From assembly GCF_016765695.1 (NCBI RefSeq), contig NZ_JAETGO010000089.1:62001-126000 (forward strand): 64,000 nt of DNA, written 5' to 3'. The notes beneath the pieces were generated by a model. The model worked only from the letters and a program-made list of their open reading frames with translations, did not search any database and was not told where the DNA came from. The position numbers and the translations under genes are program-made. This DNA is from Sporosalibacterium faouarense. Lineage in GTDB: Bacteria; Bacillota; Clostridia; Tissierellales; VENL01. Numbering within the stretch: the first letter of the stretch is position 1; every line of letters begins with the position of its first letter. Below are positions 1 through 64,000 of this stretch, in pieces.

Positions 1-2
1 AT

Positions 3-92
3 ATGTATATTAGTAGTGCAGATTATATAATTGATATTAATGATAAAAGCTTAAATATGTTGGCACAGGAAATAATAAACCATTTTAATTGA
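3..92 (+). CDS. aroK: Partial 3' end of probable shikimate kinase
   Basis: Only the last 29 codons are in the window; the reading frame is open from the left edge to a TGA. The tail reads like the C-terminus of shikimate kinases, with an 'ADYIID' strand followed by a helix ending 'AQEIINHF'. Shikimate kinase phosphorylates shikimate in the common aromatic pathway, and aro genes lying just before efp are common in Clostridia. With so little sequence this is a family guess; another P-loop kinase tail is possible. Confidence 0.45.
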   Translation: MYISSADYIIDINDKSLNMLAQEIINHFN

Positions 93-104
93 TTTAGTTA
101 TTAA

Positions 105-147
105 AAAGACTTCCATTAGGGAACAATATACTGGAAGTCTTTTATTG
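105..147 (+). terminator. Intrinsic terminator after the aroK-like gene
   Basis: A perfect 10 bp stem (AAAGACTTCC at 105-114 with GGAAGTCTTT at 133-142) encloses an 18 nt loop. The T run at its 3' side is short. It separates the upstream gene from efp. Confidence 0.7.
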
Positions 148-264
148 TATAAGTTTGTCTATTCAAATAATAAAAAATATGTTATTATATACTAGGAATA
201 ATGCCGGAAAGATTTAGTTTAATTGGAAAATATGTAAATTAATTATATTTGAGGAGGTAAAATA

Positions 265-822
265 ATGATTTCAGCAGGAGATTTTAAAAAAGGCATAACC
301 TTTATGATGGATGGAGAGCTATGCCAAGTAATTGATTTTCAGCACGTTAAGCCAGGAAAAGGAGCAGCATTTGTAAGAACTAAAGTTAAAAATGTTAAGA
401 CTGGAGCTATTAGAGAAACAGCCTTTAACCCTAACGATAAATTCCCTAAGGCTTTTATTGAAACAAAGGAAATGCAGTATTTATATAGTGATGGTCAACT
501 TTATTATTTTATGGATAATGAAACATATGAGCAAATACCTTTAAATTATGAACAAGTTGAAGAAGCAATTACATATATAAAAGAAAATGAGCATGCAATT
601 ATTAGATTCCATGAAGGAAAACCTTTTGATGTTCAGGCTCCTAATTTCGTTGAGCTAGATGTTACTCATACTGAGCCAGGAGTGAAAGGTGATACTGCAA
701 CTGGAGCAACAAAACCAGCTACAGTTGAAACAGGTGCCACTGTAAATGTGCCACTATTTGTTAATATTGGTGATAAAATTAAAATTGATACAAGAACAGG
801 TGAGTATTTATCTAGAGTTTAG
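265..822 (+). CDS. efp: Elongation factor P
   Basis: This encodes translation elongation factor P, which binds between the P and E sites of the ribosome and relieves stalling at polyproline stretches. The 185-residue length is standard. The N-terminal KOW-like domain contains '[12 protein letters not shown]', where the lysine of PGKG sits at the tip of the loop that contacts the P-site tRNA; the C-terminal OB domain ends '[13 protein letters not shown]', the family signature. A strong GAGGAGG site lies about 7 bases before ATG. I see no EpmA/YmfI-type modification gene next to it. It stands between a terminator and a small zinc-ribbon gene that is probably co-transcribed. Confidence 0.97.
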
Positions 823-868
823 GCAATAATATAAAAGTATTTAAAAAAATTAAAAGGAGGGGCTTTTA

Positions 869-1279
869 ATGGAACATTTATATGAAAGAATTTCTTATCT
901 ACAAGGTTTAGCTGAAGGCCTAGGAATAGAGGAAAATAGTAAAGAAGGAAAGTTATTACTACATATTATTGATGCATTAGAAGACTTTGCAGATGCAATA
1001 GATGACCTAAGTTTTGAACAAGAGGAACTAGGTGAATATGTAGAATATATTGATGAAGACTTAACAGATGTTGAAGACGAAGTGTTTGGTGAATGCGATT
1101 ATGAAGATGACCTCGAAGATTATGATGAGTATGAATTTGAAGATGACATTGATTATGTAGAACTAGAATGTCCACATTGTCAAGAAACATTATATATTGA
1201 AGAAGATTTACTTCATGAAGATGCAACTTGTCCAAACTGCTTAGAATCTATAGTTTGCTGTGAAGAGGAAGAAGAATAA
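869..1279 (+). CDS. Small acidic zinc-ribbon protein (CD1247 N-terminal domain-like)
   Basis: This 136-residue protein has a helical N-terminal part (about 1-70), a highly acidic linker (about 55-98) and a C-terminal zinc ribbon with CxxC pairs at residues 101/104 and 121/124, then a Glu-rich tail. Similar small proteins follow efp in many Clostridia and are annotated as CD1247 N-terminal domain proteins; their function is not known to me. The AAAGGAGGGG ribosome site is strong. It lies 46 bases after efp and ends at a strong terminator, suggesting an efp operon. The acidity and zinc ribbon suggest a protein-binding or ribosome-associated role, but that is inference. Confidence 0.8.
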   Translation: MEHLYERISYLQGLAEGLGIEENSKEGKLLLHIIDALEDFADAIDDLSFEQEELGEYVEYIDEDLTDVEDEVFGECDYEDDLEDYDEYEFEDDIDYVELECPHCQETLYIEEDLLHEDATCPNCLESIVCCEEEEE

Positions 1280-1302
1280 TAAGAAAAAAATATTTGAAGA
1301 TT

Positions 1303-1345
1303 AAAGACCCAAAATCAAAAAATGATTTTGGGTCTTTTTTTTATT
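1303..1345 (+). terminator. Strong intrinsic terminator
   Basis: A perfect 15 bp stem (1303-1317 with 1323-1337), a five-base loop and a run of eight or more T. It ends the efp operon just before the spoIIIA operon. Confidence 0.93.
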
Positions 1346-1401
1346 TATATAGCATATTATTCATATAATGACAATAGTTATATATAAAGGAGGGACATGT
1401 T

Positions 1402-2478
1402 ATGGAGAAACAAATGAGTAATAATTTTATTAGAAAAAGGATAGAAAACAAATCCAGTACTTTTAATAAGGTGTTGAATTATTTAGACCCTAACATTTCA
1501 TCTATATTAAATAGGATACCTGAAGATATTAAAGATAGGATAGAGGAAATAAGAATTAGATCAGGTAAACCATTAATGATATGTATGGAAGGGTCTGACT
1601 TTTTTATAAATAGAGTTGGTAAACCTGAAATAAATAGCAATAACGTATATATCACTACAGAAGAAAATGTTGCTAAATCATTTCAAATTATAAGTAACTA
1701 TTCTGTCTATGCAATAGAGGACGAGTTAAAGAATGGCTTTATAACTATTAAAGGTGGTCATAGAGTAGGAGTTTCTGGTAAGGTGGTATATGGGAAAAAT
1801 GGCTTAGAGACTATAAAGAATATTTCTTCTTTAAACGTCAGAATCGCTAGAGAAAAAATTGGTGTTTCTAATACAATAATGCAGGATATTATAAAAGAAT
1901 TGAATACAATACATCATACTTTGATAGTCTCACCTCCTCAATGTGGTAAGACGACATTGCTTAGAGATATAATTAGAAATCTTAGTAATGGTATGCCTAA
2001 TTATAACTTTAGAGGTATAAAGGTAGGTCTAGTTGATGAGAGGTCTGAAATTGCTTCTTTATATAATGGACAACCACAGAATAATATTGGAGTCAGAACA
2101 GATGTATTAGATGGCTGTAAAAAATATGATGGAATGATTTTGCTTATAAGATCAATGTCACCCCATGTTATAGCAACAGATGAGTTAGGGGATGAGAAGG
2201 ACATTAAAGCAATTCATGAAGCTTTAAAAGCAGGTGTTAAGGTTATAGCTACAGCTCACGGTGAAGGGATTGAAGATATAAAAACTAAACCAAATTTAAA
2301 GGAGATAATAGAAGAGAAAATTTTCGAACGAATTTTCATATTAGATAACTCTAATGGAGTAGGAACAATTAGACATATTTTAGATGGAAAAACGTTTAAA
2401 CCTATTAGTAGGGGAGAGAGGAAGAACTATGTTTCTATTAAAAATACTAGGAAGCTTAATAGTAATAACTTCTTCTAG
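1402..2478 (+). CDS. spoIIIAA: Stage III sporulation protein AA, secretion-type ATPase
   Basis: SpoIIIAA is the cytoplasmic ATPase of the SpoIIIA-SpoIIQ channel that the mother cell builds against the forespore. Related to type II/IV secretion ATPases, it has a Walker A loop at residues 178-185 (PPQCGKTT) and a downstream 'GLVDERSEIA' segment followed by a Walker B-like region. At 358 residues it is longer than the B. subtilis protein (about 307), mostly through a charged C-terminal tail that overlaps spoIIIAB. The ribosome site AAAGGAGGGA precedes ATG. Upstream, at 1352-1369, there are elements resembling SigE -35 (GCATATT) and -10 (CATATAAT) boxes, but their mutual spacing is wrong, so the promoter is unresolved. 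Confidence 0.95.
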   Translation: MEKQMSNNFIRKRIENKSSTFNKVLNYLDPNISSILNRIPEDIKDRIEEIRIRSGKPLMICMEGSDFFINRVGKPEINSNNVYITTEENVAKSFQIISNYSVYAIEDELKNGFITIKGGHRVGVSGKVVYGKNGLETIKNISSLNVRIAREKIGVSNTIMQDIIKELNTIHHTLIVSPPQCGKTTLLRDIIRNLSNGMPNYNFRGIKVGLVDERSEIASLYNGQPQNNIGVRTDVLDGCKKYDGMILLIRSMSPHVIATDELGDEKDIKAIHEALKAGVKVIATAHGEGIEDIKTKPNLKEIIEEKIFERIFILDNSNGVGTIRHILDGKTFKPISRGERKNYVSIKNTRKLNSNNFF

Positions 2479-2947
2479 TCTTATAGGGTTCACCTATGGA
2501 AGCTACTATTCCAAAAGACTAAAGAATCTAATGCTTTTATCAAATAGTATTCAATTACTTGAAACAGAGGTTATGTTTACTGCAACCCCAATTCCTGAAG
2601 CATTAGAGAATGTATATAAAAAAGGGAATAAAAGAGTATCATATATTTTTTTAGACATTAAGAAGCATTTAAATAAAAGCTTTAGTACTAATGATAGTTT
2701 TAATTCAGTAATACCTACTTTAAAACAAGATCTTAATCTAAATGAAGAAGATATAGAGATTTTCTTATCGTTGGGTAAAGTTTTAGGTAAATCAGATAGA
2801 CAAGATCAGCAGAAGCATTTCAAAACTGTTATTACACAATTAGATAGGCAACAAAAAGATGCTGAAGATAGTAAGAATAAGAACGAGAAGATGTGTAAAA
2901 GTCTAGGAGTACTAGGGGGTATTCTTATAACCATAATACTTTTTTAG
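2429..2947 (+). CDS. spoIIIAB: Stage III sporulation protein AB
   Basis: This 172-residue protein is the GspF-like membrane component of the SpoIIIA channel. The start is placed at ATG 2429, inside the end of spoIIIAA, because GGGGAGAGAGGAA precedes it at ribosome-site distance and the protein then begins with a hydrophobic helix (about residues 2-22), as in homologues; the in-frame codon at 2384 would add a charged extension. The rest is helical, with 'MEVMFTATPIPEAL'-like family features near residues 38-52 and a C-terminal hydrophobic anchor (about 155-172). The 50-base overlap with spoIIIAA implies translational coupling. Confidence 0.92.
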   Translation: MFLLKILGSLIVITSSSLIGFTYGSYYSKRLKNLMLLSNSIQLLETEVMFTATPIPEALENVYKKGNKRVSYIFLDIKKHLNKSFSTNDSFNSVIPTLKQDLNLNEEDIEIFLSLGKVLGKSDRQDQQKHFKTVITQLDRQQKDAEDSKNKNEKMCKSLGVLGGILITIILF

Positions 2948-2961
2948 AAAGGAGAAAACTA

Positions 2962-3159
2962 ATGAGCGTAGATTTAATATTTAAAATTGCTGGTATAGGG
3001 ATATTAGTGGCAGTTTTGAATCAAGTATTAGACAGATCTGGTAAAGGGGAATATGCAACAATGGTAACCCTAGCAGGAGTAGTTATAGTTCTAATGATGG
3101 TTATAAACATGATAAGTAAGCTGTTTGATAGTGTAAAAACAATTTTTCAGCTTTACTAA
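2962..3159 (+). CDS. spoIIIAC: Stage III sporulation protein AC
   Basis: This is a 65-residue protein with two membrane helices (about 3-22 and 32-53) and the characteristic 'NQVLDRSGKGEYATM' loop between them. It is an integral membrane component of the mother-cell SpoIIIA complex. AAAGGAG lies 8 bases before ATG. Length and sequence match the family closely. It pairs with the related but longer SpoIIIAD immediately downstream. Confidence 0.94.
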   Translation: MSVDLIFKIAGIGILVAVLNQVLDRSGKGEYATMVTLAGVVIVLMMVINMISKLFDSVKTIFQLY

Positions 3160-3177
3160 TAGATAAGGGTGTATATT

Positions 3178-3564
3178 ATGGAGATTATGCAAATAGCTGG
3201 AATTGGTATAATAGCCACTATTCTAGCAGTTATATTAAAAGAACAAAAGCAAGAAATAGCATTACAAATTAGTATTGTAGCAGGATTAGTAATTTTTCTA
3301 TTTGTAATAACAAAGTTAGAGTATGTAGTAGAAGTTTTAAGTACTTTAGCAGATCGAGTTGATTTAGATTTTATATATTTTTCTACAATATTAAAGGTAA
3401 TTGGAATTGCATACATAGCAGAATTTGCAGCGCAAGTATCGAGAGATGCTGGTGAAGGAGCAATAGCTTCTAAAATTGAACTAGGAGGCAAAGTTCTTAT
3501 TATGGTTGTTTCAATGCCTATTTTAATGGGTTTACTAGACTTAATTATGAAAATAATGCCTTAG
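3178..3564 (+). CDS. spoIIIAD: Stage III sporulation protein AD
   Basis: A 128-residue membrane protein related to SpoIIIAC in its first half, with about four hydrophobic helices and the conserved 'EFAAQVSRDAGEGAIASK' segment of SpoIIIAD. The start is set at ATG 3178 because AAGGGTG (about 3164-3170) would be its ribosome site and would overlap the alternative GTG at 3169. It is a channel component in the mother-cell membrane and is tightly packed between spoIIIAC and spoIIIAE. Confidence 0.93.
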   Translation: MEIMQIAGIGIIATILAVILKEQKQEIALQISIVAGLVIFLFVITKLEYVVEVLSTLADRVDLDFIYFSTILKVIGIAYIAEFAAQVSRDAGEGAIASKIELGGKVLIMVVSMPILMGLLDLIMKIMP

Positions 3565-3579
3565 GTTGTGATATACATT

Positions 3580-4767
3580 ATGAAAAAAGTATTTTTGATT
3601 ATAGTTATAGTGCTTATATTCCTTCAGAATTTTATTATATTTGCAGATGATGGAGGAATAAATAGTCCAATAGATCAAGAGGAGATTGCTGAGAAGCAAC
3701 TTGAATATCTAAAAGTTGAAGAACTACAAAGGTTAATCAATAAAATAAATGAAGATTCCGATGAATATCTTCCCAAAATTGATTTTAGAGGATATATTAT
3801 AGCTTTGATAAAGGGAGAAGAAGTAATAGAAGGTGAAAATATAGTCAATGGATTAATGAAAATAATCTTTAAAGAAGTAATAGCAAACTCAACATTATTA
3901 TTACAAATACTAGTATTAGCAGTTATATGTGCTGTTTTAACCAATTTGCAAAGTGCTTTTGAAAATGATTCAGTTGGACAATTGGCCTTTTATGCGTGTT
4001 ATTTAATATTAATAACAATTTCCATTAAGGCCTTTGCTATTACTGTAGAAGTAGGTAGACAAGCAATTAACGATATGGTGATTTTTATTCAAGCTCTATT
4101 ACCGACATTAGTAACTCTCCTTTTAGCTATGGGAGGATTTGTTTCATCAGCATTATTTCAATCTCTGATATTAGGAGCAGTTAGCGTTATAAGTACTTTA
4201 ATAAAAGATATTTTATTTCCACTTATATTCTTTTCTGCAGTTATTGGTATTGTTAGTAAAATATCTGATAAAGTTCAAATCTCAAAGATTTCTAGTTTAC
4301 TAAGACAGATTGCAGTGGGAATATTAGGGGTCACTTTAACAATTTTTATTGGTATAATTTCAATTCAAGGAATTACTGCTGCAAAAGTTGATGGTATAAC
4401 ACTAAAGACGGCTAAGTTTGCAGTAGATAAGTTTGTACCAATAGTTGGTAAGTTCTTATCTGATGCAATGGATACTGTAGTAGGATGTTCAATGCTACTA
4501 AAAAATGCAGTAGGTGTTATTGGGTTAATAGCTTTATTTATTATTTGTGTTATGCCAGTAATAAAAATCACCTCAATAATTTTAATTTTTAAAGTAACCA
4601 GTGCAATCATAGAACCAATTTCTAATAGTAGAATTGTAGATTGTTTGAATGAAATTAGTAAATCTCTCATATTTATAGTAGGAACAGTCTTAGCAGTAGG
4701 AATGATGTTCTTTATAGCTATAACTATAGTGGTTAATGCCGGTAACATGACCGTCATGTTAAGGTAG
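3580..4767 (+). CDS. spoIIIAE: Stage III sporulation protein AE
   Basis: This 395-residue protein is the large polytopic member of the SpoIIIA complex. A hydrophobic N-terminal signal segment (about 5-20) is followed by a short hydrophilic region and about eight membrane helices between residues 95 and 390, typical of the family. I prefer ATG 3580 to GTG 3568, although the ribosome site is weak; translation may be coupled to spoIIIAD, which stops just before. The gene ends in a TAG embedded in the ribosome site of spoIIIAF. Confidence 0.94.
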   Translation: MKKVFLIIVIVLIFLQNFIIFADDGGINSPIDQEEIAEKQLEYLKVEELQRLINKINEDSDEYLPKIDFRGYIIALIKGEEVIEGENIVNGLMKIIFKEVIANSTLLLQILVLAVICAVLTNLQSAFENDSVGQLAFYACYLILITISIKAFAITVEVGRQAINDMVIFIQALLPTLVTLLLAMGGFVSSALFQSLILGAVSVISTLIKDILFPLIFFSAVIGIVSKISDKVQISKISSLLRQIAVGILGVTLTIFIGIISIQGITAAKVDGITLKTAKFAVDKFVPIVGKFLSDAMDTVVGCSMLLKNAVGVIGLIALFIICVMPVIKITSIILIFKVTSAIIEPISNSRIVDCLNEISKSLIFIVGTVLAVGMMFFIAITIVVNAGNMTVMLR

Positions 4768-4776
4768 GTGAAAATT

Positions 4777-5394
4777 TTGATTGATTTTTTAAGGAGTTGG
4801 GTCATAAATATAGTAGTATTAGTAATATTTTTATCATTCCTAGATATGATACTACCAAAAAGTAATATGAAAAGGTATATCAATATGATAGCTGGATTAC
4901 TGATTATAATAGTACTCATAAATCCTTTCATAAACTTATTAACTAAAGATATAGACATAGAAAGAGAAGTTTTTTCAAATATTATTGAATCAAATAATAT
5001 TGGTGAAAACACTAATGAAAATATATCTAAAATACAAGATCAACAAGTCATTGAAATCTATAAAGGAACTCTAAAAAAAGAAATAAGTGAGCTAATAAAC
5101 ACTAAAACTGAATATGTACTATCAGATATAAGTATAGATATAGAAGAAGATAAAGAGGCTGAAAGTTTTGGGAAAATTAAGAAAGTAAGTCTAATATTAA
5201 GTAACAATAAGAGATCTCAATCAGATGAAGATATCAAGGTCAAGGTTGATAGCATCAAAGATGTTTCAGTAAACGTTGACACCAAAAAAATGTCTGATAC
5301 ATCAAGCTCTTCAAAGGAGTTTGAAGAGGTGCGGAAAATAATATCAGACTCCTATAGCATACCACAGGATCAAATTTTAGTAGGAAAAAACTAA
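4777..5394 (+). CDS. spoIIIAF: Stage III sporulation protein AF
   Basis: A 205-residue protein with two N-terminal membrane helices (about 7-25 and 35-52) and a hydrophilic domain carrying a heptad-rich 'ISKIQDQQVIEIYK' stretch and a conserved 'YSIPQDQI' C-terminus. I choose TTG 4777 because AAGGTAGGTG (4761-4770) is well placed for it, whereas the alternative GTG 4768 lies inside that site. In B. subtilis the soluble domain is ring-forming; here that is by family analogy. Confidence 0.9.
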   Translation: MIDFLRSWVINIVVLVIFLSFLDMILPKSNMKRYINMIAGLLIIIVLINPFINLLTKDIDIEREVFSNIIESNNIGENTNENISKIQDQQVIEIYKGTLKKEISELINTKTEYVLSDISIDIEEDKEAESFGKIKKVSLILSNNKRSQSDEDIKVKVDSIKDVSVNVDTKKMSDTSSSSKEFEEVRKIISDSYSIPQDQILVGKN

Positions 5395-5418
5395 GTAAGA
5401 GGGTGAGGAGGGAGTAAG

Positions 5419-6018
5419 GTGAACATACAAGAAAAATTAATGGAATTTTTTAAGAAGGAGAATTCGAAAAAATTCTTAACTAATTTAGTTATAATTTTAA
5501 TTATTGGAGTCATGATTTTAATAGCAGCTAGTACGTTTATGGATAGCGATAAGGAGAAAAACGTAACTACAGGAAATAATAATAATGAAACAACTTCTGA
5601 TAAACAAAGTACTGCCTTAATTGATGATTATGCTAATAATATTGAGAAGAAATTAAAAAATATACTAGGTATGATAAATGGTATCGGAGAAGTTGAAGTT
5701 ATGGTGACACTGGAAGATACTGCTGAGAAGATACCAGCTATAGATACTACTGAGAGTAAAGAAACTACAAATGAAAAGGATGCTCAAGGTGGTACAAGGG
5801 AAGTGATAAAAGATGACTTAACAAAAAAGATTGTAACTAGTAACGGTAATGGTGAGGAATCACTAGTTGTAATTAAAGAAATAAAACCATCAGTAAAGGG
5901 TGTAATCGTTGTAGCTAATGGAGCTAACGACCCTGTACTGAAAGAAAAAATATATAGAGCTGTAAAAACTGTACTTGGAATTCCAGGTAACAGAGTTGAA
6001 GTGTTTTCTAGTAATTAG
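5419..6018 (+). CDS. spoIIIAG: Stage III sporulation protein AG
   Basis: This 199-residue protein has one membrane helix (about 20-37) and a C-terminal ring-building motif domain ('GMINGIGEVEVMVTLED' near residues 87-103, ending 'VKTVLGIPGNRVEVFSS'). Homologues form a large ring in the intermembrane space between mother cell and forespore. The start is GTG with a strong GAGGAGGG site. A Thr/Glu/Lys-rich insertion (about 110-145) separates the conserved strands. Confidence 0.94.
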   Translation: MNIQEKLMEFFKKENSKKFLTNLVIILIIGVMILIAASTFMDSDKEKNVTTGNNNNETTSDKQSTALIDDYANNIEKKLKNILGMINGIGEVEVMVTLEDTAEKIPAIDTTESKETTNEKDAQGGTREVIKDDLTKKIVTSNGNGEESLVVIKEIKPSVKGVIVVANGANDPVLKEKIYRAVKTVLGIPGNRVEVFSSN

Positions 6019-6038
6019 GTTTAAAGGGGGAAAATAAT

Positions 6039-6710
6039 ATGATGGTTATTAAGAAAAAAACACTTTTATTAACTGGGTTAGTATTTTTATTGGTAGTAGT
6101 TGGTTATGCAAATCATAGATTAAATAAGCAAGCACTTCTTGAAGCATCAAATGAATATGAAAAATATGAAGAAGACCAAATGGCGAAAATGAATGAAAAG
6201 GACACCGATGATTCTATAGCAACAAATTCAGAAGGAATGAATCAAGCATTGGCTAGCAGTTTAAGTATAGTTGATAGTAAAACTGATATAATAGATCAAT
6301 TAACACAATTAACTAATAGTAATATTGAAAAAAAGATGGAAAATGAAGAGAGTGTTGAAACCACTAACTATTTTGTTGAATATAGATTATCTAGGGATCA
6401 GCTTAGGTCTGAATTAATAGAGAGATTGAATGGAATTATAAATAATGAACAAACTACTAATGAAGTAAGATCTTTAGCGCAAAAAGAAATCCTAAGAATG
6501 GGTAATATTTCCGAGGATGAATTATATTTGGAAGGATTGATAAAAGGTAAAGGTTTCGAAGATGCCATAGTTTTTCTAAAAGAAGATAGTGCAAGGATAA
6601 TAGTTGACACTCAACAATTGACTGAACAAGATCAAATGAAAATATTCGAAATTGTAAAAAATGAAACTAATGTTGAGCCAGTTAATATAAAAATCATGAA
6701 AAAATATTAG
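6039..6710 (+). CDS. spoIIIAH: Stage III sporulation protein AH (SpoIIQ partner)
   Basis: A single N-terminal membrane helix (about residues 7-24) precedes a charged, helix-rich linker and a C-terminal YscJ/FliF-like domain. SpoIIIAH binds forespore SpoIIQ across the intermembrane space and zips the two membranes during engulfment. Conserved segments include 'YFVEYRLSRDQLRSELIERL' and the final 'EIVKNETNVEPVNIKIM'. The 223-residue length is typical. An AAAGGGGG site precedes adjacent ATG codons at 6039 and 6042. It closes the spoIIIA operon; no spoIIQ is in the window. Confidence 0.94.
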   Translation: MMVIKKKTLLLTGLVFLLVVVGYANHRLNKQALLEASNEYEKYEEDQMAKMNEKDTDDSIATNSEGMNQALASSLSIVDSKTDIIDQLTQLTNSNIEKKMENEESVETTNYFVEYRLSRDQLRSELIERLNGIINNEQTTNEVRSLAQKEILRMGNISEDELYLEGLIKGKGFEDAIVFLKEDSARIIVDTQQLTEQDQMKIFEIVKNETNVEPVNIKIMKKY

Positions 6711-6715
6711 TTTTA

Positions 6716-6744
6716 TTGTAAATAAATAAGTCATTTGATATAAT
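6716..6744 (+). promoter_or_regulatory. Vegetative-type promoter for the Asp23 gene
   Basis: TTGTAA (6716-6721), a 17-base spacer and TATAAT (6739-6744) fit a SigA promoter, with the start expected near 6751. It would make the Asp23-family gene independent of the sporulation operon upstream. Confidence 0.6.
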
Positions 6745-6781
6745 GTCCTTATAAGTGAGGAAATTCATGGGAGGTGATTTC

Positions 6782-7174
6782 ATGTCAGAGGATATTAAAA
6801 GAGAAGAAATGGTAGAATCAGGCCAAATAAAAATAGCTGATGAAGTTGTAGGTATAATTGCAGGATTAGCTGCCACAGATGTGAAAGGTGTAGCAGGAAT
6901 GAGTGGAGGAATCGCAGGAGGAATTGCTGAGATTCTTGGTAGGAAAAACCTTTCAAAGGGAGTTAAGGTTCAAGTTGGAGAATCAGATGCTGCAATAGAT
7001 TTATATATTATTGTTGAGTATGGTGCAAAAATACCAGATGTATCTTGGAAGGTACAAGAGAGTGTTAAAGATGCCGTCGAAACAATGACTGGTTTGAATG
7101 TGCTTGAGGTTAACATACATATTCAAGGTGTCAATATCCAGAAAGAAAAAGAAGTGGATAGTAAAGAAGAATAG
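6782..7174 (+). CDS. Asp23/Gls24 family envelope stress protein
   Basis: A 130-residue Asp23 (DUF322) protein. The signature 'IADEVVGIIAGLAATDVKGVAGM' spans about residues 15-37, and the C-terminal 'VNIHIQGVNI' strand is typical. Members are membrane-associated by partner proteins and linked to cell-envelope homeostasis in Firmicutes. The start is ATG 6782, directly after GGGAGGTGA; the upstream GTG 6755 would place that ribosome site inside the gene. A protein of this type just ahead of nusB is standard in Firmicutes. Confidence 0.9.
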   Translation: MSEDIKREEMVESGQIKIADEVVGIIAGLAATDVKGVAGMSGGIAGGIAEILGRKNLSKGVKVQVGESDAAIDLYIIVEYGAKIPDVSWKVQESVKDAVETMTGLNVLEVNIHIQGVNIQKEKEVDSKEE

Positions 7175-7181
7175 CTTTGAT

Positions 7182-7227
7182 AAAGGTTAACCCTCTGAAT
7201 TCAGAGGGTTAACTTTAGGTTTTTTTG
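7182..7227 (+). terminator. Intrinsic terminator before nusB
   Basis: A perfect 12 bp stem (GTTAACCCTCTG at 7186-7197 with its complement at 7202-7213), an AATT loop and a T tract at 7220-7226. Confidence 0.85.
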
Positions 7228-7290
7228 ACTTAAATCCATACATATATTGTTTGATTAAAAGAAACAATAATAAGCATAAGGAGGAGAAAG

Positions 7291-7695
7291 ATGGGTAGAA
7301 AAATAGCAAGGGAAGATACAATGAAATTATTGTTTCAAATGGACATAACTGAAGATTATAGCGAGGAAAAAATTAAGAAATATCTAGAGGAAAATAGCCA
7401 TAATCCAGAAGAAGATAGTTACATTTATGAAGCATCTAGTTATATAGTAACAAATAAGGATGATATAGATAATAAAATTGAAAAATATGCAAGGGGTTGG
7501 AAAACAAAAAGATTTGCAAAGGTTGATTTAGCTGTGTTGAGAATAGCAATTTATGAAATAGTAAATAGGGATGATATTCCGATTGAGGTTTCTATAAATG
7601 AAGCTTTAGAAATTAGTAAAAAGTATAGTACAGGAGAATCAAGTAAGTTTATAAATGGAATTTTAGGAAGCCTAGTAAGAGGAATGAATAAATAA
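7291..7695 (+). CDS. nusB: Transcription antitermination factor NusB
   Basis: NusB binds boxA RNA with NusE (S10) and promotes antitermination of rRNA operons. The 134-residue all-helical protein has family hallmarks: the N-terminal 'GRKIAREDTMKLLFQMD' and the C-terminal 'DIPIEVSINEALEISKKYS' plus 'SSKFINGILG'. An AAGGAGGAG site precedes ATG. The next gene begins at the base after its stop codon, so nusB heads the run nusB-TsaD-like-xseA-xseB-ispA. Confidence 0.96.
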   Translation: MGRKIAREDTMKLLFQMDITEDYSEEKIKKYLEENSHNPEEDSYIYEASSYIVTNKDDIDNKIEKYARGWKTKRFAKVDLAVLRIAIYEIVNRDDIPIEVSINEALEISKKYSTGESSKFINGILGSLVRGMNK

Positions 7696-8658
7696 ATGGA
7701 AAAACTGTTTATTGGTTTTGATACTAGTGCTTATACTACTTCAATCGGAGTAGTTGATCAATTTGGAAACGAAGTATTAAATTTAAGAGAAATTCTTAAA
7801 GTAAAGAAAGGTAATAGAGGATTAAGACAGCAAGAGGCAGTTTTTCAGCATATAAATAATTTGCCTAAAATGATAGAAGAATTGACAACTAAGATTGACA
7901 TAAAAAATGTGGAGGCAATATCAGCCAGTGGATCACCGCGAAATATAATAGGTTCCTATATGCCTGTTTTTAAAGCTGGAAAAGGACAGGCTTTTATATT
8001 GTCTAGTATACTTGATAAAAGGTATTTTGAATTTAGTCATCAAGAAGGACATATTGGGTCATATTTTATAAATAATAAGAAGATTAATTCAAATGAATTT
8101 TTAGCTTTACATATATCTGGTGGAACCACTGAGTTATTGAAGGTTGCAAAAGAAAGTAATGGTTTGGATATAGAAATTATTGGTGGTACAAAGGACATTA
8201 GCGCAGGTCAATTAATAGATAGAATAGGGATTAAATTAGGCTTAAATTTTCCTTGTGGAAAAGAAATTGATGAATTATCTAGTACTGGTGAAAGGCTAGA
8301 TAGAAATATTCCTATAAGTACTAAAGAAACTTGGATAAATTTTTCAGGAACTGAGACTTATTTTCAGCGTCTAATTGATAATATGAATTACGATAACAGT
8401 AATATTTCTAAAAGCTTGCTTTATGCTGTAACTAAATCCATTGGAAATATAATATCGGAAGGACTTGAAGAATATAAAATTGATAATGTTTTAATAACCG
8501 GTGGAGTAGCATCAAATTCATATATAAGGAATAACCTTGCTAACTATATAAAGAATAATAGTAATATAAAAATTCATTTTCCAAATATAGAGCATTGTAC
8601 TGATAATGGTGTAGGAATTGCTTATCTTGGCAGCCAAGAATGGATTGGAGGCATATAA
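7696..8658 (+). CDS. TsaD/Kae1-like protein (COG0533 paralogue)
   Basis: A 320-residue protein of the ASKHA/Kae1 family. It keeps the metal-binding 'HQEGH' (His115 and His119), the nucleotide-phosphate loop 'HISGGTTEL' and the C-terminal 'ITGGVASNSYIRNNL'. True TsaD makes the t6A modification of ANN-decoding tRNAs with TsaB, TsaC and TsaE, none of which is nearby. Its place between nusB and xseA is characteristic of a clostridial paralogue usually annotated as O-sialoglycoprotein endopeptidase or Kae1-like. Whether it acts on tRNA is unknown. It starts directly after the nusB stop and abuts xseA. Confidence 0.8.
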   Translation: MEKLFIGFDTSAYTTSIGVVDQFGNEVLNLREILKVKKGNRGLRQQEAVFQHINNLPKMIEELTTKIDIKNVEAISASGSPRNIIGSYMPVFKAGKGQAFILSSILDKRYFEFSHQEGHIGSYFINNKKINSNEFLALHISGGTTELLKVAKESNGLDIEIIGGTKDISAGQLIDRIGIKLGLNFPCGKEIDELSSTGERLDRNIPISTKETWINFSGTETYFQRLIDNMNYDNSNISKSLLYAVTKSIGNIISEGLEEYKIDNVLITGGVASNSYIRNNLANYIKNNSNIKIHFPNIEHCTDNGVGIAYLGSQEWIGGI

Positions 8659-9870
8659 ATGAAATTAAAAGCCTTAAAGGTTTGTGAAGTAAATCAATAT
8701 ATTAAGAGAATACTTGTCAGTGACCCTATACTGTATAATATTAATGTAGAAGGGGAAATCTCAAATTTTAAGCATCATTATAACGGACATATGTATTTTA
8801 CTTTAAAGGATGAAAGTAGTAAAATTAGGTGTGTTATGTTTAATGGAGATAATAGAAATATAGACTTTTCTCCTAAAGAAGGTATGAAAGTAATAATCAC
8901 AGGTTATATTTCTGTTTATGAGAGAGATGGGAGCTACCAGCTATATGCAAAAAAAATAAAGCAAAAGGGAGTAGGAGATTTATATGCTGCCTTTGAAAAA
9001 TTGAAGAAAAGACTTGAAGCAGAAGGTATGTTTGATAATGTCTTTAAAAAGAAACTACCATATTTACCGAAAAAAATAGGTGTTGTAACTTCTTCTACTG
9101 GAGCAGCAATTAAGGATATAATTACAGTCATACAAAGAAGATTTTCATCTGTAAATATAGTGATTTATCCAGTTCATGTTCAAGGGGAAAAAGCCCCTAT
9201 GGAAATTGTTGAAGCCTTGAGATATTTTAATACTAGAGATGATATTGATCTTATTATAACTGGTAGAGGTGGAGGTTCAATAGAAGAACTGTGGGCATTT
9301 AATGACGAAGAAGTGGCAAGAACTATTTTTAAATTAAAAATCCCTATCATTTCAGCTGTAGGGCATGAAACAGATTTTACTATTGCAGATTTCGTTGCAG
9401 ATTTAAGGGCACCAACTCCTTCAGCTGCTGGTGAATTAGCTACTCCTATTTTACATGAATTAAAAAGTAGACTTGAAGACAATCTGATTAGATTAGAGTT
9501 TGTTATGAAGAATAGTCTAAAGGATAAAGAGAATAGTCTTAAAATGCTAAGAAATAATCTTAAGACCTATTCTCCAGAGAATAAACTCAAAGCCAGTAAG
9601 GAGAGGCTAGACGTTCTATATAAGGATATAAGAAGAGTAATGAAGTCTGTCCAGGATAATTCAAATAATAAACTTGAGAACCTTATAGGAAGGCTGGACG
9701 CATTAAGTCCTTTATCAACATTAAATAGGGGATATTCTATTCCTTTAGATCAAGAGAGTAAGGTTATTAAATCCGTGAAAAGAGTTAAAAAGGACGACAT
9801 CGTTGATATATTATTGAAGGATGGAAAAATAACTGGAAAAATAATAAGCATAAATGAGAGTCATGAATAG
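8659..9870 (+). CDS. xseA: Exodeoxyribonuclease VII large subunit
   Basis: The catalytic subunit of exonuclease VII, which degrades single-stranded DNA into oligonucleotides. The protein has an N-terminal OB fold (about 1-100; 'VEGEISNFKHHYNGHMYFTLKD'-type start), a central nuclease domain with 'GVVTSSTGAAIKDI', 'TGRGGGSIEELWAFNDE' and 'SAVGHETDFTIADFVAD', and a C-terminal coiled coil that binds XseB. 403 residues is a normal length. ATG follows the previous stop codon with no gap; the small subunit is 14 bases downstream. Confidence 0.97.
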   Translation: MKLKALKVCEVNQYIKRILVSDPILYNINVEGEISNFKHHYNGHMYFTLKDESSKIRCVMFNGDNRNIDFSPKEGMKVIITGYISVYERDGSYQLYAKKIKQKGVGDLYAAFEKLKKRLEAEGMFDNVFKKKLPYLPKKIGVVTSSTGAAIKDIITVIQRRFSSVNIVIYPVHVQGEKAPMEIVEALRYFNTRDDIDLIITGRGGGSIEELWAFNDEEVARTIFKLKIPIISAVGHETDFTIADFVADLRAPTPSAAGELATPILHELKSRLEDNLIRLEFVMKNSLKDKENSLKMLRNNLKTYSPENKLKASKERLDVLYKDIRRVMKSVQDNSNNKLENLIGRLDALSPLSTLNRGYSIPLDQESKVIKSVKRVKKDDIVDILLKDGKITGKIISINESHE

Positions 9871-9884
9871 AAAGGGGTAAATTT

Positions 9885-10124
9885 ATGAAAAATGAAAAAG
9901 AAAAATTATCCTTTGAAGATGCTATTGAGAAATTAGAAGGAATTATTGCAAAGCTAGAAGAAGGTGATTTATCACTAGACCAATCCTTAGAAGAATTTCA
10001 AAAAGGTATCGAATTGTATAGACATTGTAGTAATGTGTTAGTTGACGTTGACGGGAAGATAAAAGTTATTTTAGATAATGGAGCTGATACACCAGAAGAA
10101 GTAGATTTTGAAGAAGATCTTTAG
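9885..10124 (+). CDS. xseB: Exodeoxyribonuclease VII small subunit
   Basis: A 79-residue helical hairpin protein with the family signature 'FEDAIEKLEGIIAKLEEGDLSLDQSLEEFQKG'-like core (residues about 9-40). It packs along the XseA coiled coil. AAAGGGG precedes ATG. The acidic tail is typical, and it lies 9 bases before ispA. Confidence 0.95.
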   Translation: MKNEKEKLSFEDAIEKLEGIIAKLEEGDLSLDQSLEEFQKGIELYRHCSNVLVDVDGKIKVILDNGADTPEEVDFEEDL

Positions 10125-10133
10125 GAGGATTAT

Positions 10134-11027
10134 ATGGTTATTAAAGATGAATTGACTAAGTTTAAAGCGATAATAGAAGATTACTTAGATGAAGTATTGC
10201 CTGAAGAAGAAGGCTACCAAAATGAGATTTTTAAGGCTATGAGGTATAGTGTATTTGCTGGGGGAAAAAGATTAAGACCTTTTCTTACTTTAAAAACCTG
10301 CGAAATAATATGTGGGGACTATAAGCCTGCATTACCTTTTGCAGCTGCATTAGAAATGATACATACTTATTCATTAATACACGATGACTTACCAGCCATG
10401 GATAACGATGATTTTAGAAGAGGCAAACCAACTAATCATAAAGTTTATGGTGAAGGAATGTCAGTACTAGCTGGTGATGGTCTATTAAATTATGCCTATG
10501 AGATAATGACCAAATCATTAGCTGAAAATGGGGATAATTTAGATAGATATGTTAAGGCCTTATCTATTGTAAGCAATGCATCAGGGATATATGGTATGAT
10601 AGGTGGTCAAGTAGCTGATATACTTTCAGAGGATAAAAAAGTTGATAAAGATACTTTAGATTTTATTCATAAAAATAAGACATCCGCTTTAATTGAGGCA
10701 GCAGTCTTAGCAGGTGGGATAATTGGTGGAGCAACTGACGAAGAAATAGTTGCATTAAAGGAATACGGACAATCAATTGGTTTAGGCTTTCAAATTAGAG
10801 ATGATATACTTGATAAAATAGGCACAATGGAACAATTAGGTAAGGATATAGGTAGTGATGAAGGAAATAATAAAGCAACGTATTTATCTCTGTATGGCTT
10901 AGACTTTTCAATAAATAAAACTAAAGAATTAAGTAATAAAGCTAAAAATGCATTGAAAATTATTGGTAATAATGAGATAATTGTTATGCAAGAGCTTGCT
11001 GAATACTTAGTTTCAAGAGAAAGTTAA
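10134..11027 (+). CDS. ispA: Farnesyl diphosphate synthase-type polyprenyl synthetase
   Basis: This condenses IPP with DMAPP and GPP to farnesyl diphosphate for undecaprenyl and quinone synthesis. Both aspartate-rich magnesium sites are present: first 'DDLPAMDNDDFRRGKP' and second 'QIRDDILD'. 'GGKRLRPFL' near residue 43 binds the IPP diphosphate. The 297-residue length fits the short-chain bacterial class. AGGAGG precedes ATG. The OLE RNA promoter lies only seven bases after its stop, followed by oapA and dxs, the isoprenoid setting in which OLE RNA was first described. Confidence 0.95.
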   Translation: MVIKDELTKFKAIIEDYLDEVLPEEEGYQNEIFKAMRYSVFAGGKRLRPFLTLKTCEIICGDYKPALPFAAALEMIHTYSLIHDDLPAMDNDDFRRGKPTNHKVYGEGMSVLAGDGLLNYAYEIMTKSLAENGDNLDRYVKALSIVSNASGIYGMIGGQVADILSEDKKVDKDTLDFIHKNKTSALIEAAVLAGGIIGGATDEEIVALKEYGQSIGLGFQIRDDILDKIGTMEQLGKDIGSDEGNNKATYLSLYGLDFSINKTKELSNKAKNALKIIGNNEIIVMQELAEYLVSRES

Positions 11028-11033
11028 TAGAAT

Positions 11034-11062
11034 TTGAAATAATGAGTTTTATGTGCTATAAT
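11034..11062 (+). promoter_or_regulatory. Extended -10 promoter for OLE RNA
   Basis: TTGAAA (11034-11039), a 17-base spacer ending in the extended motif TGC (11054-11056), and TATAAT (11057-11062). Transcription should begin near 11069, five bases before the closing helix of the RNA. This is one of the best SigA-type promoters in the window. Confidence 0.75.
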
Positions 11063-11068
11063 GAAATT

Positions 11069-11652
11069 TAGTCTAGAGTGGTGCAGTATTCTAGTCAGTA
11101 CAGCTAATTTTGAAGGCGGGCCTAAAAATCCGTCAAAGGGCGTATCGATGAAGTTCCTGGTTTCGGCTGCTGACGCCCAGTTGGGGGTCGATTCTGGGAG
11201 TAAGGAGGATGGGGCGATCTACAAAGGCATGTGGGCGATGACCCTACCTTCGTGGAGACTCATTAATAGCATAATATATAGGCGCATGTTAATGAGAGTA
11301 ACCTACACTGTGGTGCAAGCTACGTGTAGTGTAGCCTGCCTTGAGTGAAATAGGTGGAAAACAGGTGTAACTCTGCCTCTATGGGCCCATAGAAGAACGG
11401 GTTTTGCTGTTGAAACCTATTTTGCAAAAGAGGCTAAGAATTAGCATGGCTGTTGAGGAAAACTCCTAGACTGTTCTACGAGAAGTATATTAAGGATTAC
11501 AGTGCGTACTAAGTGGTAATCTAGCCCTACCTTTGGCAACAAGGTAGAGATGAAATTAAAGGGAAACCGCTGTTATTGGTGACAGGCAGTTTTCATCTGG
11601 GAAATCCTGCTAGACCTAAGCCGCAAGATTTACTTAATATACTACCACTCTA
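11069..11652 (+). ncRNA. ole: OLE RNA (ornate, large, extremophilic)
   Basis: About 580 bases that lack a credible reading frame and are visibly richer in G+C than the flanking genes. The ends pair: AGAGTGGT at 11075-11082 is the exact complement of ACCACTCT at 11644-11651, extended by T11074-A11652 and further weak pairs inward. Internal hairpins include 11303-11309 with 11328-11334, 11527-11533 with 11541-11547, and 11549-11555 with 11591-11597. Size, helix-closed ends and the order xseA-xseB-ispA-RNA-DUF21-like membrane gene-dxs-tlyA-argR-recN match the OLE locus described in Bacillus halodurans and anaerobic Firmicutes. OLE forms a membrane ribonucleoprotein with OapA, OapB and OapC and is linked to growth under cold, alcohol and magnesium stress. 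I recognised it by context and architecture, not by a covariance-model search. Confidence 0.9.
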
Positions 11653-11655
11653 AAG

Positions 11656-11685
11656 GCTGATAGCATTGCTATCAGCTTTATATTT
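11656..11685 (+). terminator. Hairpin between OLE RNA and oapA
   Basis: A 9 bp perfect stem (GCTGATAGC at 11656-11664 with GCTATCAGC at 11668-11676), a three-base loop and TTTATATTTATA after it. The interrupted T run suggests a leaky terminator or a 3' end-defining hairpin, so a fraction of transcripts could continue into oapA. Confidence 0.6.
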
Positions 11686-11707
11686 ATACATAATTGGAGG
11701 AGTTGTT

Positions 11708-12382
11708 TTGTCGGATAGTTTAAAAAACAAAAAAAAGGAAAAAAAGAATAAAAAAATGCCTAGTTTTGAAAAGTATAATTTAAAGTGGGTTATTTTAATT
11801 ACTCTTTGGACTTTTTTACTTGCAATATGTGTTAGTTTAATATCTGAAAGTCTTATGAGGAACCTAGAATATATTGCAGCATTTTTGGTATTAATATTTA
11901 TTATTTCCTTTGGCGTATTCTTTGATACGATAGGAATAGCAGTGGCAGCTTCTAATGAAAAACCTTTTCATTCAATGGCTTCTAATAAAGTTGCAGAAGC
12001 AAAGTATGCCATAAGATTAATTAGAAATGCTGGTCCTGTATCTAATTTTTGTAATGATGTAATTGGAGATATAAGTGGAATAATAAGTGGTGCAGCTGGT
12101 ACCATGATTGTTTATAAACTGATAGATGAATTTGGTTTTATTGATGGAGCCATCATAAGTATAGTAATGAGTGCTTTTGTTGCATCTTTAACTGTTGGTG
12201 GAAAAGCATTGGGTAAAGAGATAGCAATGGATAAATGCGATAGCATTATTTTTTATGTTGCAAAGGTAGTAATGGTTCTTGATATTAAGCTTGGAATAAA
12301 GATATTACCGGATATAAGAAAGAAAAGAAATAAAAAAAACCAAAGAAAGAGAGAGGGCAAAAGTGGGAGAAATTCTAAATAA
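11708..12382 (+). CDS. oapA: OLE-associated membrane protein OapA
   Basis: A 224-residue membrane protein encoded directly after OLE RNA, the position of OapA (BH2780) in B. halodurans. OapA-type proteins contain a region related to DUF21 of CNNM/CorC magnesium transporters and dimerise to anchor OLE RNA to the membrane. Visible here are a Lys-rich N-terminus (about residues 6-16), hydrophobic helices near 26-46, 53-75, 117-137 and 144-164, a conserved 'DTIGIAVAASNEKPFHSMAS' segment, and an Arg/Lys-rich tail; both basic ends could contact RNA. I choose TTG 11708 because GGAGGAG is 5 bases upstream. The 3' end overlaps dxs by 20 bases. Confidence 0.87.
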   Translation: MSDSLKNKKKEKKNKKMPSFEKYNLKWVILITLWTFLLAICVSLISESLMRNLEYIAAFLVLIFIISFGVFFDTIGIAVAASNEKPFHSMASNKVAEAKYAIRLIRNAGPVSNFCNDVIGDISGIISGAAGTMIVYKLIDEFGFIDGAIISIVMSAFVASLTVGGKALGKEIAMDKCDSIIFYVAKVVMVLDIKLGIKILPDIRKKRNKKNQRKREGKSGRNSK

Positions 12383-14228
12383 GATTGAAAATACTCGTTC
12401 ATTAAAGAACTTAAATATATTTGAAATGAATAAATTAGCTAGTGAAATTAGAGAATTTATAATAGAAACTGTTTCTCTAACTGGGGGACACCTTGCATCT
12501 AATCTTGGAATTGTAGAGCTTACTATAGCTCTTCATAAAGTTTTTGAGAGTCCCAAAGATAAAATTATATGGGATGTAGGACATCAGGCCTACGTTCATA
12601 AAATTTTAACTGGAAGGAAGGATGATTTTCATACCCTTCGCCAATTTGAAGGAATTAGTGGATTTCCTAAGCGATCTGAAAGTCCCCATGATTTGTTTGA
12701 AACAGGACATAGCTCTACTTCAATTTCTGCAGGTATGGGTTATGCTTTAGCTAGAGATTTAAAGAAAGAAGATCATGAAGTTATAAGTGTTATTGGCGAC
12801 GGAGCTATGACAGCAGGAATGGCATTTGAAGCCATGAATCATATTGGTGACTTGGGTACTAAGCAAATTGTAGTATTAAACGATAACGAAATGTCAATAT
12901 CCCAAAATGTCGGTGGATTATCTAAGTATCTAAATGAAATTAGAACAGCCCCAACATACTTTAGAATGAAAGAAGATGTCGAGTCTATACTGAATAGTAT
13001 TCCAGCAATAGGGAAAAAAGTTTTTAAGACAGCTGAAAGGGCAAAGGATAGTGTAAAATACTTTTTTGTACCAGGAATGTTATTTGAAGATTTAGGCTTT
13101 AAATATTTAGGTCCCGTTGATGGTCATAATATAAAAGAACTGATGAATGTTATGGAAAGGGCTAAAAAAGTCAATGGACCTACTTTAGTCCATATTTTAA
13201 CTAAGAAAGGTAAGGGATATAATCCTGCCGAAAATAATCCAGATAAATATCATAGTGCTTCTGCCTTTGACATTAAAACGGGCAAGCCCTTAAAGAAATC
13301 AGATAAAGTAAAATACTCAAACGTTTTTGGCGAGACAATAAGTAAACTTGCTGAAAAAAATGATAAAATTGTTGCTATAACGGCGGCTATGCCTGCAGGC
13401 ACTGGCCTTACTAAATTTATAGAAAAACATCCTGATAGGTTCTTTGATGTAGGGATTGCTGAACAGCATGGTGTAACCTTGGCAGCAGGATTAGCAGCTG
13501 ATGGCTTGAAGCCTTTCTTTGCTGTTTATTCTACATTTCTACAAAGAGGATATGACCAAGTTCTACATGATGTCTGTATTCAGAAGTTACCTGTTGTTTT
13601 TGGCATAGATAGGGCAGGTTTGGTTGGTAATGATGGAGAAACTCATCATGGTGTTTTTGATTTATCTTACCTTAGTCATTTACCTAATATGACTATAATG
13701 GCTCCAAAAGATGAATTTGAGTTTAAGGAAATGATTGAGTTCTCTACTAAATATAATGAAGGACCTATTGCTATTAGATATCCTAGAGGTTTTTCTTGTG
13801 ATTTAAAAGATTATTCTAATAGAGATAAGATTTCATATGGAAAAGCTGAAATATTAAATCAAGGTAATGATATAGCCATTATTGCCATAGGTAAAATGGT
13901 TGAGTTTGGATGTGAAGTGGTTAATAGGTTAAAATCAGAAGATAAAAATATTACTTTAGTAAATGGAAGATTTGTAAAGCCTTTAGATGAGGACCTTATT
14001 TTAAACATTGCTAAAAATCATAAAACTATTATTACTTACGAAGATAATGCTATCATAGGTGGTTTTGGAAGCATGGTCAATGATTTATTGATTAAAAATG
14101 GATATGATGGCGTTGTTAAAAATATTGGCGTACCAGACCATTTTATAGAACATGGTAGTGTAGATAAACTATATAGTCTATATAATATGGATGTTAATGG
14201 TGTGGTGAAATTAATAAAAGAACTTTAG
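12363..14228 (+). CDS. dxs: 1-deoxy-D-xylulose-5-phosphate synthase
   Basis: The first enzyme of the MEP isoprenoid pathway: it condenses pyruvate and glyceraldehyde 3-phosphate with thiamine diphosphate. The 621-residue protein has the thiamine/Mg site 'GDGAMTAGMAFEAMNH', the transketolase signature 'DVGIAEQHGVTLAAGLA' and the 'DRAGLVGNDGETHHG' loop. The start is GTG, inside the end of oapA, with GAGAGAGGG upstream. With ispA and ispH in the same window, three steps of isoprenoid supply are close together, two of them flanking OLE RNA. Confidence 0.97.
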   Translation: MGEILNKIENTRSLKNLNIFEMNKLASEIREFIIETVSLTGGHLASNLGIVELTIALHKVFESPKDKIIWDVGHQAYVHKILTGRKDDFHTLRQFEGISGFPKRSESPHDLFETGHSSTSISAGMGYALARDLKKEDHEVISVIGDGAMTAGMAFEAMNHIGDLGTKQIVVLNDNEMSISQNVGGLSKYLNEIRTAPTYFRMKEDVESILNSIPAIGKKVFKTAERAKDSVKYFFVPGMLFEDLGFKYLGPVDGHNIKELMNVMERAKKVNGPTLVHILTKKGKGYNPAENNPDKYHSASAFDIKTGKPLKKSDKVKYSNVFGETISKLAEKNDKIVAITAAMPAGTGLTKFIEKHPDRFFDVGIAEQHGVTLAAGLAADGLKPFFAVYSTFLQRGYDQVLHDVCIQKLPVVFGIDRAGLVGNDGETHHGVFDLSYLSHLPNMTIMAPKDEFEFKEMIEFSTKYNEGPIAIRYPRGFSCDLKDYSNRDKISYGKAEILNQGNDIAIIAIGKMVEFGCEVVNRLKSEDKNITLVNGRFVKPLDEDLILNIAKNHKTIITYEDNAIIGGFGSMVNDLLIKNGYDGVVKNIGVPDHFIEHGSVDKLYSLYNMDVNGVVKLIKEL

Positions 14229-14238
14229 GAGTTTTTAT

Positions 14239-15039
14239 ATGGATAAAGAAAGGATAGATATACTGTTAGTTGATAGAGGATTAGTAGACAGTAGATCTAA
14301 GGCTAAACAATATATAAAGCTAGGACATGTATATTTAAACGGTAAGAAAGTCAATAAGCCAAGCTTAAAGGTATCGAGAGCTGAATCTATAGAAATAAAA
14401 GGTAATCCTATTCCCTATGTAAGCAGAGGAGGATTAAAGCTTGAAAAAGCTATAAAATTTTTTGATTTATCAGTGAAGGATAAGATAGCTTTAGACATTG
14501 GAGCATCTACAGGTGGATTTACTGATTGTATGCTTCAAAATGGTGCTAAGAGAGTTTATGCAATAGATGTAGGAACGAATCAATTGATTAAAAAGCTTAA
14601 GATGGATAACCGAGTTATATCAATGGAAAAAACAAATGTAAGATATATGACTGAAAATGATATTGATGAAAAGGCTAATTTTGTTTCAATAGATGTATCT
14701 TTTATATCTTTAAGACTTATTTTACCAGTAGTTAATTTATTGACTACTGAGAATGTTGATATTGTGGCTCTAATTAAGCCTCAGTTTGAAGCTGGTAAAG
14801 ATAGAATAGGAAAGAATGGTATTGTGAAAGATATAAAGATACATATTGATATTATAAAGGAGTTGCATGAGTTTTGTAATTCTATATCTTTATTTTTTGT
14901 CAATCTTACCTATTCTCCAGTAAAGGGTGGGGATGGCAATATAGAGTACTTAGTTCATTTGTCAAAAAGTAAAGAAGATGAAAAAAATTTAGAAGTACAT
15001 ATTAATAATATAGTAAGGGAGTCCCATAGTTATCTATAG
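14239..15039 (+). CDS. tlyA: TlyA-family rRNA 2'-O-methyltransferase
   Basis: A 266-residue protein with an N-terminal S4 RNA-binding domain (about 3-62; 'RIDILLVDRGLVDSRSKAKQ') and an FtsJ-like methyltransferase domain with the SAM loop 'LDIGASTGGFTDCML'. The family (YqxC in Bacillus, TlyA in mycobacteria) methylates cytidines in 16S and, in some, 23S rRNA; old names call it hemolysin A. It lies 10 bases after dxs, within the classic dxs-tlyA-argR-recN run. The C-terminus 'SPVKGGDGNIEYL' is a family hallmark. Confidence 0.93.
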   Translation: MDKERIDILLVDRGLVDSRSKAKQYIKLGHVYLNGKKVNKPSLKVSRAESIEIKGNPIPYVSRGGLKLEKAIKFFDLSVKDKIALDIGASTGGFTDCMLQNGAKRVYAIDVGTNQLIKKLKMDNRVISMEKTNVRYMTENDIDEKANFVSIDVSFISLRLILPVVNLLTTENVDIVALIKPQFEAGKDRIGKNGIVKDIKIHIDIIKELHEFCNSISLFFVNLTYSPVKGGDGNIEYLVHLSKSKEDEKNLEVHINNIVRESHSYL

Positions 15040-15049
15040 CCATTTTATG

Positions 15050-15095
15050 AACTTCCGACGGGATTAGAATTTGATTCCAATTATGGAAGTTTTTA
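15050..15095 (+). terminator. Probable terminator after tlyA
   Basis: AACTTCC (15050-15056) pairs with GGAAGTT (15085-15091), followed by TTTTATTATT. The interior is partly unpaired, so strength is uncertain. Confidence 0.55.
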
Positions 15096-15160
15096 TTATT
15101 AGTTTGAAATAAGTGTTTTTTTATATTTATACATTTGATATAATAGACATATAAAAAATA

Positions 15161-15176
15161 TGATAAATATTTATCA
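15161..15176 (+). promoter_or_regulatory. ARG box operator in the argR leader
   Basis: TGATAAATATTTATCA is a perfect 16 bp palindrome and resembles the arginine-repressor operator (A/T centre flanked by TGA...TCA). A -10 element TATAAT at 15139-15144 places the transcription start near 15151, so the palindrome would sit at about +11 to +26, ideal for repression. argR begins 24 bases later. The -35 element is weak. Confidence 0.65.
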
Positions 15177-15199
15177 AGTGTCTTATTGGGAGGATAGCT

Positions 15200-15652
15200 A
15201 TGAGAAAATATTCGCGACATGCTAAAATTCTAGAAATTGTTGAAAATAATGAAATAGAAACTCAAGATGAATTATCTGAGCAATTGAAAAGAGAAGGTAT
15301 TGAAGTAACTCAAGCAACAGTATCAAGGGATATAAGAGAGTTAAGATTAGTCAAAGTACTATCCAAAAGTGGTAAATATAAATATGCGGCTATGGGTCAG
15401 CATCAGGAAGGAACCACAGAAAGATTAATTAAGATATTTAAGAATTCTATTCTATCTATTGATGTTGCAGGGCATTTATTAGTAATTAAAACATTACCAG
15501 GGGCAGCTCAAATATCAGGTTCTGCTATTGATGCATTAGGGATAGAGGAAGTGGTTGGAACAATAGCTGGTGACGATACGGTTTTCGTTGCTATAAATAA
15601 TAAAGATAGAATTGATCATATTTTGGATATGTTTAACAATATCTTAGATTAG
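15200..15652 (+). CDS. argR: Arginine repressor ArgR/AhrC
   Basis: A hexameric arginine-sensing regulator. The 150-residue protein has an N-terminal winged helix (about 1-70; 'VTQATVSRDIRELRLVKV' is the recognition region) and a C-terminal arginine-binding and trimerisation domain ('TLPGAAQISGSAIDALGIEEVVGTIAGDDT'). GGGAGGA precedes ATG. A palindromic ARG box in its leader suggests autoregulation. No arginine genes are in the window; the recN linkage is a conserved Firmicute arrangement. Confidence 0.96.
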   Translation: MRKYSRHAKILEIVENNEIETQDELSEQLKREGIEVTQATVSRDIRELRLVKVLSKSGKYKYAAMGQHQEGTTERLIKIFKNSILSIDVAGHLLVIKTLPGAAQISGSAIDALGIEEVVGTIAGDDTVFVAINNKDRIDHILDMFNNILD

Positions 15653-15666
15653 TGGAGGTATCAAGT

Positions 15667-17370
15667 ATGCTTCTAGAACTAAACATTGAGAATTTCGCCA
15701 TTATTGATAATGTTAATATTCATTTTAGTGATGGTTTTAACGTTCTAACTGGAGAAACAGGAGCTGGGAAATCTATAATAATTGATGCAGTTAGTATGGT
15801 ATTAGGAGGAAGGGCAGCTAAAGAGTTTATAAGAACTGGTGCTGATAAATCAGTGATTGAAGCTGTTTTTTCTCTAAAGAAAACCTATGATGCTAGAAAA
15901 ACTCTTAAGCACTACGGCATAGATGTAGGTGAGGATAACACTCTAATAGTTACAAGAGAGATTTATAGTACTGGTAGAAGTGTTTCTAGAGTTAATGGGA
16001 GAACCGTTACTTTAAATATGCTAAAGGAGCTTACAGACAAATTAGTAGATATTCACGGACAGCATGAGCATCAATCTCTTCTGAATCAGGAAAGTCATAT
16101 TAACTTTATAGATTCATTAGGAAAAAATATTATTAGTGATACTAAGGAAAATATTCTAAAGGATTATAATAAGGTTAAATCTTTAAAGAGCAATTTAGGT
16201 GGACTAGCCTTCGATGAACAGGAGAGAGAAAGAAAAATTGATTTATTAAAATTTCAATTAAATGAAATTGATGAAGCAGAGCTTAAGCCCAATGAAGAAG
16301 AAAAACTTATGAATAATTATAAAAAAATTTCAAATGTTGAGAGTATAAAAAAATCTATTGGCAGTATTATTGAGACAATGAATTCATCAGATTATAATCA
16401 AGTATCTGTACTTGACAAGTTAAATTCTATTTCTGGACTTTTAGTAAATGCATCTAAATCAGATGATAACATTGAGAAATATAAGGAGACTTTTGATTCT
16501 GCTATATATCAACTTCAAGAAGTAGTTAGAGATTTGAGAGATTATGAAGATACTTTAGAATATAATCCAGAAAAACTCCAGGAATTAGAAGATCGAATTG
16601 CAATTATAACTAGATTAAAAAGAAAATATGGTAATACTATAGAAGAGATATTACAATATCGAGATGATATAGATTCAGAGTTACAATCAATTATTAATAG
16701 TGAAAAAGAAATTATCCGTATTAACAATGAGATAAAAGCTATAGAAAAACAAATATATGAAAATTGTTATATTCTTACAAAGGAAAGAAAGAAAATAGCT
16801 GCTGCCATAGAAAAGGATATAACAAAAGAATTAAAGGAATTAAATATGCCTAATGTCACCTTTAAAATTAGTTTTAAGGAATTAGATACTTATACAAAAA
16901 CGGGCATAGATAATGTTGAGTTCCTAATATCTACTAATATTGGAGAGCCAGTTAAATCACTGTCAAAGATTGTTTCTGGTGGAGAAATGTCAAGGATTAT
17001 GTTAGCTTTTAAAACTATATTAGCTCATGTGGATCATATTTCTTGTTTGATTTTTGATGAGATTGACACTGGAATAAGTGGAAGAACTGCTCAAGTTATT
17101 TCAGAAAAAATTGCTGAAATTGCTAGAACACATCAAGTATTATGTATTACTCATTTACCACAAATTGCAGCTATGTCAGATACTCATTTCCAAATTAGTA
17201 AGGTTGTACATAATAGAAAGACTAATACTAGAATTAAGAAATTAACTGATATAGATCGAATCAATGAATTATCTAGATTATTAGGTGGTGTAGATTTAAC
17301 AAGCACTACAAAAATGCATGCTAAGGAAATGTTGGAAATGTCTGAAAAAATAAAAAGAAATTGGAAATAA
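15667..17370 (+). CDS. recN: DNA repair protein RecN
   Basis: An SMC-like ATPase recruited early to double-strand breaks. From ATG 15667 the protein is 567 residues with Walker A at 29-36 (GETGAGKS), long coiled-coil arms (about 150-370), the ABC signature 'SGGEMSRIMLAFK' and Walker B 'CLIFDEIDTGISGR'. I prefer ATG 15667, 8 bases after TGGAGG, over the GTG 15652 that overlaps the argR stop. It is followed by a strong terminator. Confidence 0.96.
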   Translation: MLLELNIENFAIIDNVNIHFSDGFNVLTGETGAGKSIIIDAVSMVLGGRAAKEFIRTGADKSVIEAVFSLKKTYDARKTLKHYGIDVGEDNTLIVTREIYSTGRSVSRVNGRTVTLNMLKELTDKLVDIHGQHEHQSLLNQESHINFIDSLGKNIISDTKENILKDYNKVKSLKSNLGGLAFDEQERERKIDLLKFQLNEIDEAELKPNEEEKLMNNYKKISNVESIKKSIGSIIETMNSSDYNQVSVLDKLNSISGLLVNASKSDDNIEKYKETFDSAIYQLQEVVRDLRDYEDTLEYNPEKLQELEDRIAIITRLKRKYGNTIEEILQYRDDIDSELQSIINSEKEIIRINNEIKAIEKQIYENCYILTKERKKIAAAIEKDITKELKELNMPNVTFKISFKELDTYTKTGIDNVEFLISTNIGEPVKSLSKIVSGGEMSRIMLAFKTILAHVDHISCLIFDEIDTGISGRTAQVISEKIAEIARTHQVLCITHLPQIAAMSDTHFQISKVVHNRKTNTRIKKLTDIDRINELSRLLGGVDLTSTTKMHAKEMLEMSEKIKRNWK

Positions 17371-17383
17371 ATGCATCAATTTG

Positions 17384-17417
17384 AAACATCCTTTATTTAG
17401 TAAAGGATGTTTTTTTA
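17384..17417 (+). terminator. Intrinsic terminator after recN
   Basis: AAACATCCTTTA (17384-17395) pairs perfectly with TAAAGGATGTTT (17401-17412) around a five-base loop, then a T run. Confidence 0.92.
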
Positions 17418-17592
17418 TGCAAAAAAATAGTGTATAAAGGTGTTTAATTTTCAAAAAATAAATTTATTATGATTTTTATCAATTTTCTATTCTATTTTTC
17501 GGTAATAATGAATTTCCTTAGCAATTCAATAAATATTTATGTAGAATAAATACCTTTTAAAATGGCTAAATTAAGGTTACACAACCTATTTG

Positions 17593-17634
17593 ATGGAGGT
17601 GAAGAAAAAGCTAATGGGAAAATTGGGAGTGTGA
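17593..17634 (+). other. Short in-frame leader ORF before spoIVB
   Basis: ATG 17593 opens 13 codons ending at TGA 17632-17634 (a TAG follows), in the same frame as spoIVB. A strong GGAGGTG (17595-17601) is placed for an internal ATG at 17614, giving a six-codon peptide, and not for the spoIVB start at 17641. It may be a translational-coupling leader or the remnant of a longer N-terminus. Confidence 0.35.
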
Positions 17635-17640
17635 TAGTTT

Positions 17641-18972
17641 TTGAGAAAATTTAATAGAAGAACTGCTACTTTTTTGGTAGTTATGTTAATCGTTACTGCA
17701 GTATATGTAGTACAGATATATAATATTATCAGTTTCCCTTCACAAATGGATATATTTAGAGGAGAAAATGAAACTATAGATATTTTATTTCCTTTTACAG
17801 TAAAACTGCATGATAACAACAATAAAAGGGAAGTATTAAAATTTATTGAGGATAGGGAAGAAGATGAGAGTCTAAAGGTTAGTGTAAGAAATTCATATAA
17901 ATTTAAATCAATCGAAAATGGAGAAGCTAAATTAGAATTTAAGCTACTTGGGTTAATACCAATAAAAAATGTTAATATTAACGTCGTAGATAATCTTTAT
18001 TTAGTTCCTGGTGGAAATACAATTGGAGTAAAGTTAGAAACAAAGGGAGTTCTTGTAGTAGCGTTATCAGATGACTTAGTAGGTATTGATGGGAAAAAGC
18101 ATAGTCCATCAATAGATGCAGGTATAAAAGTCGGTGATGTTATTACAAAGATTAATGATACAAATGTTAAGAATGCTTCTCATGTAATAAGATTACTCAA
18201 TGAGGTTGGAGAAAGCAAAGTTAAAATCACTTTAGAGAGAAATGAGTATGAATTTACCACTGAAGTTCAACCAGTCAAATGTAGTCAAGATAATTCCTAT
18301 AGATTGGGACTATGGGTTAGAGATAAAACTGCAGGAATAGGCACTCTAACTTTTTATCATCCAGAGAGTAGAACTTTTGGAGCATTAGGTCATGGAATAA
18401 CAGATGTGGATACAGGTTCTTTAATGCCGATATCTAATGGTGAAATTTTAAAAGCCACAATATCATCAATAGAACAAGGTAAAAAAGGGGAGCCAGGAGA
18501 ATTAAGAGGAGCTTTTTTTGAAACAAGTGGTTCAATAGGAAAAATATTTGATAATAGTCCATTTGGTATATATGGAACATTAGGAAGAAATTATGATAAA
18601 ATACCTTCTAATAAGGCAATTCCAATCGGACTTCAAAATGAAGTTAAGACTGGAAAAGCCTATATTTTATCTACAATTGAAAATGATAAAATTGAAAAAT
18701 TTGAAATTGAAATACTAAAGGCACAACCTCAAAGCTCACCTACTCAAAAAAGTATGGTAATTCAAGTAACAGATAAAAAACTTTTGGAAAAAACAGGTGG
18801 AATAGTGCAGGGAATGAGTGGAAGCCCAATAATACAAGATGGCAAACTAATTGGTGCAGTGACTCATGTTTTTGTTAACGATCCTACTAAAGGATATGGT
18901 ATTTATATTAACTGGATGATTAAAGAAGCAGGAATTTCTTTAGATAAAAAAACTTTGCCAAAAGCAAATTAA
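17641..18972 (+). CDS. spoIVB: SpoIVB signalling serine peptidase
   Basis: SpoIVB is secreted from the forespore and cleaves SpoIVFA to trigger SigK processing. The 443-residue protein has an N-terminal membrane or signal helix (about 9-31), a PDZ domain (about 125-210) and an S55 peptidase domain. His251 (GALGHG), Asp378 and Ser393 (GMSGSP) reproduce the spacing of the B. subtilis triad His236/Asp363/Ser378. The start is TTG with GGGAG 11 bases upstream; stops occur just before it in frame. It adjoins spo0A, as in Bacillus and Clostridia. I could not find a convincing SigF or SigG promoter. Confidence 0.96.
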   Translation: MRKFNRRTATFLVVMLIVTAVYVVQIYNIISFPSQMDIFRGENETIDILFPFTVKLHDNNNKREVLKFIEDREEDESLKVSVRNSYKFKSIENGEAKLEFKLLGLIPIKNVNINVVDNLYLVPGGNTIGVKLETKGVLVVALSDDLVGIDGKKHSPSIDAGIKVGDVITKINDTNVKNASHVIRLLNEVGESKVKITLERNEYEFTTEVQPVKCSQDNSYRLGLWVRDKTAGIGTLTFYHPESRTFGALGHGITDVDTGSLMPISNGEILKATISSIEQGKKGEPGELRGAFFETSGSIGKIFDNSPFGIYGTLGRNYDKIPSNKAIPIGLQNEVKTGKAYILSTIENDKIEKFEIEILKAQPQSSPTQKSMVIQVTDKKLLEKTGGIVQGMSGSPIIQDGKLIGAVTHVFVNDPTKGYGIYINWMIKEAGISLDKKTLPKAN

Positions 18973-18999
18973 AAAAAATGTTGTTTTTCAGAGAATCTT

Positions 19000-19040
19000 A
19001 AAAGAAGAGGTATTTTTTTATAAAATATCTCTTCTTTTTT
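19000..19040 (+). terminator. Intrinsic terminator after spoIVB
   Basis: AAAAGAAGAG (19000-19009) pairs with CTCTTCTTTT (19029-19038), with additional AT pairing inside, followed by T residues. Confidence 0.85.
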
Positions 19041-19090
19041 GAAAATAATTCAAAAAAATTTTAAAAAAGTTACGATAATAGAAAAATATA

Positions 19091-19119
19091 GAAGGAAATA
19101 AATAGCATTTGTCGAATGT
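19091..19119 (+). promoter_or_regulatory. SigH promoter of spo0A overlapping a 0A box
   Basis: GAAGGAAAT (19091-19099), an 11-base spacer and GTCGAATGT (19111-19119) match the SigH consensus RnAGGAwww-N11/12-RnnGAATww. TGTCGAA at 19110-19116, an exact 0A box, overlaps the -10 element. A weaker inverted copy (TGTCAGA on the minus strand) lies near 19133-19141. This parallels the sporulation promoter Ps of B. subtilis spo0A. Confidence 0.75.
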
Positions 19120-19203
19120 TTAAATTAATAAAGTCTGACAAATTTTTTTACGAAAAAGTGAATCAGATTTATAGAATAAAAAGGATTTTAGGGGGTTAAT
19201 AAA

Positions 19204-20010
19204 TTGAATAATGAAAAAATTAGTGTTTTGATAGCAGATGATAATAGGGATTTTTGTGGTATTTTAAAGGAATACCTTACTACTCAGCCCGATGTAGAAG
19301 TTGTGGGAGTTGCAAAGGACGGTCTAGAGGCGCTTGATTTAATTACAGAGAAGGCACCTGATGTTTTAGTTTTAGATATAATTATGCCTCATCTTGACGG
19401 ATTAGGTGTTTTAGAGAGACTTAACACTTTAGATCTCGACACATTTCCAAAAACTATAGTATTATCTGCTGTTGGTCAAGACAAGATAACACAAAGAGCA
19501 ATTAATTTAGGCGCAGATTATTATGTGGTAAAACCTTTTGATTTTGAAATTTTCATGAAGAGAATTAGACAGGTTACAGGGACATCACCTACTAAAGTAA
19601 CTAGAAGAAGAATACCAAACACTACTTCAACTTTAGTAAATACTAATAATGCACCAAAAACTTTAGAAGCAAAAATCACAAATATAATACATGAGATTGG
19701 TGTACCTGCTCATATAAAGGGCTATTTATATCTTAGAGAAGCTATTAGTATGGTTGTAGATGAAATAGAACTTCTAAGCGCTGTAACTAAAGAACTCTAC
19801 CCAAATATAGCTAAGAAGTTTAATACTACTCCTAGTAGGGTAGAAAGAGCTATAAGACATGCTATAGAGGTTGCATGGAGTAGAGGTAAGATAGACACTA
19901 TAAATCAGCTGTTTGGATATACTGTACATACTGATAAAGGTAAGCCAACTAATAGTGAGTTTATAGCAATGGTTGCAGATAAATTAAGACTAGAGCAACC
20001 GGTAAGCTAA
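19204..20010 (+). CDS. spo0A: Sporulation master regulator Spo0A
   Basis: Spo0A is the response regulator that commits the cell to sporulation. The N-terminal receiver (about 1-125) has the acidic pocket Asp12/Asp13, the phospho-acceptor Asp58 in 'VLVLDIIMP' and a 'VVKPF' lysine. The C-terminal DNA-binding domain (about 150-268) has the invariant recognition region '[20 protein letters not shown]'. The 268-residue length is typical. The start is TTG preceded by AGGGGG. No phosphorelay kinase or spo0F is nearby, consistent with direct phosphorylation by orphan kinases in Clostridia. The promoter region carries SigH and 0A elements, indicating autoregulation. Confidence 0.98.
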
Positions 20011-20044
20011 GTAACATTAAATGTACTTTTATGAATTGCGTACT

Positions 20045-20095
20045 AAACACCTTCTTCAAAGATTAAATAATCTATTGTTTGAAGGTGTTTTTATA
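20045..20095 (+). terminator. Intrinsic terminator after spo0A
   Basis: AAACACCTTC (20045-20054) pairs with GAAGGTGTTT (20081-20090), with further CAAA/TTTG pairing inside and a T tract after it. Confidence 0.85.
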
Positions 20096-20354
20096 TTATA
20101 AGTTATAAATCATCAATAAAAGTCAAAAATTACTGTAATTTAACCAAAAAACCTTATTTGTATCATAAAAATCGTATATTATATCATAATAGATATTATC
20201 ATAAATGATAATCTATACTATCTTAAAAATGAATACTTAAAAAATTAAAACAAATAATACTTACTATCATTGATAATATAAAAAGAAATAGTATAATAGA
20301 TATATCAGCCTTTATTTCTAAAAAATACCATACTAAATAGTTAAGGAGGAAATA
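20096..20354 (+). promoter_or_regulatory. Regulatory region of the P-type ATPase gene
   Basis: This stretch, together with the spo0A terminator, forms a 344-base gap. A SigA promoter is readable: TTGATA (20270-20275), 16 bases, TATAAT (20292-20297). A dyad ATTATCAT-AA-ATGATAAT lies at 20195-20212, and a related TATCAtTGATA at about 20265-20275 covers the -35 element. Several further TATCATA words occur at 20161-20200. The pattern suggests a repressor operator, but I cannot assign the regulator; no known riboswitch motif was seen. Confidence 0.5.
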
Positions 20355-22991
20355 ATGAACTCAGAAAATGCTTATAAGAAAGATACCACCGAATTACTTA
20401 TTGATTATGATGTCGATAAGAATACAGGATTAAGTCTAGAAGAAGTAGAAAAAAGAAAGAATCTACATGGATTAAATAAACTCAAAACTCAAGAAGGAGA
20501 GAGTTTATTAAAGAAATTCTTTAATCAATTTAAAGATTTTATGGTCATTATATTGATTATAGCTGCTATAATCTCAGGTTCTCTTGGTGAGTTTAAAGAC
20601 TCTATTATTATTTTAATAGTAGTAATACTAAATGCTATACTAGGATTAGTACAAGAAGATAAAGCAGAGAAGTCCTTGCAAGCATTAAAAAATATGACTA
20701 CTCCTTTGGCTAAAGTACTAAGGAATAATAAAATTACTCAAATTAAATCTACAGAGATAGTTCCTGGAGATATAGTGATTCTTGAGAGTGGAGACTATAT
20801 ACCAGCCGATGGTAGATTATTAGAATCATCAAGTTTAAAGGTTGAGGAGTCTGCCCTCACTGGCGAATCTTTACCAGTTAATAAAAACACTGAAGTCTTA
20901 CAAGGAGATAATGTTCCCCTGGGAGATAGAAAAAATATGGTTTTCTCAACTAGCATGGTAACCCATGGTAGAGGTAAAATACTAGTAACTGATACAGGTA
21001 TGAAAACTGAAATTGGAAAAATAGCTGAATTAATTGGCTCACAAGAAAAACTAAAAACACCTTTACAAATTAAGCTTGAAGAGTTAGGTAAGTGGTTAGG
21101 AATAATTGCATTATCAGTATGTATAATTATATTCTTAATCGGATACATGCAAGGAAGAGATCCCCTAGAGATGTTTATGCTAGCGGTGTCATTGGCTGTT
21201 GCAGCTATACCAGAAGGATTACCTGCTATAGTAACTATTGTTCTTTCATTGGGAGTACAAAGAATGATAAAAAGAAATGCTATAATAAGACGATTGCCAG
21301 CAGTTGAAACATTAGGAACAGCTTCAGTAATTTGTTCTGACAAAACTGGTACTTTAACTCAAAATAAAATGACCGTAACAAAACTATATACATATAACGA
21401 TTTAAAAGATGTAGAAAAAATTAATATAGAAAATCAATCTTCAAACTTAGCAATTAAGATTGGATTATTATGCAATGACTCTACTATAAATGAAGAAAAG
21501 GGAGAGAAAGAAGCAATAGGAGATCCAACTGAAGTAGCTTTAGTAGTACTAGCCCAAAAAAAAGGTCTTTTTAAAAAAGAGCTTGAAAGAAAACTCGAAA
21601 GAGTAAATGAAATACCCTTTGATTCTGAGAGAAAGCTTATGACTACTATTCATAAATCGGAATCAGGATATAAGGTTTTCACAAAAGGAGCACCAGATGT
21701 TTTATTAGAAAGGTGTAATAGAATATTAGATGATAATACTGTTAGAGATATAACCGATGATGATAAGAAAAATATATTATCCATTAATGAAACTATGGCA
21801 AATAAAGCATTAAGAGTTTTAGCTATGGCCTATGATGATTCTGATAGTAGCATAGATAATCCAACATCTGAAAACACTGAAAATGATTTAATATTTGTTG
21901 GTTTATCTGGAATGATTGACCCACCAAGAGAAGAAGTTAAAAAAGCAGTAGCTAAAAGTAAAAGTGCTGGTATTAGACCAGTTATGATTACAGGTGACTA
22001 TAAGCTCACAGCAGTTACTATTGCCAAAGAGTTAGGAATATTAGACGAAAATGGTAAAGGTATTGATGGAAACGAGTTAGATAAACTATCAGATGAAGAA
22101 CTTACAGAGCAAGTTGATAAATACTCAGTTTATGCTAGAGTCTCACCGGAACACAAAGTTAGGATCGTTAAAGCGTGGCAGAATAGAGGCAAAATAGTAG
22201 CTATGACTGGAGATGGAGTTAATGATGCCCCATCATTAAAGAGATCAAATATTGGTTGTGCCATGGGAATAACTGGTACGGATGTCTCTAAAGAAGCCTC
22301 AGATATGATACTAACCGATGATAATTTTTCAACTATCGTATCAGCTGTCGAAGAAGGAAGAAATATATATGCAAATATAAGGAAGTCAATTCATTATCTT
22401 TTATCTTGTAATATTGGTGAAATAATAGCATTATTTGTTGCCTTAGTTTTTAACATGCCGAGTCCACTAATTCCAATTCATATATTATGGATTAATCTTG
22501 TTACAGATAGTTTCCCTGCATTATCATTAGGTGTTGATCCAGCAGAACCAGGTATTATGGATAGAAAGCCTAGAGACCCAAATGAAAGTATATTTGCCAA
22601 TGGATTAGGACTTTCGATTGGAATTAAAGGTTTAATTATTGGGGGAGTTACTGTTCTATCCTTTATAACTGGAAATAATATAAGTTTGGAAACAGGAAGA
22701 ACAATGGCTTTTCTAACATTAAGTTTCTCACAGTTTGGAAACAGTCTTAGTGTTAGATCATTAGATAAATCCTTATTTAAAATTGGCATATTTAAGAATA
22801 AATATCTAATAGGAGCAATCCTTTTATCAAGTACACTTATGCTAAGTGTTCTATTTATCCCTTTCCTTAGAAATGTATTTGATTTAGAATTATTATCCTT
22901 AAGAGAAACTCTATACGTTGTTGGATTTTCAGCAATTCCATTGATTTCAGGAGAGATATTTAAAAAAATTAAAAGCATATTCAAAAAATAG
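20355..22991 (+). CDS. Calcium-transporting P-type ATPase (type IIA)
   Basis: An 878-residue cation pump that would export Ca2+ (possibly Mn2+) from the cytoplasm. In order: N-terminal cation-ATPase domain; membrane helices M1-M2 (about 62-100); actuator loop with 'TGES' (169-172); M4 with 'AIPEGLP' (285-290); phosphorylation site Asp329 in 'CSDKTGTLT'; nucleotide domain with 'KGAPD'; hinge 'TGDGVNDAPSL'; M5-M6 with 'NLVTDSFPALSLG', which keeps the Asn and Asp ligands of SERCA-type calcium sites; and a C-terminal membrane domain. AAGGAGG precedes ATG. It has its own promoter and terminator, splitting an otherwise conserved spo0A/recN-steA backbone, so it is probably a lineage insertion. Confidence 0.93.
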   Translation: MNSENAYKKDTTELLIDYDVDKNTGLSLEEVEKRKNLHGLNKLKTQEGESLLKKFFNQFKDFMVIILIIAAIISGSLGEFKDSIIILIVVILNAILGLVQEDKAEKSLQALKNMTTPLAKVLRNNKITQIKSTEIVPGDIVILESGDYIPADGRLLESSSLKVEESALTGESLPVNKNTEVLQGDNVPLGDRKNMVFSTSMVTHGRGKILVTDTGMKTEIGKIAELIGSQEKLKTPLQIKLEELGKWLGIIALSVCIIIFLIGYMQGRDPLEMFMLAVSLAVAAIPEGLPAIVTIVLSLGVQRMIKRNAIIRRLPAVETLGTASVICSDKTGTLTQNKMTVTKLYTYNDLKDVEKINIENQSSNLAIKIGLLCNDSTINEEKGEKEAIGDPTEVALVVLAQKKGLFKKELERKLERVNEIPFDSERKLMTTIHKSESGYKVFTKGAPDVLLERCNRILDDNTVRDITDDDKKNILSINETMANKALRVLAMAYDDSDSSIDNPTSENTENDLIFVGLSGMIDPPREEVKKAVAKSKSAGIRPVMITGDYKLTAVTIAKELGILDENGKGIDGNELDKLSDEELTEQVDKYSVYARVSPEHKVRIVKAWQNRGKIVAMTGDGVNDAPSLKRSNIGCAMGITGTDVSKEASDMILTDDNFSTIVSAVEEGRNIYANIRKSIHYLLSCNIGEIIALFVALVFNMPSPLIPIHILWINLVTDSFPALSLGVDPAEPGIMDRKPRDPNESIFANGLGLSIGIKGLIIGGVTVLSFITGNNISLETGRTMAFLTLSFSQFGNSLSVRSLDKSLFKIGIFKNKYLIGAILLSSTLMLSVLFIPFLRNVFDLELLSLRETLYVVGFSAIPLISGEIFKKIKSIFKK

Positions 22992-23018
22992 ATTGGTTTT
23001 CCAATCTATTTTTTTTTA
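22987..23018 (+). terminator. Terminator overlapping the ATPase stop codon
   Basis: AATAGATTGG (22987-22996) pairs with CCAATCTATT (23001-23010) around TTTT, followed by eight more T. The TAG stop codon is inside the left arm. Confidence 0.92.
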
Positions 23019-23100
23019 CTAATTTTTCAACACTAAATTTGGTATTTTTTAAAGGAATTGACCAATAATAAGAATAAAAGATTTTTTTGGAGGCTCTTTA

Positions 23101-24219
23101 ATGAGTATTAATGGAATTGTAAAAAAGGATAGAAAAACTAAAAATCTTATTGGAAGATTGAGACCTGGAGATATAGCAGTTATTTCTCATTCAGATTTAG
23201 ATGAATTAGCAGCTATAGGACTGGTAGAATCAAAAGTTAAATGCGTAATAAATACAGATAAAACTATAAGCGGAAGATATCCAAATAAAGGGCCCTCAAT
23301 ATTATTAGATGCTAAAATTCCGATCTATGAAGCAGGAAATGACTTCTTTTTAGAAATTAAAGATAATGAAAGTATAAAAATTGGCAATAATACTATAACA
23401 TCCAGCAAAGGAAAACTTTATCCTTGTACTATTTTATGTTGCGATACAGTAACAAAACTTCTTGATATTGGTTATAAAAATACTGAAAAAGAATTAGATA
23501 AGTTCATAGAAAATACTCTTTTATATGCTAAGAAAGAAAAGGATATGGTGTTAGGTAAATTAAAAATTCCTAAGACAAAAGTAGATATAAAAGATAAACA
23601 TGTTTTGGTTGTTGTAAGAGGTAAGGATTACAAAAAAGACTTAACAGCAATTAAAATGTATATAAACGAGATGAAACCAATATTAATAGGAGTCGATGGT
23701 GGTGGGGATGCTCTACTGGAATTTGGTTATACTCCAGATATCGTTATAGGTGATATGGATAGTGTTAGTGATAAATGTTTAAAAATAGCTAAAGAAATCA
23801 TAGTTCATGCCTATAGCGATGGAAAAGCTCCAGGACTAACAAGAATAGAAAAACTTGGTTTAAATTCAACTATTTTTTCTTCTCCAGGAACTAGTGAAGA
23901 TATAGCTATGTTACTTGCATATTCTAATGGTGCTGATCTAATAGTAGCAGTTGGATCCCATAGTAATATGATTGATTTCTTAGAAAAAGGTAGAAAAGGA
24001 ATGGCCAGTACCTTCTTAGTTAGATTGAAAGTTGGATCAAAATTAGTTGATGCTAAAGGTGTAAATAAACTTTATAAAAATAAAATTGGAATAAAATATA
24101 TTTTAGGCCTAGGAGTCGCTGCTTTAATACCGATTTTAGTCATTATTTTTATGTTTCCTCCCTTAAGAGAATTTTTTAAACTCATGGAAATAAGATTAAG
24201 GCTCTTTCTAGGTCTTTAA
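23101..24219 (+). CDS. steA: SteA-like cytokinetic ring protein
   Basis: A 372-residue protein of the SteA family, known in corynebacteria as a divisome-associated factor needed for daughter-cell separation. It contains a thiamin-pyrophosphokinase-like domain (about 190-310) with 'GVDGGGDALLEFGYTPDIVIGDMDSVSD', and a C-terminal membrane helix (about 337-357). TTGGAGG precedes ATG. It is followed by an MctB/SteB-like gene, as in actinobacteria, which supports the assignment. The catalytic meaning of the kinase-like fold is unknown. Confidence 0.88.
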   Translation: MSINGIVKKDRKTKNLIGRLRPGDIAVISHSDLDELAAIGLVESKVKCVINTDKTISGRYPNKGPSILLDAKIPIYEAGNDFFLEIKDNESIKIGNNTITSSKGKLYPCTILCCDTVTKLLDIGYKNTEKELDKFIENTLLYAKKEKDMVLGKLKIPKTKVDIKDKHVLVVVRGKDYKKDLTAIKMYINEMKPILIGVDGGGDALLEFGYTPDIVIGDMDSVSDKCLKIAKEIIVHAYSDGKAPGLTRIEKLGLNSTIFSSPGTSEDIAMLLAYSNGADLIVAVGSHSNMIDFLEKGRKGMASTFLVRLKVGSKLVDAKGVNKLYKNKIGIKYILGLGVAALIPILVIIFMFPPLREFFKLMEIRLRLFLGL

Positions 24220-24296
24220 GGGGTGTTTAGTTTGGGATAAATATTAGATATTATATTATATCAATTATTTCTATTTTTCTTGCTTTAGGAATTGGT

Positions 24297-25085
24297 ATGT
24301 TTATAGGTTTTATGTTCGATGCTCAAGAACTCTTAACATCAGAAAAAGAAGATATGGTTGAAAAGCTAGAATTAAAATTTGAAAACTTACAGACAGAGAA
24401 TAAAGAAGTTAATACAAAATTAAATAATGCTCTTGAAAAAAATAGACAATATATTGATTTCACAGAAAGTATTCTTCCGGAATTAGTTGAAAATAGACTA
24501 TTAGGGATTAATATTGTTGTTATTGAAACAAATAATGATTATAGTTATTCAGATGTTACATCAATACTCCAGCTATCTGGAGCTAATGTTAATAAAATAA
24601 CTTTAGTTGATAAAAATATCATTAATAATATGTCTTTCTTAAAATCACAATTATTTGATGCGGATAGCAATTTAGATGACTCCGAAGTTATCCAAGCAAT
24701 TATTCCTGAATTTGTTAATGATATTGTAAATGATAGAGTTAGTTTAATGTTAAATCAAATAAAAAAACGTAATTTAGTAATGGTAGAAGGAAGCACTTTA
24801 GAAAATACTGATTATTTCATAGTAGCAGGTGGTGCAAAAAAGGATAATGCACATAAAAGTCACACTATTAACAATACTATAGTTGACTATTTAATGATCA
24901 ATAATTATCCTCTAATTGCAATTGAAAAAGATTACGTCAAAAGTTCGTTTACACAAAACTATCAGGATAGAAAGATTGATACTATAAACAATATTAATAC
25001 TGCAATGGGGAAGGCTTCATTGGTACTAATTTTAGAAAATAATATTTTAAACAGTAAAATTCAAAGTACTATCGAGAGGGAGTAG
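24297..25085 (+). CDS. MctB/SteB-like membrane protein (copper transporter family)
   Basis: Family members have one N-terminal membrane helix, a coiled coil and an extracytoplasmic domain; in mycobacteria MctB limits copper, in corynebacteria SteB partners SteA. Here the first conventional start is ATG 24297, which cuts the N-terminal helix. In the same frame the upstream codons from about 24237 encode the expected start of the family ('INIRYYIISIISIFLALG'), yet there is no ATG, GTG or TTG in frame after the stop at 24228. The ribosome site AAGGGGTG (24218-24225) suits a start near 24232, where TTG exists one frame off. A one-base deletion, a non-standard start or a sequence error could explain this. 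The coiled coil is about residues 15-50. Confidence 0.75.
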   Translation: MFIGFMFDAQELLTSEKEDMVEKLELKFENLQTENKEVNTKLNNALEKNRQYIDFTESILPELVENRLLGINIVVIETNNDYSYSDVTSILQLSGANVNKITLVDKNIINNMSFLKSQLFDADSNLDDSEVIQAIIPEFVNDIVNDRVSLMLNQIKKRNLVMVEGSTLENTDYFIVAGGAKKDNAHKSHTINNTIVDYLMINNYPLIAIEKDYVKSSFTQNYQDRKIDTINNINTAMGKASLVLILENNILNSKIQSTIERE

Positions 25086-25088
25086 AAT

Positions 25089-25766
25089 ATGTGCAATCAT
25101 GAAGTTGTTGCAGTAATTCCTGTATATAACGAAGAAGATACAATTGAAGAAACTGTCAATAACCTTAGAAAGATAGACTTAATTAATAAAATTGTCGTTA
25201 TAAACGATGGATCAACAGACAATACTGAGGAAGTAGTAAAAAATTTAGAAGTATTTTTGATAAATTTAGAAAAAAACCATGGCAAAGGATATGCAATAAA
25301 AACTGCTCTAAGGAATCTTCAATATGATTATATTATATTTGTAGATGGAGATTTAGGCAAAACATCTAAATACATAGAAGAACTAATTTATCCTGTAATT
25401 CAAGGATCAGCAGATGCTACAGTAGCCAAATTTAAGCCAGCAACTAGAAAAGGTGGTTTTGGATTAGTAAAAAATTTGGCTAAGTATGGTGTATATATTT
25501 ATTGTGGTAAAAAAATCACATCTAGCCTTTCTGGACAGCGAGTCTATAGTAAAGCCGTAATAGATAAAATAAATTATATTCCTAATAATTTTGGAATCGA
25601 AATAGCTATGACAATCGGTACTCTAAGACATGGCTTTAAGCTTCAAGAGATTGATGTTGGCATGACACATCGTGAAAGCGGTAGAAATCTAAGTGGGTTT
25701 ATTCATAGAGGAAGACAGTTCTTAGATATATCAAAAACATTATTGATGTTAATGTATAGGGGATAA
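25089..25766 (+). CDS. Family 2 glycosyltransferase
   Basis: A 225-residue GT-A type transferase resembling dolichyl-phosphate or polyprenyl-phosphate sugar transferases. It begins 'VVAVIPVYNEEDTIEETVNNL', has the nucleotide-sugar and metal motif 'FVDGDLGK' (a DxD variant, near residues 86-91) and lacks membrane helices. The acceptor is unknown; the neighbouring MraY-like protein suggests a polyprenyl-phosphate-linked envelope glycan. It starts 3 bases after the MctB-like gene and shares a base with the next gene. Confidence 0.85.
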   Translation: MCNHEVVAVIPVYNEEDTIEETVNNLRKIDLINKIVVINDGSTDNTEEVVKNLEVFLINLEKNHGKGYAIKTALRNLQYDYIIFVDGDLGKTSKYIEELIYPVIQGSADATVAKFKPATRKGGFGLVKNLAKYGVYIYCGKKITSSLSGQRVYSKAVIDKINYIPNNFGIEIAMTIGTLRHGFKLQEIDVGMTHRESGRNLSGFIHRGRQFLDISKTLLMLMYRG

Positions 25767-26587
25767 TGATTATGAAATATATAATTGTAATTGCTTTTCT
25801 ATCAAGCATAATTGTATCTTATATAGTAATTCCATATGTCTATAGTATGTTAATGAACCAAAACTGTACTGAAAAAAATTATAAGTCTCAAAACATTCCA
25901 ATAGGTATGGGATTAGTCTTTGTTATAAGTCAGACTATAATATGCCTATCTATTAGTATATTCTACAATAACTATAGGATGTTAACATTGGTTTATTTAA
26001 TTATTGTTCTTCTTATAGCTTTTATAAGCCTACTTGATGATCTTATTGGAAACAAGAATATTAAAGGTCTTAGAGGACATTTCAAGTCATTAATTAATGG
26101 AACTCTAACAACTGGTGGACTTAAAGCAATTATGGGGATATTTTCCGCTTTAATTGCTTCACTAATAATTTCTGTTTCACTTTTAGATATAGTTATAAAT
26201 TTATTAGTAATAAGTCTATTTACAAATTTAATTAACCTTTTTGATTTGCGTCCTGGTAGAGCGATTAAGGTTTTTTTTATATTGACTTTAATTTTATTAA
26301 TCACCTCACAATTATCGACAATGAATTTTATACTTTTCTCAGCAATAGGAACAATGTTAGTATATTTCCCATATGATATAAAGGCAAAATCAATGATGGG
26401 GGATATTGGTTCTAACTCTTTGGGTATAACATTAGGCTTTTACTGTGGAGTTTCTAATCCAATTAAAATAAAATTGGTTTATTTAGCTATACTTGTCTTG
26501 CTTCATATAACAGCAGAAATAGTTTCATTTACTAAGATAATAAATAAAAATAGAATGTTAAACTATTTTGATAATCTAGGAAGATAG
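25766..26587 (+). CDS. MraY/WecA-like glycosyl-1-phosphate transferase family protein
   Basis: A 273-residue protein with about eight membrane helices. It retains 'SLLDDLIGN' (the DDxxG motif of the first cytoplasmic loop) and 'NLINLFDLRPGRAIK', corresponding to the NxxNxxD motif of the MraY/WecA family, plus 'MMGDIGSNSLG' (MxxGDxGS). It is shorter than typical MraY (about 320), so activity is plausible but unproven. Its start overlaps the stop of the glycosyltransferase, indicating coupling, and it may supply a polyprenyl-linked sugar to it. Confidence 0.8.
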   Translation: MIMKYIIVIAFLSSIIVSYIVIPYVYSMLMNQNCTEKNYKSQNIPIGMGLVFVISQTIICLSISIFYNNYRMLTLVYLIIVLLIAFISLLDDLIGNKNIKGLRGHFKSLINGTLTTGGLKAIMGIFSALIASLIISVSLLDIVINLLVISLFTNLINLFDLRPGRAIKVFFILTLILLITSQLSTMNFILFSAIGTMLVYFPYDIKAKSMMGDIGSNSLGITLGFYCGVSNPIKIKLVYLAILVLLHITAEIVSFTKIINKNRMLNYFDNLGR

Positions 26588-26606
26588 TTTCAGCGGAGGT
26601 GAACAA

Positions 26607-27689
26607 TTGATAAGTTTAAAAGAAGGCATTATAATAGAAATAATTAACTGTGATGATGAAATAGACTGGATTAAGGTAAGTATAGAAGGAAATAATTATA
26701 AAGCTGTCAATTATAGTAAACTAACTGGTAATGTATCAATAGGAGATAAGGTTATATTGAATACTACCGCAGTTGAATTATCCTTAGGAACAGGGGGATA
26801 TCATTTTGTCGTTCATAATCATAATTATAAGCAAAAAAGCGATTCAAAAAAAGGTCATATAATGAAATTAAGGTATACACCTATGCAGATAAAATGTTTG
26901 GCAGCAGAAGAACAGTCTAGTCCACATCATGAGAAAATAAAAAGTTTCACAAGTTTGAGTAATTATATATTTTTAACAGGCTCATTACATAGTATGGTTG
27001 CACCTATAGCTTCTATGATTAAATACTTAAGACCTAAAACTAAAATTAATTATATTATGACTGATGGAGGAGCACTACCCCTCCAATTTAGTTTAACAGT
27101 AAAGGAGTTAAAAAAGAAAGGCATTATTGATAATACAATAACCATAGGACATTCCTTTGGCGGTGATTTCGAATGTGTTAATATATATACGGGTTTAATC
27201 ACTTCTAAGGAGGTATTAGAGAGTGATATAACAATAATTGCCATGGGACCGGGAATAGTAGGTACTGGTACTAGATATGGCTATAGTGGAATAGAGCAGG
27301 GAAGTATTCTTGATGCTGTTAATGCATTAGGGGGTAAAAGCATTGCTATACCTAGAATTACTTTTTCTGACAATAGAGATAGGCATAGAGGAATAAGTCA
27401 TCATACATTAACTGTTTTAAATAAAATCACTTTCTCTAAATGTGACCTTGTGTTACCTATACTATCAGAGGAAAAGAATTTATTTATTGAAAAGCAAATA
27501 AATAACACAAAAATAAGCTCTAAGCATAATATTTTGTACCAAGAGGGAGAAAATATAAAAGAAGCTTTAGATTTTTATAACCTAAAAACAACTACCATGG
27601 GTAGGAACTATAATCAGGATAAAGACTACTTTATTTCATTGGGTGCCGTGGGTAAATACGCTGTTGCTTTAATTGAAGGTCATCAATAG
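26607..27689 (+). CDS. DUF3866 family protein
   Basis: A 360-residue conserved protein of unknown function. It begins with a small beta-rich domain (about 1-75), followed by a Rossmann-like region with 'FLTGSLHSMVAPIA', a 'MTDGGALPLQFS' turn, 'SFGGDFECVN' and 'AMGPGIVGTGTRYG'. Such proteins are found in Gram-positive bacteria, often near recN, steA and nudF. The start is TTG with CGGAGGTGA. Its last 59 bases overlap a small ORF on the other strand. Confidence 0.8.
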   Translation: MISLKEGIIIEIINCDDEIDWIKVSIEGNNYKAVNYSKLTGNVSIGDKVILNTTAVELSLGTGGYHFVVHNHNYKQKSDSKKGHIMKLRYTPMQIKCLAAEEQSSPHHEKIKSFTSLSNYIFLTGSLHSMVAPIASMIKYLRPKTKINYIMTDGGALPLQFSLTVKELKKKGIIDNTITIGHSFGGDFECVNIYTGLITSKEVLESDITIIAMGPGIVGTGTRYGYSGIEQGSILDAVNALGGKSIAIPRITFSDNRDRHRGISHHTLTVLNKITFSKCDLVLPILSEEKNLFIEKQINNTKISSKHNILYQEGENIKEALDFYNLKTTTMGRNYNQDKDYFISLGAVGKYAVALIEGHQ

Positions 27690-27795
27690 CCTCTTTAAGA
27701 GTACCATACTTTAAAGATAAATATTTAATCCTTCGAAAAACATCATCAGCCTTGCCTACTAAGCATATATTCTTGCCTGAAACAATATTAATCAT
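27631..27795 (-). CDS. Small hypothetical protein on the minus strand
   Basis: A 54-codon ORF with ATG at 27795 preceded by AAAGGGAGGA, as good a ribosome site as any in the window. The product begins 'MINIVSGKNICLVGKADDVF', continues with a basic helix 'RRIKYLSLKYGTLKEAIDDL' and has no membrane segment. It overlaps the 3' end of the DUF3866 gene tail to tail; the last 18 or so codons lie in the overlap. I do not recognise a family. The coding-like composition of its first part and the ribosome site support reality; no terminator was evident. Confidence 0.55.
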   Translation of the reverse strand: MINIVSGKNICLVGKADDVFRRIKYLSLKYGTLKEAIDDLQLKQQRIYPRHPMK

Positions 27796-27854
27796 ATATT
27801 TCCTCCCTTTCTAAACTTTACAAACTACTGAAGAGTTATATAATAGTATTAAGA

Positions 27855-27876
27855 AAACATATTTTATAATATGTTT
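27855..27876. repeat. Inverted repeat in the nudF upstream region
   Basis: AAACATATT (27855-27863) and AATATGTTT (27868-27876) form 9 bp arms around TTAT. It lies between the small minus-strand ORF and nudF and could be an operator for either; it is not followed by a T run on the plus strand. Confidence 0.45.
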
Positions 27877-27927
27877 CAAATAAATTTTTTATACCAATAT
27901 TTTTAGAAAATTGGGGAGGTTTTTTTA

Positions 27928-28476
27928 ATGATTTATGAAGAGAAAACTATGAAGAGTGAAAAAATATATGAGGGAAGAATAATAAACTTAAGATTAGATA
28001 CCGTAGAACTACCAGACAAAAAATATACTAAGAGAGAAATTGTTGAACATCCTGGAGCTGTAGCTATTATTCCTGTGACCGAAGATAATGAAGTGGTACT
28101 TGTTAAGCAATACAGAAAAGCTGTAGAATCAGAGTTGCTAGAAATACCAGCCGGAAAGGTAGAGATAGGTGAGAATCCTGTAACCTGTGCAGTGAGAGAA
28201 TTGAAAGAGGAAACGGGCTATTCAGCTAAGGAAATCCAGTTCTTATTTGAATTTTATACTTCTCCTGGCTTTTCCAATGAAAAATTACATCTATTTTTAG
28301 CTAAAGGATTATCAGAAGGAGAAGCAGAACCAGAAAACGATGAATATATTGAGGTGTGTAAAATAAAGCTTGAAAGTCTTGTTGAAATGATTAATAATGG
28401 AGAACTTTTAGATAGTAAAACTGTTGTTGGAGTACTCACATTAAATAATATTTTAAATAAGGAAGATGAAAAATAA
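27928..28476 (+). CDS. nudF: NUDIX hydrolase, ADP-ribose pyrophosphatase type
   Basis: A 182-residue NUDIX enzyme hydrolysing ADP-ribose or related nucleotide sugars to AMP and sugar phosphate. The NUDIX box is visible as 'GENPVTCAVRELKEETGY' with the REx2EE core (about residues 90-112). 'VRQYRKAVE'-type and 'PAGKVE' segments match the NudF subfamily. TTGGGGAGG precedes ATG. The order nudF-spoIIM-x-xerD-purine phosphorylase-dacF matches the B. subtilis yqkG (nudF)-spoIIM-fur-xerD-drm-pupG-dacF block except for the gene between spoIIM and xerD. Confidence 0.92.
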   Translation: MIYEEKTMKSEKIYEGRIINLRLDTVELPDKKYTKREIVEHPGAVAIIPVTEDNEVVLVKQYRKAVESELLEIPAGKVEIGENPVTCAVRELKEETGYSAKEIQFLFEFYTSPGFSNEKLHLFLAKGLSEGEAEPENDEYIEVCKIKLESLVEMINNGELLDSKTVVGVLTLNNILNKEDEK

Positions 28477-28494
28477 TATCTCAAAAGTGAAATG

Positions 28495-28523
28495 TAATAT
28501 TGTCCCCTTCTCTAGCATACTAT
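28495..28523 (+). promoter_or_regulatory. SigE-type promoter of spoIIM
   Basis: TAATATT (28495-28501) matches the SigE -35 consensus KMATATT exactly; after 14 bases CATACTAT (28516-28523) matches CATACAnT at all but one position. Transcription should start near 28530. SpoIIM is SigE-dependent in B. subtilis, so the assignment is biologically consistent. Confidence 0.7.
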
Positions 28524-28551
28524 TTTGTAAGAGCTTGTATAGAGAGGGGGA
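28503..28551 (+). promoter_or_regulatory. Inverted repeat covering the spoIIM ribosome site
   Basis: TCCCCTTCTCTA (28503-28514) pairs with TAGAGAGGGGGA (28540-28551) as 12 bp with one G-U. The right arm contains the spoIIM ribosome site (GAGGGGG). The left arm lies within the SigE promoter spacer, so only transcripts reading in from nudF would contain both arms. Confidence 0.7.
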
Positions 28552-28557
28552 TTATTT

Positions 28558-29193
28558 ATGTTGATTAAATTAAGCGAGCTATTTAATCGTCATTTTAGAG
28601 AGAATTTTTTTATATATTTTGTATCCATTTTATCATTAATGATTGGGGTATCTGTAGGGGCCATTACTATTAAAATTTTGAATACTAATCAAAAACATGA
28701 GCTAATCAGTTTTTTGGATTCTTTTTTTAAGGTTCTCAACGAAAGTAGTATTAGTAGCTTAGATTTACTTAAGCAATCCTTATTTAATAACCTTCAGACT
28801 GTGCTATTAATTTGGATATTAGGCATTATTGTCATTGGTATACCTGTCATAATAGGAGTACTAATTATGCGAGGATTTGTAATCGGATTTACGGTAGGTT
28901 TTTTAATTGAAGGCTTTGGTTTTAAAGGTTTTCTATTTGCTATTTTTGCAGTTTTACCTCAAAATATTTTTATAATTCCTAGTATACTTATAATCTCAGT
29001 TATTGCTTTCAAATTTTCTATTGTAATAATTAAAAATAAAATAAAGAAAGCACCTAGATACAACTTTATGAATCGAGTATCTAAGTACTCAATAAGTATC
29101 CTTATGATTTCATCCTTAATGGTAATAGGCAGTATTGTAGAAGCCTACATAACACCAATATTTATGAGATTAATCTCTTCTTATATATCTTAG
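28558..29193 (+). CDS. spoIIM: Stage II sporulation protein M
   Basis: SpoIIM is the polytopic membrane subunit of the SpoIIDMP machine that thins septal peptidoglycan and drives engulfment. The 211-residue protein has about five hydrophobic helices (around 17-38, 82-105, 110-130, 135-160 and 172-192), and a family-typical N-terminus with a basic 'NRHFRENFF' before helix one. The ribosome site GAGAGGGGGA is 6 bases before ATG and lies in an inverted repeat. A SigE-type promoter precedes it. spoIID and spoIIP are not in the window. Confidence 0.93.
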   Translation: MLIKLSELFNRHFRENFFIYFVSILSLMIGVSVGAITIKILNTNQKHELISFLDSFFKVLNESSISSLDLLKQSLFNNLQTVLLIWILGIIVIGIPVIIGVLIMRGFVIGFTVGFLIEGFGFKGFLFAIFAVLPQNIFIIPSILIISVIAFKFSIVIIKNKIKKAPRYNFMNRVSKYSISILMISSLMVIGSIVEAYITPIFMRLISSYIS

Positions 29194-29211
29194 CTAGGCT
29201 GGTGAATTTAT

Positions 29212-29442
29212 TTGATTAATTTTAAAGAAGTTTTAACTATGAGCTTTAAAATTTTTATTTTACTTCTTATTATTGGAATCATATTACCACACTTAATTAA
29301 TATGTTTTTAGAGCTTTTACCTATGAGAAACACTATTGATAATCCTAAAGATAATTCAACTCTTGTGATGAAACCATTAGTAGTAAAAAACGATATAAGA
29401 TATAATTTAAGAAAGATAATATATCAGTTTATTTCTCTATAA
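29212..29442 (+). CDS. Small single-pass membrane protein, unknown
   Basis: A 76-residue protein with one hydrophobic helix (about 13-33) and a basic C-terminus. The start is TTG with a modest AGGCTGGTG site. It directly follows spoIIM by 18 bases, so it is probably in the SigE transcript. I do not recognise it; its place corresponds to fur in B. subtilis but it is not a Fur protein. A sporulation role is inferred only from position. Confidence 0.65.
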   Translation: MINFKEVLTMSFKIFILLLIIGIILPHLINMFLELLPMRNTIDNPKDNSTLVMKPLVVKNDIRYNLRKIIYQFISL

Positions 29443-29526
29443 AATAAAATAATTTAAAAATTTTGAAGGATTTTATAACTTTATGTTGAATTGTTTCCTT
29501 AGAAACACTATTAAAGGAGAAATGAC

Positions 29527-30414
29527 ATGGAAGTAATTATTAATAAGTTCGTTGACTATCTTAAAACTGATAGGGAATTGGCAGATAACACATTAGAATC
29601 TTATAATAGAGATCTTAATCAGTTCTGTGAATATGCATCTAATAATAGCATAGATAATATTTCTAATGTGAATAAAACTCTAATCATTACATACTTGATG
29701 TATCAACAGAAAAAGGGGAAGGCAGCTTCAACAATTTCTAGAAGCTTGGCATCTTTAAGATCTTTCTTTCAATATCTATTGAATGAAGGTCTAATTTCTA
29801 AAGATCCAACCGTTAATTTACAGGCTCCAAAGCAAGAAAAGAAGCTACCTAGTATCTTAACCCCTGAAGAAGTTGAAATATTGCTAAGCCAGCCTAATCA
29901 AAATAATGCTAAGGGAGTAAGGGATAGAGCAATGCTTGAATTGCTTTATGCTGCTGGTGTTAGAGTATCTGAATTAATATCCTTGGATATTAATGATGTT
30001 AATATGGACATGGGTTATATAAACTGTTCTAAAGATAGTCAAAATGAGAGGGTTATCCCAATAGGTAAAATAGCCATAGAAATATTATCTATATACATTA
30101 ATGAATATAGAAATACTTTTATTAAAGATGATAGTGAAGTGTCTTTATTTGTTAATCATCATGGTCGAAGATTAACTAGACAGGGCTTTTGGAAAATAAT
30201 AAAATCATATACTAAAAAGGCTAATATAAACAAAAAGATAACTCCTCATACCTTAAGACATTCCTTTGCAGCTCATTTATTACAAAATGGAGCGGATTTA
30301 AAATCTGTACAAGAAATGCTAGGACATTCTGATATATCTACTACTCAGATATATACTCAGATAACTAATAATAGGATTAAAGATGTCTATAAGAAATCTC
30401 ATCCAAGAGCATAG
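29527..30414 (+). CDS. xerD: Site-specific tyrosine recombinase XerD
   Basis: XerD resolves chromosome dimers at dif with XerC. The 295-residue protein has an N-terminal SAM-like DNA-binding domain (about 1-85) and a C-terminal catalytic domain with Arg in 'GVRVSELISLD', the 'HTLRHSFAAHLL' His-x-x-Arg, 'LGHSDISTTQIYTQ' and the nucleophile Tyr. AAAGGAG precedes ATG. Its chromosomal setting and the lack of mobile-element neighbours argue for a housekeeping enzyme and not an integrase. Confidence 0.95.
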   Translation: MEVIINKFVDYLKTDRELADNTLESYNRDLNQFCEYASNNSIDNISNVNKTLIITYLMYQQKKGKAASTISRSLASLRSFFQYLLNEGLISKDPTVNLQAPKQEKKLPSILTPEEVEILLSQPNQNNAKGVRDRAMLELLYAAGVRVSELISLDINDVNMDMGYINCSKDSQNERVIPIGKIAIEILSIYINEYRNTFIKDDSEVSLFVNHHGRRLTRQGFWKIIKSYTKKANINKKITPHTLRHSFAAHLLQNGADLKSVQEMLGHSDISTTQIYTQITNNRIKDVYKKSHPRA

Positions 30415-30424
30415 TTTTGTAAAA

Positions 30425-30454
30425 AGCCCACCTAATTGGTGGGTTGGTTTTTTC
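30425..30454 (+). terminator. Intrinsic terminator after xerD
   Basis: AGCCCACC (30425-30432) pairs with GGTGGGTT (30438-30445, one G-U) around TAATT, followed by GGTTTTTTC. Confidence 0.85.
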
Positions 30455-30536
30455 TTAATTTATTATTTAAATTATTGGTAATAATATAGTAGGTGCATAT
30501 TTTAGAGAAATTATGATTAAAGAAAGGAGTTTATAT

Positions 30537-31355
30537 ATGAATTTATTAGAAAAGATTAAAGAAACAAGTAGATTCGTTGAAAAGAAAACATCTGTTAAAC
30601 CAGAGATTGGTATAATTTTAGGGTCAGGATTAGGTCCACTAGCAGAGGAAATCGAAGATGCCGTAAGAATTAAATACAGTGATATCCCTAACTTTCCAGT
30701 ATCAACAGTTAAAGGTCATAAAGGTCAGTTAGTAATAGGTAAGCTTAATGGAAAAAGTGTAATTGCTATGCAAGGTAGATTTCATTATTATGAGGGATAT
30801 CCATTATCTGAAGTTACATTTCCTGTTAGAGTCATGAAAGAGTTGGGAATAAATAAATTAGTAGTTACTAATGCAGCTGGTGGAGTTAATGAAGACTTTG
30901 ATCCAGGAGATCTAATGATTATTAGTGATCACATTAATTTTGCTTTTGATAATCCTTTAATGGGGAAAAACTATGATGAATTAGGACCAAGATTTCCTGA
31001 TATGTCTAGTGCATATTGCCCTAAGCTTATAGAAAAAGCCAAAGAGGCAGGTACAAAGCTTAATATTCAATTAAAAGAAGGTACATATATGTTTAATTCT
31101 GGGCCAACTTATGAGACTCCATCGGAAGTAAAACTTGCTAGATTTATTGGTGCTGATGCAGTTGGTATGTCTACTGTTCCAGAGGTTATAGTTGCTAAAC
31201 ATGGTGGAATTAATGTTTTAGGTATATCTTGTATCACTAATATGGCAGCAGGAATATTAGACCAACCATTAGACCACAAAGAGGTAATCGAAACCTCTGA
31301 AAAAGTTAAGACTAGATTTATTACGCTTGTAAAAGAAATAATTAGTATTATTTAA
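30537..31355 (+). CDS. punA: Purine-nucleoside phosphorylase
   Basis: A trimeric-type phosphorylase that splits inosine and guanosine (and deoxy forms) to base and ribose 1-phosphate. The 272-residue protein has the phosphate loop 'GSGLGPLAEEI', 'MQGRFHYYEGY', the purine-binding Glu in 'GPTYETPSEVK', 'VGMSTVPEVIVAKH' and 'ISCITNMA', whose Asn selects 6-oxopurines. I use ATG 30537 (AAAGGAG upstream) and not 30513. A second copy follows after 13 bases, then a pyrimidine phosphorylase: a nucleoside salvage operon. Confidence 0.94.
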   Translation: MNLLEKIKETSRFVEKKTSVKPEIGIILGSGLGPLAEEIEDAVRIKYSDIPNFPVSTVKGHKGQLVIGKLNGKSVIAMQGRFHYYEGYPLSEVTFPVRVMKELGINKLVVTNAAGGVNEDFDPGDLMIISDHINFAFDNPLMGKNYDELGPRFPDMSSAYCPKLIEKAKEAGTKLNIQLKEGTYMFNSGPTYETPSEVKLARFIGADAVGMSTVPEVIVAKHGGINVLGISCITNMAAGILDQPLDHKEVIETSEKVKTRFITLVKEIISII

Positions 31356-31368
31356 AGGGAGGAAAATT

Positions 31369-32196
31369 ATGGCGAATTTATTGGAAAAGATAATAGAGAC
31401 TTCATCATACATAGAAAAAATTACGGACTTTAAACCTGAGATAGGATTAATTTTAGGCTCTGGTTTAGGTACTTTAGCCGATGAAATTGAAAATCCTATT
31501 AAAATTGAATATGAGGATATACCTAATTTCCCTATCTCAACAGTAGAAGGCCATGAAGGTCGTCTCGTATTAGGTACCCTTGAAGGTAAAAAAGTAATAG
31601 CTATGCAAGGTAGATTCCATTACTATGAAGGCTATTCCATGAAAGAAATAACTTTCCCTGTTAGAGTTATGAAGGCATTGGGAGTTGAAATGCTTTTAGT
31701 AACTAATGCTTGTGGAGGAATGGATAAAAAACTTTATCCTGGAGCTTTAATGATAATAGAAGACCATATCAATTTCACAGGAGACAATCCTCTAATAGGT
31801 AGAAATTTTGAAGAGTTAGGACCAAGATTTCCTGATATGTCAACTGCTTACGATAGAGATTTGGTCAAATTAGCTCATAGTGTAGGGGATAAGCTCGATA
31901 TTAAAACTGAACAAGGAATTTATGCAGCTATAAGTGGTCCATATTATTTTTCTAAAGCAGAACTACGAATGTTAAGAAATATTGGCGGAGACGCCATAGG
32001 GATGTCAACGGTACCTGAGGTTATTGTTGCAAAACACACGGGGTTAAAGGTTTTAGGAATCTCATGCGTAACTGATATGGCAATTGCTGATGAAATTGAA
32101 TCAATAAGTCACGAAGAAGTTATTGCAGTTGCTAATGAAACTAGACCTAAATTCATAAAATTAGTTAAAGGAATATTATCTGAGGTGAATTTATAA
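31369..32196 (+). CDS. Purine-nucleoside phosphorylase paralogue with altered base site
   Basis: A 275-residue tandem paralogue of the previous gene. The phosphate loop 'GSGLGTLADEI' and 'MQGRFHYYEGY' are retained. The base-recognition motifs differ: 'GPYYFSKAELR' replaces GPTYETPSEVK (the purine-contacting Glu is absent) and 'ISCVTDMA' has Asp in place of Asn. In methylthioadenosine phosphorylases and engineered PNP, Asp at this position goes with 6-aminopurines. I infer preference for adenosine-type substrates. AAAGGGAGGA precedes ATG; the stop overlaps the next start. Confidence 0.88.
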   Translation: MANLLEKIIETSSYIEKITDFKPEIGLILGSGLGTLADEIENPIKIEYEDIPNFPISTVEGHEGRLVLGTLEGKKVIAMQGRFHYYEGYSMKEITFPVRVMKALGVEMLLVTNACGGMDKKLYPGALMIIEDHINFTGDNPLIGRNFEELGPRFPDMSTAYDRDLVKLAHSVGDKLDIKTEQGIYAAISGPYYFSKAELRMLRNIGGDAIGMSTVPEVIVAKHTGLKVLGISCVTDMAIADEIESISHEEVIAVANETRPKFIKLVKGILSEVNL

Positions 32197-33521
32197 TGAG
32201 AATGTATGACATAATAATGAAAAAAAGAGAGGGGAAAGAGCTCTCAAAGGAAGAAATAGAATTTTTTGTTAATGGTTATACAAAAGGAGAAGTTCCAGAC
32301 TATCAAGCATCGGCTTTACTAATGGCTATATTTCTTAAAAAAATGAGTAAAAGAGAAACAGTAGACCTTACTAAAGCAATGTTAAATTCTGGTGAGATAA
32401 TCGACTTGTCTTCAATAGAAGGCATTAAAGTAGATAAGCATAGCACAGGGGGAGTTGGTGATAAAACCTCTCTAGTCCTTGGACCTATGGTTGCAGCTTG
32501 TGGTTTGCCAGTTGCGAAAATGTCTGGTCGTGGTTTAGGGCATACAGGAGGAACCTTAGATAAATTAGAGTCCATTAAAGGATTTAAAGTAGCATTAGAT
32601 AAACAAGAGTTTATTGATAATGTTAATAGACATAAGCTTTCTATATGCAGTCAGACAGCAGATGTAGCTCCAGCTGATAAAAAGTTATATGCTCTAAGGG
32701 ATGTAACTGCTACTGTCGATAATATTTCCCTTATAGCTGGAAGTATAATGAGTAAGAAACTAGCCGCTGGTTCCAATGCTATTGTATTAGATGTAAAGGT
32801 TGGTAGTGGTGCTTTCATGAAGGATTTAGATGATGCTTTCGAACTTGCTAAGGAAATGGTAGATATAGGAAATAGCATGGATAGAAATACTGTAGCTGTA
32901 ATCTCTAATATGGATGAGCCTTTAGGTTATGCTGTAGGAAATGCTCTAGAGGTTAAAGAATCAATAGATGCTTTATTGAATAAAGGACCAGAAGATTTAA
33001 TGGAACTTTGTCTAGCTTTAGGATCCAGACTGTTAGTTCTTGGAGAAGTTGTTAGCAGTGCTGAAGAAGGTCGTAAAAAGCTTATTGAAGTTGTTGAAAA
33101 TGGCAAAGCCTATGAAAAACTATTAGAGTTTGTTGAGTCCCAAAATGGAGATGTTGATTATATAAAAACACCTTCTAAACTACCTACCGCAAATCACATT
33201 GTTGAAATCAAAAGCAAAGACTCTGGGTATATAAAATCTATAAATGCTGAAGATGTTGGTAAAGCAGCCCTTTCATTAGGTGCAGGAAGAGAGACTAAGG
33301 AAAGTAAATTAGATTTATCAGCAGGAATAGTTTTAGCCAAAAAGATTGATGCAAAGGTTGAAAAAGGAGATATCTTAGCTTATATTCATGGTAATGATAA
33401 AAGTAAAATTGAAGAAGCTACACAAATACTTTATGATGCATACACAATCGGTGCGAAAAATACAAATGCAAAAAAATTAGTATTTGGCGTAGTAGATTCT
33501 AACGATATTAAGAGGTTTTAA
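32196..33521 (+). CDS. pdp: Pyrimidine-nucleoside phosphorylase
   Basis: This cleaves uridine and thymidine to base and (deoxy)ribose 1-phosphate. The 441-residue protein has a helical domain with 'VDKHSTGGVGDKTSLVLGPM' (phosphate binding), 'KMSGRGLGHTGGTLDKLESI' (the family signature) and a C-terminal alpha/beta domain ending with a pyrimidine-phosphorylase barrel. Its first base overlaps the stop of the upstream gene. With two purine phosphorylases it gives broad nucleoside salvage feeding ribose 1-phosphate to central metabolism; no phosphopentomutase is present here. Confidence 0.95.
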   Translation: MRMYDIIMKKREGKELSKEEIEFFVNGYTKGEVPDYQASALLMAIFLKKMSKRETVDLTKAMLNSGEIIDLSSIEGIKVDKHSTGGVGDKTSLVLGPMVAACGLPVAKMSGRGLGHTGGTLDKLESIKGFKVALDKQEFIDNVNRHKLSICSQTADVAPADKKLYALRDVTATVDNISLIAGSIMSKKLAAGSNAIVLDVKVGSGAFMKDLDDAFELAKEMVDIGNSMDRNTVAVISNMDEPLGYAVGNALEVKESIDALLNKGPEDLMELCLALGSRLLVLGEVVSSAEEGRKKLIEVVENGKAYEKLLEFVESQNGDVDYIKTPSKLPTANHIVEIKSKDSGYIKSINAEDVGKAALSLGAGRETKESKLDLSAGIVLAKKIDAKVEKGDILAYIHGNDKSKIEEATQILYDAYTIGAKNTNAKKLVFGVVDSNDIKRF

Positions 33522-33540
33522 ATAAACCTCTTTTTTTCTT
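33510..33540 (+). terminator. Terminator overlapping the pdp stop codon
   Basis: AAGAGGTTT (33510-33518) pairs with AAACCTCTT (33524-33532), then a T run; the TAA stop lies in the loop. Confidence 0.9.
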
Positions 33541-33556
33541 TTTTGTTACCATGTTT

Positions 33557-33585
33557 GCATAACTTAAATATCCTCAGGACAACAT
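33557..33585 (+). promoter_or_regulatory. SigF-type promoter of dacF
   Basis: GCATA (33557-33561), 15 bases, then GGACAACAT (33577-33585) matches the forespore SigF consensus GYATA-N15-GGnnAnnnT at every specified position. It lies 36 bases upstream of the dacF start. dacF is SigF-controlled in B. subtilis. Confidence 0.65.
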
Positions 33586-33620
33586 AATTGTATAGACTGC
33601 AAAGAAGGAGGATTTTAGAG

Positions 33621-34802
33621 ATGACAAAAAAAAGAATGTCTATCTTTATGTTGATTTTAATACTTAGCTTTTCTTTCTGTATAACCCCTGTATTTTCAGC
33701 AGAAACAATGCTAGTTAAAGAAGAACCTTTTGATGTTGAAGGCGAGTCAGCCATTTTAATTGATGCTTCATCTGGAAAAATACTATATGAAAAGAATATT
33801 CATGAGAAGCTTTTTCCAGCAAGTGTAACAAAAATAATGGTGTTATTACTTGCTATGGAGGCAATAGAAAATGATAGAATTTCATTAGATGATGATGTAT
33901 TAATTAGTGAAAATGCATCTGGAATGGGAGGTAGCCAAATGTATCTTGAGGCAGGTGAGATACAGAAGGTAGAGCATCTTATTCGTGCAATAGCATTGAG
34001 ATCAGGAAATGACTGTTCTGTTGCTTTAGCTGAACATATAGCTGGTAGCTATGAATCATTCATAGATATGATGAATGAAAAGGCTACAGAATTAGGAATG
34101 AATAATACTCATTTTGTTAATTCCACAGGTCTCCATGATGAAAATCATTATACTACTGCATACGATATAAGCTTAATGTCTAAAGAGTTATTAAAGCATA
34201 CTGAAATACATAAATGGTTAAGTATGTGGATGAGTACAGTTAAGGTTGGAAAAGAAAAGGATGTAACTCAAGAGATGGTTAATACTAATAGACTTATCCA
34301 TGATTATCCTGGAGCCAATGGTATTAAAACAGGGTATACAAGTAATGCAGGATACTGCCTTTCAGCTTCGGCAACAAAGGGCAATCTAACACTAATAAGT
34401 GTAATACTTAAGTCACCTTCGTCTGCTATAAGAAATAAAGAGTCAATGAAACTTTTGAACTATGGTTTCGCTAATTATGATTCAATACCAGTAGCAAAAA
34501 AAGGCGAATTAATTAAAACCATACCCATTTCTAAAGGAAAATCTGAAAAAATGGATGTAATAGCAGAAGGAGATTTGAGTTTATTAGTTGATAAAGGACA
34601 AAATAAAGAAGTTGAGAAAGAAATTTTATTACCAGATAAGATTGAAGCCCCTGTAGAAAAGAATAGTAAGGTTGGAGAAATAGTATATAAAATCGATGGA
34701 GAAGAAAAAGGTAGATTGAGCCTTCTAGCTAAAGAAGAAGTAAAAAAAGCATCACTGCTAGATATGATGGGGAAAGTTTTTAGTAGGTTAATTGGAAAAT
34801 AA
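33621..34802 (+). CDS. dacF: D-alanyl-D-alanine carboxypeptidase DacF
   Basis: A secreted penicillin-binding protein (peptidase S11) that trims the terminal D-Ala of peptidoglycan stem peptides. From ATG 33621 it has 393 residues: signal peptide (about 1-27, ending 'VFSAE'), serine-lysine motif Ser68-x-x-Lys71 (ASVTK), 'SGNDCS' and 'KTG' in 'GANGIKTGYT', then the C-terminal beta domain (PBP5_C) and an amphipathic tail. GAAGGAGGA precedes ATG. A SigF-type promoter and the position after punA, as in B. subtilis, support a forespore role in cortex peptidoglycan. Confidence 0.92.
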   Translation: MTKKRMSIFMLILILSFSFCITPVFSAETMLVKEEPFDVEGESAILIDASSGKILYEKNIHEKLFPASVTKIMVLLLAMEAIENDRISLDDDVLISENASGMGGSQMYLEAGEIQKVEHLIRAIALRSGNDCSVALAEHIAGSYESFIDMMNEKATELGMNNTHFVNSTGLHDENHYTTAYDISLMSKELLKHTEIHKWLSMWMSTVKVGKEKDVTQEMVNTNRLIHDYPGANGIKTGYTSNAGYCLSASATKGNLTLISVILKSPSSAIRNKESMKLLNYGFANYDSIPVAKKGELIKTIPISKGKSEKMDVIAEGDLSLLVDKGQNKEVEKEILLPDKIEAPVEKNSKVGEIVYKIDGEEKGRLSLLAKEEVKKASLLDMMGKVFSRLIGK

Positions 34803-34828
34803 AATTTATATCTACCATCAATAGATTT

Positions 34829-34882
34829 GAACTGAGAGCATTGAATTAATTACTTAAATTCAATGCTCTCAGTTCTTTTTTT
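34829..34882 (+). terminator. Very strong terminator after dacF
   Basis: An 18 bp perfect stem (34829-34846 with 34856-34873), a nine-base loop and a run of eight T. The longest perfect terminator stem in the window. Confidence 0.95.
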
Positions 34883-35151
34883 TATTTATAATTATATAAG
34901 ACAAGCCGTAATCCTATTGAAATAAATTTGTAATATTTTTTTAATGAAGATAATTATCATTATTAAGATATAATGGTATTTAGAGGGGGATAGTCAGGAC
35001 CAAGATACCTTTACATTTAAATAAACAATGTAAAACCTACCTAAATTAGAAATACATAACTCCCTCAAAACACTAATCAAATAGACAAAACAAATAGTAG
35101 TTATATGCAATATGAGATAAAAACAAATTATAATAAGATTGGGAGGAGAAC
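34883..35151 (+). promoter_or_regulatory. Promoter and possible structured leader of the glycosidase gene
   Basis: The 349-base gap after dacF holds its terminator and then this leader. A TATAAT (34969-34974) predicts a transcript from about 34981 with a leader of about 170 bases. GAGGGGG (34983-34989) can pair with CTCCCTC (35060-35066), and inside this TTTACATT (35010-35017) pairs with AATGTAAA (35027-35034). A GATAATTATC palindrome (34950-34959) lies near the -35 position. I do not recognise a known riboswitch class, and there is no convincing small ORF. Confidence 0.4.
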
Positions 35152-37980
35152 ATGTTGAAGAAAAAAAAGATTGTTACAGGATTATTGACAGTAGTTTTAA
35201 CTTTTAACACTTTTATTTCCTTTCCTTCAGCCGATGAGTTCGTAGATATCTATGAGGAAAGGGCATCAGAAAATATATCAAAGGGTGTAATTCATGAGAA
35301 AGTATTGAAATTTACCAATGAAGGTTGGCTAAATATAAACGTTATGAGAATTAACCTTGAAGACAAGTATACTTCACTAGAGGTACTAACAAATGCAAAT
35401 GGTATATCAAGGGGAGATTCCTTAACTAATCTTACATCTAAAAATGAATCCTCAGATAAAATCATTGGAGCTATTAACGGTGATTTTTTTGATACAAATG
35501 CTATGTCTACAATTGGATCCATAGTAAATAATGGTGAGCTTGTAACATCATCCAAAGCTCTACCCGAATTTGCTTCCTTTAACATAGACAATAATAATAT
35601 TCCATTTATTGATTATTGGAGTACAAATAAATTAACTCTCAGAAATAATAATAATGATTCTGTTCTTAATATAGCTCATAAGAACAAATCATATGTTGGA
35701 AATAGTGTTATTCTCTTAGACAAAAACTGGGGGGATTTTTCCTTTGGTAATGAGAAACATGGAAATATAGTTGAGATGGTTATTTTAAATAATAGAGTTG
35801 TGGATATTAGAAACAATCAAAAAGCTGTTGAAATCCCAGAAGATGGATTTGTAATTGCAGCTACAGGATCTTCAAAAGACTATATCTTAAATAATTTTTC
35901 AGTAAATGATAGTATAGCTTTAGAAGTATCTTCGGATCCAGATTATGAGAAGCTCTCTTTAGCTATTGGAGGAGGAGCAGTAATATTAAAAGATGGAAAG
36001 ATACCAGATGAATTTTCACTAAAAGTTCCAGGACGTAATCCTAGGACAAGTATTGGAATTAGTAAGGATAAAAAAGAAATAATACTGATGACTATTGACG
36101 GAAGAACATCATCCTACATAGGTGTGACTCAAAAGGAACTAGCAGAAATTCTAATAGACTTAGGAGCTTATGATGGAATTAATCTTGATGGCGGTGGATC
36201 TTCTGAAATGGTGGTAAAAGGTTTAGGAAAAGATAATATTGATATAGCAAACAATCCATCTGATGGATTTGAAAGAAGTATCATGAATGGCCTTGCGGTA
36301 CTAAATAATAGTCCGAAGGCTTCCTTAAAAGGTATTAATATTCAATGTGAAGATGATATAGTGTTTCTAGGAGCTCACAGAACTTTTGATTTAAAAGGTT
36401 ATGACGAAAACTACAATCCTTTAGAAGTTAATCCAGGGGATGGAGACTGGACTGTCAGTGGAGTAGAAGGAAAATTTATAGACAATAAGTTTATACCGGA
36501 GACAACTGGAAATGGAACCATTGAGGTTTCATATAATGGCAAAATTGCTTCTATAGATATAAAAGTAATAGACAATCCGATAGAGCTTTCAATATCTCCT
36601 TCAGAAATGACTCTACAAAAGAATAGTGAAGTGCCTTTATATGTAGAAGCAGTAAATGATGATGGGTATAAATCAAAAATTGAAGTAAGTGATTTACAAT
36701 GGACTATCCCTAAAAATATTGGTGAAATAGAAGGAAGTACCTTTGTATCCTCTGATAAAGTAGCAGCAGGAATCATAAAGGGATCCTTTAATGGCATTGA
36801 TTCTTATATAAAAGTATCAACAGGCTATCATGAGCAAATCTTAGATGATTTTGAAAGACAAAGAGGAGAATTTGTTTCATATCCTTCTACTATTAAAGGT
36901 GCTTTTTACCTTTCATACAATGCTAAGAAAGGTAAACGTTCTGGTCAATTAAGCTATGATTTCACAAATATTGATAGTTCTAAAGCTACCTACATTGTAT
37001 ATAACGGTAAGGGACTTCCTCTTACAGAAAAGCCTGATAAAATAGGTCTATGGGTATATGGTGATAATGGAAATAGTCATTGGCTTAGAGGTAAACTGAT
37101 AGATTCAAGTGGAGAGTCCTATAATATCACTTTTGCAAGAAATGTTGACTGGAAAGGATGGAAATTTGTTGAAGCTTCCATTCCTGATAATGCAGTAGCT
37201 CCTTTAAATCTTGAGAGACTATATTTAGTCGAAACTGAACCTACTCAAGAGGACTATGGTCAAATTTATGTAGATGATTTGACTGCATTTTATAAACCAA
37301 AATTTGATGGAGTAATTCCAGACAATGATACTGTTTATTCTGATAAAAGAAATGTAGAATCGGAACTAAAAAATGAAAACTCCTTTAGATTTTTAGCCCA
37401 TGGTAGTATTAGTAATTTAAATACAATATTAGATAGAATCGTGACAAATAAAATTGCTAGCATTGCTAATACTATGGACTTAAGTCTTTATACCAATAAT
37501 GTTAGTGAAAAATTTCAAGAAAAATTAGTAGATACTCACATTGTTGGAGATTCAGGATATTCCCTTACTACCTTTAAGAATAGTTCTTTTATAAAATTAG
37601 ATAATAGTAAAGGTAGCATTAGGGAAACTGATTATAATCAATGGATATGGCTTTTAAATACTGTCAAAGATATAGATACTAAAAGTCTCTTTGTTGTACT
37701 GCCTAATCAGTTAAATTTCGATGACAAGCTAGAGGAAAAATTGTTTTTCGATACCTTTAAAGATTTAAAGGAAAACAAGAATATGGATGTTTGGATTCTC
37801 AGTGAAAATAGCAATGATGATTTTCAAATAAAGGCAATAGATGGAATTAGATTTGTCAATTTAAAATCATATCCTAACACTAGCCATATTGACATTTACA
37901 ATGATCTTAAATATATGGTTTTCACTGTTAATGATGGATATGTGACATACGAAATTAAAAACATGTATGAGAAAGAGTAG
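35152..37980 (+). CDS. Large secreted phosphodiester glycosidase family protein
   Basis: A 942-residue exported protein. A signal peptide (about 1-26, 'LLTVVLTFNTFISFPSAD') is followed by a NAGPA/DUF2233 domain (about 90-385) with 'AINGDFFDTNA', 'GRNPRTSIGI' and 'GINLDGGGSSEMV', the signatures of phosphodiester glycosidases that cut sugar-1-phosphodiester links. Then come Ig-like strands (about 390-560), a beta-sandwich carbohydrate-binding-like domain (about 565-725) and a C-terminal domain (about 740-942) I cannot assign. The substrate may be a teichoic acid-like or capsular polymer. GGGAGGAG precedes ATG; it is monocistronic. Confidence 0.88.
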   Translation: MLKKKKIVTGLLTVVLTFNTFISFPSADEFVDIYEERASENISKGVIHEKVLKFTNEGWLNINVMRINLEDKYTSLEVLTNANGISRGDSLTNLTSKNESSDKIIGAINGDFFDTNAMSTIGSIVNNGELVTSSKALPEFASFNIDNNNIPFIDYWSTNKLTLRNNNNDSVLNIAHKNKSYVGNSVILLDKNWGDFSFGNEKHGNIVEMVILNNRVVDIRNNQKAVEIPEDGFVIAATGSSKDYILNNFSVNDSIALEVSSDPDYEKLSLAIGGGAVILKDGKIPDEFSLKVPGRNPRTSIGISKDKKEIILMTIDGRTSSYIGVTQKELAEILIDLGAYDGINLDGGGSSEMVVKGLGKDNIDIANNPSDGFERSIMNGLAVLNNSPKASLKGINIQCEDDIVFLGAHRTFDLKGYDENYNPLEVNPGDGDWTVSGVEGKFIDNKFIPETTGNGTIEVSYNGKIASIDIKVIDNPIELSISPSEMTLQKNSEVPLYVEAVNDDGYKSKIEVSDLQWTIPKNIGEIEGSTFVSSDKVAAGIIKGSFNGIDSYIKVSTGYHEQILDDFERQRGEFVSYPSTIKGAFYLSYNAKKGKRSGQLSYDFTNIDSSKATYIVYNGKGLPLTEKPDKIGLWVYGDNGNSHWLRGKLIDSSGESYNITFARNVDWKGWKFVEASIPDNAVAPLNLERLYLVETEPTQEDYGQIYVDDLTAFYKPKFDGVIPDNDTVYSDKRNVESELKNENSFRFLAHGSISNLNTILDRIVTNKIASIANTMDLSLYTNNVSEKFQEKLVDTHIVGDSGYSLTTFKNSSFIKLDNSKGSIRETDYNQWIWLLNTVKDIDTKSLFVVLPNQLNFDDKLEEKLFFDTFKDLKENKNMDVWILSENSNDDFQIKAIDGIRFVNLKSYPNTSHIDIYNDLKYMVFTVNDGYVTYEIKNMYEKE

Positions 37981-38019
37981 AAAATATATTAAGCAAAACT
38001 TCCAAAGTTTCTTCAACAT

Positions 38020-38050
38020 AGGGACCCTTTTAGGGTCCCTTGTTGTATTA
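38020..38050 (+). terminator. Probable terminator after the glycosidase
   Basis: AGGGACCCT (38020-38028) pairs perfectly with AGGGTCCCT (38032-38040). The following TGTTGTATT is a poor T tract, so efficiency may be moderate. Confidence 0.6.
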
Positions 38051-38085
38051 TTTAAATAATGAAGATTTTTTTCTAAGTAAAAATA

Positions 38086-38094
38086 TGTTATAAT
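38086..38094 (+). promoter_or_regulatory. Extended -10 promoter before the site-2 protease gene
   Basis: TGTTATAAT is a complete extended -10 element; the -35 region is only a T run. It would drive the protease-scpA-scpB operon from about 38101. Confidence 0.5.
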
Positions 38095-38137
38095 ACATAA
38101 TAGACTTTACATAATTTATTAGAAAGAAGTGATAAAA

Positions 38138-38773
38138 ATGGATTTTTTAGGTGGACTTGATAGTCTAATTGCAGAAAAGATTAAAATGTTGCCTATGATT
38201 TTACCAGGTATTATTATTGCTATAACCCTTCACGAGCTTGCACATGGATATGTAGCTTATGCTTTAGGAGATACAACTGCAAAAAATAAAGGTAGATTGA
38301 GTTTTAATCCTTTAGTTCATATCGATATAGCAGGTTTTTTATTTCTAATCATTGCAGGTTTTGGTTGGGCCAAGCCAGTGCCTATTAATCCAATGAATTT
38401 TAAAAATAGGAAATTAGGTACTATACTTGTTTCTATAGCTGGACCTGTGACTAACTTTTTAATCGCAATAATTACGATTCTAATTTTAGCCATAGTTCCT
38501 ATTAATAATAGTTTGATTTTAAATATCGTAATTTCAATTGCTATATATAATATTATTTTAGGAATTTTTAATTTATTGCCTTTTCCACCTTTAGATGGTT
38601 CAAAAATAGTAGCTAGTTTATTACCTACTAAATATGAGATTCTTTTTTACAAATACCAAAAGTACCTTTATGGTATATTACTTATTTTAATTTTAACTAA
38701 CGGCATTGATAGAGTACTAGGACCAGTATTAGATTTTAGTTACAATATCATAGTAAGAGCCATATTTTTTTAA
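38138..38773 (+). CDS. Site-2 protease family (M50) membrane metalloprotease
   Basis: A 211-residue membrane protease with the zinc motif 'HELAHG' in the first core helix (HExxH, about residues 32-36) and the distal 'NLLPFPPLDGSKI' that provides the third ligand Asp. About five membrane helices, without a PDZ domain, place it in the small YwhC/Rip3-like group. Its substrate is unknown. ATG 38138 follows GAAAGAAGTGA. It precedes scpA by 25 bases, a common clostridial arrangement. Confidence 0.9.
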   Translation: MDFLGGLDSLIAEKIKMLPMILPGIIIAITLHELAHGYVAYALGDTTAKNKGRLSFNPLVHIDIAGFLFLIIAGFGWAKPVPINPMNFKNRKLGTILVSIAGPVTNFLIAIITILILAIVPINNSLILNIVISIAIYNIILGIFNLLPFPPLDGSKIVASLLPTKYEILFYKYQKYLYGILLILILTNGIDRVLGPVLDFSYNIIVRAIFF

Positions 38774-38798
38774 TAAAATTAGTTTGGGAGTTTAATAG

Positions 38799-39566
38799 AT
38801 GGAATATAAAGTTGTATTAGAAACCTTTGAAGGGCCATTGGACTTGTTGTATCATTTAATTGAGAAAAACAAAGTTGATATATATGATATTCCAATAGCC
38901 AAGATAACCGATCAATATGTAGAATATATAGAGACAATGCAAGAACTAGATATGAATGTAACCAGTGAATTCTTAGTCATGGTAGCAACTCTTTTGGAAA
39001 TAAAGTCTAAAATGCTTTTACCTGCCACGAAAAATGATGACGAGAATACCGATGAAGATGGGGTGGACCCTAGAGAAGAACTTGTCCTAAGACTTCTAGA
39101 ATATAAAAAGTATAAAACTGCTGCTGAAGAGTTGAAGAATAAGGAAATGGTTCAAAGTAAAGTATTTAATAAACCTCAAGAAGAAATTGAGCATTTTATT
39201 GATGGTGATCAGCCAAAATTAGAAGGTATAGACTTAAAAGATCTTCTAAAGGCTTTTTCTGAAGTAATGAATAGACAAAAAAAGTATGACGAAGAATTTG
39301 ACTTTCATGAAATTGAAAGAGATGAAATAACTATAGAAGATGCTATAGATGAGCTTCTTCATATTATTAGTAAGGTTAAAAAAATTAAATTTCATGATTT
39401 ATTTAAAATAGAATATAGTAAAGTAAAAATTGTAGTTACTTTTTTATCTGTATTAGAATTGATTAGATTAAATACTATTACGATTCATCAGGAAAGAAAT
39501 TTCGATGATATTGTCTTAATATACAAGGATTCAAAAGGTGACAAAACGGAGGAATTAAATGGATAA
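38799..39566 (+). CDS. scpA: Segregation and condensation protein A
   Basis: The kleisin of the bacterial SMC condensin complex, bridging the SMC heads. The 255-residue protein begins 'YKVVLETFEGPLDLLYHLIEKNKVDIYDIPI', the N-terminal helical domain that binds the SMC neck, and ends with a winged helix that binds the SMC cap ('KIVVTFLSVLELIRLNTI'). The middle is acidic and flexible and binds ScpB. GGGAG precedes ATG, and the gene overlaps scpB by 8 bases. Confidence 0.97.
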   Translation: MEYKVVLETFEGPLDLLYHLIEKNKVDIYDIPIAKITDQYVEYIETMQELDMNVTSEFLVMVATLLEIKSKMLLPATKNDDENTDEDGVDPREELVLRLLEYKKYKTAAEELKNKEMVQSKVFNKPQEEIEHFIDGDQPKLEGIDLKDLLKAFSEVMNRQKKYDEEFDFHEIERDEITIEDAIDELLHIISKVKKIKFHDLFKIEYSKVKIVVTFLSVLELIRLNTITIHQERNFDDIVLIYKDSKGDKTEELNG

Positions 39567-40113
39567 AAGAGAAATAAAGTCAATAATAGAAGGCTTACTA
39601 TTTATATGGGGTGAACCTCTTTTAGCTTCTGATATCACAGAGGTACTCGATATAAAAGAAAATGAAGTACATCTTATTCTAAAAGAAATGATGAATGATT
39701 TTAACTATAATAGAAGAGGTCTACAAATTAAACAGACTAATAATAGCTACCAGCTTACAACTAGAGCCGAGCATTTTGATTGGATAAGCAAATTATGTAC
39801 ACCCAGAAATGACAAAAAGCTTTCCAATGCTGCATTAGAAACACTATCGATTATAGCATATAAGCAGCCAATAACAAGGATGGAGGTTGAAGCTCTCAGA
39901 GGAGTTAAGTGCGATAGATCAATAAATACCTTGGTCCAAAAAGAATTGGTAAAAGAGGTTGGGCGATTAGATAAGACCGGTCGACCAATTTTATATGGTA
40001 CTACAGATGATTTTCTTCAGTACTTCGGATTAACATCCTTAGAGCAATTGCCTCAGTTAGAAGATTTCACAAAATTGGATGAGGATGGACAGCTTGAATT
40101 AGAGTTTGATTAA
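39559..40113 (+). CDS. scpB: Segregation and condensation protein B
   Basis: A 184-residue dimeric winged-helix protein of the SMC-ScpAB complex. Family hallmarks are 'IIEGLLFIWGEPLLASDI', 'KPITRMEVEALRGVKCDRSINTLVQKELVKEVGRLD' (seen here as 'KQPITRMEVEALRG') and 'GRPILYGTTDDFLQYFGL'. It overlaps scpA, ensuring balanced synthesis. A terminator follows directly. Confidence 0.97.
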   Translation: MDKREIKSIIEGLLFIWGEPLLASDITEVLDIKENEVHLILKEMMNDFNYNRRGLQIKQTNNSYQLTTRAEHFDWISKLCTPRNDKKLSNAALETLSIIAYKQPITRMEVEALRGVKCDRSINTLVQKELVKEVGRLDKTGRPILYGTTDDFLQYFGLTSLEQLPQLEDFTKLDEDGQLELEFD

Positions 40114-40117
40114 ATCA

Positions 40118-40150
40118 AAATAACACTTTATGTGTTATTTTTTCTTTTTT
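40118..40150 (+). terminator. Intrinsic terminator after scpB
   Basis: AAATAACAC (40118-40126) pairs with GTGTTATTT (40132-40140), followed by TTTCTTTTTTT. Confidence 0.88.
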
Positions 40151-40205
40151 TGGGAAAAATAGTTATTAAAAATGTGTTTTGTTTTCAGTCTTTGAGGTGA
40201 AAAAT

Positions 40206-40844
40206 TTGATTTATGCTATTGTTGCCATAATCCTTATTCTTTTCTTAATTTTTATCCCATTCTACATAAATATTGAATTGCTTAGGAAAAATAATAATGA
40301 TTACTTAAAGTTTAAATTTATAATTATAAAAGGTCTAATTAAATTTGATTTAGAAATTCCTTTTATAGATATTATAAAAAATAATAATAAGTTTTCATTA
40401 GAAATTCAAGATAAAATTGAAAAAGGGAAAAAGGAGAAGGATGTTTCGAAAAAAAAGAAAGTTATACCAATCGATAAAATTTTGAAAAAAATTAAAGAAA
40501 CCCTTGCATATGATGAAATGATTAAAACCATATCAAAATATATGCTAAAAAAAATTAAGATTAATGAAGTTAATTGGGAAACTAAAATTGGATTTCATGA
40601 TTCTTCAGTTACAGCTGTTCTTACAGGATTTGTTTGGTCAATAAAAAATATAATCTTATCTTTTTTAGTTTCTACATACGATAAGAAAATAGAGAAAATG
40701 CATCTTAATGTACTTCCTGCATTTAATGAAAACATATTTGAAACCCATTTGAATTGCATAATTAAGTTAAAAATGGCTTATATTATTATTGCAGGATTAA
40801 AAGGTTTAAAAGTAAAGATAAGAGGTGGTGTTAAAAATGAGTGA
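40206..40844 (+). CDS. DUF2953 family membrane-anchored protein (YtfI-like)
   Basis: A 212-residue protein with one N-terminal membrane helix (about 2-22), a basic Lys-rich linker (about 70-105) and a C-terminal DUF2953 domain with 'WETKIGFHDSSVTAVLTG'. I choose TTG 40206 because GAGGTG lies 7 bases before it; the codon at 40179 would put charged residues before the helix. It is paired with gerW, as ytfI is with ytfJ in B. subtilis, so a sporulation or germination role is likely but unproven. Confidence 0.85.
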   Translation: MIYAIVAIILILFLIFIPFYINIELLRKNNNDYLKFKFIIIKGLIKFDLEIPFIDIIKNNNKFSLEIQDKIEKGKKEKDVSKKKKVIPIDKILKKIKETLAYDEMIKTISKYMLKKIKINEVNWETKIGFHDSSVTAVLTGFVWSIKNIILSFLVSTYDKKIEKMHLNVLPAFNENIFETHLNCIIKLKMAYIIIAGLKGLKVKIRGGVKNE

Positions 40845-41295
40845 TCATCCTATTGAAGGTTTAATGCAAACTACAATGGAAAGTATCAAGGAAATGGTAG
40901 ATGTTAATACAATAGTTGGAGACCCTGTTGAATCTCCAGATGGATTAGTTATTATACCAATATCTAAGGTATCTTTTGGTTTTGCATCTGGTGGTGGTGA
41001 ATACAGTACTTCTAAAGATTCTAGCAACGAAGATGGAAAAGGTGGAAAACTTCCTTTTGGAGGTGGTAGTGGAGCAGGAGTCTCATTACAACCTGTTGCA
41101 TTTATAGTTGTAGGTAATGGACAAATTAAGCTTATGCCTGTAGATCAAGGTTCAAATCTTTTAAATAATATTATAGATACAATACCAAACCTTACTAATG
41201 GGCTACAGAATATGATGAAACAAAAAAAAGATAAAAAGATAGTTGCAAGAAAATTTAAAATTGAGAAAGAAGAAGATGATGAATGCCAAGAATAA
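40837..41295 (+). CDS. gerW: GerW/YtfJ family sporulation protein
   Basis: A 152-residue protein of the GerW family, needed for normal germination in B. subtilis. It begins 'HPIEGLMQTTMESIKEMVD', has the conserved 'VNTIVGDPVESPDGLVIIPISKVSFGFASGGGE'-type core and a Gly-rich 'LPFGGGSGAGVSLQPVAFIVV' stretch. ATG 40837 follows AGAGGTGG and lies 8 bases inside the DUF2953 gene, so the two are translationally coupled. The basic and acidic tail is typical. Confidence 0.93.
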   Translation: MSDHPIEGLMQTTMESIKEMVDVNTIVGDPVESPDGLVIIPISKVSFGFASGGGEYSTSKDSSNEDGKGGKLPFGGGSGAGVSLQPVAFIVVGNGQIKLMPVDQGSNLLNNIIDTIPNLTNGLQNMMKQKKDKKIVARKFKIEKEEDDECQE

Positions 41296-41299
41296 AAAT

Positions 41300-41326
41300 A
41301 GGAGCAGGAATACTGCTTCTTTTTTT
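41300..41326 (+). terminator. Intrinsic terminator after gerW
   Basis: AGGAGCAG (41300-41307) pairs with CTGCTTCT (41313-41320, one G-U), followed by six T. Confidence 0.88.
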
Positions 41327-41421
41327 ACTTAATTTACAGAAGTTAGATAATCAAGTATTGAATTAAATCATGCTATATAGAAATACTAAAAATATAGTGA
41401 ATATTTAATGGAGTGATTAAA

Positions 41422-42552
41422 TTGAAAGTAAATAAAAAACTTTTTATATTCGTATTATGCTTTATGCTAGTATCAATAGTAGAGTTTTCAATTGCCTCTG
41501 AGTATAATGCACCTCCTGTAAATGGGAAATCCGGCATTTTGCTTGAATCTGAATCTGGCAGAATACTATATTCAAATAATGAACATCAAAGACTACCTAT
41601 TGCAAGTACAACGAAAATAATGACAGCTTTACTTGCATTAGAGCATGGAAATCTTGATGAAAAAGTAAAGGTAGATAAAAAAAGCATTGGAATTGAAGGA
41701 TCAAGTATTTATCTTGGATATGATGAGGAAATTTCATTAAAAGACTTAGTTTATGGACTGATGCTTAGATCAGGTAATGATTCTGCTGTAGCTATTGCTA
41801 TCCATGTGGGAGGGTCTGTTGAAAACTTTATAGAAATGATGAATGAAAAAGCCAAAGAAATAGGGGCTAATAACACTAATTTTACTAATCCCCATGGTCT
41901 TCATAATGATAATCATTATTCAACAGCTTACGATCTAGCTTTAATAACTAGGGAAGCTATGAAAAATGATGAGTTTAAAAAAATATGTAAAACAAAATTA
42001 TGGGTTGCTGAAAGGGATATAAATAAGTATTTCTATAATAAAAATAAAACTCTTTGGCAATACGAAGGTGGAGACGGTGTTAAAATTGGATATACAACCA
42101 AAGCAGGCAGATGCTTAGTATCCAGCGCTACTAAGAATGGTATGCAGCTTATATCAGTTGTATTAGATGATTATTCATGGTTTAATGATTGTTATAAACT
42201 GTTTGATTATGGATTTGAGAATTATAAACCTATGGTTTTTTATGATAAGGAACAATTTATAAAAAATATAAATGTTCCTAATGGAAAAATAGAAAAATTA
42301 CCAGTAATAACCGAAAATTCACTTGTACTGCCCCTTACTGAAGATGAACTAGATGAAGTCAAAATTATAATAGATTTGCCTGATAATATTAAAGCTCCAA
42401 TTAAAAAAGGCACTGCTATCGGTAAAATAAAAGTATTTAAAGATGGGGAACTAATGACAAGTGAAAATCTTTTAGCTAAAAAAAACATATATGAAAAAGG
42501 CTTTTGGGATAAAGCAGTAAAATTCTTTAAAGAGAAAAAATTAAAGAAATAA
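41422..42552 (+). CDS. Second D-alanyl-D-alanine carboxypeptidase (DacF/DacB-like)
   Basis: A 376-residue S11 penicillin-binding protein with a signal peptide (about 1-25), catalytic Ser62-x-x-Lys65 ('ASTTK') and 'SGNDSA'. The third motif is 'KIG' ('GDGVKIGYTT') where KTG is normal, a single-residue change in a substrate-binding strand. A C-terminal beta domain and a Lys-rich tail follow. I choose TTG 41422, with GGAGTGA upstream. It is monocistronic with its own terminator. Proximity to gerW hints at sporulation; a weak SigE-like -10 (CATGCTAT, 41369-41376) is present. Confidence 0.87.
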   Translation: MKVNKKLFIFVLCFMLVSIVEFSIASEYNAPPVNGKSGILLESESGRILYSNNEHQRLPIASTTKIMTALLALEHGNLDEKVKVDKKSIGIEGSSIYLGYDEEISLKDLVYGLMLRSGNDSAVAIAIHVGGSVENFIEMMNEKAKEIGANNTNFTNPHGLHNDNHYSTAYDLALITREAMKNDEFKKICKTKLWVAERDINKYFYNKNKTLWQYEGGDGVKIGYTTKAGRCLVSSATKNGMQLISVVLDDYSWFNDCYKLFDYGFENYKPMVFYDKEQFIKNINVPNGKIEKLPVITENSLVLPLTEDELDEVKIIIDLPDNIKAPIKKGTAIGKIKVFKDGELMTSENLLAKKNIYEKGFWDKAVKFFKEKKLKK

Positions 42553-42578
42553 AACAAAATATTTTCACTATTTCTAAA

Positions 42579-42608
42579 AAGAGCACATAATTTGTGTTCT
42601 TTTTTTTA
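42579..42608 (+). terminator. Intrinsic terminator after the second carboxypeptidase
   Basis: AAGAGCACA (42579-42587) pairs with TGTGTTCTT (42593-42601, one G-U) and is followed by seven T. Confidence 0.9.
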
Positions 42609-42703
42609 TGCTGGTATAAATTTGATTTTATTATTTTGTAACAAAAAGTATTTAAATAAATATTTTAATATTATAGGAAATTTATAAGGAGGGAGGCATA
42701 TAT

Positions 42704-43684
42704 ATGCCTGAAAAAAGGCTTGAATGCGTAGATGTAGGAAGTGAATTTTGCCCATGCTATCTTGCTGATACTAATGATTGTATCACTTGTTCACATTTAC
42801 AGGGCAAAGATTTTTGTGATTGTAATTGGAGGGGAGTATGCGTATATCAAGAATATGCAATGAATGGATATAAGAGCAAGAATAGTCGCGAAGAATTCAT
42901 AAGTAAAATCGAAGATAAAAAAAGGATAAGTGATAACTGCACTTTATTAAAATTAAAAGTAACTAAGACATTAGCTAGGCAATTAAGGGAGCCTGGAGCT
43001 TATGTATTTTTGAGGTGTAAAAATTCTAATCATTATTTCAATGTTCCAATGTCTATAATGGATACTGATGAGGTCAATGGATATATTTATATTGTTTATC
43101 AGATTCTTGGTTCAAAAACAAAAATGCTAGATAAAGCTGAAAATGAAATTTTAATAAGAGGACCATATTGGAATGGTCTATTAGGCATTAAGTATTTAAA
43201 AGCAATTAAAAATGGACATTGTTTAATTGTAGCTAAAGGAGTAGCCCAGGCTCCTGCAGTTTTAGTTATAAAAAAACTTCTTAGAAATAACAATAAAGTT
43301 GACTTTATAGTAGATAAAGGAAATATTAATAGACTTTTTATTAGAGAGCGTATATCTAATTTAAATTCTGATTTATTAAATATCATTGAAGAAAACATCT
43401 CTAGTAATACTGGGAACGAAATAATAAAAGGTAAGCTGGAAAATGAGGATATAGACTTAGTATTCAGTGGTGGCTCCGATGTATTACATGCAAACTTATT
43501 ATCAATTATAGATGATTTAAATTTATCTCCATTTATGGTTGCCACTAATAACAATGAATTTTGTTGTGGAGAAGGGATATGTGGGTCATGTTCAACATAC
43601 TTAAAGGATGGTAGAAGCGTTAAAACATGTAAAACCCAATTAAGTGTTAGAGAAGTAGTTGAAGGGAGGATTATACGTGACTAA
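42704..43684 (+). CDS. Ferredoxin-reductase-type FAD/NAD-binding oxidoreductase
   Basis: A 326-residue electron-transfer protein resembling the iron-sulfur flavoprotein subunit of dihydroorotate dehydrogenase and sulfide dehydrogenase. An unusual N-terminal cysteine-rich segment has Cys at 8, 16, 18, 26, 29, 38, 40 and 46. It is followed by an FAD-binding beta-barrel (about 55-160), an NAD-binding fold with 'CLIVAKGVAQAPAVLVIKKL', and a C-terminal [2Fe-2S] motif in 'FCCGEGICGSCSTYLKDG'. AAGGAGGGAGG precedes ATG. It overlaps the next flavoprotein gene by 8 bases, so the two likely form one complex. Partner metabolite unknown; no pyrD is nearby. Confidence 0.82.
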   Translation: MPEKRLECVDVGSEFCPCYLADTNDCITCSHLQGKDFCDCNWRGVCVYQEYAMNGYKSKNSREEFISKIEDKKRISDNCTLLKLKVTKTLARQLREPGAYVFLRCKNSNHYFNVPMSIMDTDEVNGYIYIVYQILGSKTKMLDKAENEILIRGPYWNGLLGIKYLKAIKNGHCLIVAKGVAQAPAVLVIKKLLRNNNKVDFIVDKGNINRLFIRERISNLNSDLLNIIEENISSNTGNEIIKGKLENEDIDLVFSGGSDVLHANLLSIIDDLNLSPFMVATNNNEFCCGEGICGSCSTYLKDGRSVKTCKTQLSVREVVEGRIIRD

Positions 43685-44957
43685 AGTTGTTATAATAGGA
43701 GGTGGATGGGCAGGTTGTGCCGCTGCTCTTTCTGCTAAAAAAGCTGGTGCAGATGTTCTACTTATTGAAAAAACTGATATGCTTATAGGCTTAGGTAATG
43801 TTGGGGGTATAATGAGAAACAATGGAAGATATACTGCAACTGAAGAAAATACATTACTGGGAGCTGGAGAGCTTTTTGATATAACTGATAAAGTTGCAAG
43901 ACATAAAAATATTGAATTCCCAGGACATAATCATGCTACACTATATGATGTATGTAAGGTTGAGCCTACGGTAAGAAGGCTATTGCTGGAGAAAGGTATT
44001 GAAATATTATTAAGAAATAGGGCAGTAGATGTTGTTCAAGAGGGTAATACTATAAAAGGAATAGTTCTTGCTAATGATGATATTATCTATGGTGATGTGT
44101 TTATCGAAACTACAGGATCTACTGGACCAATGGGAAATTGCTTGAAATATGGAAATGGATGTTCAATGTGTATTTTAAGATGTCCTTCCTTTGGACCAAG
44201 AATTAGTATAAGTAAAAGAGCAGGAGTAGAGGATATATTAGGACAAAGAGGGGACGAATCCTATGGAGCTTTTAGTGGATCTTGCAAGTTGAATAAGGAC
44301 TCATTAAGTGAAGAAATCAAAGAAACATTAAATACTAAAGGAGTTTGTATTTTACCAGTTCCTAAAGAAGATGTTAAGCTTGAAAAACTAGATATGAAGG
44401 TTTGTCAGCAGTATTCTTTAAAAGAATTTGCAGAAAATATTATTTTATTAGATACTGGCCATGCTAAGCTTATGACACCCTTTTATCCATTAGAAAAATT
44501 AAGAAAAATAAAAGGATTAGAAAATGCTAGGTACGAAGATCCTTACTCAGGAGGACTAGGCAATTCAATCAGGTACTTATCTATTGCACCTAGAAGTAAT
44601 TCAATGAAAGTTAATGGGATAAATAATCTATTATGTGCAGGGGAAAAGTCTGGATTGTTTGTTGGTCATACAGAAGCAATTTGCACTGGAACATTGGCAG
44701 GACATAATAGTGTAAGATTAAGTCTTGGTATGCCTCAACTAGAATTGCCAAGAAATTTAGCAATTGGTGATATAATAGCCTATGCAAATGAACAGAGTAA
44801 GACTAAGGAAGGCCTTAAGAAAAGGTATACATTTGCAGGGTCTGAATATTTTAATAGAATGAAATCACTAGGATTATATACAACAGATACAGAAAGTATA
44901 AAGAGAAAAATTCAAAGAATGGACCTTTTAAACATTTATAATGAGAAGTTAATTTAA
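43677..44957 (+). CDS. FAD-dependent oxidoreductase, unknown substrate
   Basis: A 426-residue flavoprotein with the dinucleotide motif 'GGGWAGCAAALSAKKAGADVLLIEK' beginning at residue 8, resembling the GidA/MnmG and FrdA-like superfamily. A cysteine cluster 'GNGCSMCILRCPSFGPR' near residues 159-175 may hold a metal or redox centre. The FAD-closing 'NLLCAGEKSGLFVGHTEAICTG' is typical. GTG 43677 follows GGGAGG. It overlaps the upstream flavin/[2Fe-2S] protein, which could pass electrons from NAD(P)H. I do not know the reaction. Confidence 0.8.
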   Translation: MTKVVIIGGGWAGCAAALSAKKAGADVLLIEKTDMLIGLGNVGGIMRNNGRYTATEENTLLGAGELFDITDKVARHKNIEFPGHNHATLYDVCKVEPTVRRLLLEKGIEILLRNRAVDVVQEGNTIKGIVLANDDIIYGDVFIETTGSTGPMGNCLKYGNGCSMCILRCPSFGPRISISKRAGVEDILGQRGDESYGAFSGSCKLNKDSLSEEIKETLNTKGVCILPVPKEDVKLEKLDMKVCQQYSLKEFAENIILLDTGHAKLMTPFYPLEKLRKIKGLENARYEDPYSGGLGNSIRYLSIAPRSNSMKVNGINNLLCAGEKSGLFVGHTEAICTGTLAGHNSVRLSLGMPQLELPRNLAIGDIIAYANEQSKTKEGLKKRYTFAGSEYFNRMKSLGLYTTDTESIKRKIQRMDLLNIYNEKLI

Positions 44958-45018
44958 TTTTTATAGTAAAGTAAGCTATAATATATTTATACTTAAGATT
45001 TAGAAAGTAGGGATACAT

Positions 45019-45729
45019 ATGATGAGATTACAAAAATATATGGCTAAATGTGGTGTTGCATCTAGAAGAAAATCTGAAGAGATAATTCAAGCCAATCGAG
45101 TTAAAGTAAATGGCCATATTGTTAACGAGCTAGGTGTAAAAATAAATCCTAAAGAAGATACAGTTATGGTTAATAATCAAATAATAACATTAGAGGAAGA
45201 AAAAGTATATATTGTCCTTAACAAGCCTGAGGGATATGTTACTACAGTTTCTGACCAGTTTGATAGACCTACAGTTTTAGATATAGTTAAGAACGTTGAT
45301 GAGCGAATATATCCAGTTGGAAGACTTGACTATGATACCTCTGGCCTATTATTGCTTACAAATGATGGTGATTTAACTTATAGGCTTACTCATCCAAAGC
45401 ATGAAGTAAATAAAACATATATTGCTAAGGTAAGGGGAACTCCAAATAGTAATGAATTAGACCAATTTAGAAATGGATTAAATATAGGTGATTATATAAC
45501 ATCTAAGGCTAATATTAAAATATTAAAAAAATTTAAAGATTCTTCTTTAGTAGAAATTGAAATACACGAAGGAAGAAATCGTCAAATAAGAAGAATGTGT
45601 GATGTGATTAATCATCCAGTAATATCTTTAAAAAGGATAGCTATGGGTAAAATAAAACTAGAAAACCTACAAAAAGGAAGTTGGAGATATCTTACAGATA
45701 ATGAAATAAACTATTTAAAGAATAGCTAA
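45019..45729 (+). CDS. rluB: 23S rRNA pseudouridine synthase RluB
   Basis: A 236-residue pseudouridine synthase of the RsuA/RluB group. The N-terminal S4 domain (about 1-60; 'RLQKYMAKCGVASRRKSEEII') is followed by the catalytic domain with Asp in 'VGRLDYDTSGLLLLTNDG', and 'EGRNRQIRRMCD' near the end. It follows scpAB in both Firmicutes and actinobacteria, although here several genes intervene. Two ATG codons (45019, 45022) are possible starts; a TATAAT at 44977-44982 may be its promoter. Confidence 0.93.
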   Translation: MMRLQKYMAKCGVASRRKSEEIIQANRVKVNGHIVNELGVKINPKEDTVMVNNQIITLEEEKVYIVLNKPEGYVTTVSDQFDRPTVLDIVKNVDERIYPVGRLDYDTSGLLLLTNDGDLTYRLTHPKHEVNKTYIAKVRGTPNSNELDQFRNGLNIGDYITSKANIKILKKFKDSSLVEIEIHEGRNRQIRRMCDVINHPVISLKRIAMGKIKLENLQKGSWRYLTDNEINYLKNS

Positions 45730-45807
45730 ATAACTTAAAAATCGCATCTTTTAACTTAAATGAATTAAAAATAGAATTTTAATATACGATTTCCTTAAAT
45801 ATTAAAG

Positions 45808-45840
45808 CATTATGGGTTTTCCATAATGTTTTTCTTTTTT
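45808..45840 (+). terminator. Intrinsic terminator after rluB
   Basis: CATTATGG (45808-45815) pairs with CCATAATG (45821-45828) around GTTTT, followed by TTTTTCTTTTTT. Confidence 0.87.
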
Positions 45841-45914
45841 GGGGTTTTAAAAAATATATATTTCTATTATAATGAAATTGTTTGGAAATGAATATGAAAG
45901 GAAGTTAATTTTAT

Positions 45915-46391
45915 ATGATTTTAGGAAGAAAAATCAATGTAGATAAAGACCTCTCAAAAATAAATAAGATACTCAAAAATAATAATATTGATGATCTAGA
46001 AGCCATTAAATCAATAGATAGTATAAACAAAAATGATATTATATATGTGCTTGAGGATAAAAATAGAATAATAGGAGTATGCAAAATAACAGTTCATAAA
46101 GATTTTGGAATTTTCAATTATATAGTTATATCAGATGAACATAGAGGTGAAAATCTAGGAGACGGACTTGTAAGAGCAATATTTAATTATTGTCTTCGTA
46201 ACTGCATCAAAACAATAATATATTTTGGTGATAACAAATATATTATTCAAAGAGGGTTTGAAAAAATAGGTTATAGTAAATTGCCTGAAGACATTATATC
46301 AGTATTAGAACAAAAAATTACGGGTGAAGAATTATATATATGTGATCTAGAATACTTTTTCTCAAAGGGTTGCAAATGTAAGGAGAGATAA
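45915..46391 (+). CDS. GNAT family N-acetyltransferase
   Basis: A 158-residue protein with the GNAT fold: the acetyl-CoA loop reads 'ISDEHRGENLGDGLVRAIFNYCLRN', a slightly divergent form of the V-x-x-x-x-R-G-x-G motif. N-terminal strands and helices and the C-terminal 'GFEKIGY' strand are also recognisable. The last residues include a Cys pair. The substrate is unknown. It lies 3 bases ahead of the methyltransferase gene and is probably co-transcribed with it. Confidence 0.8.
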   Translation: MILGRKINVDKDLSKINKILKNNNIDDLEAIKSIDSINKNDIIYVLEDKNRIIGVCKITVHKDFGIFNYIVISDEHRGENLGDGLVRAIFNYCLRNCIKTIIYFGDNKYIIQRGFEKIGYSKLPEDIISVLEQKITGEELYICDLEYFFSKGCKCKER

Positions 46392-46394
46392 TAG

Positions 46395-46967
46395 ATGCAA
46401 AGTAAGTTTTTTATAAAATCAACACAAATAGCTAAAACAATCATGGAGATGAAAGTTAGTCATGGAAATACTGTATTAGATGCTACCATGGGTAACGGAC
46501 ATGATACTGCATTTCTTGCAGATTTAGTTGGCGATGAAGGTATAGTATTTAGCTTTGATATTCAAGATATTGCCCTCGAAAATACTAAGAACAAATTAAA
46601 TGAACTTGGTTTATTAAATAGAGTTAAACTAATTAAAGATAGCCATGAAAATATTGATGATTATATTAATGATAAAGTTGATTTAGCTATTTTTAATCTT
46701 GGTTATCTTCCTAGCGGTAATCATAGTATAATAACAAAACCAGATTCAACATTAAAAGCTATAAAAAAAGTCTTGGAATTACTTAGTAAACATGGTATTC
46801 TACTTGTAGTTGTATATTATGGACATCAAGGTGGTAATGAAGAGAAAAAATGTGTTGAGGATTTCTTAAAATCCTTAGATCAACGTGAATTTAACACCTT
46901 AAAGTTTGATTTCATTAACCAAAAAAATAATCCACCAGTCCTTATTGGTGTTGAAAAGAAAGGTTAG
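46395..46967 (+). CDS. YtqB-type class I SAM-dependent methyltransferase
   Basis: A 190-residue methyltransferase of the 'rRNA_methylase' family (PF06962, YtqB). The SAM loop is 'VLDATMGNGHDTAFLADLVG' (residues about 27-46), motif II 'FDIQDIALENT', and the catalytic-region 'LAIFNLGYLPSGNH' resembles an NxPY-like motif. YtqB-type enzymes have been reported to modify tRNA wobble-position derivatives; the target here is unconfirmed. It lies between an acetyltransferase gene and oadA. Confidence 0.88.
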   Translation: MQSKFFIKSTQIAKTIMEMKVSHGNTVLDATMGNGHDTAFLADLVGDEGIVFSFDIQDIALENTKNKLNELGLLNRVKLIKDSHENIDDYINDKVDLAIFNLGYLPSGNHSIITKPDSTLKAIKKVLELLSKHGILLVVVYYGHQGGNEEKKCVEDFLKSLDQREFNTLKFDFINQKNNPPVLIGVEKKG

Positions 46968-46980
46968 GAGGGTTTATTAA

Positions 46981-48378
46981 ATGTCAAAAGTAAAAATAAC
47001 AGAAACAGTACTTAGAGATGGACATCAATCATTAATTGCAACAAGAATGAAAACTGAAGAAATGCTACCAATCCTTGATAAGCTTGATAAAGTTGGATAT
47101 CATGCCCTTGAAGTTTGGGGAGGAGCAACTTTTGATGCATGCTTACGCTTTTTAAATGAAGATCCATGGGAAAGGTTAAGAGCTATAAGAAAAAGAGTAA
47201 AGAATACAAAACTTCAAATGCTATTAAGGGGTCAAAACCTTTTAGGATATAAGAACTACCCTGATGATGTTGTTGAAGAGTTTATAAAGAAAGCTATTAA
47301 AAATGGTATAGATATTATTAGAATATTTGATGCATTAAATGACATTAGAAACCTAAAAACAGCTATAAGAGCAACTAAAGAAGCAGGTGGTCATGCTCAA
47401 TGTGCAATTTCTTATACTATAAGTCCTGTACATAACATTGACTACTATTTAAAGGTTGCTAAGGAAATGGAAAATGAGGGTGCTGATTCTATCTGCGTTA
47501 AAGATATGTCAGGTATCCTATTACCATATGAAGCAGTTGAGTTAGTTAAAGAACTTAAGAAAACTGTAAATATACCAATAGAACTTCATTCTCATTTTAC
47601 AAGTGGAATAGCAAATCAAACCTATATGAAGGCTGTAGAAGCGGGAGTAGATATAATAGATACCGCTCTATCACCTTTTGGTAATGGAACAAGTCAACCA
47701 GCTACAGAGCCAATGATAGCCTCATTGCAAAATTCTCCTTACGATACCGGTTTAGATTTAGAGCTAGTAAATGAAATTGCTGAGTATTTTGCTCCAATTA
47801 GAGATAAGTATATGCAAGAAGGTATATTAAATCCTAAGGTTATGGGAGTAAATGCTAAAACACTGATTTATCAAGTTCCAGGTGGTATGCTTTCTAATCT
47901 TGTATCTCAGTTAGAGCAACAAGGATCTATGGATAAATTTGAAAAGGTATTAGAAGAAGTTCCTAGGGTAAGAGAAGATTTAGGATATCCACCATTGGTG
48001 ACTCCTATGAGTCAAATGGTTGGAACTCAGGCAGTATTTAACACAATATTAGGTGATAGATATAAAATGGTTCCATCAGAGATTAAAAATTATGTTAAAG
48101 GGCTATATGGAAAACCTACAGTTCCAATTTCTGATGAAATTAAGAAAAAAATAATTGGTGATGAAGAAGTATATACAGGAAGACCTGCTGACTTACTTAA
48201 ACCTCAGCTTGGTAAATTTAGAAGTGAGATAAAAGAATATATTGAACAAGATGAAGATGTACTATCTTATGCTTTATTCCCTCAAGTTGCAGTTAAGTTC
48301 TTCCAGTATAGACAGGCAGAAAAATATCAAATTGATACTTCATTACTTGATAGTGAAGAAAAAACATATCCAGTTTAA
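46981..48378 (+). CDS. oadA: Oxaloacetate decarboxylase alpha / pyruvate carboxylase B-type subunit
   Basis: A 465-residue carboxyltransferase. The active site 'TVLRDGHQSLIATRMKTEEM' (residues 9-28) and the carbamylated-lysine segment 'DSICVKDMSGIL' are intact, as is the metal-binding 'ELHSHFTSG'. It ends after the PYC_OADA domain with no biotinyl domain and no MKM motif, so it needs a separate biotin carrier. Neither a membrane beta subunit nor a biotin carrier gene is adjacent, so whether it works in sodium-pumping decarboxylation or in oxaloacetate/malonyl transfer is open. GGAGGG precedes ATG. Confidence 0.9.
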   Translation: MSKVKITETVLRDGHQSLIATRMKTEEMLPILDKLDKVGYHALEVWGGATFDACLRFLNEDPWERLRAIRKRVKNTKLQMLLRGQNLLGYKNYPDDVVEEFIKKAIKNGIDIIRIFDALNDIRNLKTAIRATKEAGGHAQCAISYTISPVHNIDYYLKVAKEMENEGADSICVKDMSGILLPYEAVELVKELKKTVNIPIELHSHFTSGIANQTYMKAVEAGVDIIDTALSPFGNGTSQPATEPMIASLQNSPYDTGLDLELVNEIAEYFAPIRDKYMQEGILNPKVMGVNAKTLIYQVPGGMLSNLVSQLEQQGSMDKFEKVLEEVPRVREDLGYPPLVTPMSQMVGTQAVFNTILGDRYKMVPSEIKNYVKGLYGKPTVPISDEIKKKIIGDEEVYTGRPADLLKPQLGKFRSEIKEYIEQDEDVLSYALFPQVAVKFFQYRQAEKYQIDTSLLDSEEKTYPV

Positions 48379-48411
48379 AACTTTTAAGTTATTAAAACGG
48401 AACTACTGAAA

Positions 48412-48452
48412 AAGAAGGGTATCGTTTATAAAAAACGGTACTCTTCTTTTTA
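48412..48452. terminator. Bidirectional terminator between oadA and the minus-strand gene
   Basis: A 16 bp stem with two G-U pairs (48412-48427 with 48433-48448), T residues on the plus side and an A run upstream that becomes a T run on the minus strand. It can end both convergent transcripts. Confidence 0.85.
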
Positions 48453-48480
48453 TTGTTTATATTATCTCTTTATCTCTTTT

Positions 48481-49179
48481 TTATTTTGCCTCTTTACACT
48501 TAGTATCAGTTTCACCCTGTAATGATTCAACAGTACAGGATGAATGTACATATATTGTAGCTTCCCTATTACTTGTATACTTAATTATCCTTACTTTTGA
48601 GTTATCTTCAATTGGTTTTCCACATTTAAGACATAAGTAGTTAGACTTCTCTATAATATCATAGGATATTTCAGTCTTTAGATTTCCATACTTAGCCCAG
48701 CTCTTCCATCCTGTCTTACAAAGCTTAGTCCTGTTCTCATAGTCAGAATATACCCATTTCAATAAAGTATGAAAGTGAAAAGGATATTTAGTATATCGTA
48801 TATAATCCTTAGGTAAGCCTAATGAAATAGTATATTTTTCAAATGTATCTTCGATTTTAGTTTGGAGAGGGTCTGTTATAGTAACACTTTCATAGTTATA
48901 GTTTTCATTCTTAAACCATTTTCTTAGCTTATCAAACATGTAACCTCTACAAACTTCAATTTTTTCATCTCCACCAACCTCTAGCTCCTTAAAACATCTT
49001 TGAACTATTTCGATAACATAGTCTAAGTATAATTTTTTTCTAAAAGCATTTTTTGAATAAAGTTCAATAGGCAATATCTCATAATAAAATTCACCTGTTT
49101 CTACTCTCATTGCTCCAATACAAGTTCCACCAATTAAACTACCGCTTCCAGCATCATCTATTTGAATCAAATTTATCAC
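48481..49179 (-). CDS. Conserved hypothetical protein with possible RNase H-like fold and zinc site
   Basis: A 232-residue protein and the only large gene on the minus strand. The N-terminal 'LIQIDDAGSGSLIGGTCIGAMR' (strand, paired Asp, Gly-rich turn, strand) resembles the first two strands of RNase H/RuvC-like folds, and 'VTITDPLQTKIEDTFEKYTISLGLP' could be a later strand-helix unit. The C-terminus has CxxC (Cys198/Cys201, 'CLKCGKP') with His225 or Cys228 ('VHSSC') as possible zinc ligands. I cannot assign a function; a nuclease or nucleic-acid-binding role is inference. It is divergent from surE with 79 bases between. Confidence 0.7.
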   Translation of the reverse strand: MINLIQIDDAGSGSLIGGTCIGAMRVETGEFYYEILPIELYSKNAFRKKLYLDYVIEIVQRCFKELEVGGDEKIEVCRGYMFDKLRKWFKNENYNYESVTITDPLQTKIEDTFEKYTISLGLPKDYIRYTKYPFHFHTLLKWVYSDYENRTKLCKTGWKSWAKYGNLKTEISYDIIEKSNYLCLKCGKPIEDNSKVRIIKYTSNREATIYVHSSCTVESLQGETDTKCKEAK

Positions 49180-49258
49180 TCCTATATTTACAACATACTT
49201 TGAATATAATAATATTATTTACTGTAAGGAATAATTATATTAAAGAGGAGAGATAAAA

Positions 49259-50023
49259 TTGAGAATTTTAATCACTAACGATGATGGTATTAATGCAATA
49301 GGTATCAGAATGCTAGTAAATAGCTTAAAAAAACTAGGAAAGATAACTGTTGTAGCTCCAGATAGAGAAAGAAGTGCTACAGGTCATGCTATTACTATGC
49401 ACCATCCTCTCAGAATAGAAAAAGTACAATACGAAGATCCAAATGTAGAAGCATGGAGCATAAATGGAACTCCAAGTGATTGTGTTAAAATAGCAGTCGA
49501 ATCAATTTTAGAAGAAAAGCCTGATATTATTGTATCTGGAATTAATAATGGAGCTAATTTAGGGACAGATATATTATATTCAGGAACAGTTTCTGCAGCT
49601 ATAGAAGGAGCTATACATAATATACCTTCAATTGCTCTTTCAGTTTATGGTAAAAGAGGAGAGTTAATATATGAAGGAGCATCATATTATTCTTGCAAAT
49701 TAATAGAAATGGCAGTTAATAATAAATTGCCAAATAATATTGTTATGAACGTAAATTTCCCTTCCTTAAATAGTAATGATATAAAAGGTATCGAATTTAC
49801 AGAACTAGGCATTAGAAGGTATCAGAACAGTTATGAACAAAGAAAAGATCCTATGGGAAAAAACTATTACTGGTTATCAGGAAGTTTAATTGAACTAAAA
49901 AACAATGAAAATAGCGATGTAGAATGTGTAAAAAATGGCTATATTTCCGTTACTCCTCTACATTTTGATTTAACTGACTATAATTACTTAAAAGAAATGA
50001 AAAATTGGGTCACTGAAAAGTAA
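49259..50023 (+). CDS. surE: 5'-nucleotidase SurE
   Basis: A metal-dependent nucleotidase and polyphosphatase linked to stress survival. The N-terminus 'RILITNDDGINAIGI' holds the metal ligands Asp8 and Asp9, and 'NGTPSDCVKIA', 'VSGINNGANLGTDILYSGTVSAAIEG' complete the active site. The 254-residue length is typical. The start is TTG with GAGGAGAG upstream. It is transcribed away from the minus-strand gene, sharing a short divergent promoter region. Confidence 0.95.
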   Translation: MRILITNDDGINAIGIRMLVNSLKKLGKITVVAPDRERSATGHAITMHHPLRIEKVQYEDPNVEAWSINGTPSDCVKIAVESILEEKPDIIVSGINNGANLGTDILYSGTVSAAIEGAIHNIPSIALSVYGKRGELIYEGASYYSCKLIEMAVNNKLPNNIVMNVNFPSLNSNDIKGIEFTELGIRRYQNSYEQRKDPMGKNYYWLSGSLIELKNNENSDVECVKNGYISVTPLHFDLTDYNYLKEMKNWVTEK

Positions 50024-50036
50024 CATAAAACTAAAA

Positions 50037-50128
50037 TTTTGCATAAAATGAAATTAAACTTGCAAAATTAAAGAAAGTTTTAAAATTATGAAATAAAAAT
50101 TGCAAAACCAATATCATTCTGTTATGAT
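50037..50128 (+). promoter_or_regulatory. Promoter and TGCAAAA repeats of the 2-oxoacid oxidoreductase operon
   Basis: TTGCAA (50100-50105), a 17-base spacer and TATGAT (50123-50128) form a reasonable promoter. The word TGCAAAA occurs at 50061-50067 and 50101-50107, exactly 40 bases apart, and inverted (TTTTGCA) at 50037-50043. The spacing and overlap with the -35 element suggest a repressor site; the RpiR regulator at the operon end is one candidate. Confidence 0.5.
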
Positions 50129-50187
50129 TTAGTTAAAGAATTTTTTAACAATTCATATATTTATAAAAATCAGAAGGGGGACTTAAA

Positions 50188-50403
50188 GTGACCGCGTCAA
50201 AGGAGAAAAAACTTTATGTCAAAAAAGATTGGTGTAAAGGCTGTAATATCTGTGTAGCCTTTTGTCCAATGAATACTTTAGAATTGAAGGATGGTAAAAT
50301 TAATATAAAGGATATTGAGTCATGTACACAGTGTGGTCGATGTGAACTTCTTTGTCCTGATTACGCAATTTACTTAGGGGGTACAGAAGATGGCAAAAAA
50401 TAA
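50188..50403 (+). CDS. korD: 2-oxoacid:ferredoxin oxidoreductase ferredoxin-like delta subunit
   Basis: A 71-residue dicluster ferredoxin. Two CxxCxxCxxxC motifs are complete, Cys16/19/22/26 and Cys46/49/52/56, each giving a [4Fe-4S] cluster that carries electrons from the thiamine site to external ferredoxin. The start is GTG with AGAAGGGGG upstream. It overlaps the alpha subunit gene by 14 bases. The order delta-alpha-beta-gamma is common in Clostridia. Confidence 0.92.
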   Translation: MTASKEKKLYVKKDWCKGCNICVAFCPMNTLELKDGKINIKDIESCTQCGRCELLCPDYAIYLGGTEDGKK

Positions 50404-51526
50404 CGTAAAACTTATGCAAGGTAATGAAGCATGTGTAGAAGGTGCCTTAGCTGCTGGTATGAAATTCTTTGCTGGTTATCCAATTACTCCATCAACAGAA
50501 ATTGCTGAAATTTCTTCTCTTAGATTGCCTAAGGTTGGAGGAAAATTCATACAAATGGAAGACGAAATAGCAGGTATGGCAGCAATTATTGGAGGATCTT
50601 TAGCAGGATTAAAATCAATGACTGCTACAAGTGGTCCAGGATTTTCATTAAAGCAAGAGAACTTAGGATATGCAGCAATTGCTGAGGTTCCATGTGTAAT
50701 AGTAAATGTACAAAGAGGAGGTCCAAGTACTGGATTACCAACATCTCCAGCTCAAGGAGATATTATGCAAGCTAAATGGGGAACCCATGGAGATCATCCA
50801 ATAATAGCATTATCACCTTCTTCAGTCAGAGAAACTTTTGATTTAACAGTTAAGGCTTTCAACTTTGCTGAAAAATATAGAACTCCTGTTATATTACTTA
50901 CTGATGAAGTTATTGGTCACATGAGAGAGAAAATCGAAATACCAAGTCCCGATGAAATAGAAATTATTGATAGAGTACAACCTAAAAGTGGATTAGAAGA
51001 ATATAAGCCATATGAAGTAAATGAGGATCAACTTGTACCAGATATGGCTCCTTATGGTGGAGAATATAGATTCCACGTTACTGGATTAGTTCATGATGAA
51101 ACTGGATTCCCAAGCAATGATTCTAATGTTGCTGAAAGTCTTTTAAATAGAATAATGAAGAAAATAGATAATAATATTGATGATATAGCTCTTTATGAAG
51201 AATATAAGCTTGAAGATGCAGAAGTTGCAATAATAGCTTATGGAAGCACTGCAAGATCAGCAAAAAGTGCAGTAGATATGGCAAGAGCTGAAGGAATAAA
51301 GGCTGGACTTTTTAGACCTATGACAATATGGCCTTTCCTTGATAAACAAGTAACTGAAGTATCAAAGAAAGTTGACAATGTTATAGTAGCAGAAATGAAC
51401 TTAGGGCAATATGTTATTGAAGTTGAGAGAGCAGGGAATAAACACACTAAAGTTTCTAAGTGTTGTAAGGCAAACGGACAGTTAATAACACCTGACGAAA
51501 TATTGGCTAAAATTAAGGAGGTCTAA
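50390..51526 (+). CDS. korA: 2-oxoacid:ferredoxin oxidoreductase alpha subunit
   Basis: A 378-residue alpha subunit (KorA/VorB type). It contains the pyrimidine-binding domain with 'GYPITPSTEIAE', the family segment 'TATSGPGFSLKQENLGYAA', 'VQRGGPSTGLPTSPAQGD' and domain II (about 245-375; 'AIIAYGSTARSAKSAVDMA'). These enzymes oxidatively decarboxylate 2-oxoacids to acyl-CoA and reduce ferredoxin. The substrate, 2-oxoglutarate or branched-chain oxoacids, cannot be told from sequence alone. AGGGGG lies within korD just before ATG. Confidence 0.92.
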   Translation: MAKNNVKLMQGNEACVEGALAAGMKFFAGYPITPSTEIAEISSLRLPKVGGKFIQMEDEIAGMAAIIGGSLAGLKSMTATSGPGFSLKQENLGYAAIAEVPCVIVNVQRGGPSTGLPTSPAQGDIMQAKWGTHGDHPIIALSPSSVRETFDLTVKAFNFAEKYRTPVILLTDEVIGHMREKIEIPSPDEIEIIDRVQPKSGLEEYKPYEVNEDQLVPDMAPYGGEYRFHVTGLVHDETGFPSNDSNVAESLLNRIMKKIDNNIDDIALYEEYKLEDAEVAIIAYGSTARSAKSAVDMARAEGIKAGLFRPMTIWPFLDKQVTEVSKKVDNVIVAEMNLGQYVIEVERAGNKHTKVSKCCKANGQLITPDEILAKIKEV

Positions 51527-51528
51527 AA

Positions 51529-52350
51529 GTGACTAGCACATTAGTTGAAAATCATTTTAGAATTGGTAAACTACCTCATATATGGTGTCCAGGATGTGGC
51601 CATGGAATCATTATGAGATCAATTGCAGTAGCTATAGATGAATTGGGATATGATAAAAATGATGTTTGTGTCGTATCAGGAATCGGTTGTTCTTCTAGAG
51701 CACCTGGTTATATGGATTTTAATACTCTTCATACTCTTCATGGTAGAGCGTTAGCCTATGCCACTGGAGTAAAAATGGCTAATCCTGATTTGAAGGTAAT
51801 CGTTATCACAGGCGATGGCGACTGTGCAGCTATAGGTGGTAACCACCTTATACACGCATCAAGAAGAAATATTGATATCACAACTGTTGTTTTCAATAAT
51901 AATATTTACGGTATGACAGGTGGACAATATTCACCAACAACACCAACAGGAGAAAAAGGTACAACAGCTCCATTTGGAAATATAGATAGGAACTTCGATT
52001 TATGTAATTTAGCTAAGGGAGCAGGTGCTACTTATGTAGCAAGATCTACAGCTTACCATGCAAACATGGTTAAGCAACAAGTTAAAGCTGCCTTAGAGAA
52101 TAAAGGATTCTCTTTTGTTGAAGCTGTAAGTATTTGTCCAACATATTACGGAAGAAAGAATAAAAAAGGTGATGCAGTAAGTATGATGGAATATCTTAAA
52201 AATAGTACAGTAAATGTAAAGGCTGCTGATAAACTACCTAAAGAAAAGCTAGAAGGTAAGTTTTTAGTAGGTGAATTCTATAAATCTGAAGAACCTGAAT
52301 ACACTGAAGAATATAAAAAAATAATCGACAGTTTTCAAAAGGAGAGATAA
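51529..52350 (+). CDS. korB: 2-oxoacid:ferredoxin oxidoreductase beta subunit, thiamine-binding
   Basis: A 273-residue subunit carrying the thiamine diphosphate site: 'VITGDGDCAAIGGNHLIHA' (GDG...N motif) and 'NNNIYGMTGGQYSPTTP'. 'HIWCPGCGHG' provides Cys20/Cys23 and, with later Cys, the proximal [4Fe-4S] cluster. The start is GTG with AAGGAGG. Only 2 bases separate it from the alpha gene and 1 from the gamma gene. Confidence 0.93.
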   Translation: MTSTLVENHFRIGKLPHIWCPGCGHGIIMRSIAVAIDELGYDKNDVCVVSGIGCSSRAPGYMDFNTLHTLHGRALAYATGVKMANPDLKVIVITGDGDCAAIGGNHLIHASRRNIDITTVVFNNNIYGMTGGQYSPTTPTGEKGTTAPFGNIDRNFDLCNLAKGAGATYVARSTAYHANMVKQQVKAALENKGFSFVEAVSICPTYYGRKNKKGDAVSMMEYLKNSTVNVKAADKLPKEKLEGKFLVGEFYKSEEPEYTEEYKKIIDSFQKER

Positions 52351-52351
52351 T

Positions 52352-52885
52352 ATGTCAAATCAATGTGAAATTAGATTAAGTGGTTCTGGAGGTCAAGGTC
52401 TAATTTTAGGTGGAATTATCTTGGCTGAAGCTGCATTAAATGATGGAAAAAATGCAGTTCAATCTCAATCCTATGGTCCAGAAGCAAGGGGTGGAGCTAG
52501 TAAAGCAGAAGTTATTATTAGTGATAATGATATAAATTATCCTAAGGTAAGAGAGTGTGATATACTACTTTCATTGACTCAACTAGCATGTGACGAATAC
52601 CTTCACACTTTAAAAGAAAATGGAGTATTAGTTATAGATGAAAGTGTTAAAACTCCTGATAGAGATGATATTAAAGTATACTCTTTACCTATTTTAAAAA
52701 CTGCTTCAGAAAAGATTAGAAAGCCGATGGTGGCTAATATAGTAGCTTTAGCTGTTATTAATCAGATTACTAAGGTTACAACTAAAGAGTCTCTAGAAGG
52801 TGCAGTATTAAAAAGAGTTCCAAGGGGAACTGAAGATATCAATACAAATGCATTAAAAGAAGGTTTCAATTTAGTAAATGCCTAA
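52352..52885 (+). CDS. korC: 2-oxoacid:ferredoxin oxidoreductase gamma subunit
   Basis: A 177-residue gamma subunit, beginning 'CEIRLSGSGGQGLILGGIILAEAAL' and containing 'SQSYGPEARGGASKAEVIIS', both invariant in the family. It binds coenzyme A and completes the four-subunit enzyme. AAGGAGAG precedes ATG. The following regulator gene starts just beyond its stop. Confidence 0.93.
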   Translation: MSNQCEIRLSGSGGQGLILGGIILAEAALNDGKNAVQSQSYGPEARGGASKAEVIISDNDINYPKVRECDILLSLTQLACDEYLHTLKENGVLVIDESVKTPDRDDIKVYSLPILKTASEKIRKPMVANIVALAVINQITKVTTKESLEGAVLKRVPRGTEDINTNALKEGFNLVNA

Positions 52886-52901
52886 AATAAGGAATGATAT
52901 T

Positions 52902-53789
52902 ATGGAAGCTGAAAAAAAGGACTTATTAAAACTAATACAAGAAAATTTTGCTCACCTAAGCAAGGGACAGAAGCGCATAGCTGAGTTTATTATGAACAGC
53001 TACGATAAAGCTGCTTTTATGACTGCTGCAAAGCTTGGTGAAAAAGTAGGTGTTAGTGAATCTACAGTAGTTAGATTTGCTAATGCTTTAGGTTTCGAAG
53101 GATATCCTAGTCTGCAAACTGCATTACATGAATTAATAAAGAATAAGTTAACCACTGTCCAAAGGTTAAGTATGTCAGATGATTTTTCCAATAAAGAAGC
53201 AGAAGGACCTGCTTTAAAAAAAGTATTAAAATCTGATATAGATAATATTAGAACTACTATAGATGAAATAGATATGGATATGTTTAACAAGGTAATAGAT
53301 TGTATTTTTGAAGCAAAAAGAATTTATATAATTGGTTTGAGAAGTTCTACCTCATTAGCAGGTTATCTAGGATTCTATTTAGGCATCATATTAGATAATG
53401 TAAAAGTAGTGAGCTTTGGTATGAGTGATGTTTTTGAACAGCTCCTTAGAGTTTCAAAGGATGACTTAGTAATTGGCATTGGTTTTCCAAGATACTCTAG
53501 GAAAACTTTAGAAGCCTTGAGATATGTTAAAGAACAACAGTGTAAGATTGTTGGTATAACTGATAGCAAAGTGTCACCAATAGCTAGTATCTCTGACTAT
53601 ACACTCTTTGCTAAGAGTAATATGGCTTCATTTGTTGACTCACTAGTGGCACCTATGAGTTTATTGAACGCATTAATAGTTGCTATAGGTATGAGGGAAA
53701 AGAATGAAATCACAGAATATTTGAGTAAATTAGAGCATATATGGCAGGAATTTAATGTATATGATGGAAAAGATAAACCACATTTCTAG
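52902..53789 (+). CDS. MurR/RpiR family transcriptional regulator
   Basis: A 295-residue regulator with an N-terminal RpiR helix-turn-helix (about 1-77; 'AAKLGEKVGVSESTVVRFANALGFEGY') and a C-terminal SIS sugar-phosphate-binding domain (about 125-255; 'IYIIGLRSSTSLAGYLGFYL'). I choose ATG 52902, with AAGGAATGA upstream, over 52878, which overlaps korC. The SIS domain implies a phosphosugar or related ligand. Lying at the end of the kor operon, it may control that operon, whose promoter has TGCAAAA repeats. Confidence 0.9.
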   Translation: MEAEKKDLLKLIQENFAHLSKGQKRIAEFIMNSYDKAAFMTAAKLGEKVGVSESTVVRFANALGFEGYPSLQTALHELIKNKLTTVQRLSMSDDFSNKEAEGPALKKVLKSDIDNIRTTIDEIDMDMFNKVIDCIFEAKRIYIIGLRSSTSLAGYLGFYLGIILDNVKVVSFGMSDVFEQLLRVSKDDLVIGIGFPRYSRKTLEALRYVKEQQCKIVGITDSKVSPIASISDYTLFAKSNMASFVDSLVAPMSLLNALIVAIGMREKNEITEYLSKLEHIWQEFNVYDGKDKPHF

Positions 53790-53850
53790 AGTTTATCTTT
53801 TTATAGATAGTATTTTAAAACGTATAAAATAATACATAAAGTTTTTTATA

Positions 53851-53884
53851 AAAAAGTTGGCATACTTATGTCAACTTTTTTTTA
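53851..53884 (+). terminator. Intrinsic terminator after the RpiR gene
   Basis: AAAAGTTG (53852-53859) pairs with CAACTTTT (53872-53879), with CATA/TATG pairing inside and a nine-base T run. Confidence 0.88.
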
Positions 53885-53966
53885 TATATGCTAATAATTT
53901 AGGTAAAGATTCTTGAAAGCATTTACTTTTTTCTTATTCAAAATTTAAAATAATTATAAAATATCA

Positions 53967-53996
53967 TTGAATTATAGTATTTTTTCAAGTTATAAT
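53967..53996 (+). promoter_or_regulatory. SigA-type promoter before the phosphatase gene
   Basis: TTGAAT (53967-53972), an 18-base spacer and TATAAT (53991-53996); start expected near 54003. Confidence 0.6.
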
Positions 53997-54028
53997 ATTA
54001 TTTAAGCAATATGGAAGGTGTGTGATTT

Positions 54029-54640
54029 ATGAAAAAGCTTTATATTGTACGACATGGTGAAACTGAATGGAACAAAAAAGGAAAGACTCAAGGTATGTTG
54101 GATAGTTCATTAACTGATTTGGGAATAATACAAGCAAATAGGTTAGCAAATAGATTAAGTGAAGAAAAAATAAACCACATATATACCAGTGACTTAAGTA
54201 GAGCACATGATACAGCTAACATTATAAGTAAAAAATTAGGATTAAAGTTAAATGTAGCAAAGGAACTTAGAGAAATGAATTTTGGATGCTGGCAAGGTTT
54301 AACCAAGAAAGAAAGGAAAGCTAATTATCCTAAAGAACACATAGTTTGGCATTCTGAACCTCATAAGGCATCTATTGAAGGAGCTGAAACTCTATTACAA
54401 GTGAAAGAGAGAACACTAGATCTAATAAATAGACTTAAGATAGAGCATAGAGATGAAAACGTACTTCTTGTATCCCATGGATCAGCAATAAAAACTTTAA
54501 TATTAGGGATTCTAGGGATAGATTTAAGTCATTATAAAAAGATAGCTCAAAGTAATACTGCTTTAAATATAATAGAATTTAGAGAGCATTCATCAGTTAT
54601 TACACTACTAAATGATACAAATCATCTTAGGGAGGTCTAA
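54029..54640 (+). CDS. Histidine phosphatase family protein (phosphoglycerate mutase-like)
   Basis: A 203-residue member of the histidine phosphatase superfamily. The catalytic His9 lies in 'YIVRHGETEWN', with 'YTSDLSRAHDTANII' providing the second Arg, an acid in 'REMNFGCWQGLTKKE' and the second His in 'VLLVSHGSAIKTLI'. It is shorter than true cofactor-dependent phosphoglycerate mutase, so a broad-specificity phosphatase (PhoE/CobC-like) is more likely. The stop is followed after one base by the next start. Confidence 0.9.
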   Translation: MKKLYIVRHGETEWNKKGKTQGMLDSSLTDLGIIQANRLANRLSEEKINHIYTSDLSRAHDTANIISKKLGLKLNVAKELREMNFGCWQGLTKKERKANYPKEHIVWHSEPHKASIEGAETLLQVKERTLDLINRLKIEHRDENVLLVSHGSAIKTLILGILGIDLSHYKKIAQSNTALNIIEFREHSSVITLLNDTNHLREV

Positions 54641-54641
54641 A

Positions 54642-55868
54642 ATGGGAGAGAGAGTAGCGATTATCGGTGGTGGGCCTGCTGGAATGATTGCAGCAGGTAC
54701 GGCAGGATCAAGAGGAAAAAAGGTTACATTGTTTGAAAAAAATAAGAAACTTGGAAAAAAACTATTTATCACTGGAAAAGGTAGATGCAATATAACAAAT
54801 TATAGTGATATTGAAGAATTGCTTGAAAATGTTATAGTTAATAACAAATTCTTATATAGTGCCTTTTACACTTTTTCTAATTATGATATTATAACTCTTT
54901 TAAACAAGTATGGATTAGAAACTAAAATTGAAAGGGGAAATAGAGTATTCCCTAAAAGTGATAAGTCAAGTGATGTTATAAAGACATTTGAAAAATATCT
55001 AAAGGATAATAATGTTGATATTCAATTAAATAGTGATATTGTTAGGATAACTAAGGATGATAATAATATGTTCGATGTCATTTTAAGAAATAATAAATCC
55101 TATAAGTTTAATAAGGTCATTATATCTACAGGTGGAAAATCTTATGAGCAAACTGGTTCCACAGGAGATGGATTTAAATTTGCCGAATCTTTTGGACACA
55201 ATATTATCAACCTAAAGCCAGCTCTAGTTCCTTGTGAAATAAGGGAAAGCTGGACTAAAGAACTCCAAGGCTTATCCCTTAGAAATATTAGTATATCTGC
55301 CCATACCAATGAAAAAAAGATATTTGAAGAGTTTGGAGAAATGGTTTTTACTCACTATGGTATTTCAGGTCCAATAGTCCTTACAATGAGTAACTATATA
55401 AACAAATACATAGGTAAAGACATTCATATTTCTATTGATTTAAAACCTGCTCTAGATTATGATAAGCTTGAGAGAAGAATTATTAAAGATTTTGAGAAAT
55501 ATTCTAGAAAACAATTCAAAAATTCTTTAAATGATTTATTACCTCAAAAAATTATCCCTATTATAATTAAATTGTCTGGAATTGATGAAGAAAAATTCGT
55601 AAACCAAATAACTAAGGAAGAAAGAAAAAGTCTTGTTAATCTAATGAAACAACTAAAAATGACCTTTTCTAAATTTAGACCTTTAAATGAAGCTATCGTT
55701 ACTTCTGGTGGAGTATCTACTGAAGAAATAGATCCTTCCACTATGGAATCAAAATTAATTGATGGTCTATTCTTTTCAGGCGAGGTAATTGACGTAGATG
55801 CCTTAACAGGTGGATATAATCTTCAAATTGCCTATTCCACTGGATATCTTGCAGGATTAAATTGTTGA
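54642..55868 (+). CDS. HI0933-family NAD(P)/FAD-dependent oxidoreductase
   Basis: A 408-residue flavoprotein of the HI0933/YhiN (BaiN-like) family. It begins 'VAIIGGGPAGMIAAGTAGSRGKKVTLFEK', with 'GKKLFITGKGRCNITN', 'ISTGGKSYEQTGSTGDGFKFAESFGH', and the closing 'GLFFSGEVIDVDALTGGYNLQIAYSTG', all diagnostic. ATG 54642 follows GGGAGG. Substrates of most members are unknown; some gut clostridial relatives are implicated in bile-acid reduction, but that cannot be claimed here. It often lies upstream of cmk in Clostridia. Confidence 0.9.
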   Translation: MGERVAIIGGGPAGMIAAGTAGSRGKKVTLFEKNKKLGKKLFITGKGRCNITNYSDIEELLENVIVNNKFLYSAFYTFSNYDIITLLNKYGLETKIERGNRVFPKSDKSSDVIKTFEKYLKDNNVDIQLNSDIVRITKDDNNMFDVILRNNKSYKFNKVIISTGGKSYEQTGSTGDGFKFAESFGHNIINLKPALVPCEIRESWTKELQGLSLRNISISAHTNEKKIFEEFGEMVFTHYGISGPIVLTMSNYINKYIGKDIHISIDLKPALDYDKLERRIIKDFEKYSRKQFKNSLNDLLPQKIIPIIIKLSGIDEEKFVNQITKEERKSLVNLMKQLKMTFSKFRPLNEAIVTSGGVSTEEIDPSTMESKLIDGLFFSGEVIDVDALTGGYNLQIAYSTGYLAGLNC

Positions 55869-55905
55869 TATTTTAATCCTGTAAGAATACAAAAAAAACC
55901 ATTGC

Positions 55906-55934
55906 AAAAATGTGTTAAATACACATTTTTTTTT
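55906..55934 (+). terminator. Intrinsic terminator after the HI0933-family gene
   Basis: AAAAATGTGT (55906-55915) pairs with ACACATTTTT (55921-55930) around TAAAT, then four more T. Confidence 0.88.
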
Positions 55935-55983
55935 ATTATCTGCATAACATATTAAAAGTAGGAACTCTTTGTGAGGTGATATT

Positions 55984-56421
55984 GTGAGAAGTAAAAATGT
56001 ATTTAAAAAGATTGAATCAATATTACTTAAGGTATGTGTATTAAGCTTATTATTTATAGTTGGCCTTCAACTCCTTGTAAGTAGAGATGACTTTCCCACT
56101 TTTATAGGTAACGGAAATAATTCAATGGAGAGCTCTTCCTATAACGAAAAAGGGATAGTACGGTTAAGTTTATTAGGTGACAACTATGAAGATGTAGAAG
56201 TACTTGTAAATGGCGAAGCTGTAGGGAACTTTAATGATAATAAAGAAGTGGAATTATTAGTATATAATAATGATTTGATTGAAATTAATGGAACCAAGCA
56301 TATGGATAAGATTAAAGTAAAGGTAGTAGCTGTAAGTACAAATTTGAACTCACCAAAACTGGATTCTATTGTTACCACATCTAAGAATATTGAATTACTA
56401 GGAAAGGTAGTAATAAAATAA
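55984..56421 (+). CDS. Conserved hypothetical single-pass membrane protein
   Basis: A 145-residue protein with a basic N-terminus, one membrane helix (about 14-31) and an exported beta-rich domain ('VRLSLLGDNYEDVEVLVNGEAVGNFNDNKEVELLVYNNDLIEING') ending 'SKNIELLGKVVIK'. The start is GTG with GTGAGGTGA upstream. Genes of this size between an HI0933 flavoprotein and cmk are common in Clostridia, but the function is unknown to me. Confidence 0.75.
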   Translation: MRSKNVFKKIESILLKVCVLSLLFIVGLQLLVSRDDFPTFIGNGNNSMESSSYNEKGIVRLSLLGDNYEDVEVLVNGEAVGNFNDNKEVELLVYNNDLIEINGTKHMDKIKVKVVAVSTNLNSPKLDSIVTTSKNIELLGKVVIK

Positions 56422-56423
56422 TC

Positions 56424-56452
56424 TTGAGAATTACTTATGAATAATATATAAT
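56424..56452 (+). promoter_or_regulatory. SigA-type promoter of the cmk operon
   Basis: TTGAGA (56424-56429), a 17-base spacer and TATAAT (56447-56452). The start near 56459 is followed at once by a hairpin AACCACC-TTTAT-GGTGGTT (56464-56482), which would cap the 5' end of the mRNA. Confidence 0.65.
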
Positions 56453-56507
56453 AAAGTGTACGCAACCACCTTTATGGTGGTTATAATTTTATTTAGGGAG
56501 TGAGCAA

Positions 56508-57167
56508 ATGGAGAAGTTAGCTATAGCGATAGACGGTCCTGCTGGAGCTGGAAAAAGCACTATCTCAAAGCTTGTAGCCAATAGAATAAATTTGAATTAC
56601 ATCGATACAGGGGCTATGTATAGAGCTATTACATATAAGGTTATAAATAATGGAATTGAATTTGATGATAAAGTTGAAATTATAAAGCTATTGAATAGTA
56701 CAAGTATTGACTTTAACCATAATCATATTTATTTAGATGGAAAAAATGTAGATAAGGAAATTAGAGAAAATAAAATAAGTAAGAATGTATCCTATATTGC
56801 TAAAATAAAAGAAGTTAGAGAAAAAATGGTCGAAATACAAAGAAAAATAGCAAGTAATAAAAGTGTTATTATGGATGGTCGTGATATTGGAACTCATGTT
56901 TTGCCAAAAGCTGATTTTAAATTTTATATAAATGCCTCTGTGGAAGAAAGAGGCCGTAGAAGATATGAAGAATTAAAGGAAAAAAATTTTGATACCACTT
57001 TGGAAAAAATAATAGAGGAAATTAAGAATAGAGATAGAATAGATAGTACTAGGGAGATTTCACCTTTAAGAAAAAGTGAAGACGCTTTTGAGATAGATAC
57101 AACTAATCTGACTATTGATCAGGTTGTAGATAAAATTATTAAAACAATTGAAAAGAGGAGGGAATAA
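56508..57167 (+). CDS. cmk: Cytidylate kinase
   Basis: This phosphorylates CMP and dCMP. The 219-residue protein has the P-loop 'GPAGAGKST' (residues 10-18), 'NYIDTGAMYRAIT', 'MDGRDIGTHVLPKADFKFYI' and the lid arginines 'RDRIDSTREISPLRKSEDA'. GGGAG precedes ATG. Only one base boundary separates it from plsC; cmk-plsC-ispH-rpsA is a conserved clostridial operon. Confidence 0.97.
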   Translation: MEKLAIAIDGPAGAGKSTISKLVANRINLNYIDTGAMYRAITYKVINNGIEFDDKVEIIKLLNSTSIDFNHNHIYLDGKNVDKEIRENKISKNVSYIAKIKEVREKMVEIQRKIASNKSVIMDGRDIGTHVLPKADFKFYINASVEERGRRRYEELKEKNFDTTLEKIIEEIKNRDRIDSTREISPLRKSEDAFEIDTTNLTIDQVVDKIIKTIEKRRE

Positions 57168-57749
57168 ATGACCTTTTATAGTTTTATTCGTGGTTTAGCC
57201 AGCTTAGTTTTTAAACTTGTCTACAGAGTCGATGTTGAAGGCAAAGAAAATGTACCTAAAACGGGCAGACTTATTGTATGTGGCAATCACTCCAGTATGT
57301 TAGATCCTATTTTTTTAGGTATTTCGATAAAAAGACAGATTAATTTTATGACCAAGAAAGAAATGTTTAAAAACAAGATCCTAGGTTCTTTTTTGAAAAA
57401 CCTTGATGCTTTTCCGGTAGACAGAAATGGTGCTGATCTTAAGGCTGTAAAGAATTCTCTTAAAATACTTAAACAAGAAGAAATTTTAGGTATTTTCCCA
57501 GAGGGTACTAGAGTTAAAGGCGTAAACGTTAATAATGCTAAGCCTGGAATTGGAATGATTTGTATTAAAGGAAAGTCTCCAGTTATTCCAGTATCTATTG
57601 ATACCTCATATAAGCTATTTAGCAAAGTAAAAGTAAAGATTGGTTATCCAATAGATTTTTCTGAAACATATAATGGAAAACTAAATGTAGAAGAGTATAA
57701 AGAAATAAGCAAAACAATTTTAGAAAAAATATATGAGTTAAAAAATTAA
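57168..57749 (+). CDS. plsC: 1-acyl-sn-glycerol-3-phosphate acyltransferase
   Basis: A 193-residue membrane-associated acyltransferase making phosphatidic acid. The catalytic 'NHSSMLDPI' (HxxxxD) and acceptor-binding 'FPEGTR' are present, with 'FPVDRNG' between them and an N-terminal hydrophobic segment. AGGAGGG precedes ATG. It is directly coupled to cmk, so nucleotide supply and phospholipid synthesis are transcribed together. Confidence 0.95.
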   Translation: MTFYSFIRGLASLVFKLVYRVDVEGKENVPKTGRLIVCGNHSSMLDPIFLGISIKRQINFMTKKEMFKNKILGSFLKNLDAFPVDRNGADLKAVKNSLKILKQEEILGIFPEGTRVKGVNVNNAKPGIGMICIKGKSPVIPVSIDTSYKLFSKVKVKIGYPIDFSETYNGKLNVEEYKEISKTILEKIYELKN

Positions 57750-57787
57750 TATTTACAAATAATAATACAATAATAGGAGGACTACTC

Positions 57788-59767
57788 TTGAAGATCTTAA
57801 TAGCTGAAAATTCAGGTTTTTGCTTTGGAGTATCTAAAGCAATTAATACAACAATTAAAGAAATTACAAACAGTAATAATCAAATTTATTCATTGGGACC
57901 ATTAATACATAATCTTCAAGAAACTAAGCGTTTAGAAGACTTAGGTTTAAAAGTTATTGATAAGGTATCTGATGGTAAAGATTCAAAGGTAATTATAAGG
58001 TCCCATGGTGTCCCTTTAGAAATTTATGAACAAGCTAAAGAGAATAGTATAGAACTCATTGATTCAACATGTCCTTTTGTTCGTAAAATTCAAAAGAAAG
58101 CTAAGAAATTCTACGAAGATGGATACCAAATTGTTATAATAGGTAGCCCAAATCATCCAGAGGTTATTGGTATTAATGGATGGTGTAATAATAAAGCCGT
58201 TATTATAAATTGTAAAGATGATATTGAAGATATGTCAGAATATGATAAAATATGTATTGTGGCACAAACCACTTTGACCCAAGATAAATTTAAAGAGCTC
58301 TCTGAATTAGTGGCTTTAAAGGGCAATTATGTTGAAATTTTTAATACCATTTGTAATGCAACTAAGCAAAGACAATCGGCCTGTGAAAAAGTGGCCAAAG
58401 AATCTGATGCAATGATTGTAATTGGAGGTTATCACAGTTCTAATACACAAAAGCTAGTGGAGATAAGTAAAAAGTATTGTGATAATACTTATCATATAGA
58501 AACAGTAGATGAACTTCCAACAAAAGTACTTTCCCAATTTGAAACAATTGGAATAACAGCAGGGGCTTCAACCCCTGAATGGATAATTAAGGAGGTAATT
58601 AGTAAGATGAGTGAAAATAGTATGAATGATATGTTAGAAGCTATTGAAAATTCAATGGTGGATTTAAACAGAGGTGATGTTGTAGAAGGTGAAGTAATCT
58701 CTGTTAATGATACAGAAGTTATGGTGAATATAGGTTACAAATCTGACGGAATCATTAAGAGAAGTGAGCTTTCTAATGACCCAAATGTTCAGCCTACTGA
58801 AATAGTAAAATCAGGAGATAAAATTAGTGTTTTTATTATAAAGCTTGACGATGGTGAAGGTAATGTACTACTATCTAAAAGAAGAGTAGATGATATAAAG
58901 CATTGGGAAGAACTAGAAGAAATATTCAATGAAGAAAAAGTAGTTAGTACTAAAATTATTGAGGCCGTAAATGGTGGTCTTATAGCTCTAGTAAATGGAA
59001 TTAGAGGATTTATGCCTGCATCCCATGTAGCAGTTAAATATGTTGATGATTTAAATGAGTACTTAGGACAGGAAATGGATGTTAAAATTATCGAGTTTAA
59101 TAGTGAAAAGAACAGAGTAATTCTTTCTAGAAAAGTGATTGAAAAAGAAGAAGTTGCTGCTAAGAGGGAAAAACTTTGGGAAACTCTTGAAAAGGGAGCA
59201 GAAATAGAAGGAGTAGTTAAGAGATTAACTAATTTTGGAGCTTTTGTAGATATCGGTGGAGTTGATGGGCTAATTCATATATCTGACCTTTCATGGGGAA
59301 GAATTAAACATCCTTCAGAAGTTGTAAAAGAAGAAGACAAAGTTAAAGTAGTAGTTTTAGATTTTGATAAAGGAAATGGTAAGATTTCTTTAGGATTAAA
59401 ACAAACTATTAAACATCCATGGGATGATATAAATTCTAAGTATTCAGAAGGAGATATAGTGGAAGGAAAAGTTGTAAACTTAGTTGATTTTGGTGCTTTC
59501 GTTGAACTAGAGCCTGGATTAGACGGATTAGTTCATATATCTCAAATTTCTAATGAACATATTGCTAAACCATCTGATAAATTAGAAGCTGGCCAAAAAG
59601 TTATGGTTAAAATCATAGAAATTAAAGAAGATGAAAAAAGATTAAGCTTAAGTATAAAAGAAGCTGAAAATAAAGAAGCAGAACCAGTTAAAGAAGAAAA
59701 AGCTGAATCAAAGGACGAACAAGATGTTACAATAGGTGACATAATAAAAAGTCAAGACGAAGAATAG
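57788..59767 (+). CDS. ispH-rpsA: Fusion of IspH (HMBPP reductase) and ribosomal protein S1
   Basis: A 659-residue bifunctional protein. Residues 1-280 are IspH, the last enzyme of the MEP pathway, with the three [4Fe-4S] cysteines Cys12 ('GFCFGV'), Cys95 ('STCPFV') and Cys189 ('TICNAT'), 'RSHGVP' and 'TAGASTP'. After a linker come four S1 repeats (about 300-370, 385-455, 470-540 and 557-627), the third and fourth ending in typical 'GLVHIS'-like and 'KISLGLKQ' motifs; the acidic tail follows. The start is TTG with AGGAGG. The fusion is known in Clostridia. Whether the S1 part serves the ribosome is not shown. Confidence 0.96.
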   Translation: MKILIAENSGFCFGVSKAINTTIKEITNSNNQIYSLGPLIHNLQETKRLEDLGLKVIDKVSDGKDSKVIIRSHGVPLEIYEQAKENSIELIDSTCPFVRKIQKKAKKFYEDGYQIVIIGSPNHPEVIGINGWCNNKAVIINCKDDIEDMSEYDKICIVAQTTLTQDKFKELSELVALKGNYVEIFNTICNATKQRQSACEKVAKESDAMIVIGGYHSSNTQKLVEISKKYCDNTYHIETVDELPTKVLSQFETIGITAGASTPEWIIKEVISKMSENSMNDMLEAIENSMVDLNRGDVVEGEVISVNDTEVMVNIGYKSDGIIKRSELSNDPNVQPTEIVKSGDKISVFIIKLDDGEGNVLLSKRRVDDIKHWEELEEIFNEEKVVSTKIIEAVNGGLIALVNGIRGFMPASHVAVKYVDDLNEYLGQEMDVKIIEFNSEKNRVILSRKVIEKEEVAAKREKLWETLEKGAEIEGVVKRLTNFGAFVDIGGVDGLIHISDLSWGRIKHPSEVVKEEDKVKVVVLDFDKGNGKISLGLKQTIKHPWDDINSKYSEGDIVEGKVVNLVDFGAFVELEPGLDGLVHISQISNEHIAKPSDKLEAGQKVMVKIIEIKEDEKRLSLSIKEAENKEAEPVKEEKAESKDEQDVTIGDIIKSQDEE

Positions 59768-59803
59768 TAAGAAAATAATTAAAAATAATTAGTAGATAAA
59801 AAT

Positions 59804-59830
59804 AAAAGGGTTTAACCCTTTTATTTTTTT
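59804..59830 (+). terminator. Intrinsic terminator after ispH-rpsA
   Basis: AAAAGGG (59804-59810) pairs with CCCTTTT (59816-59822), followed by ATTTTTTTG. Confidence 0.85.
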
Positions 59831-59905
59831 GTATAATTTTTGTGGATTTGTTAAAGAATATATAGTGACCTCACAAAATACATCAAGACCCCCTTTACAT
59901 TCTTT

Positions 59906-59934
59906 TTGTGGCATTATTGCCACAATTTTTTTTT
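59906..59934 (+). terminator. Second terminator-like hairpin upstream of cheR
   Basis: TTGTGGCA (59906-59913) pairs with TGCCACAA (59918-59925) around TTAT and is followed by nine T. It stands 53 bases before cheR, in addition to the ispH-rpsA terminator, so it may be a backup terminator or an attenuator. Confidence 0.8.
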
Positions 59935-59944
59935 ATGCTAAAAT
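59917..59944 (+). promoter_or_regulatory. Candidate promoter of cheR
   Basis: TTGCCA (59917-59922), a 16-base spacer with the extended TGC (59936-59938), then TAAAAT (59939-59944). The -35 lies in the terminator hairpin. It would start cheR transcription near 59951. Confidence 0.5.
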
Positions 59945-59986
59945 AGATAGTATAACAATAAAAAACTTACGTAAAGGAGCCATGAA

Positions 59987-60760
59987 ATGGATAAATACGA
60001 AATTTTTAAAGATAATGTGTACAAGCTTATAGGTATTAATCTATCTTGCTATAAAGAAAAACAAATGAAAAGAAGAATTAATTCCCTAATAGGAAGAAAT
60101 AATTACAGTGATTTTGATGATTATTTTAAAGGATTAAAGACTGATGAGAAACTATTAAGTGAATTTGTTAACTACCTTACGATAAATGTGTCTGAGTTTT
60201 ACAGAAATCCTTCTCAGTGGGAGGTTATAGAGAAGGAAATAATTCCCGTTTCAATTGAGAAGCATAGCAATTTAAAAATCTGGAGTAGTGCTTGCTCAAC
60301 CGGCGAAGAGCCTTATTCAATGGTTATGCTATTATCTAAATTTTTTCCCTTAAATAAAATAAAAATTTTAGCTACTGATATAGACAAAGGAGCTATAGAA
60401 AAAGCGAAAATAGGCGTATATAACGAAAAAAGCGTACAAAATTTGCCTAAAGAGTTTGTCAGTAAATATTTTAAGAGAATAGGTAACACCTATAAAATTG
60501 ATGACTCTATAAAAAAGTGTGTAGAATTTAAAGAATTAAATCTATTAGAGGATAATTACCCTAGAAATACAGACTTGATTTTATGTAGAAATGTCATGAT
60601 ATATTTCACAGAAGAAGCTAAGAATATAATGTATAAAAAGTTTTATGATTCTCTAAATAAAGAAGGTATCTTATTCGTAGGAAGTACTGAACAAATAATT
60701 TTACCTGATAGGTTTAATTTAAAATCAGTTAGAACTTTTTTCTATAAAAAATCTAATTAA
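59987..60760 (+). CDS. cheR: CheR-type protein-glutamate methyltransferase
   Basis: A 257-residue CheR: an N-terminal helical domain (about 1-75) and a SAM-binding domain with 'KIWSSACSTGEEPYSMVMLL', 'LATDIDKGAIEKAKIGVYNE' and 'LILCRNVMIYFTEEAK'. CheR methylates glutamates of chemoreceptors using SAM. No other chemotaxis gene is in the window, so it is an orphan copy and may act on a distant system. AAAGGAG precedes ATG. Confidence 0.93.
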   Translation: MDKYEIFKDNVYKLIGINLSCYKEKQMKRRINSLIGRNNYSDFDDYFKGLKTDEKLLSEFVNYLTINVSEFYRNPSQWEVIEKEIIPVSIEKHSNLKIWSSACSTGEEPYSMVMLLSKFFPLNKIKILATDIDKGAIEKAKIGVYNEKSVQNLPKEFVSKYFKRIGNTYKIDDSIKKCVEFKELNLLEDNYPRNTDLILCRNVMIYFTEEAKNIMYKKFYDSLNKEGILFVGSTEQIILPDRFNLKSVRTFFYKKSN

Positions 60761-60803
60761 TGGATAAAAATCTCAATAATTATTAGGGAATCGAAACATT
60801 ATG

Positions 60804-60812
60804 TGTTATAAT
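60804..60812 (+). promoter_or_regulatory. Extended -10 promoter of the M42 operon
   Basis: TGTTATAAT is a complete extended -10; the -35 region is not recognisable. The start would be near 60819, 26 bases before the first M42 gene. Confidence 0.45.
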
Positions 60813-60844
60813 ATTTCTTAGATAAGATGAAAGGAGGAGTTTTT

Positions 60845-61900
60845 TTGGAAGCAAAAGAGTTTTTAAAGAAGTTATGCGATGGAGTAGGAGTTTCTGGCTA
60901 TGAAGAAACTATTAGAGGGCCAATCATAGAAGAGTTCAAAGATTTAACTAATGAAATCGAGACTGACAGATTAGGTAATATTATTGCAGTTAAACATGGT
61001 GAAAACAATAAGAAAAACATCAAAATAATGTTAGCTGCTCATATGGACGAGATAGGACTTATGGTTAAAGATATTGATGATGATGGTTTTATCAGATTTA
61101 CTACTGTTGGAGGATTTGATCCAAGAACTCTACTTGCGCAAGAAGTAATGATTCACGGAACAGAAAGTATTTTTGGTGTTATTGGAGCTAAGCCTCCTCA
61201 TCTAACGAGTCCTGGCGAAAGAGAAAAAGCTATAAAAATTGAAGATTTAACTATTGATGTAGGATTTACTAAAGAAGAAATTGAAAAAATTGTACAAATA
61301 GGAGATGTAATTACTTTAAACAGACAATTAATTGATTTACAAGGAAGCATGGTTAGTGGTAAAGCCTTAGATGATAGAGCTGGCGTAGTGACCATGTGTG
61401 AATGCGCTAAGGAATTAGCAAAGTTAAAGCATGAGGCAGATGTTTACTTCGTATCGACTGTTCAGGAAGAAGTTGGGGTAAGAGGAGCTACAACTAGTAC
61501 ATATAAAATCAACCCTGATATCGGTATTGCAATAGATGTTGGTTTTGGTGCAACTCCTGAGTTGCCGTCAGAGCATTCTATAGAAATGAGTAAAGGTGCT
61601 GGAATAGCTATTGGTGGAAATATTCACCCTACTTTAAGAGAAAAGCTAACGGATGTAGCTAAAGAATATAATATAGATTTCCAATATGAAATTTCACCTG
61701 GACCTACTGGAACAGATGCTCGAGCAATGCAGATTACAAGAAGTGGTATACCAACGCTATTATTATCTTTACCTCTAAGATACATGCATACCTCTGTTGA
61801 AACGATCGATATGAAAGATATAAAAACTTCAGCTCAAATGCTAGCAAGATTCATTGCAAGCATTACAAATGAGAATTTGGAGGGATTATTATGCTATTAA
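60845..61900 (+). CDS. M42 family aminopeptidase, first of three
   Basis: A 351-residue dinuclear metallo-aminopeptidase of the M42 (TET/glutamyl aminopeptidase) family. Metal and catalytic motifs are complete: 'AAHMDEIGLMV', 'KALDDRAGV', 'VQEEVGVRGA', 'IAIDVGFG' and 'LRYMHTSVE'. I choose TTG 60845, preceded by AAAGGAGGAG. M42 enzymes form dodecameric tetrahedra that trim peptides in the cytosol. It overlaps the second copy by 10 bases. Confidence 0.92.
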   Translation: MEAKEFLKKLCDGVGVSGYEETIRGPIIEEFKDLTNEIETDRLGNIIAVKHGENNKKNIKIMLAAHMDEIGLMVKDIDDDGFIRFTTVGGFDPRTLLAQEVMIHGTESIFGVIGAKPPHLTSPGEREKAIKIEDLTIDVGFTKEEIEKIVQIGDVITLNRQLIDLQGSMVSGKALDDRAGVVTMCECAKELAKLKHEADVYFVSTVQEEVGVRGATTSTYKINPDIGIAIDVGFGATPELPSEHSIEMSKGAGIAIGGNIHPTLREKLTDVAKEYNIDFQYEISPGPTGTDARAMQITRSGIPTLLLSLPLRYMHTSVETIDMKDIKTSAQMLARFIASITNENLEGLLCY

Positions 61901-62913
61901 AGAGGTTAACAGAGACTAACGGTATATCTGGTAATGAAAAAGCTGTTAGAAATCTTATTATTGAAGAAATAAAAGATTACGTTGATGATATTAAAGTTGA
62001 TAAAATAGGAAATGTTATTGCATATAAAAAGGGAAGTATAGAGTCACCTAGAGTAATGGTTGCAGCTCATATGGATGAAGTAGGTCTTATAGTCTCCAAG
62101 ATTGAAAAAAGCGGACTTATTAGATTTATGCCAGTCGGAGGTCTAGATAAAAGAGTCTTGGTATCAAAGCCAGTAGTCATTGGAGAAGATAAAATTCCTG
62201 GAGTTATAGGAGCTAAACCAATACATCTTCAAAAAGGACCTGAACGTTCTAAAGCTCTTTCATATCAACAGCTTTATATTGATATTGGAGCAAGCAGTGA
62301 GGAACAAGCTAAAAGCAACGTAAAGATAGGTGATTATATTGCCTTCGACAGTAAGTACGTGGAATTTGGTAAAGACCTAGTCAAAGCAAAGGCACTTGAC
62401 GATAGAGTTGGTTGTAGTATGCTAATAGATTTATTAAAATCTGAAACTAATATATCAATCTATGGTGTATTTACTGTAATGGAAGAAGTAGGACTTGTTG
62501 GAGCAGGACCTGCAGCTTTTGAAATTGACCCTGATATTGGTATTGTTCTAGAAGGTACTACATGCTCTGATGTGCCTGATGTTGATAATCATCTAACAGC
62601 AACAAAATTAGGTGCTGGACCTGCTGTTTCACTAATGGATAGAACTACAATCTTTAATAAGAAGCTACGTAATACTATTGTTAATTTAGCAGAAGAAAAC
62701 GATATCCCATATCAGTTTAGGAGAACTACTTTTGGGGGAAATGATTCAGGTAAGATTCACTTAGCTAAGGAGGGTGCTATAACAGCTACCTTATCAGTGC
62801 CTTGTAGATATATTCACTCTCCTATAAGTGTTATGAATAAAAACGATTATAAGAATACAGGGAAGCTATTAAAACTTTTAATAGCAGAAATTGAAAAAGG
62901 AGGGCTTATGTAA
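61891..62913 (+). CDS. M42 family aminopeptidase, second of three
   Basis: A 340-residue paralogue. 'AAHMDEVGLIV', 'KALDDRVGC', 'VMEEVGLVGA' and 'CRYIHSPISV' preserve the metal site, but the fourth ligand region reads 'IVLEGTTCSDVPD', a Glu-Gly-Thr form where its neighbours have 'AIDV', which marks a different M42 subfamily and probably a different side-chain preference. Its start lies inside the first gene and its last base is the first base of the third gene, so all three are translationally coupled. Confidence 0.91.
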   Translation: MLLKRLTETNGISGNEKAVRNLIIEEIKDYVDDIKVDKIGNVIAYKKGSIESPRVMVAAHMDEVGLIVSKIEKSGLIRFMPVGGLDKRVLVSKPVVIGEDKIPGVIGAKPIHLQKGPERSKALSYQQLYIDIGASSEEQAKSNVKIGDYIAFDSKYVEFGKDLVKAKALDDRVGCSMLIDLLKSETNISIYGVFTVMEEVGLVGAGPAAFEIDPDIGIVLEGTTCSDVPDVDNHLTATKLGAGPAVSLMDRTTIFNKKLRNTIVNLAEENDIPYQFRRTTFGGNDSGKIHLAKEGAITATLSVPCRYIHSPISVMNKNDYKNTGKLLKLLIAEIEKGGLM

Positions 62914-63911
62914 TGGAATTCAATGGTAAATTACTTAAAAAGTTAGTAGATACATATTCTCCATCTGGAAATGAAGAAAGAATCAAGGATGTTATCACAG
63001 AGGAAATTAAGGGCCTTGTTGACGAAATAAAAGTAGATGCTTTAGGTAATCTTATCGCTAGAAAAAAGGGAAATGGTAAAAAAATCATGATAGCAGGTCA
63101 TATGGACCAAATAGGACTTATGATAACTGATATCGATGACAAAGGCTTTTTAAGATTTACAAATGTTGGAGGTATTTCTCCTCATATTTCTCTAAATCAA
63201 AGGGTTATCTTTGAAAATGGAACTGTAGGTATTATCCATGTGGAACACATAGAAGATATGAGCAAAATGAAGCTTGATAAAATGTTCATTGATATTGGAG
63301 CAACTAATAAAGATGAAGCTGAAAAGAAAGTAAATATAGGCGATGTTTGTGTTTACCACACTGAATACTATGAAAATGAAAATAGAGTAATGACTAAATG
63401 CTTAGATGATAGAGTTGGATGCTTTATCATGATTGAAGCGTTAAAGAAAATGCAAGATACTGATAATGATGTATATATGGTATTTACTGTGCAAGAAGAA
63501 GTAGGATTAAGAGGTGCTAAGACTTCAGCCTATGGCATTAACCCTGATATTGGTATAGCTATTGATGTCACAGGTACAGGAGATACTCCTAAAGCAAGAC
63601 GTATGGCAGTATCATTAGACAAAGGTACCGCTATAAAAGTTAAGGACAGATCAATAATGGTTCATCCTAAGGTTAAAAAACTTATGGCTGATGTAGCTAA
63701 AGAAAATAATATAAAACACCAATTTGAAGTTCTAGAATATGGTGGAACTGACTCTGGAGCAATTCATCTTACTAGAGAAGGTGTACCATCAGGTGTAATT
63801 TCAATTCCTACAAGATACATTCACTCATCAAGTGAAGTTGCATCTAAGGAAGACATAAACAACTCTATTGAATTATTAATAAAAATAATAGAGAAAAATA
63901 TAGAGCTTTAA
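62913..63911 (+). CDS. M42 family aminopeptidase, third of three
   Basis: A 332-residue paralogue. Motifs are 'AGHMDQIGLMI' (Gln where the others have Glu after HMD), 'KCLDDRVGC', 'VQEEVGLRGA', 'IAIDVTGTGDTP' and 'TRYIHSSSEV'. All metal ligands appear present. AAAGGAGG lies in the end of the second gene. The three are too divergent to be a recent duplication, and their coupling suggests a mixed complex. Confidence 0.92.
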   Translation: MEFNGKLLKKLVDTYSPSGNEERIKDVITEEIKGLVDEIKVDALGNLIARKKGNGKKIMIAGHMDQIGLMITDIDDKGFLRFTNVGGISPHISLNQRVIFENGTVGIIHVEHIEDMSKMKLDKMFIDIGATNKDEAEKKVNIGDVCVYHTEYYENENRVMTKCLDDRVGCFIMIEALKKMQDTDNDVYMVFTVQEEVGLRGAKTSAYGINPDIGIAIDVTGTGDTPKARRMAVSLDKGTAIKVKDRSIMVHPKVKKLMADVAKENNIKHQFEVLEYGGTDSGAIHLTREGVPSGVISIPTRYIHSSSEVASKEDINNSIELLIKIIEKNIEL

Positions 63912-63932
63912 GCTAAAGTATTTAGATTAAAT

Positions 63933-63976
63933 AAACCAAGGTTTAGGTGTTAAAATTAACCTAACCTTGGTTTTTC
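63933..63976 (+). terminator. Intrinsic terminator after the M42 operon
   Basis: AAACCAAGG plus TTAGGT (63933-63948, one bulge) pairs with ACCTAA plus CCTTGGTTT (63959-63973), followed by T residues. Confidence 0.9.
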
Positions 63977-64000
63977 TACATTTTTGACTTAAATACGATA

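Follow-up and report, generated by a model that had tools for sequence, protein, structure and literature searches.

Nested promoter and inverted repeat between nudF and spoIIM

Within the 64,000-nt stretch of DNA analysed here (the window), which comes from a Tissierellales-type genome, the sporulation gene spoIIM (28558–29193, plus strand, ATG at 28558; PF01944, E 1.9e-27) encodes the septal peptidoglycan-remodelling anchor of the SpoIID–SpoIIM–SpoIIP machine. Its neighbour is nudF (27928–28476, plus strand; PF00293, E 6.3e-21), which codes for an ADP-ribose pyrophosphatase-type NUDIX hydrolase, lies upstream of spoIIM in most relatives as well, and is the presumed source of read-through RNA toward spoIIM. 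In a consensus scan, a sigma-A-type promoter candidate 5′ of nudF (TTTACA-N16-TATAAT; 27817–27844, plus strand) scored 11/12, a motif match that alone is no proof of function; scores of at least 11/12 occur upstream of nudF at 8/64 loci of relatives compared with 2/64 shuffles, a slight excess. Downstream of spoIIM follow a 76-codon open reading frame with a TTG start and no Pfam match (29212–29442, plus strand) and a xerD-like tyrosine recombinase gene (29527–30414, plus strand; PF00589, E 2.1e-48), the gene that read-through would reach. As the initial annotation had supposed for spoIIM, there is no sign of a terminator: a simple scan from nudF to xerD found no intrinsic terminators on the plus strand, and a nudF–spoIIM read-through RNA is therefore likely in vivo.

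The gap between nudF and spoIIM measures 81 nt and holds both a SigE-type promoter and an inverted repeat. SigE promoters combine an ATA-type −35 element with a CATAnnnT −10 element at a spacing of about 14 nt. Here, the −35-like element TAATATT (28495–28501, plus strand) is followed after 14 nt by the −10 element CATACTAT (28516–28523, plus strand), and across 45 aligned leaders G..ATA of the −35 region and CATA of the −10 element are invariant, so that motif, spacing and conservation are those of a SigE-dependent promoter. The position of the −10 element predicts a transcription start at about 28530 on the plus strand, and SigE probably uses this promoter; the spoIIM gene of B. subtilis is SigE-dependent (PMC517825). 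Throughout the host genome, SigE-like patterns are barely more frequent than reversed-pattern controls (31 vs 21 and 71 vs 52), and no other strong nested hairpin was seen among the loci with such patterns that were examined.

The left arm of the repeat, TCCCCTTCTCTA (28503–28514, plus strand), is an anti-Shine–Dalgarno sequence recognised by the inverted repeat and by covariation; it sits wholly in the promoter spacer, and thus upstream of the predicted start, which itself falls in the hairpin loop. The right arm, TAGAGAGGGGGA (28540–28551, plus strand), contains the spoIIM ribosome site AGAGAGGGGGA, and the anti-Shine–Dalgarno duplex is calculated at −15.4 kcal/mol. The initial annotation had described a SigE-type promoter nested in a 12-bp repeat whose right arm is the ribosome site. 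The nesting is confirmed in the sequence, as are arms of 12 positions (92% complementary; 11 Watson–Crick pairs plus one G.U) with 25 nt between them; the predicted helix, however, is longer than 12 pairs, as it takes in GCA and an upper stem that varies. Right after the predicted start, the alignment reveals a conserved block, GCTTGTAT (28533–28540, plus strand), which is almost invariant in the order; other clades have blocks with GGACA in its place. Counting of pairs places this block on the right side of the upper stem in many relatives, and it may be a protein site besides.

Predicted folds and conservation of the pairing

The RNA from 28500 to 28556 is predicted to fold at −23.7 kcal/mol, whereas its dinucleotide shuffles average −11.6 (z −4.74) and none of 200 is as good; the SigE transcript predicted to start at 28530 folds no better than chance (z 0.18). 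In the long RNA the ribosome site is predicted to be unpaired with a probability of 0.01, which rises to 0.30 in the short RNA. Such folds are predictions from a model in which ribosomes are absent, and the promoter calls are motif-based; with this in mind, they support the proposal that a long RNA would hide the ribosome site and a short RNA devoid of the left arm would not. Among the 55 gene starts in the window, pairing between the ribosome site and upstream sequence reaches p ≤ 0.01 only at spoIIM and spoIIIAA. The leader of a surE-like gene (49259) also has a ribosome site complementary to an upstream stretch (p 0.013). Searches of Rfam 15 returned no match at gathering score for this region of the window or for eight relatives; a MIR815 match at the spoIIM region was discarded as meaningless (19 bits against a cut-off of 63 bits).

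Conservation of the repeat in relatives had been named beforehand as a test of the proposal, and the pairing turned out to be kept, with compensatory changes, in close relatives and in much of the class. The spoIIM loci were collected by whole-genome searches of relatives, the order and the class together with a scan of named genomes. In the nearest relatives, i.e. Tissierellales such as Thermohalobacter, Caloranaerobacter and Anaerosalibacter, the same anatomy is visible at 28/30 loci and the shuffle test gives p ≤ 0.05 at 27/30; one locus (L009) is marginal in that test yet has a hairpin that is clear by eye, and the remaining two (L014 and L025) carry terminators in place of the hairpin. 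Across the class Clostridia, 119 of 202 distinct spoIIM loci (59%) have a ribosome site that pairs with DNA upstream of it at p ≤ 0.05, compared with 13 of 230 control gene starts from the same loci (5.7%, the chance rate). Of 44 sampled families, 28 have at least one locus with p ≤ 0.05, and in 25 the median p is ≤ 0.05. By these tests, 70 of the 202 loci have neither hairpin nor terminator, although several of them show arms by eye and fell short of the threshold, given how well GC-rich shuffles pair. At two loci (L059 and L098), nudF lies 23–39 nt upstream of spoIIM and no comparable hairpin is present. In Maledivibacter halophilus (L045), a SigE-like promoter with CCCC is retained far upstream, separated from spoIIM by about 100 nt of extra sequence, and before it comes a long stem and then TTTTTT, possibly the remains of a broken arrangement of the same kind.

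The arms themselves diverge strongly between families while remaining complementary, as illustrated by CTCAGGCAT/ATGCCTGAG (L206), AAATCTTCTTATCG/CGATAAGGAGATTT (L230) and GTAATCCGCATATAT/ATATATGCCGGAGGATTAC (L217). Over all loci, without selection, the mean pairing energy is −16.3 kcal/mol for own arms and −11.8 kcal/mol for swapped arms (z −22.7; 0/5000 permutations); an earlier version of this arm-swap test was biased by locus selection, and the values given here come from the rerun on all loci. An alignment of the 45 leaders made with MAFFT (A2) points in the same direction: 84.9% of the cells of the named structure are paired and 28 cells are changed on both sides compared with 12.9 in shuffles, both counts lying above those of shuffled and slid controls, and the covariation score exceeds all 500 shuffles and every slid version of the structure, although two of five measures (pairs with a double change and further pair types) are not above shuffles. 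RNAalifold recovered only five pairs from the MAFFT alignment because loop lengths vary, which is why covariation was assessed by swapping arms and by counting pairs directly. Since the loci are related, independent events are fewer than the permutation z-scores suggest, and the figures are to be read as a direction rather than an event count.

The geometry of the arms also fits. Among the 115 hairpin loci whose −10 element can be recognised, 112 have a left arm that ends upstream of the predicted start, with a median end 2 nt past the start of CATA. The distance between the arms ranges from 0 to 68 nt (quartiles 13–26 nt). Predicted accessibility of the ribosome site across the hairpin loci rises from 0.18 in the long RNA to 0.51 in the short RNA, whereas control genes cut likewise change only from 0.43 to 0.51. 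In one family (L135–L140), the −10 element itself (GGGCATAACATTTA) serves as the left arm, another route to what would be the same effect.

Terminators, matched genes and rival explanations

Hairpins and terminators are anticorrelated: an intrinsic terminator lies in the gap of 2/119 hairpin loci and of 13/83 other loci (Fisher p = 2.4e-4), and loci with a genuine terminator and no hairpin include L062, L153 and L157 in addition to the two Tissierellales cases. The hairpin is kept whether nudF, a gene of the DUF3866 type or a different gene, which may resemble endonuclease Q, lies upstream. On the downstream side, the median distance from spoIIM to xerD is 136 nt in the 63 hairpin loci that have xerD; in 59 of them it is 26–472 nt, and no terminator separates the two genes in 53. 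This proximity without a terminator suggests that transcription must pass through spoIIM, and the simplest reading would place spoIIM within a housekeeping transcription unit that has to stay open. Terminator loci have a wider spoIIM–xerD gap (median 350 nt, p 0.02), which may provide room for a separate promoter.

Two sporulation genes serve as matched cases. The gene spoIIIAA (1402–2478; PF19568) is under SigE control and opens a sporulation operon that lies behind housekeeping genes, with a perfect intrinsic terminator before it (1303–1342). Within the region 1303–1402, the U-tract of this terminator is complementary to the ribosome site of spoIIIAA as well. As a candidate for a second case of the spoIIM type, spoIIIAA was rejected, its left arm being that very U-tract. 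In 30 relatives of the order, spoIIIAA has a terminator in 27/30 and a ribosome-site hairpin in 4/30, and sigG has such a hairpin in only 1/30; therefore, the arrangement is here a property of spoIIM and not of every sporulation gene. As the spoIIM hairpin would do, the spoIIIAA-type terminator shields a sporulation gene from housekeeping transcription, but it halts the polymerase, whereas the spoIIM hairpin would let the polymerase pass and halt the ribosome.

These comparisons bear directly on other explanations of the repeat. Lying between two genes, the strong GC-rich stem might be a terminator or attenuator of nudF that stops read-through before spoIIM. Yet, the stem is followed by GATTATTTATG and not by the U-tract that defines an intrinsic terminator, the scan finds none, real terminators occur at loci that lack the repeat, and the right arm keeps to the ribosome site, something not required of a terminator; we regard this explanation as very improbable. 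Chance complementarity between a purine-rich ribosome site and a pyrimidine-rich promoter spacer deserves attention because ribosome sites are alike and any CCTCC pairs with them somewhat, so that even swapped arms retain considerable pairing. For the family as a whole, chance is refuted by the shuffle, control-gene and arm-swap tests, given that no shuffle equalled the fold of the window sequence, that 59% of spoIIM loci but 5.7% of control genes show the pairing, and that own arms outperformed swapped arms in every permutation, which leaves it a nearly negligible probability.

Alternatively, the repeat could be a DNA operator at which a protein such as SpoIIID represses or activates the SigE promoter, with the complementarity to the ribosome site as a by-product. 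The conserved block after the predicted start, or GGACA in other clades, speaks for such a site, as does the frequency of its motifs (CTTGTA 40/182 vs 0.8 in shuffles; GGACA 29/182 vs 3.0). However, the highly variable distance between the arms is unlike a protein dyad, and the arms differ strongly between families while staying complementary, with neither fixed half-sites nor a fixed spacing. A SpoIIID site at the block or at GGACA was considered and found weakly supported, as the SpoIIID-like consensus RRACARNY is mildly enriched (16 vs 6.7). An operator in place of an RNA hairpin is thus very unlikely, although a hairpin and a protein site that overlaps its right arm might exist side by side. 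Finally, the long hairpin RNA might be a regulated reservoir that is opened during sporulation by a nuclease, a small RNA or an RNA-binding protein. The hairpin would offer a target, and nothing more specific points this way; the SigE promoter already gives an open transcript and no Rfam families were found, making a reservoir exceedingly improbable.

A proposed translation lock and its known counterparts

We consider it highly probable that the nudF–spoIIM intergenic region functions as a translation lock embedded in the SigE promoter. During growth, RNA from the nudF promoter would extend across spoIIM and probably reach xerD; as this long RNA holds both arms, the hairpin would cover the spoIIM ribosome site and little or no SpoIIM would be made. 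In the sporulating mother cell, SigE RNA polymerase would start at about 28530, and because the left arm lies inside the promoter, the resulting transcript would lack it, the ribosome site would be open and SpoIIM would be produced. The lock would stand in for a terminator, most likely because the downstream housekeeping gene xerD would otherwise be silenced too. The anatomy, the strong predicted structure, conservation, covariation, the anticorrelation with terminators and the absence from control genes argue for the lock at the level of sequence; from there we infer SigE use, the start site, read-through, the block of translation and the reason for avoiding a terminator. For the class Clostridia at large, we see an even chance that spoIIM is kept in a housekeeping unit (nudF or a substitute, spoIIM and xerD) by a fast-evolving lock in its SigE promoter, with lineages swapping lock and terminator according to the downstream gene's need for read-through.

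The mechanism would be of a known kind, and the likeness to phage T4 late genes and to B. subtilis spoIIIG raised in the initial annotation is documented. For T4 gene e (lysozyme), the long early RNA hides the ribosome site with an approximately 100-fold effect, a later promoter within the DNA of the 5′ arm yields an open late RNA, and soc, 49 and I-TevI are named as further genes beside it (PMC3014915). Gene e thus shares with spoIIM a ribosome-site hairpin in the long RNA and an internal promoter that omits the 5′ arm, but it relies on a phage late promoter rather than a sporulation sigma factor, is conserved in some T4-like phages only and is not sandwiched in a housekeeping operon. In B. 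subtilis, a read-through hairpin that cannot form in the RNA from PsigG was proposed for sigG (spoIIIG), which lies downstream of spoIIGA–sigE (PMC5942855). That case differs from spoIIM in the gene, in its SigF/SigG promoter and in read-through from a sporulation operon. What is found at spoIIM matches the type to which both precedents belong: a site paired in the predicted long RNA, a promoter that by its motif omits the 5′ arm, and compensatory changes. A more distant parallel comes from the LUTIs of budding yeast, in which a 5′-extended, poorly translated isoform exists beside one that starts at a nearer promoter and is translated (PMC8153250). The proposed lock would likewise pair a long, poorly translated isoform with a short, translated one. 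LUTIs are eukaryotic, also repress the nearer promoter and are not known to be based on a ribosome-site hairpin.

A search of the open literature retrieved no report of a lock at spoIIM, and both the spoIIM case and its breadth appear to be unreported. An arrangement earlier proposed for one B. subtilis gene would at spoIIM be a recurrent, deeply conserved solution, whereby a sporulation gene is silenced in growth at the level of translation, not transcription, and use of the promoter itself is predicted to remove the silencing arm. The natural swap of terminator and lock, together with the matched genes spoIIIAA and sigG, makes this rule directly testable.

Such a lock could also explain why studies at the RNA level can miss SigE control of spoIIM, and sporulation transcriptomes may overstate protein expression. 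In C. difficile, transcriptomes detected no change of the spoIIM-like gene CD1221 in sigE or sigF mutants (PMC3789822), which could fit read-through dominating the RNA level or, alternatively, a spoIIM that is not SigE-controlled in this species; spoIIM is dispensable in C. difficile (PMC6221140).
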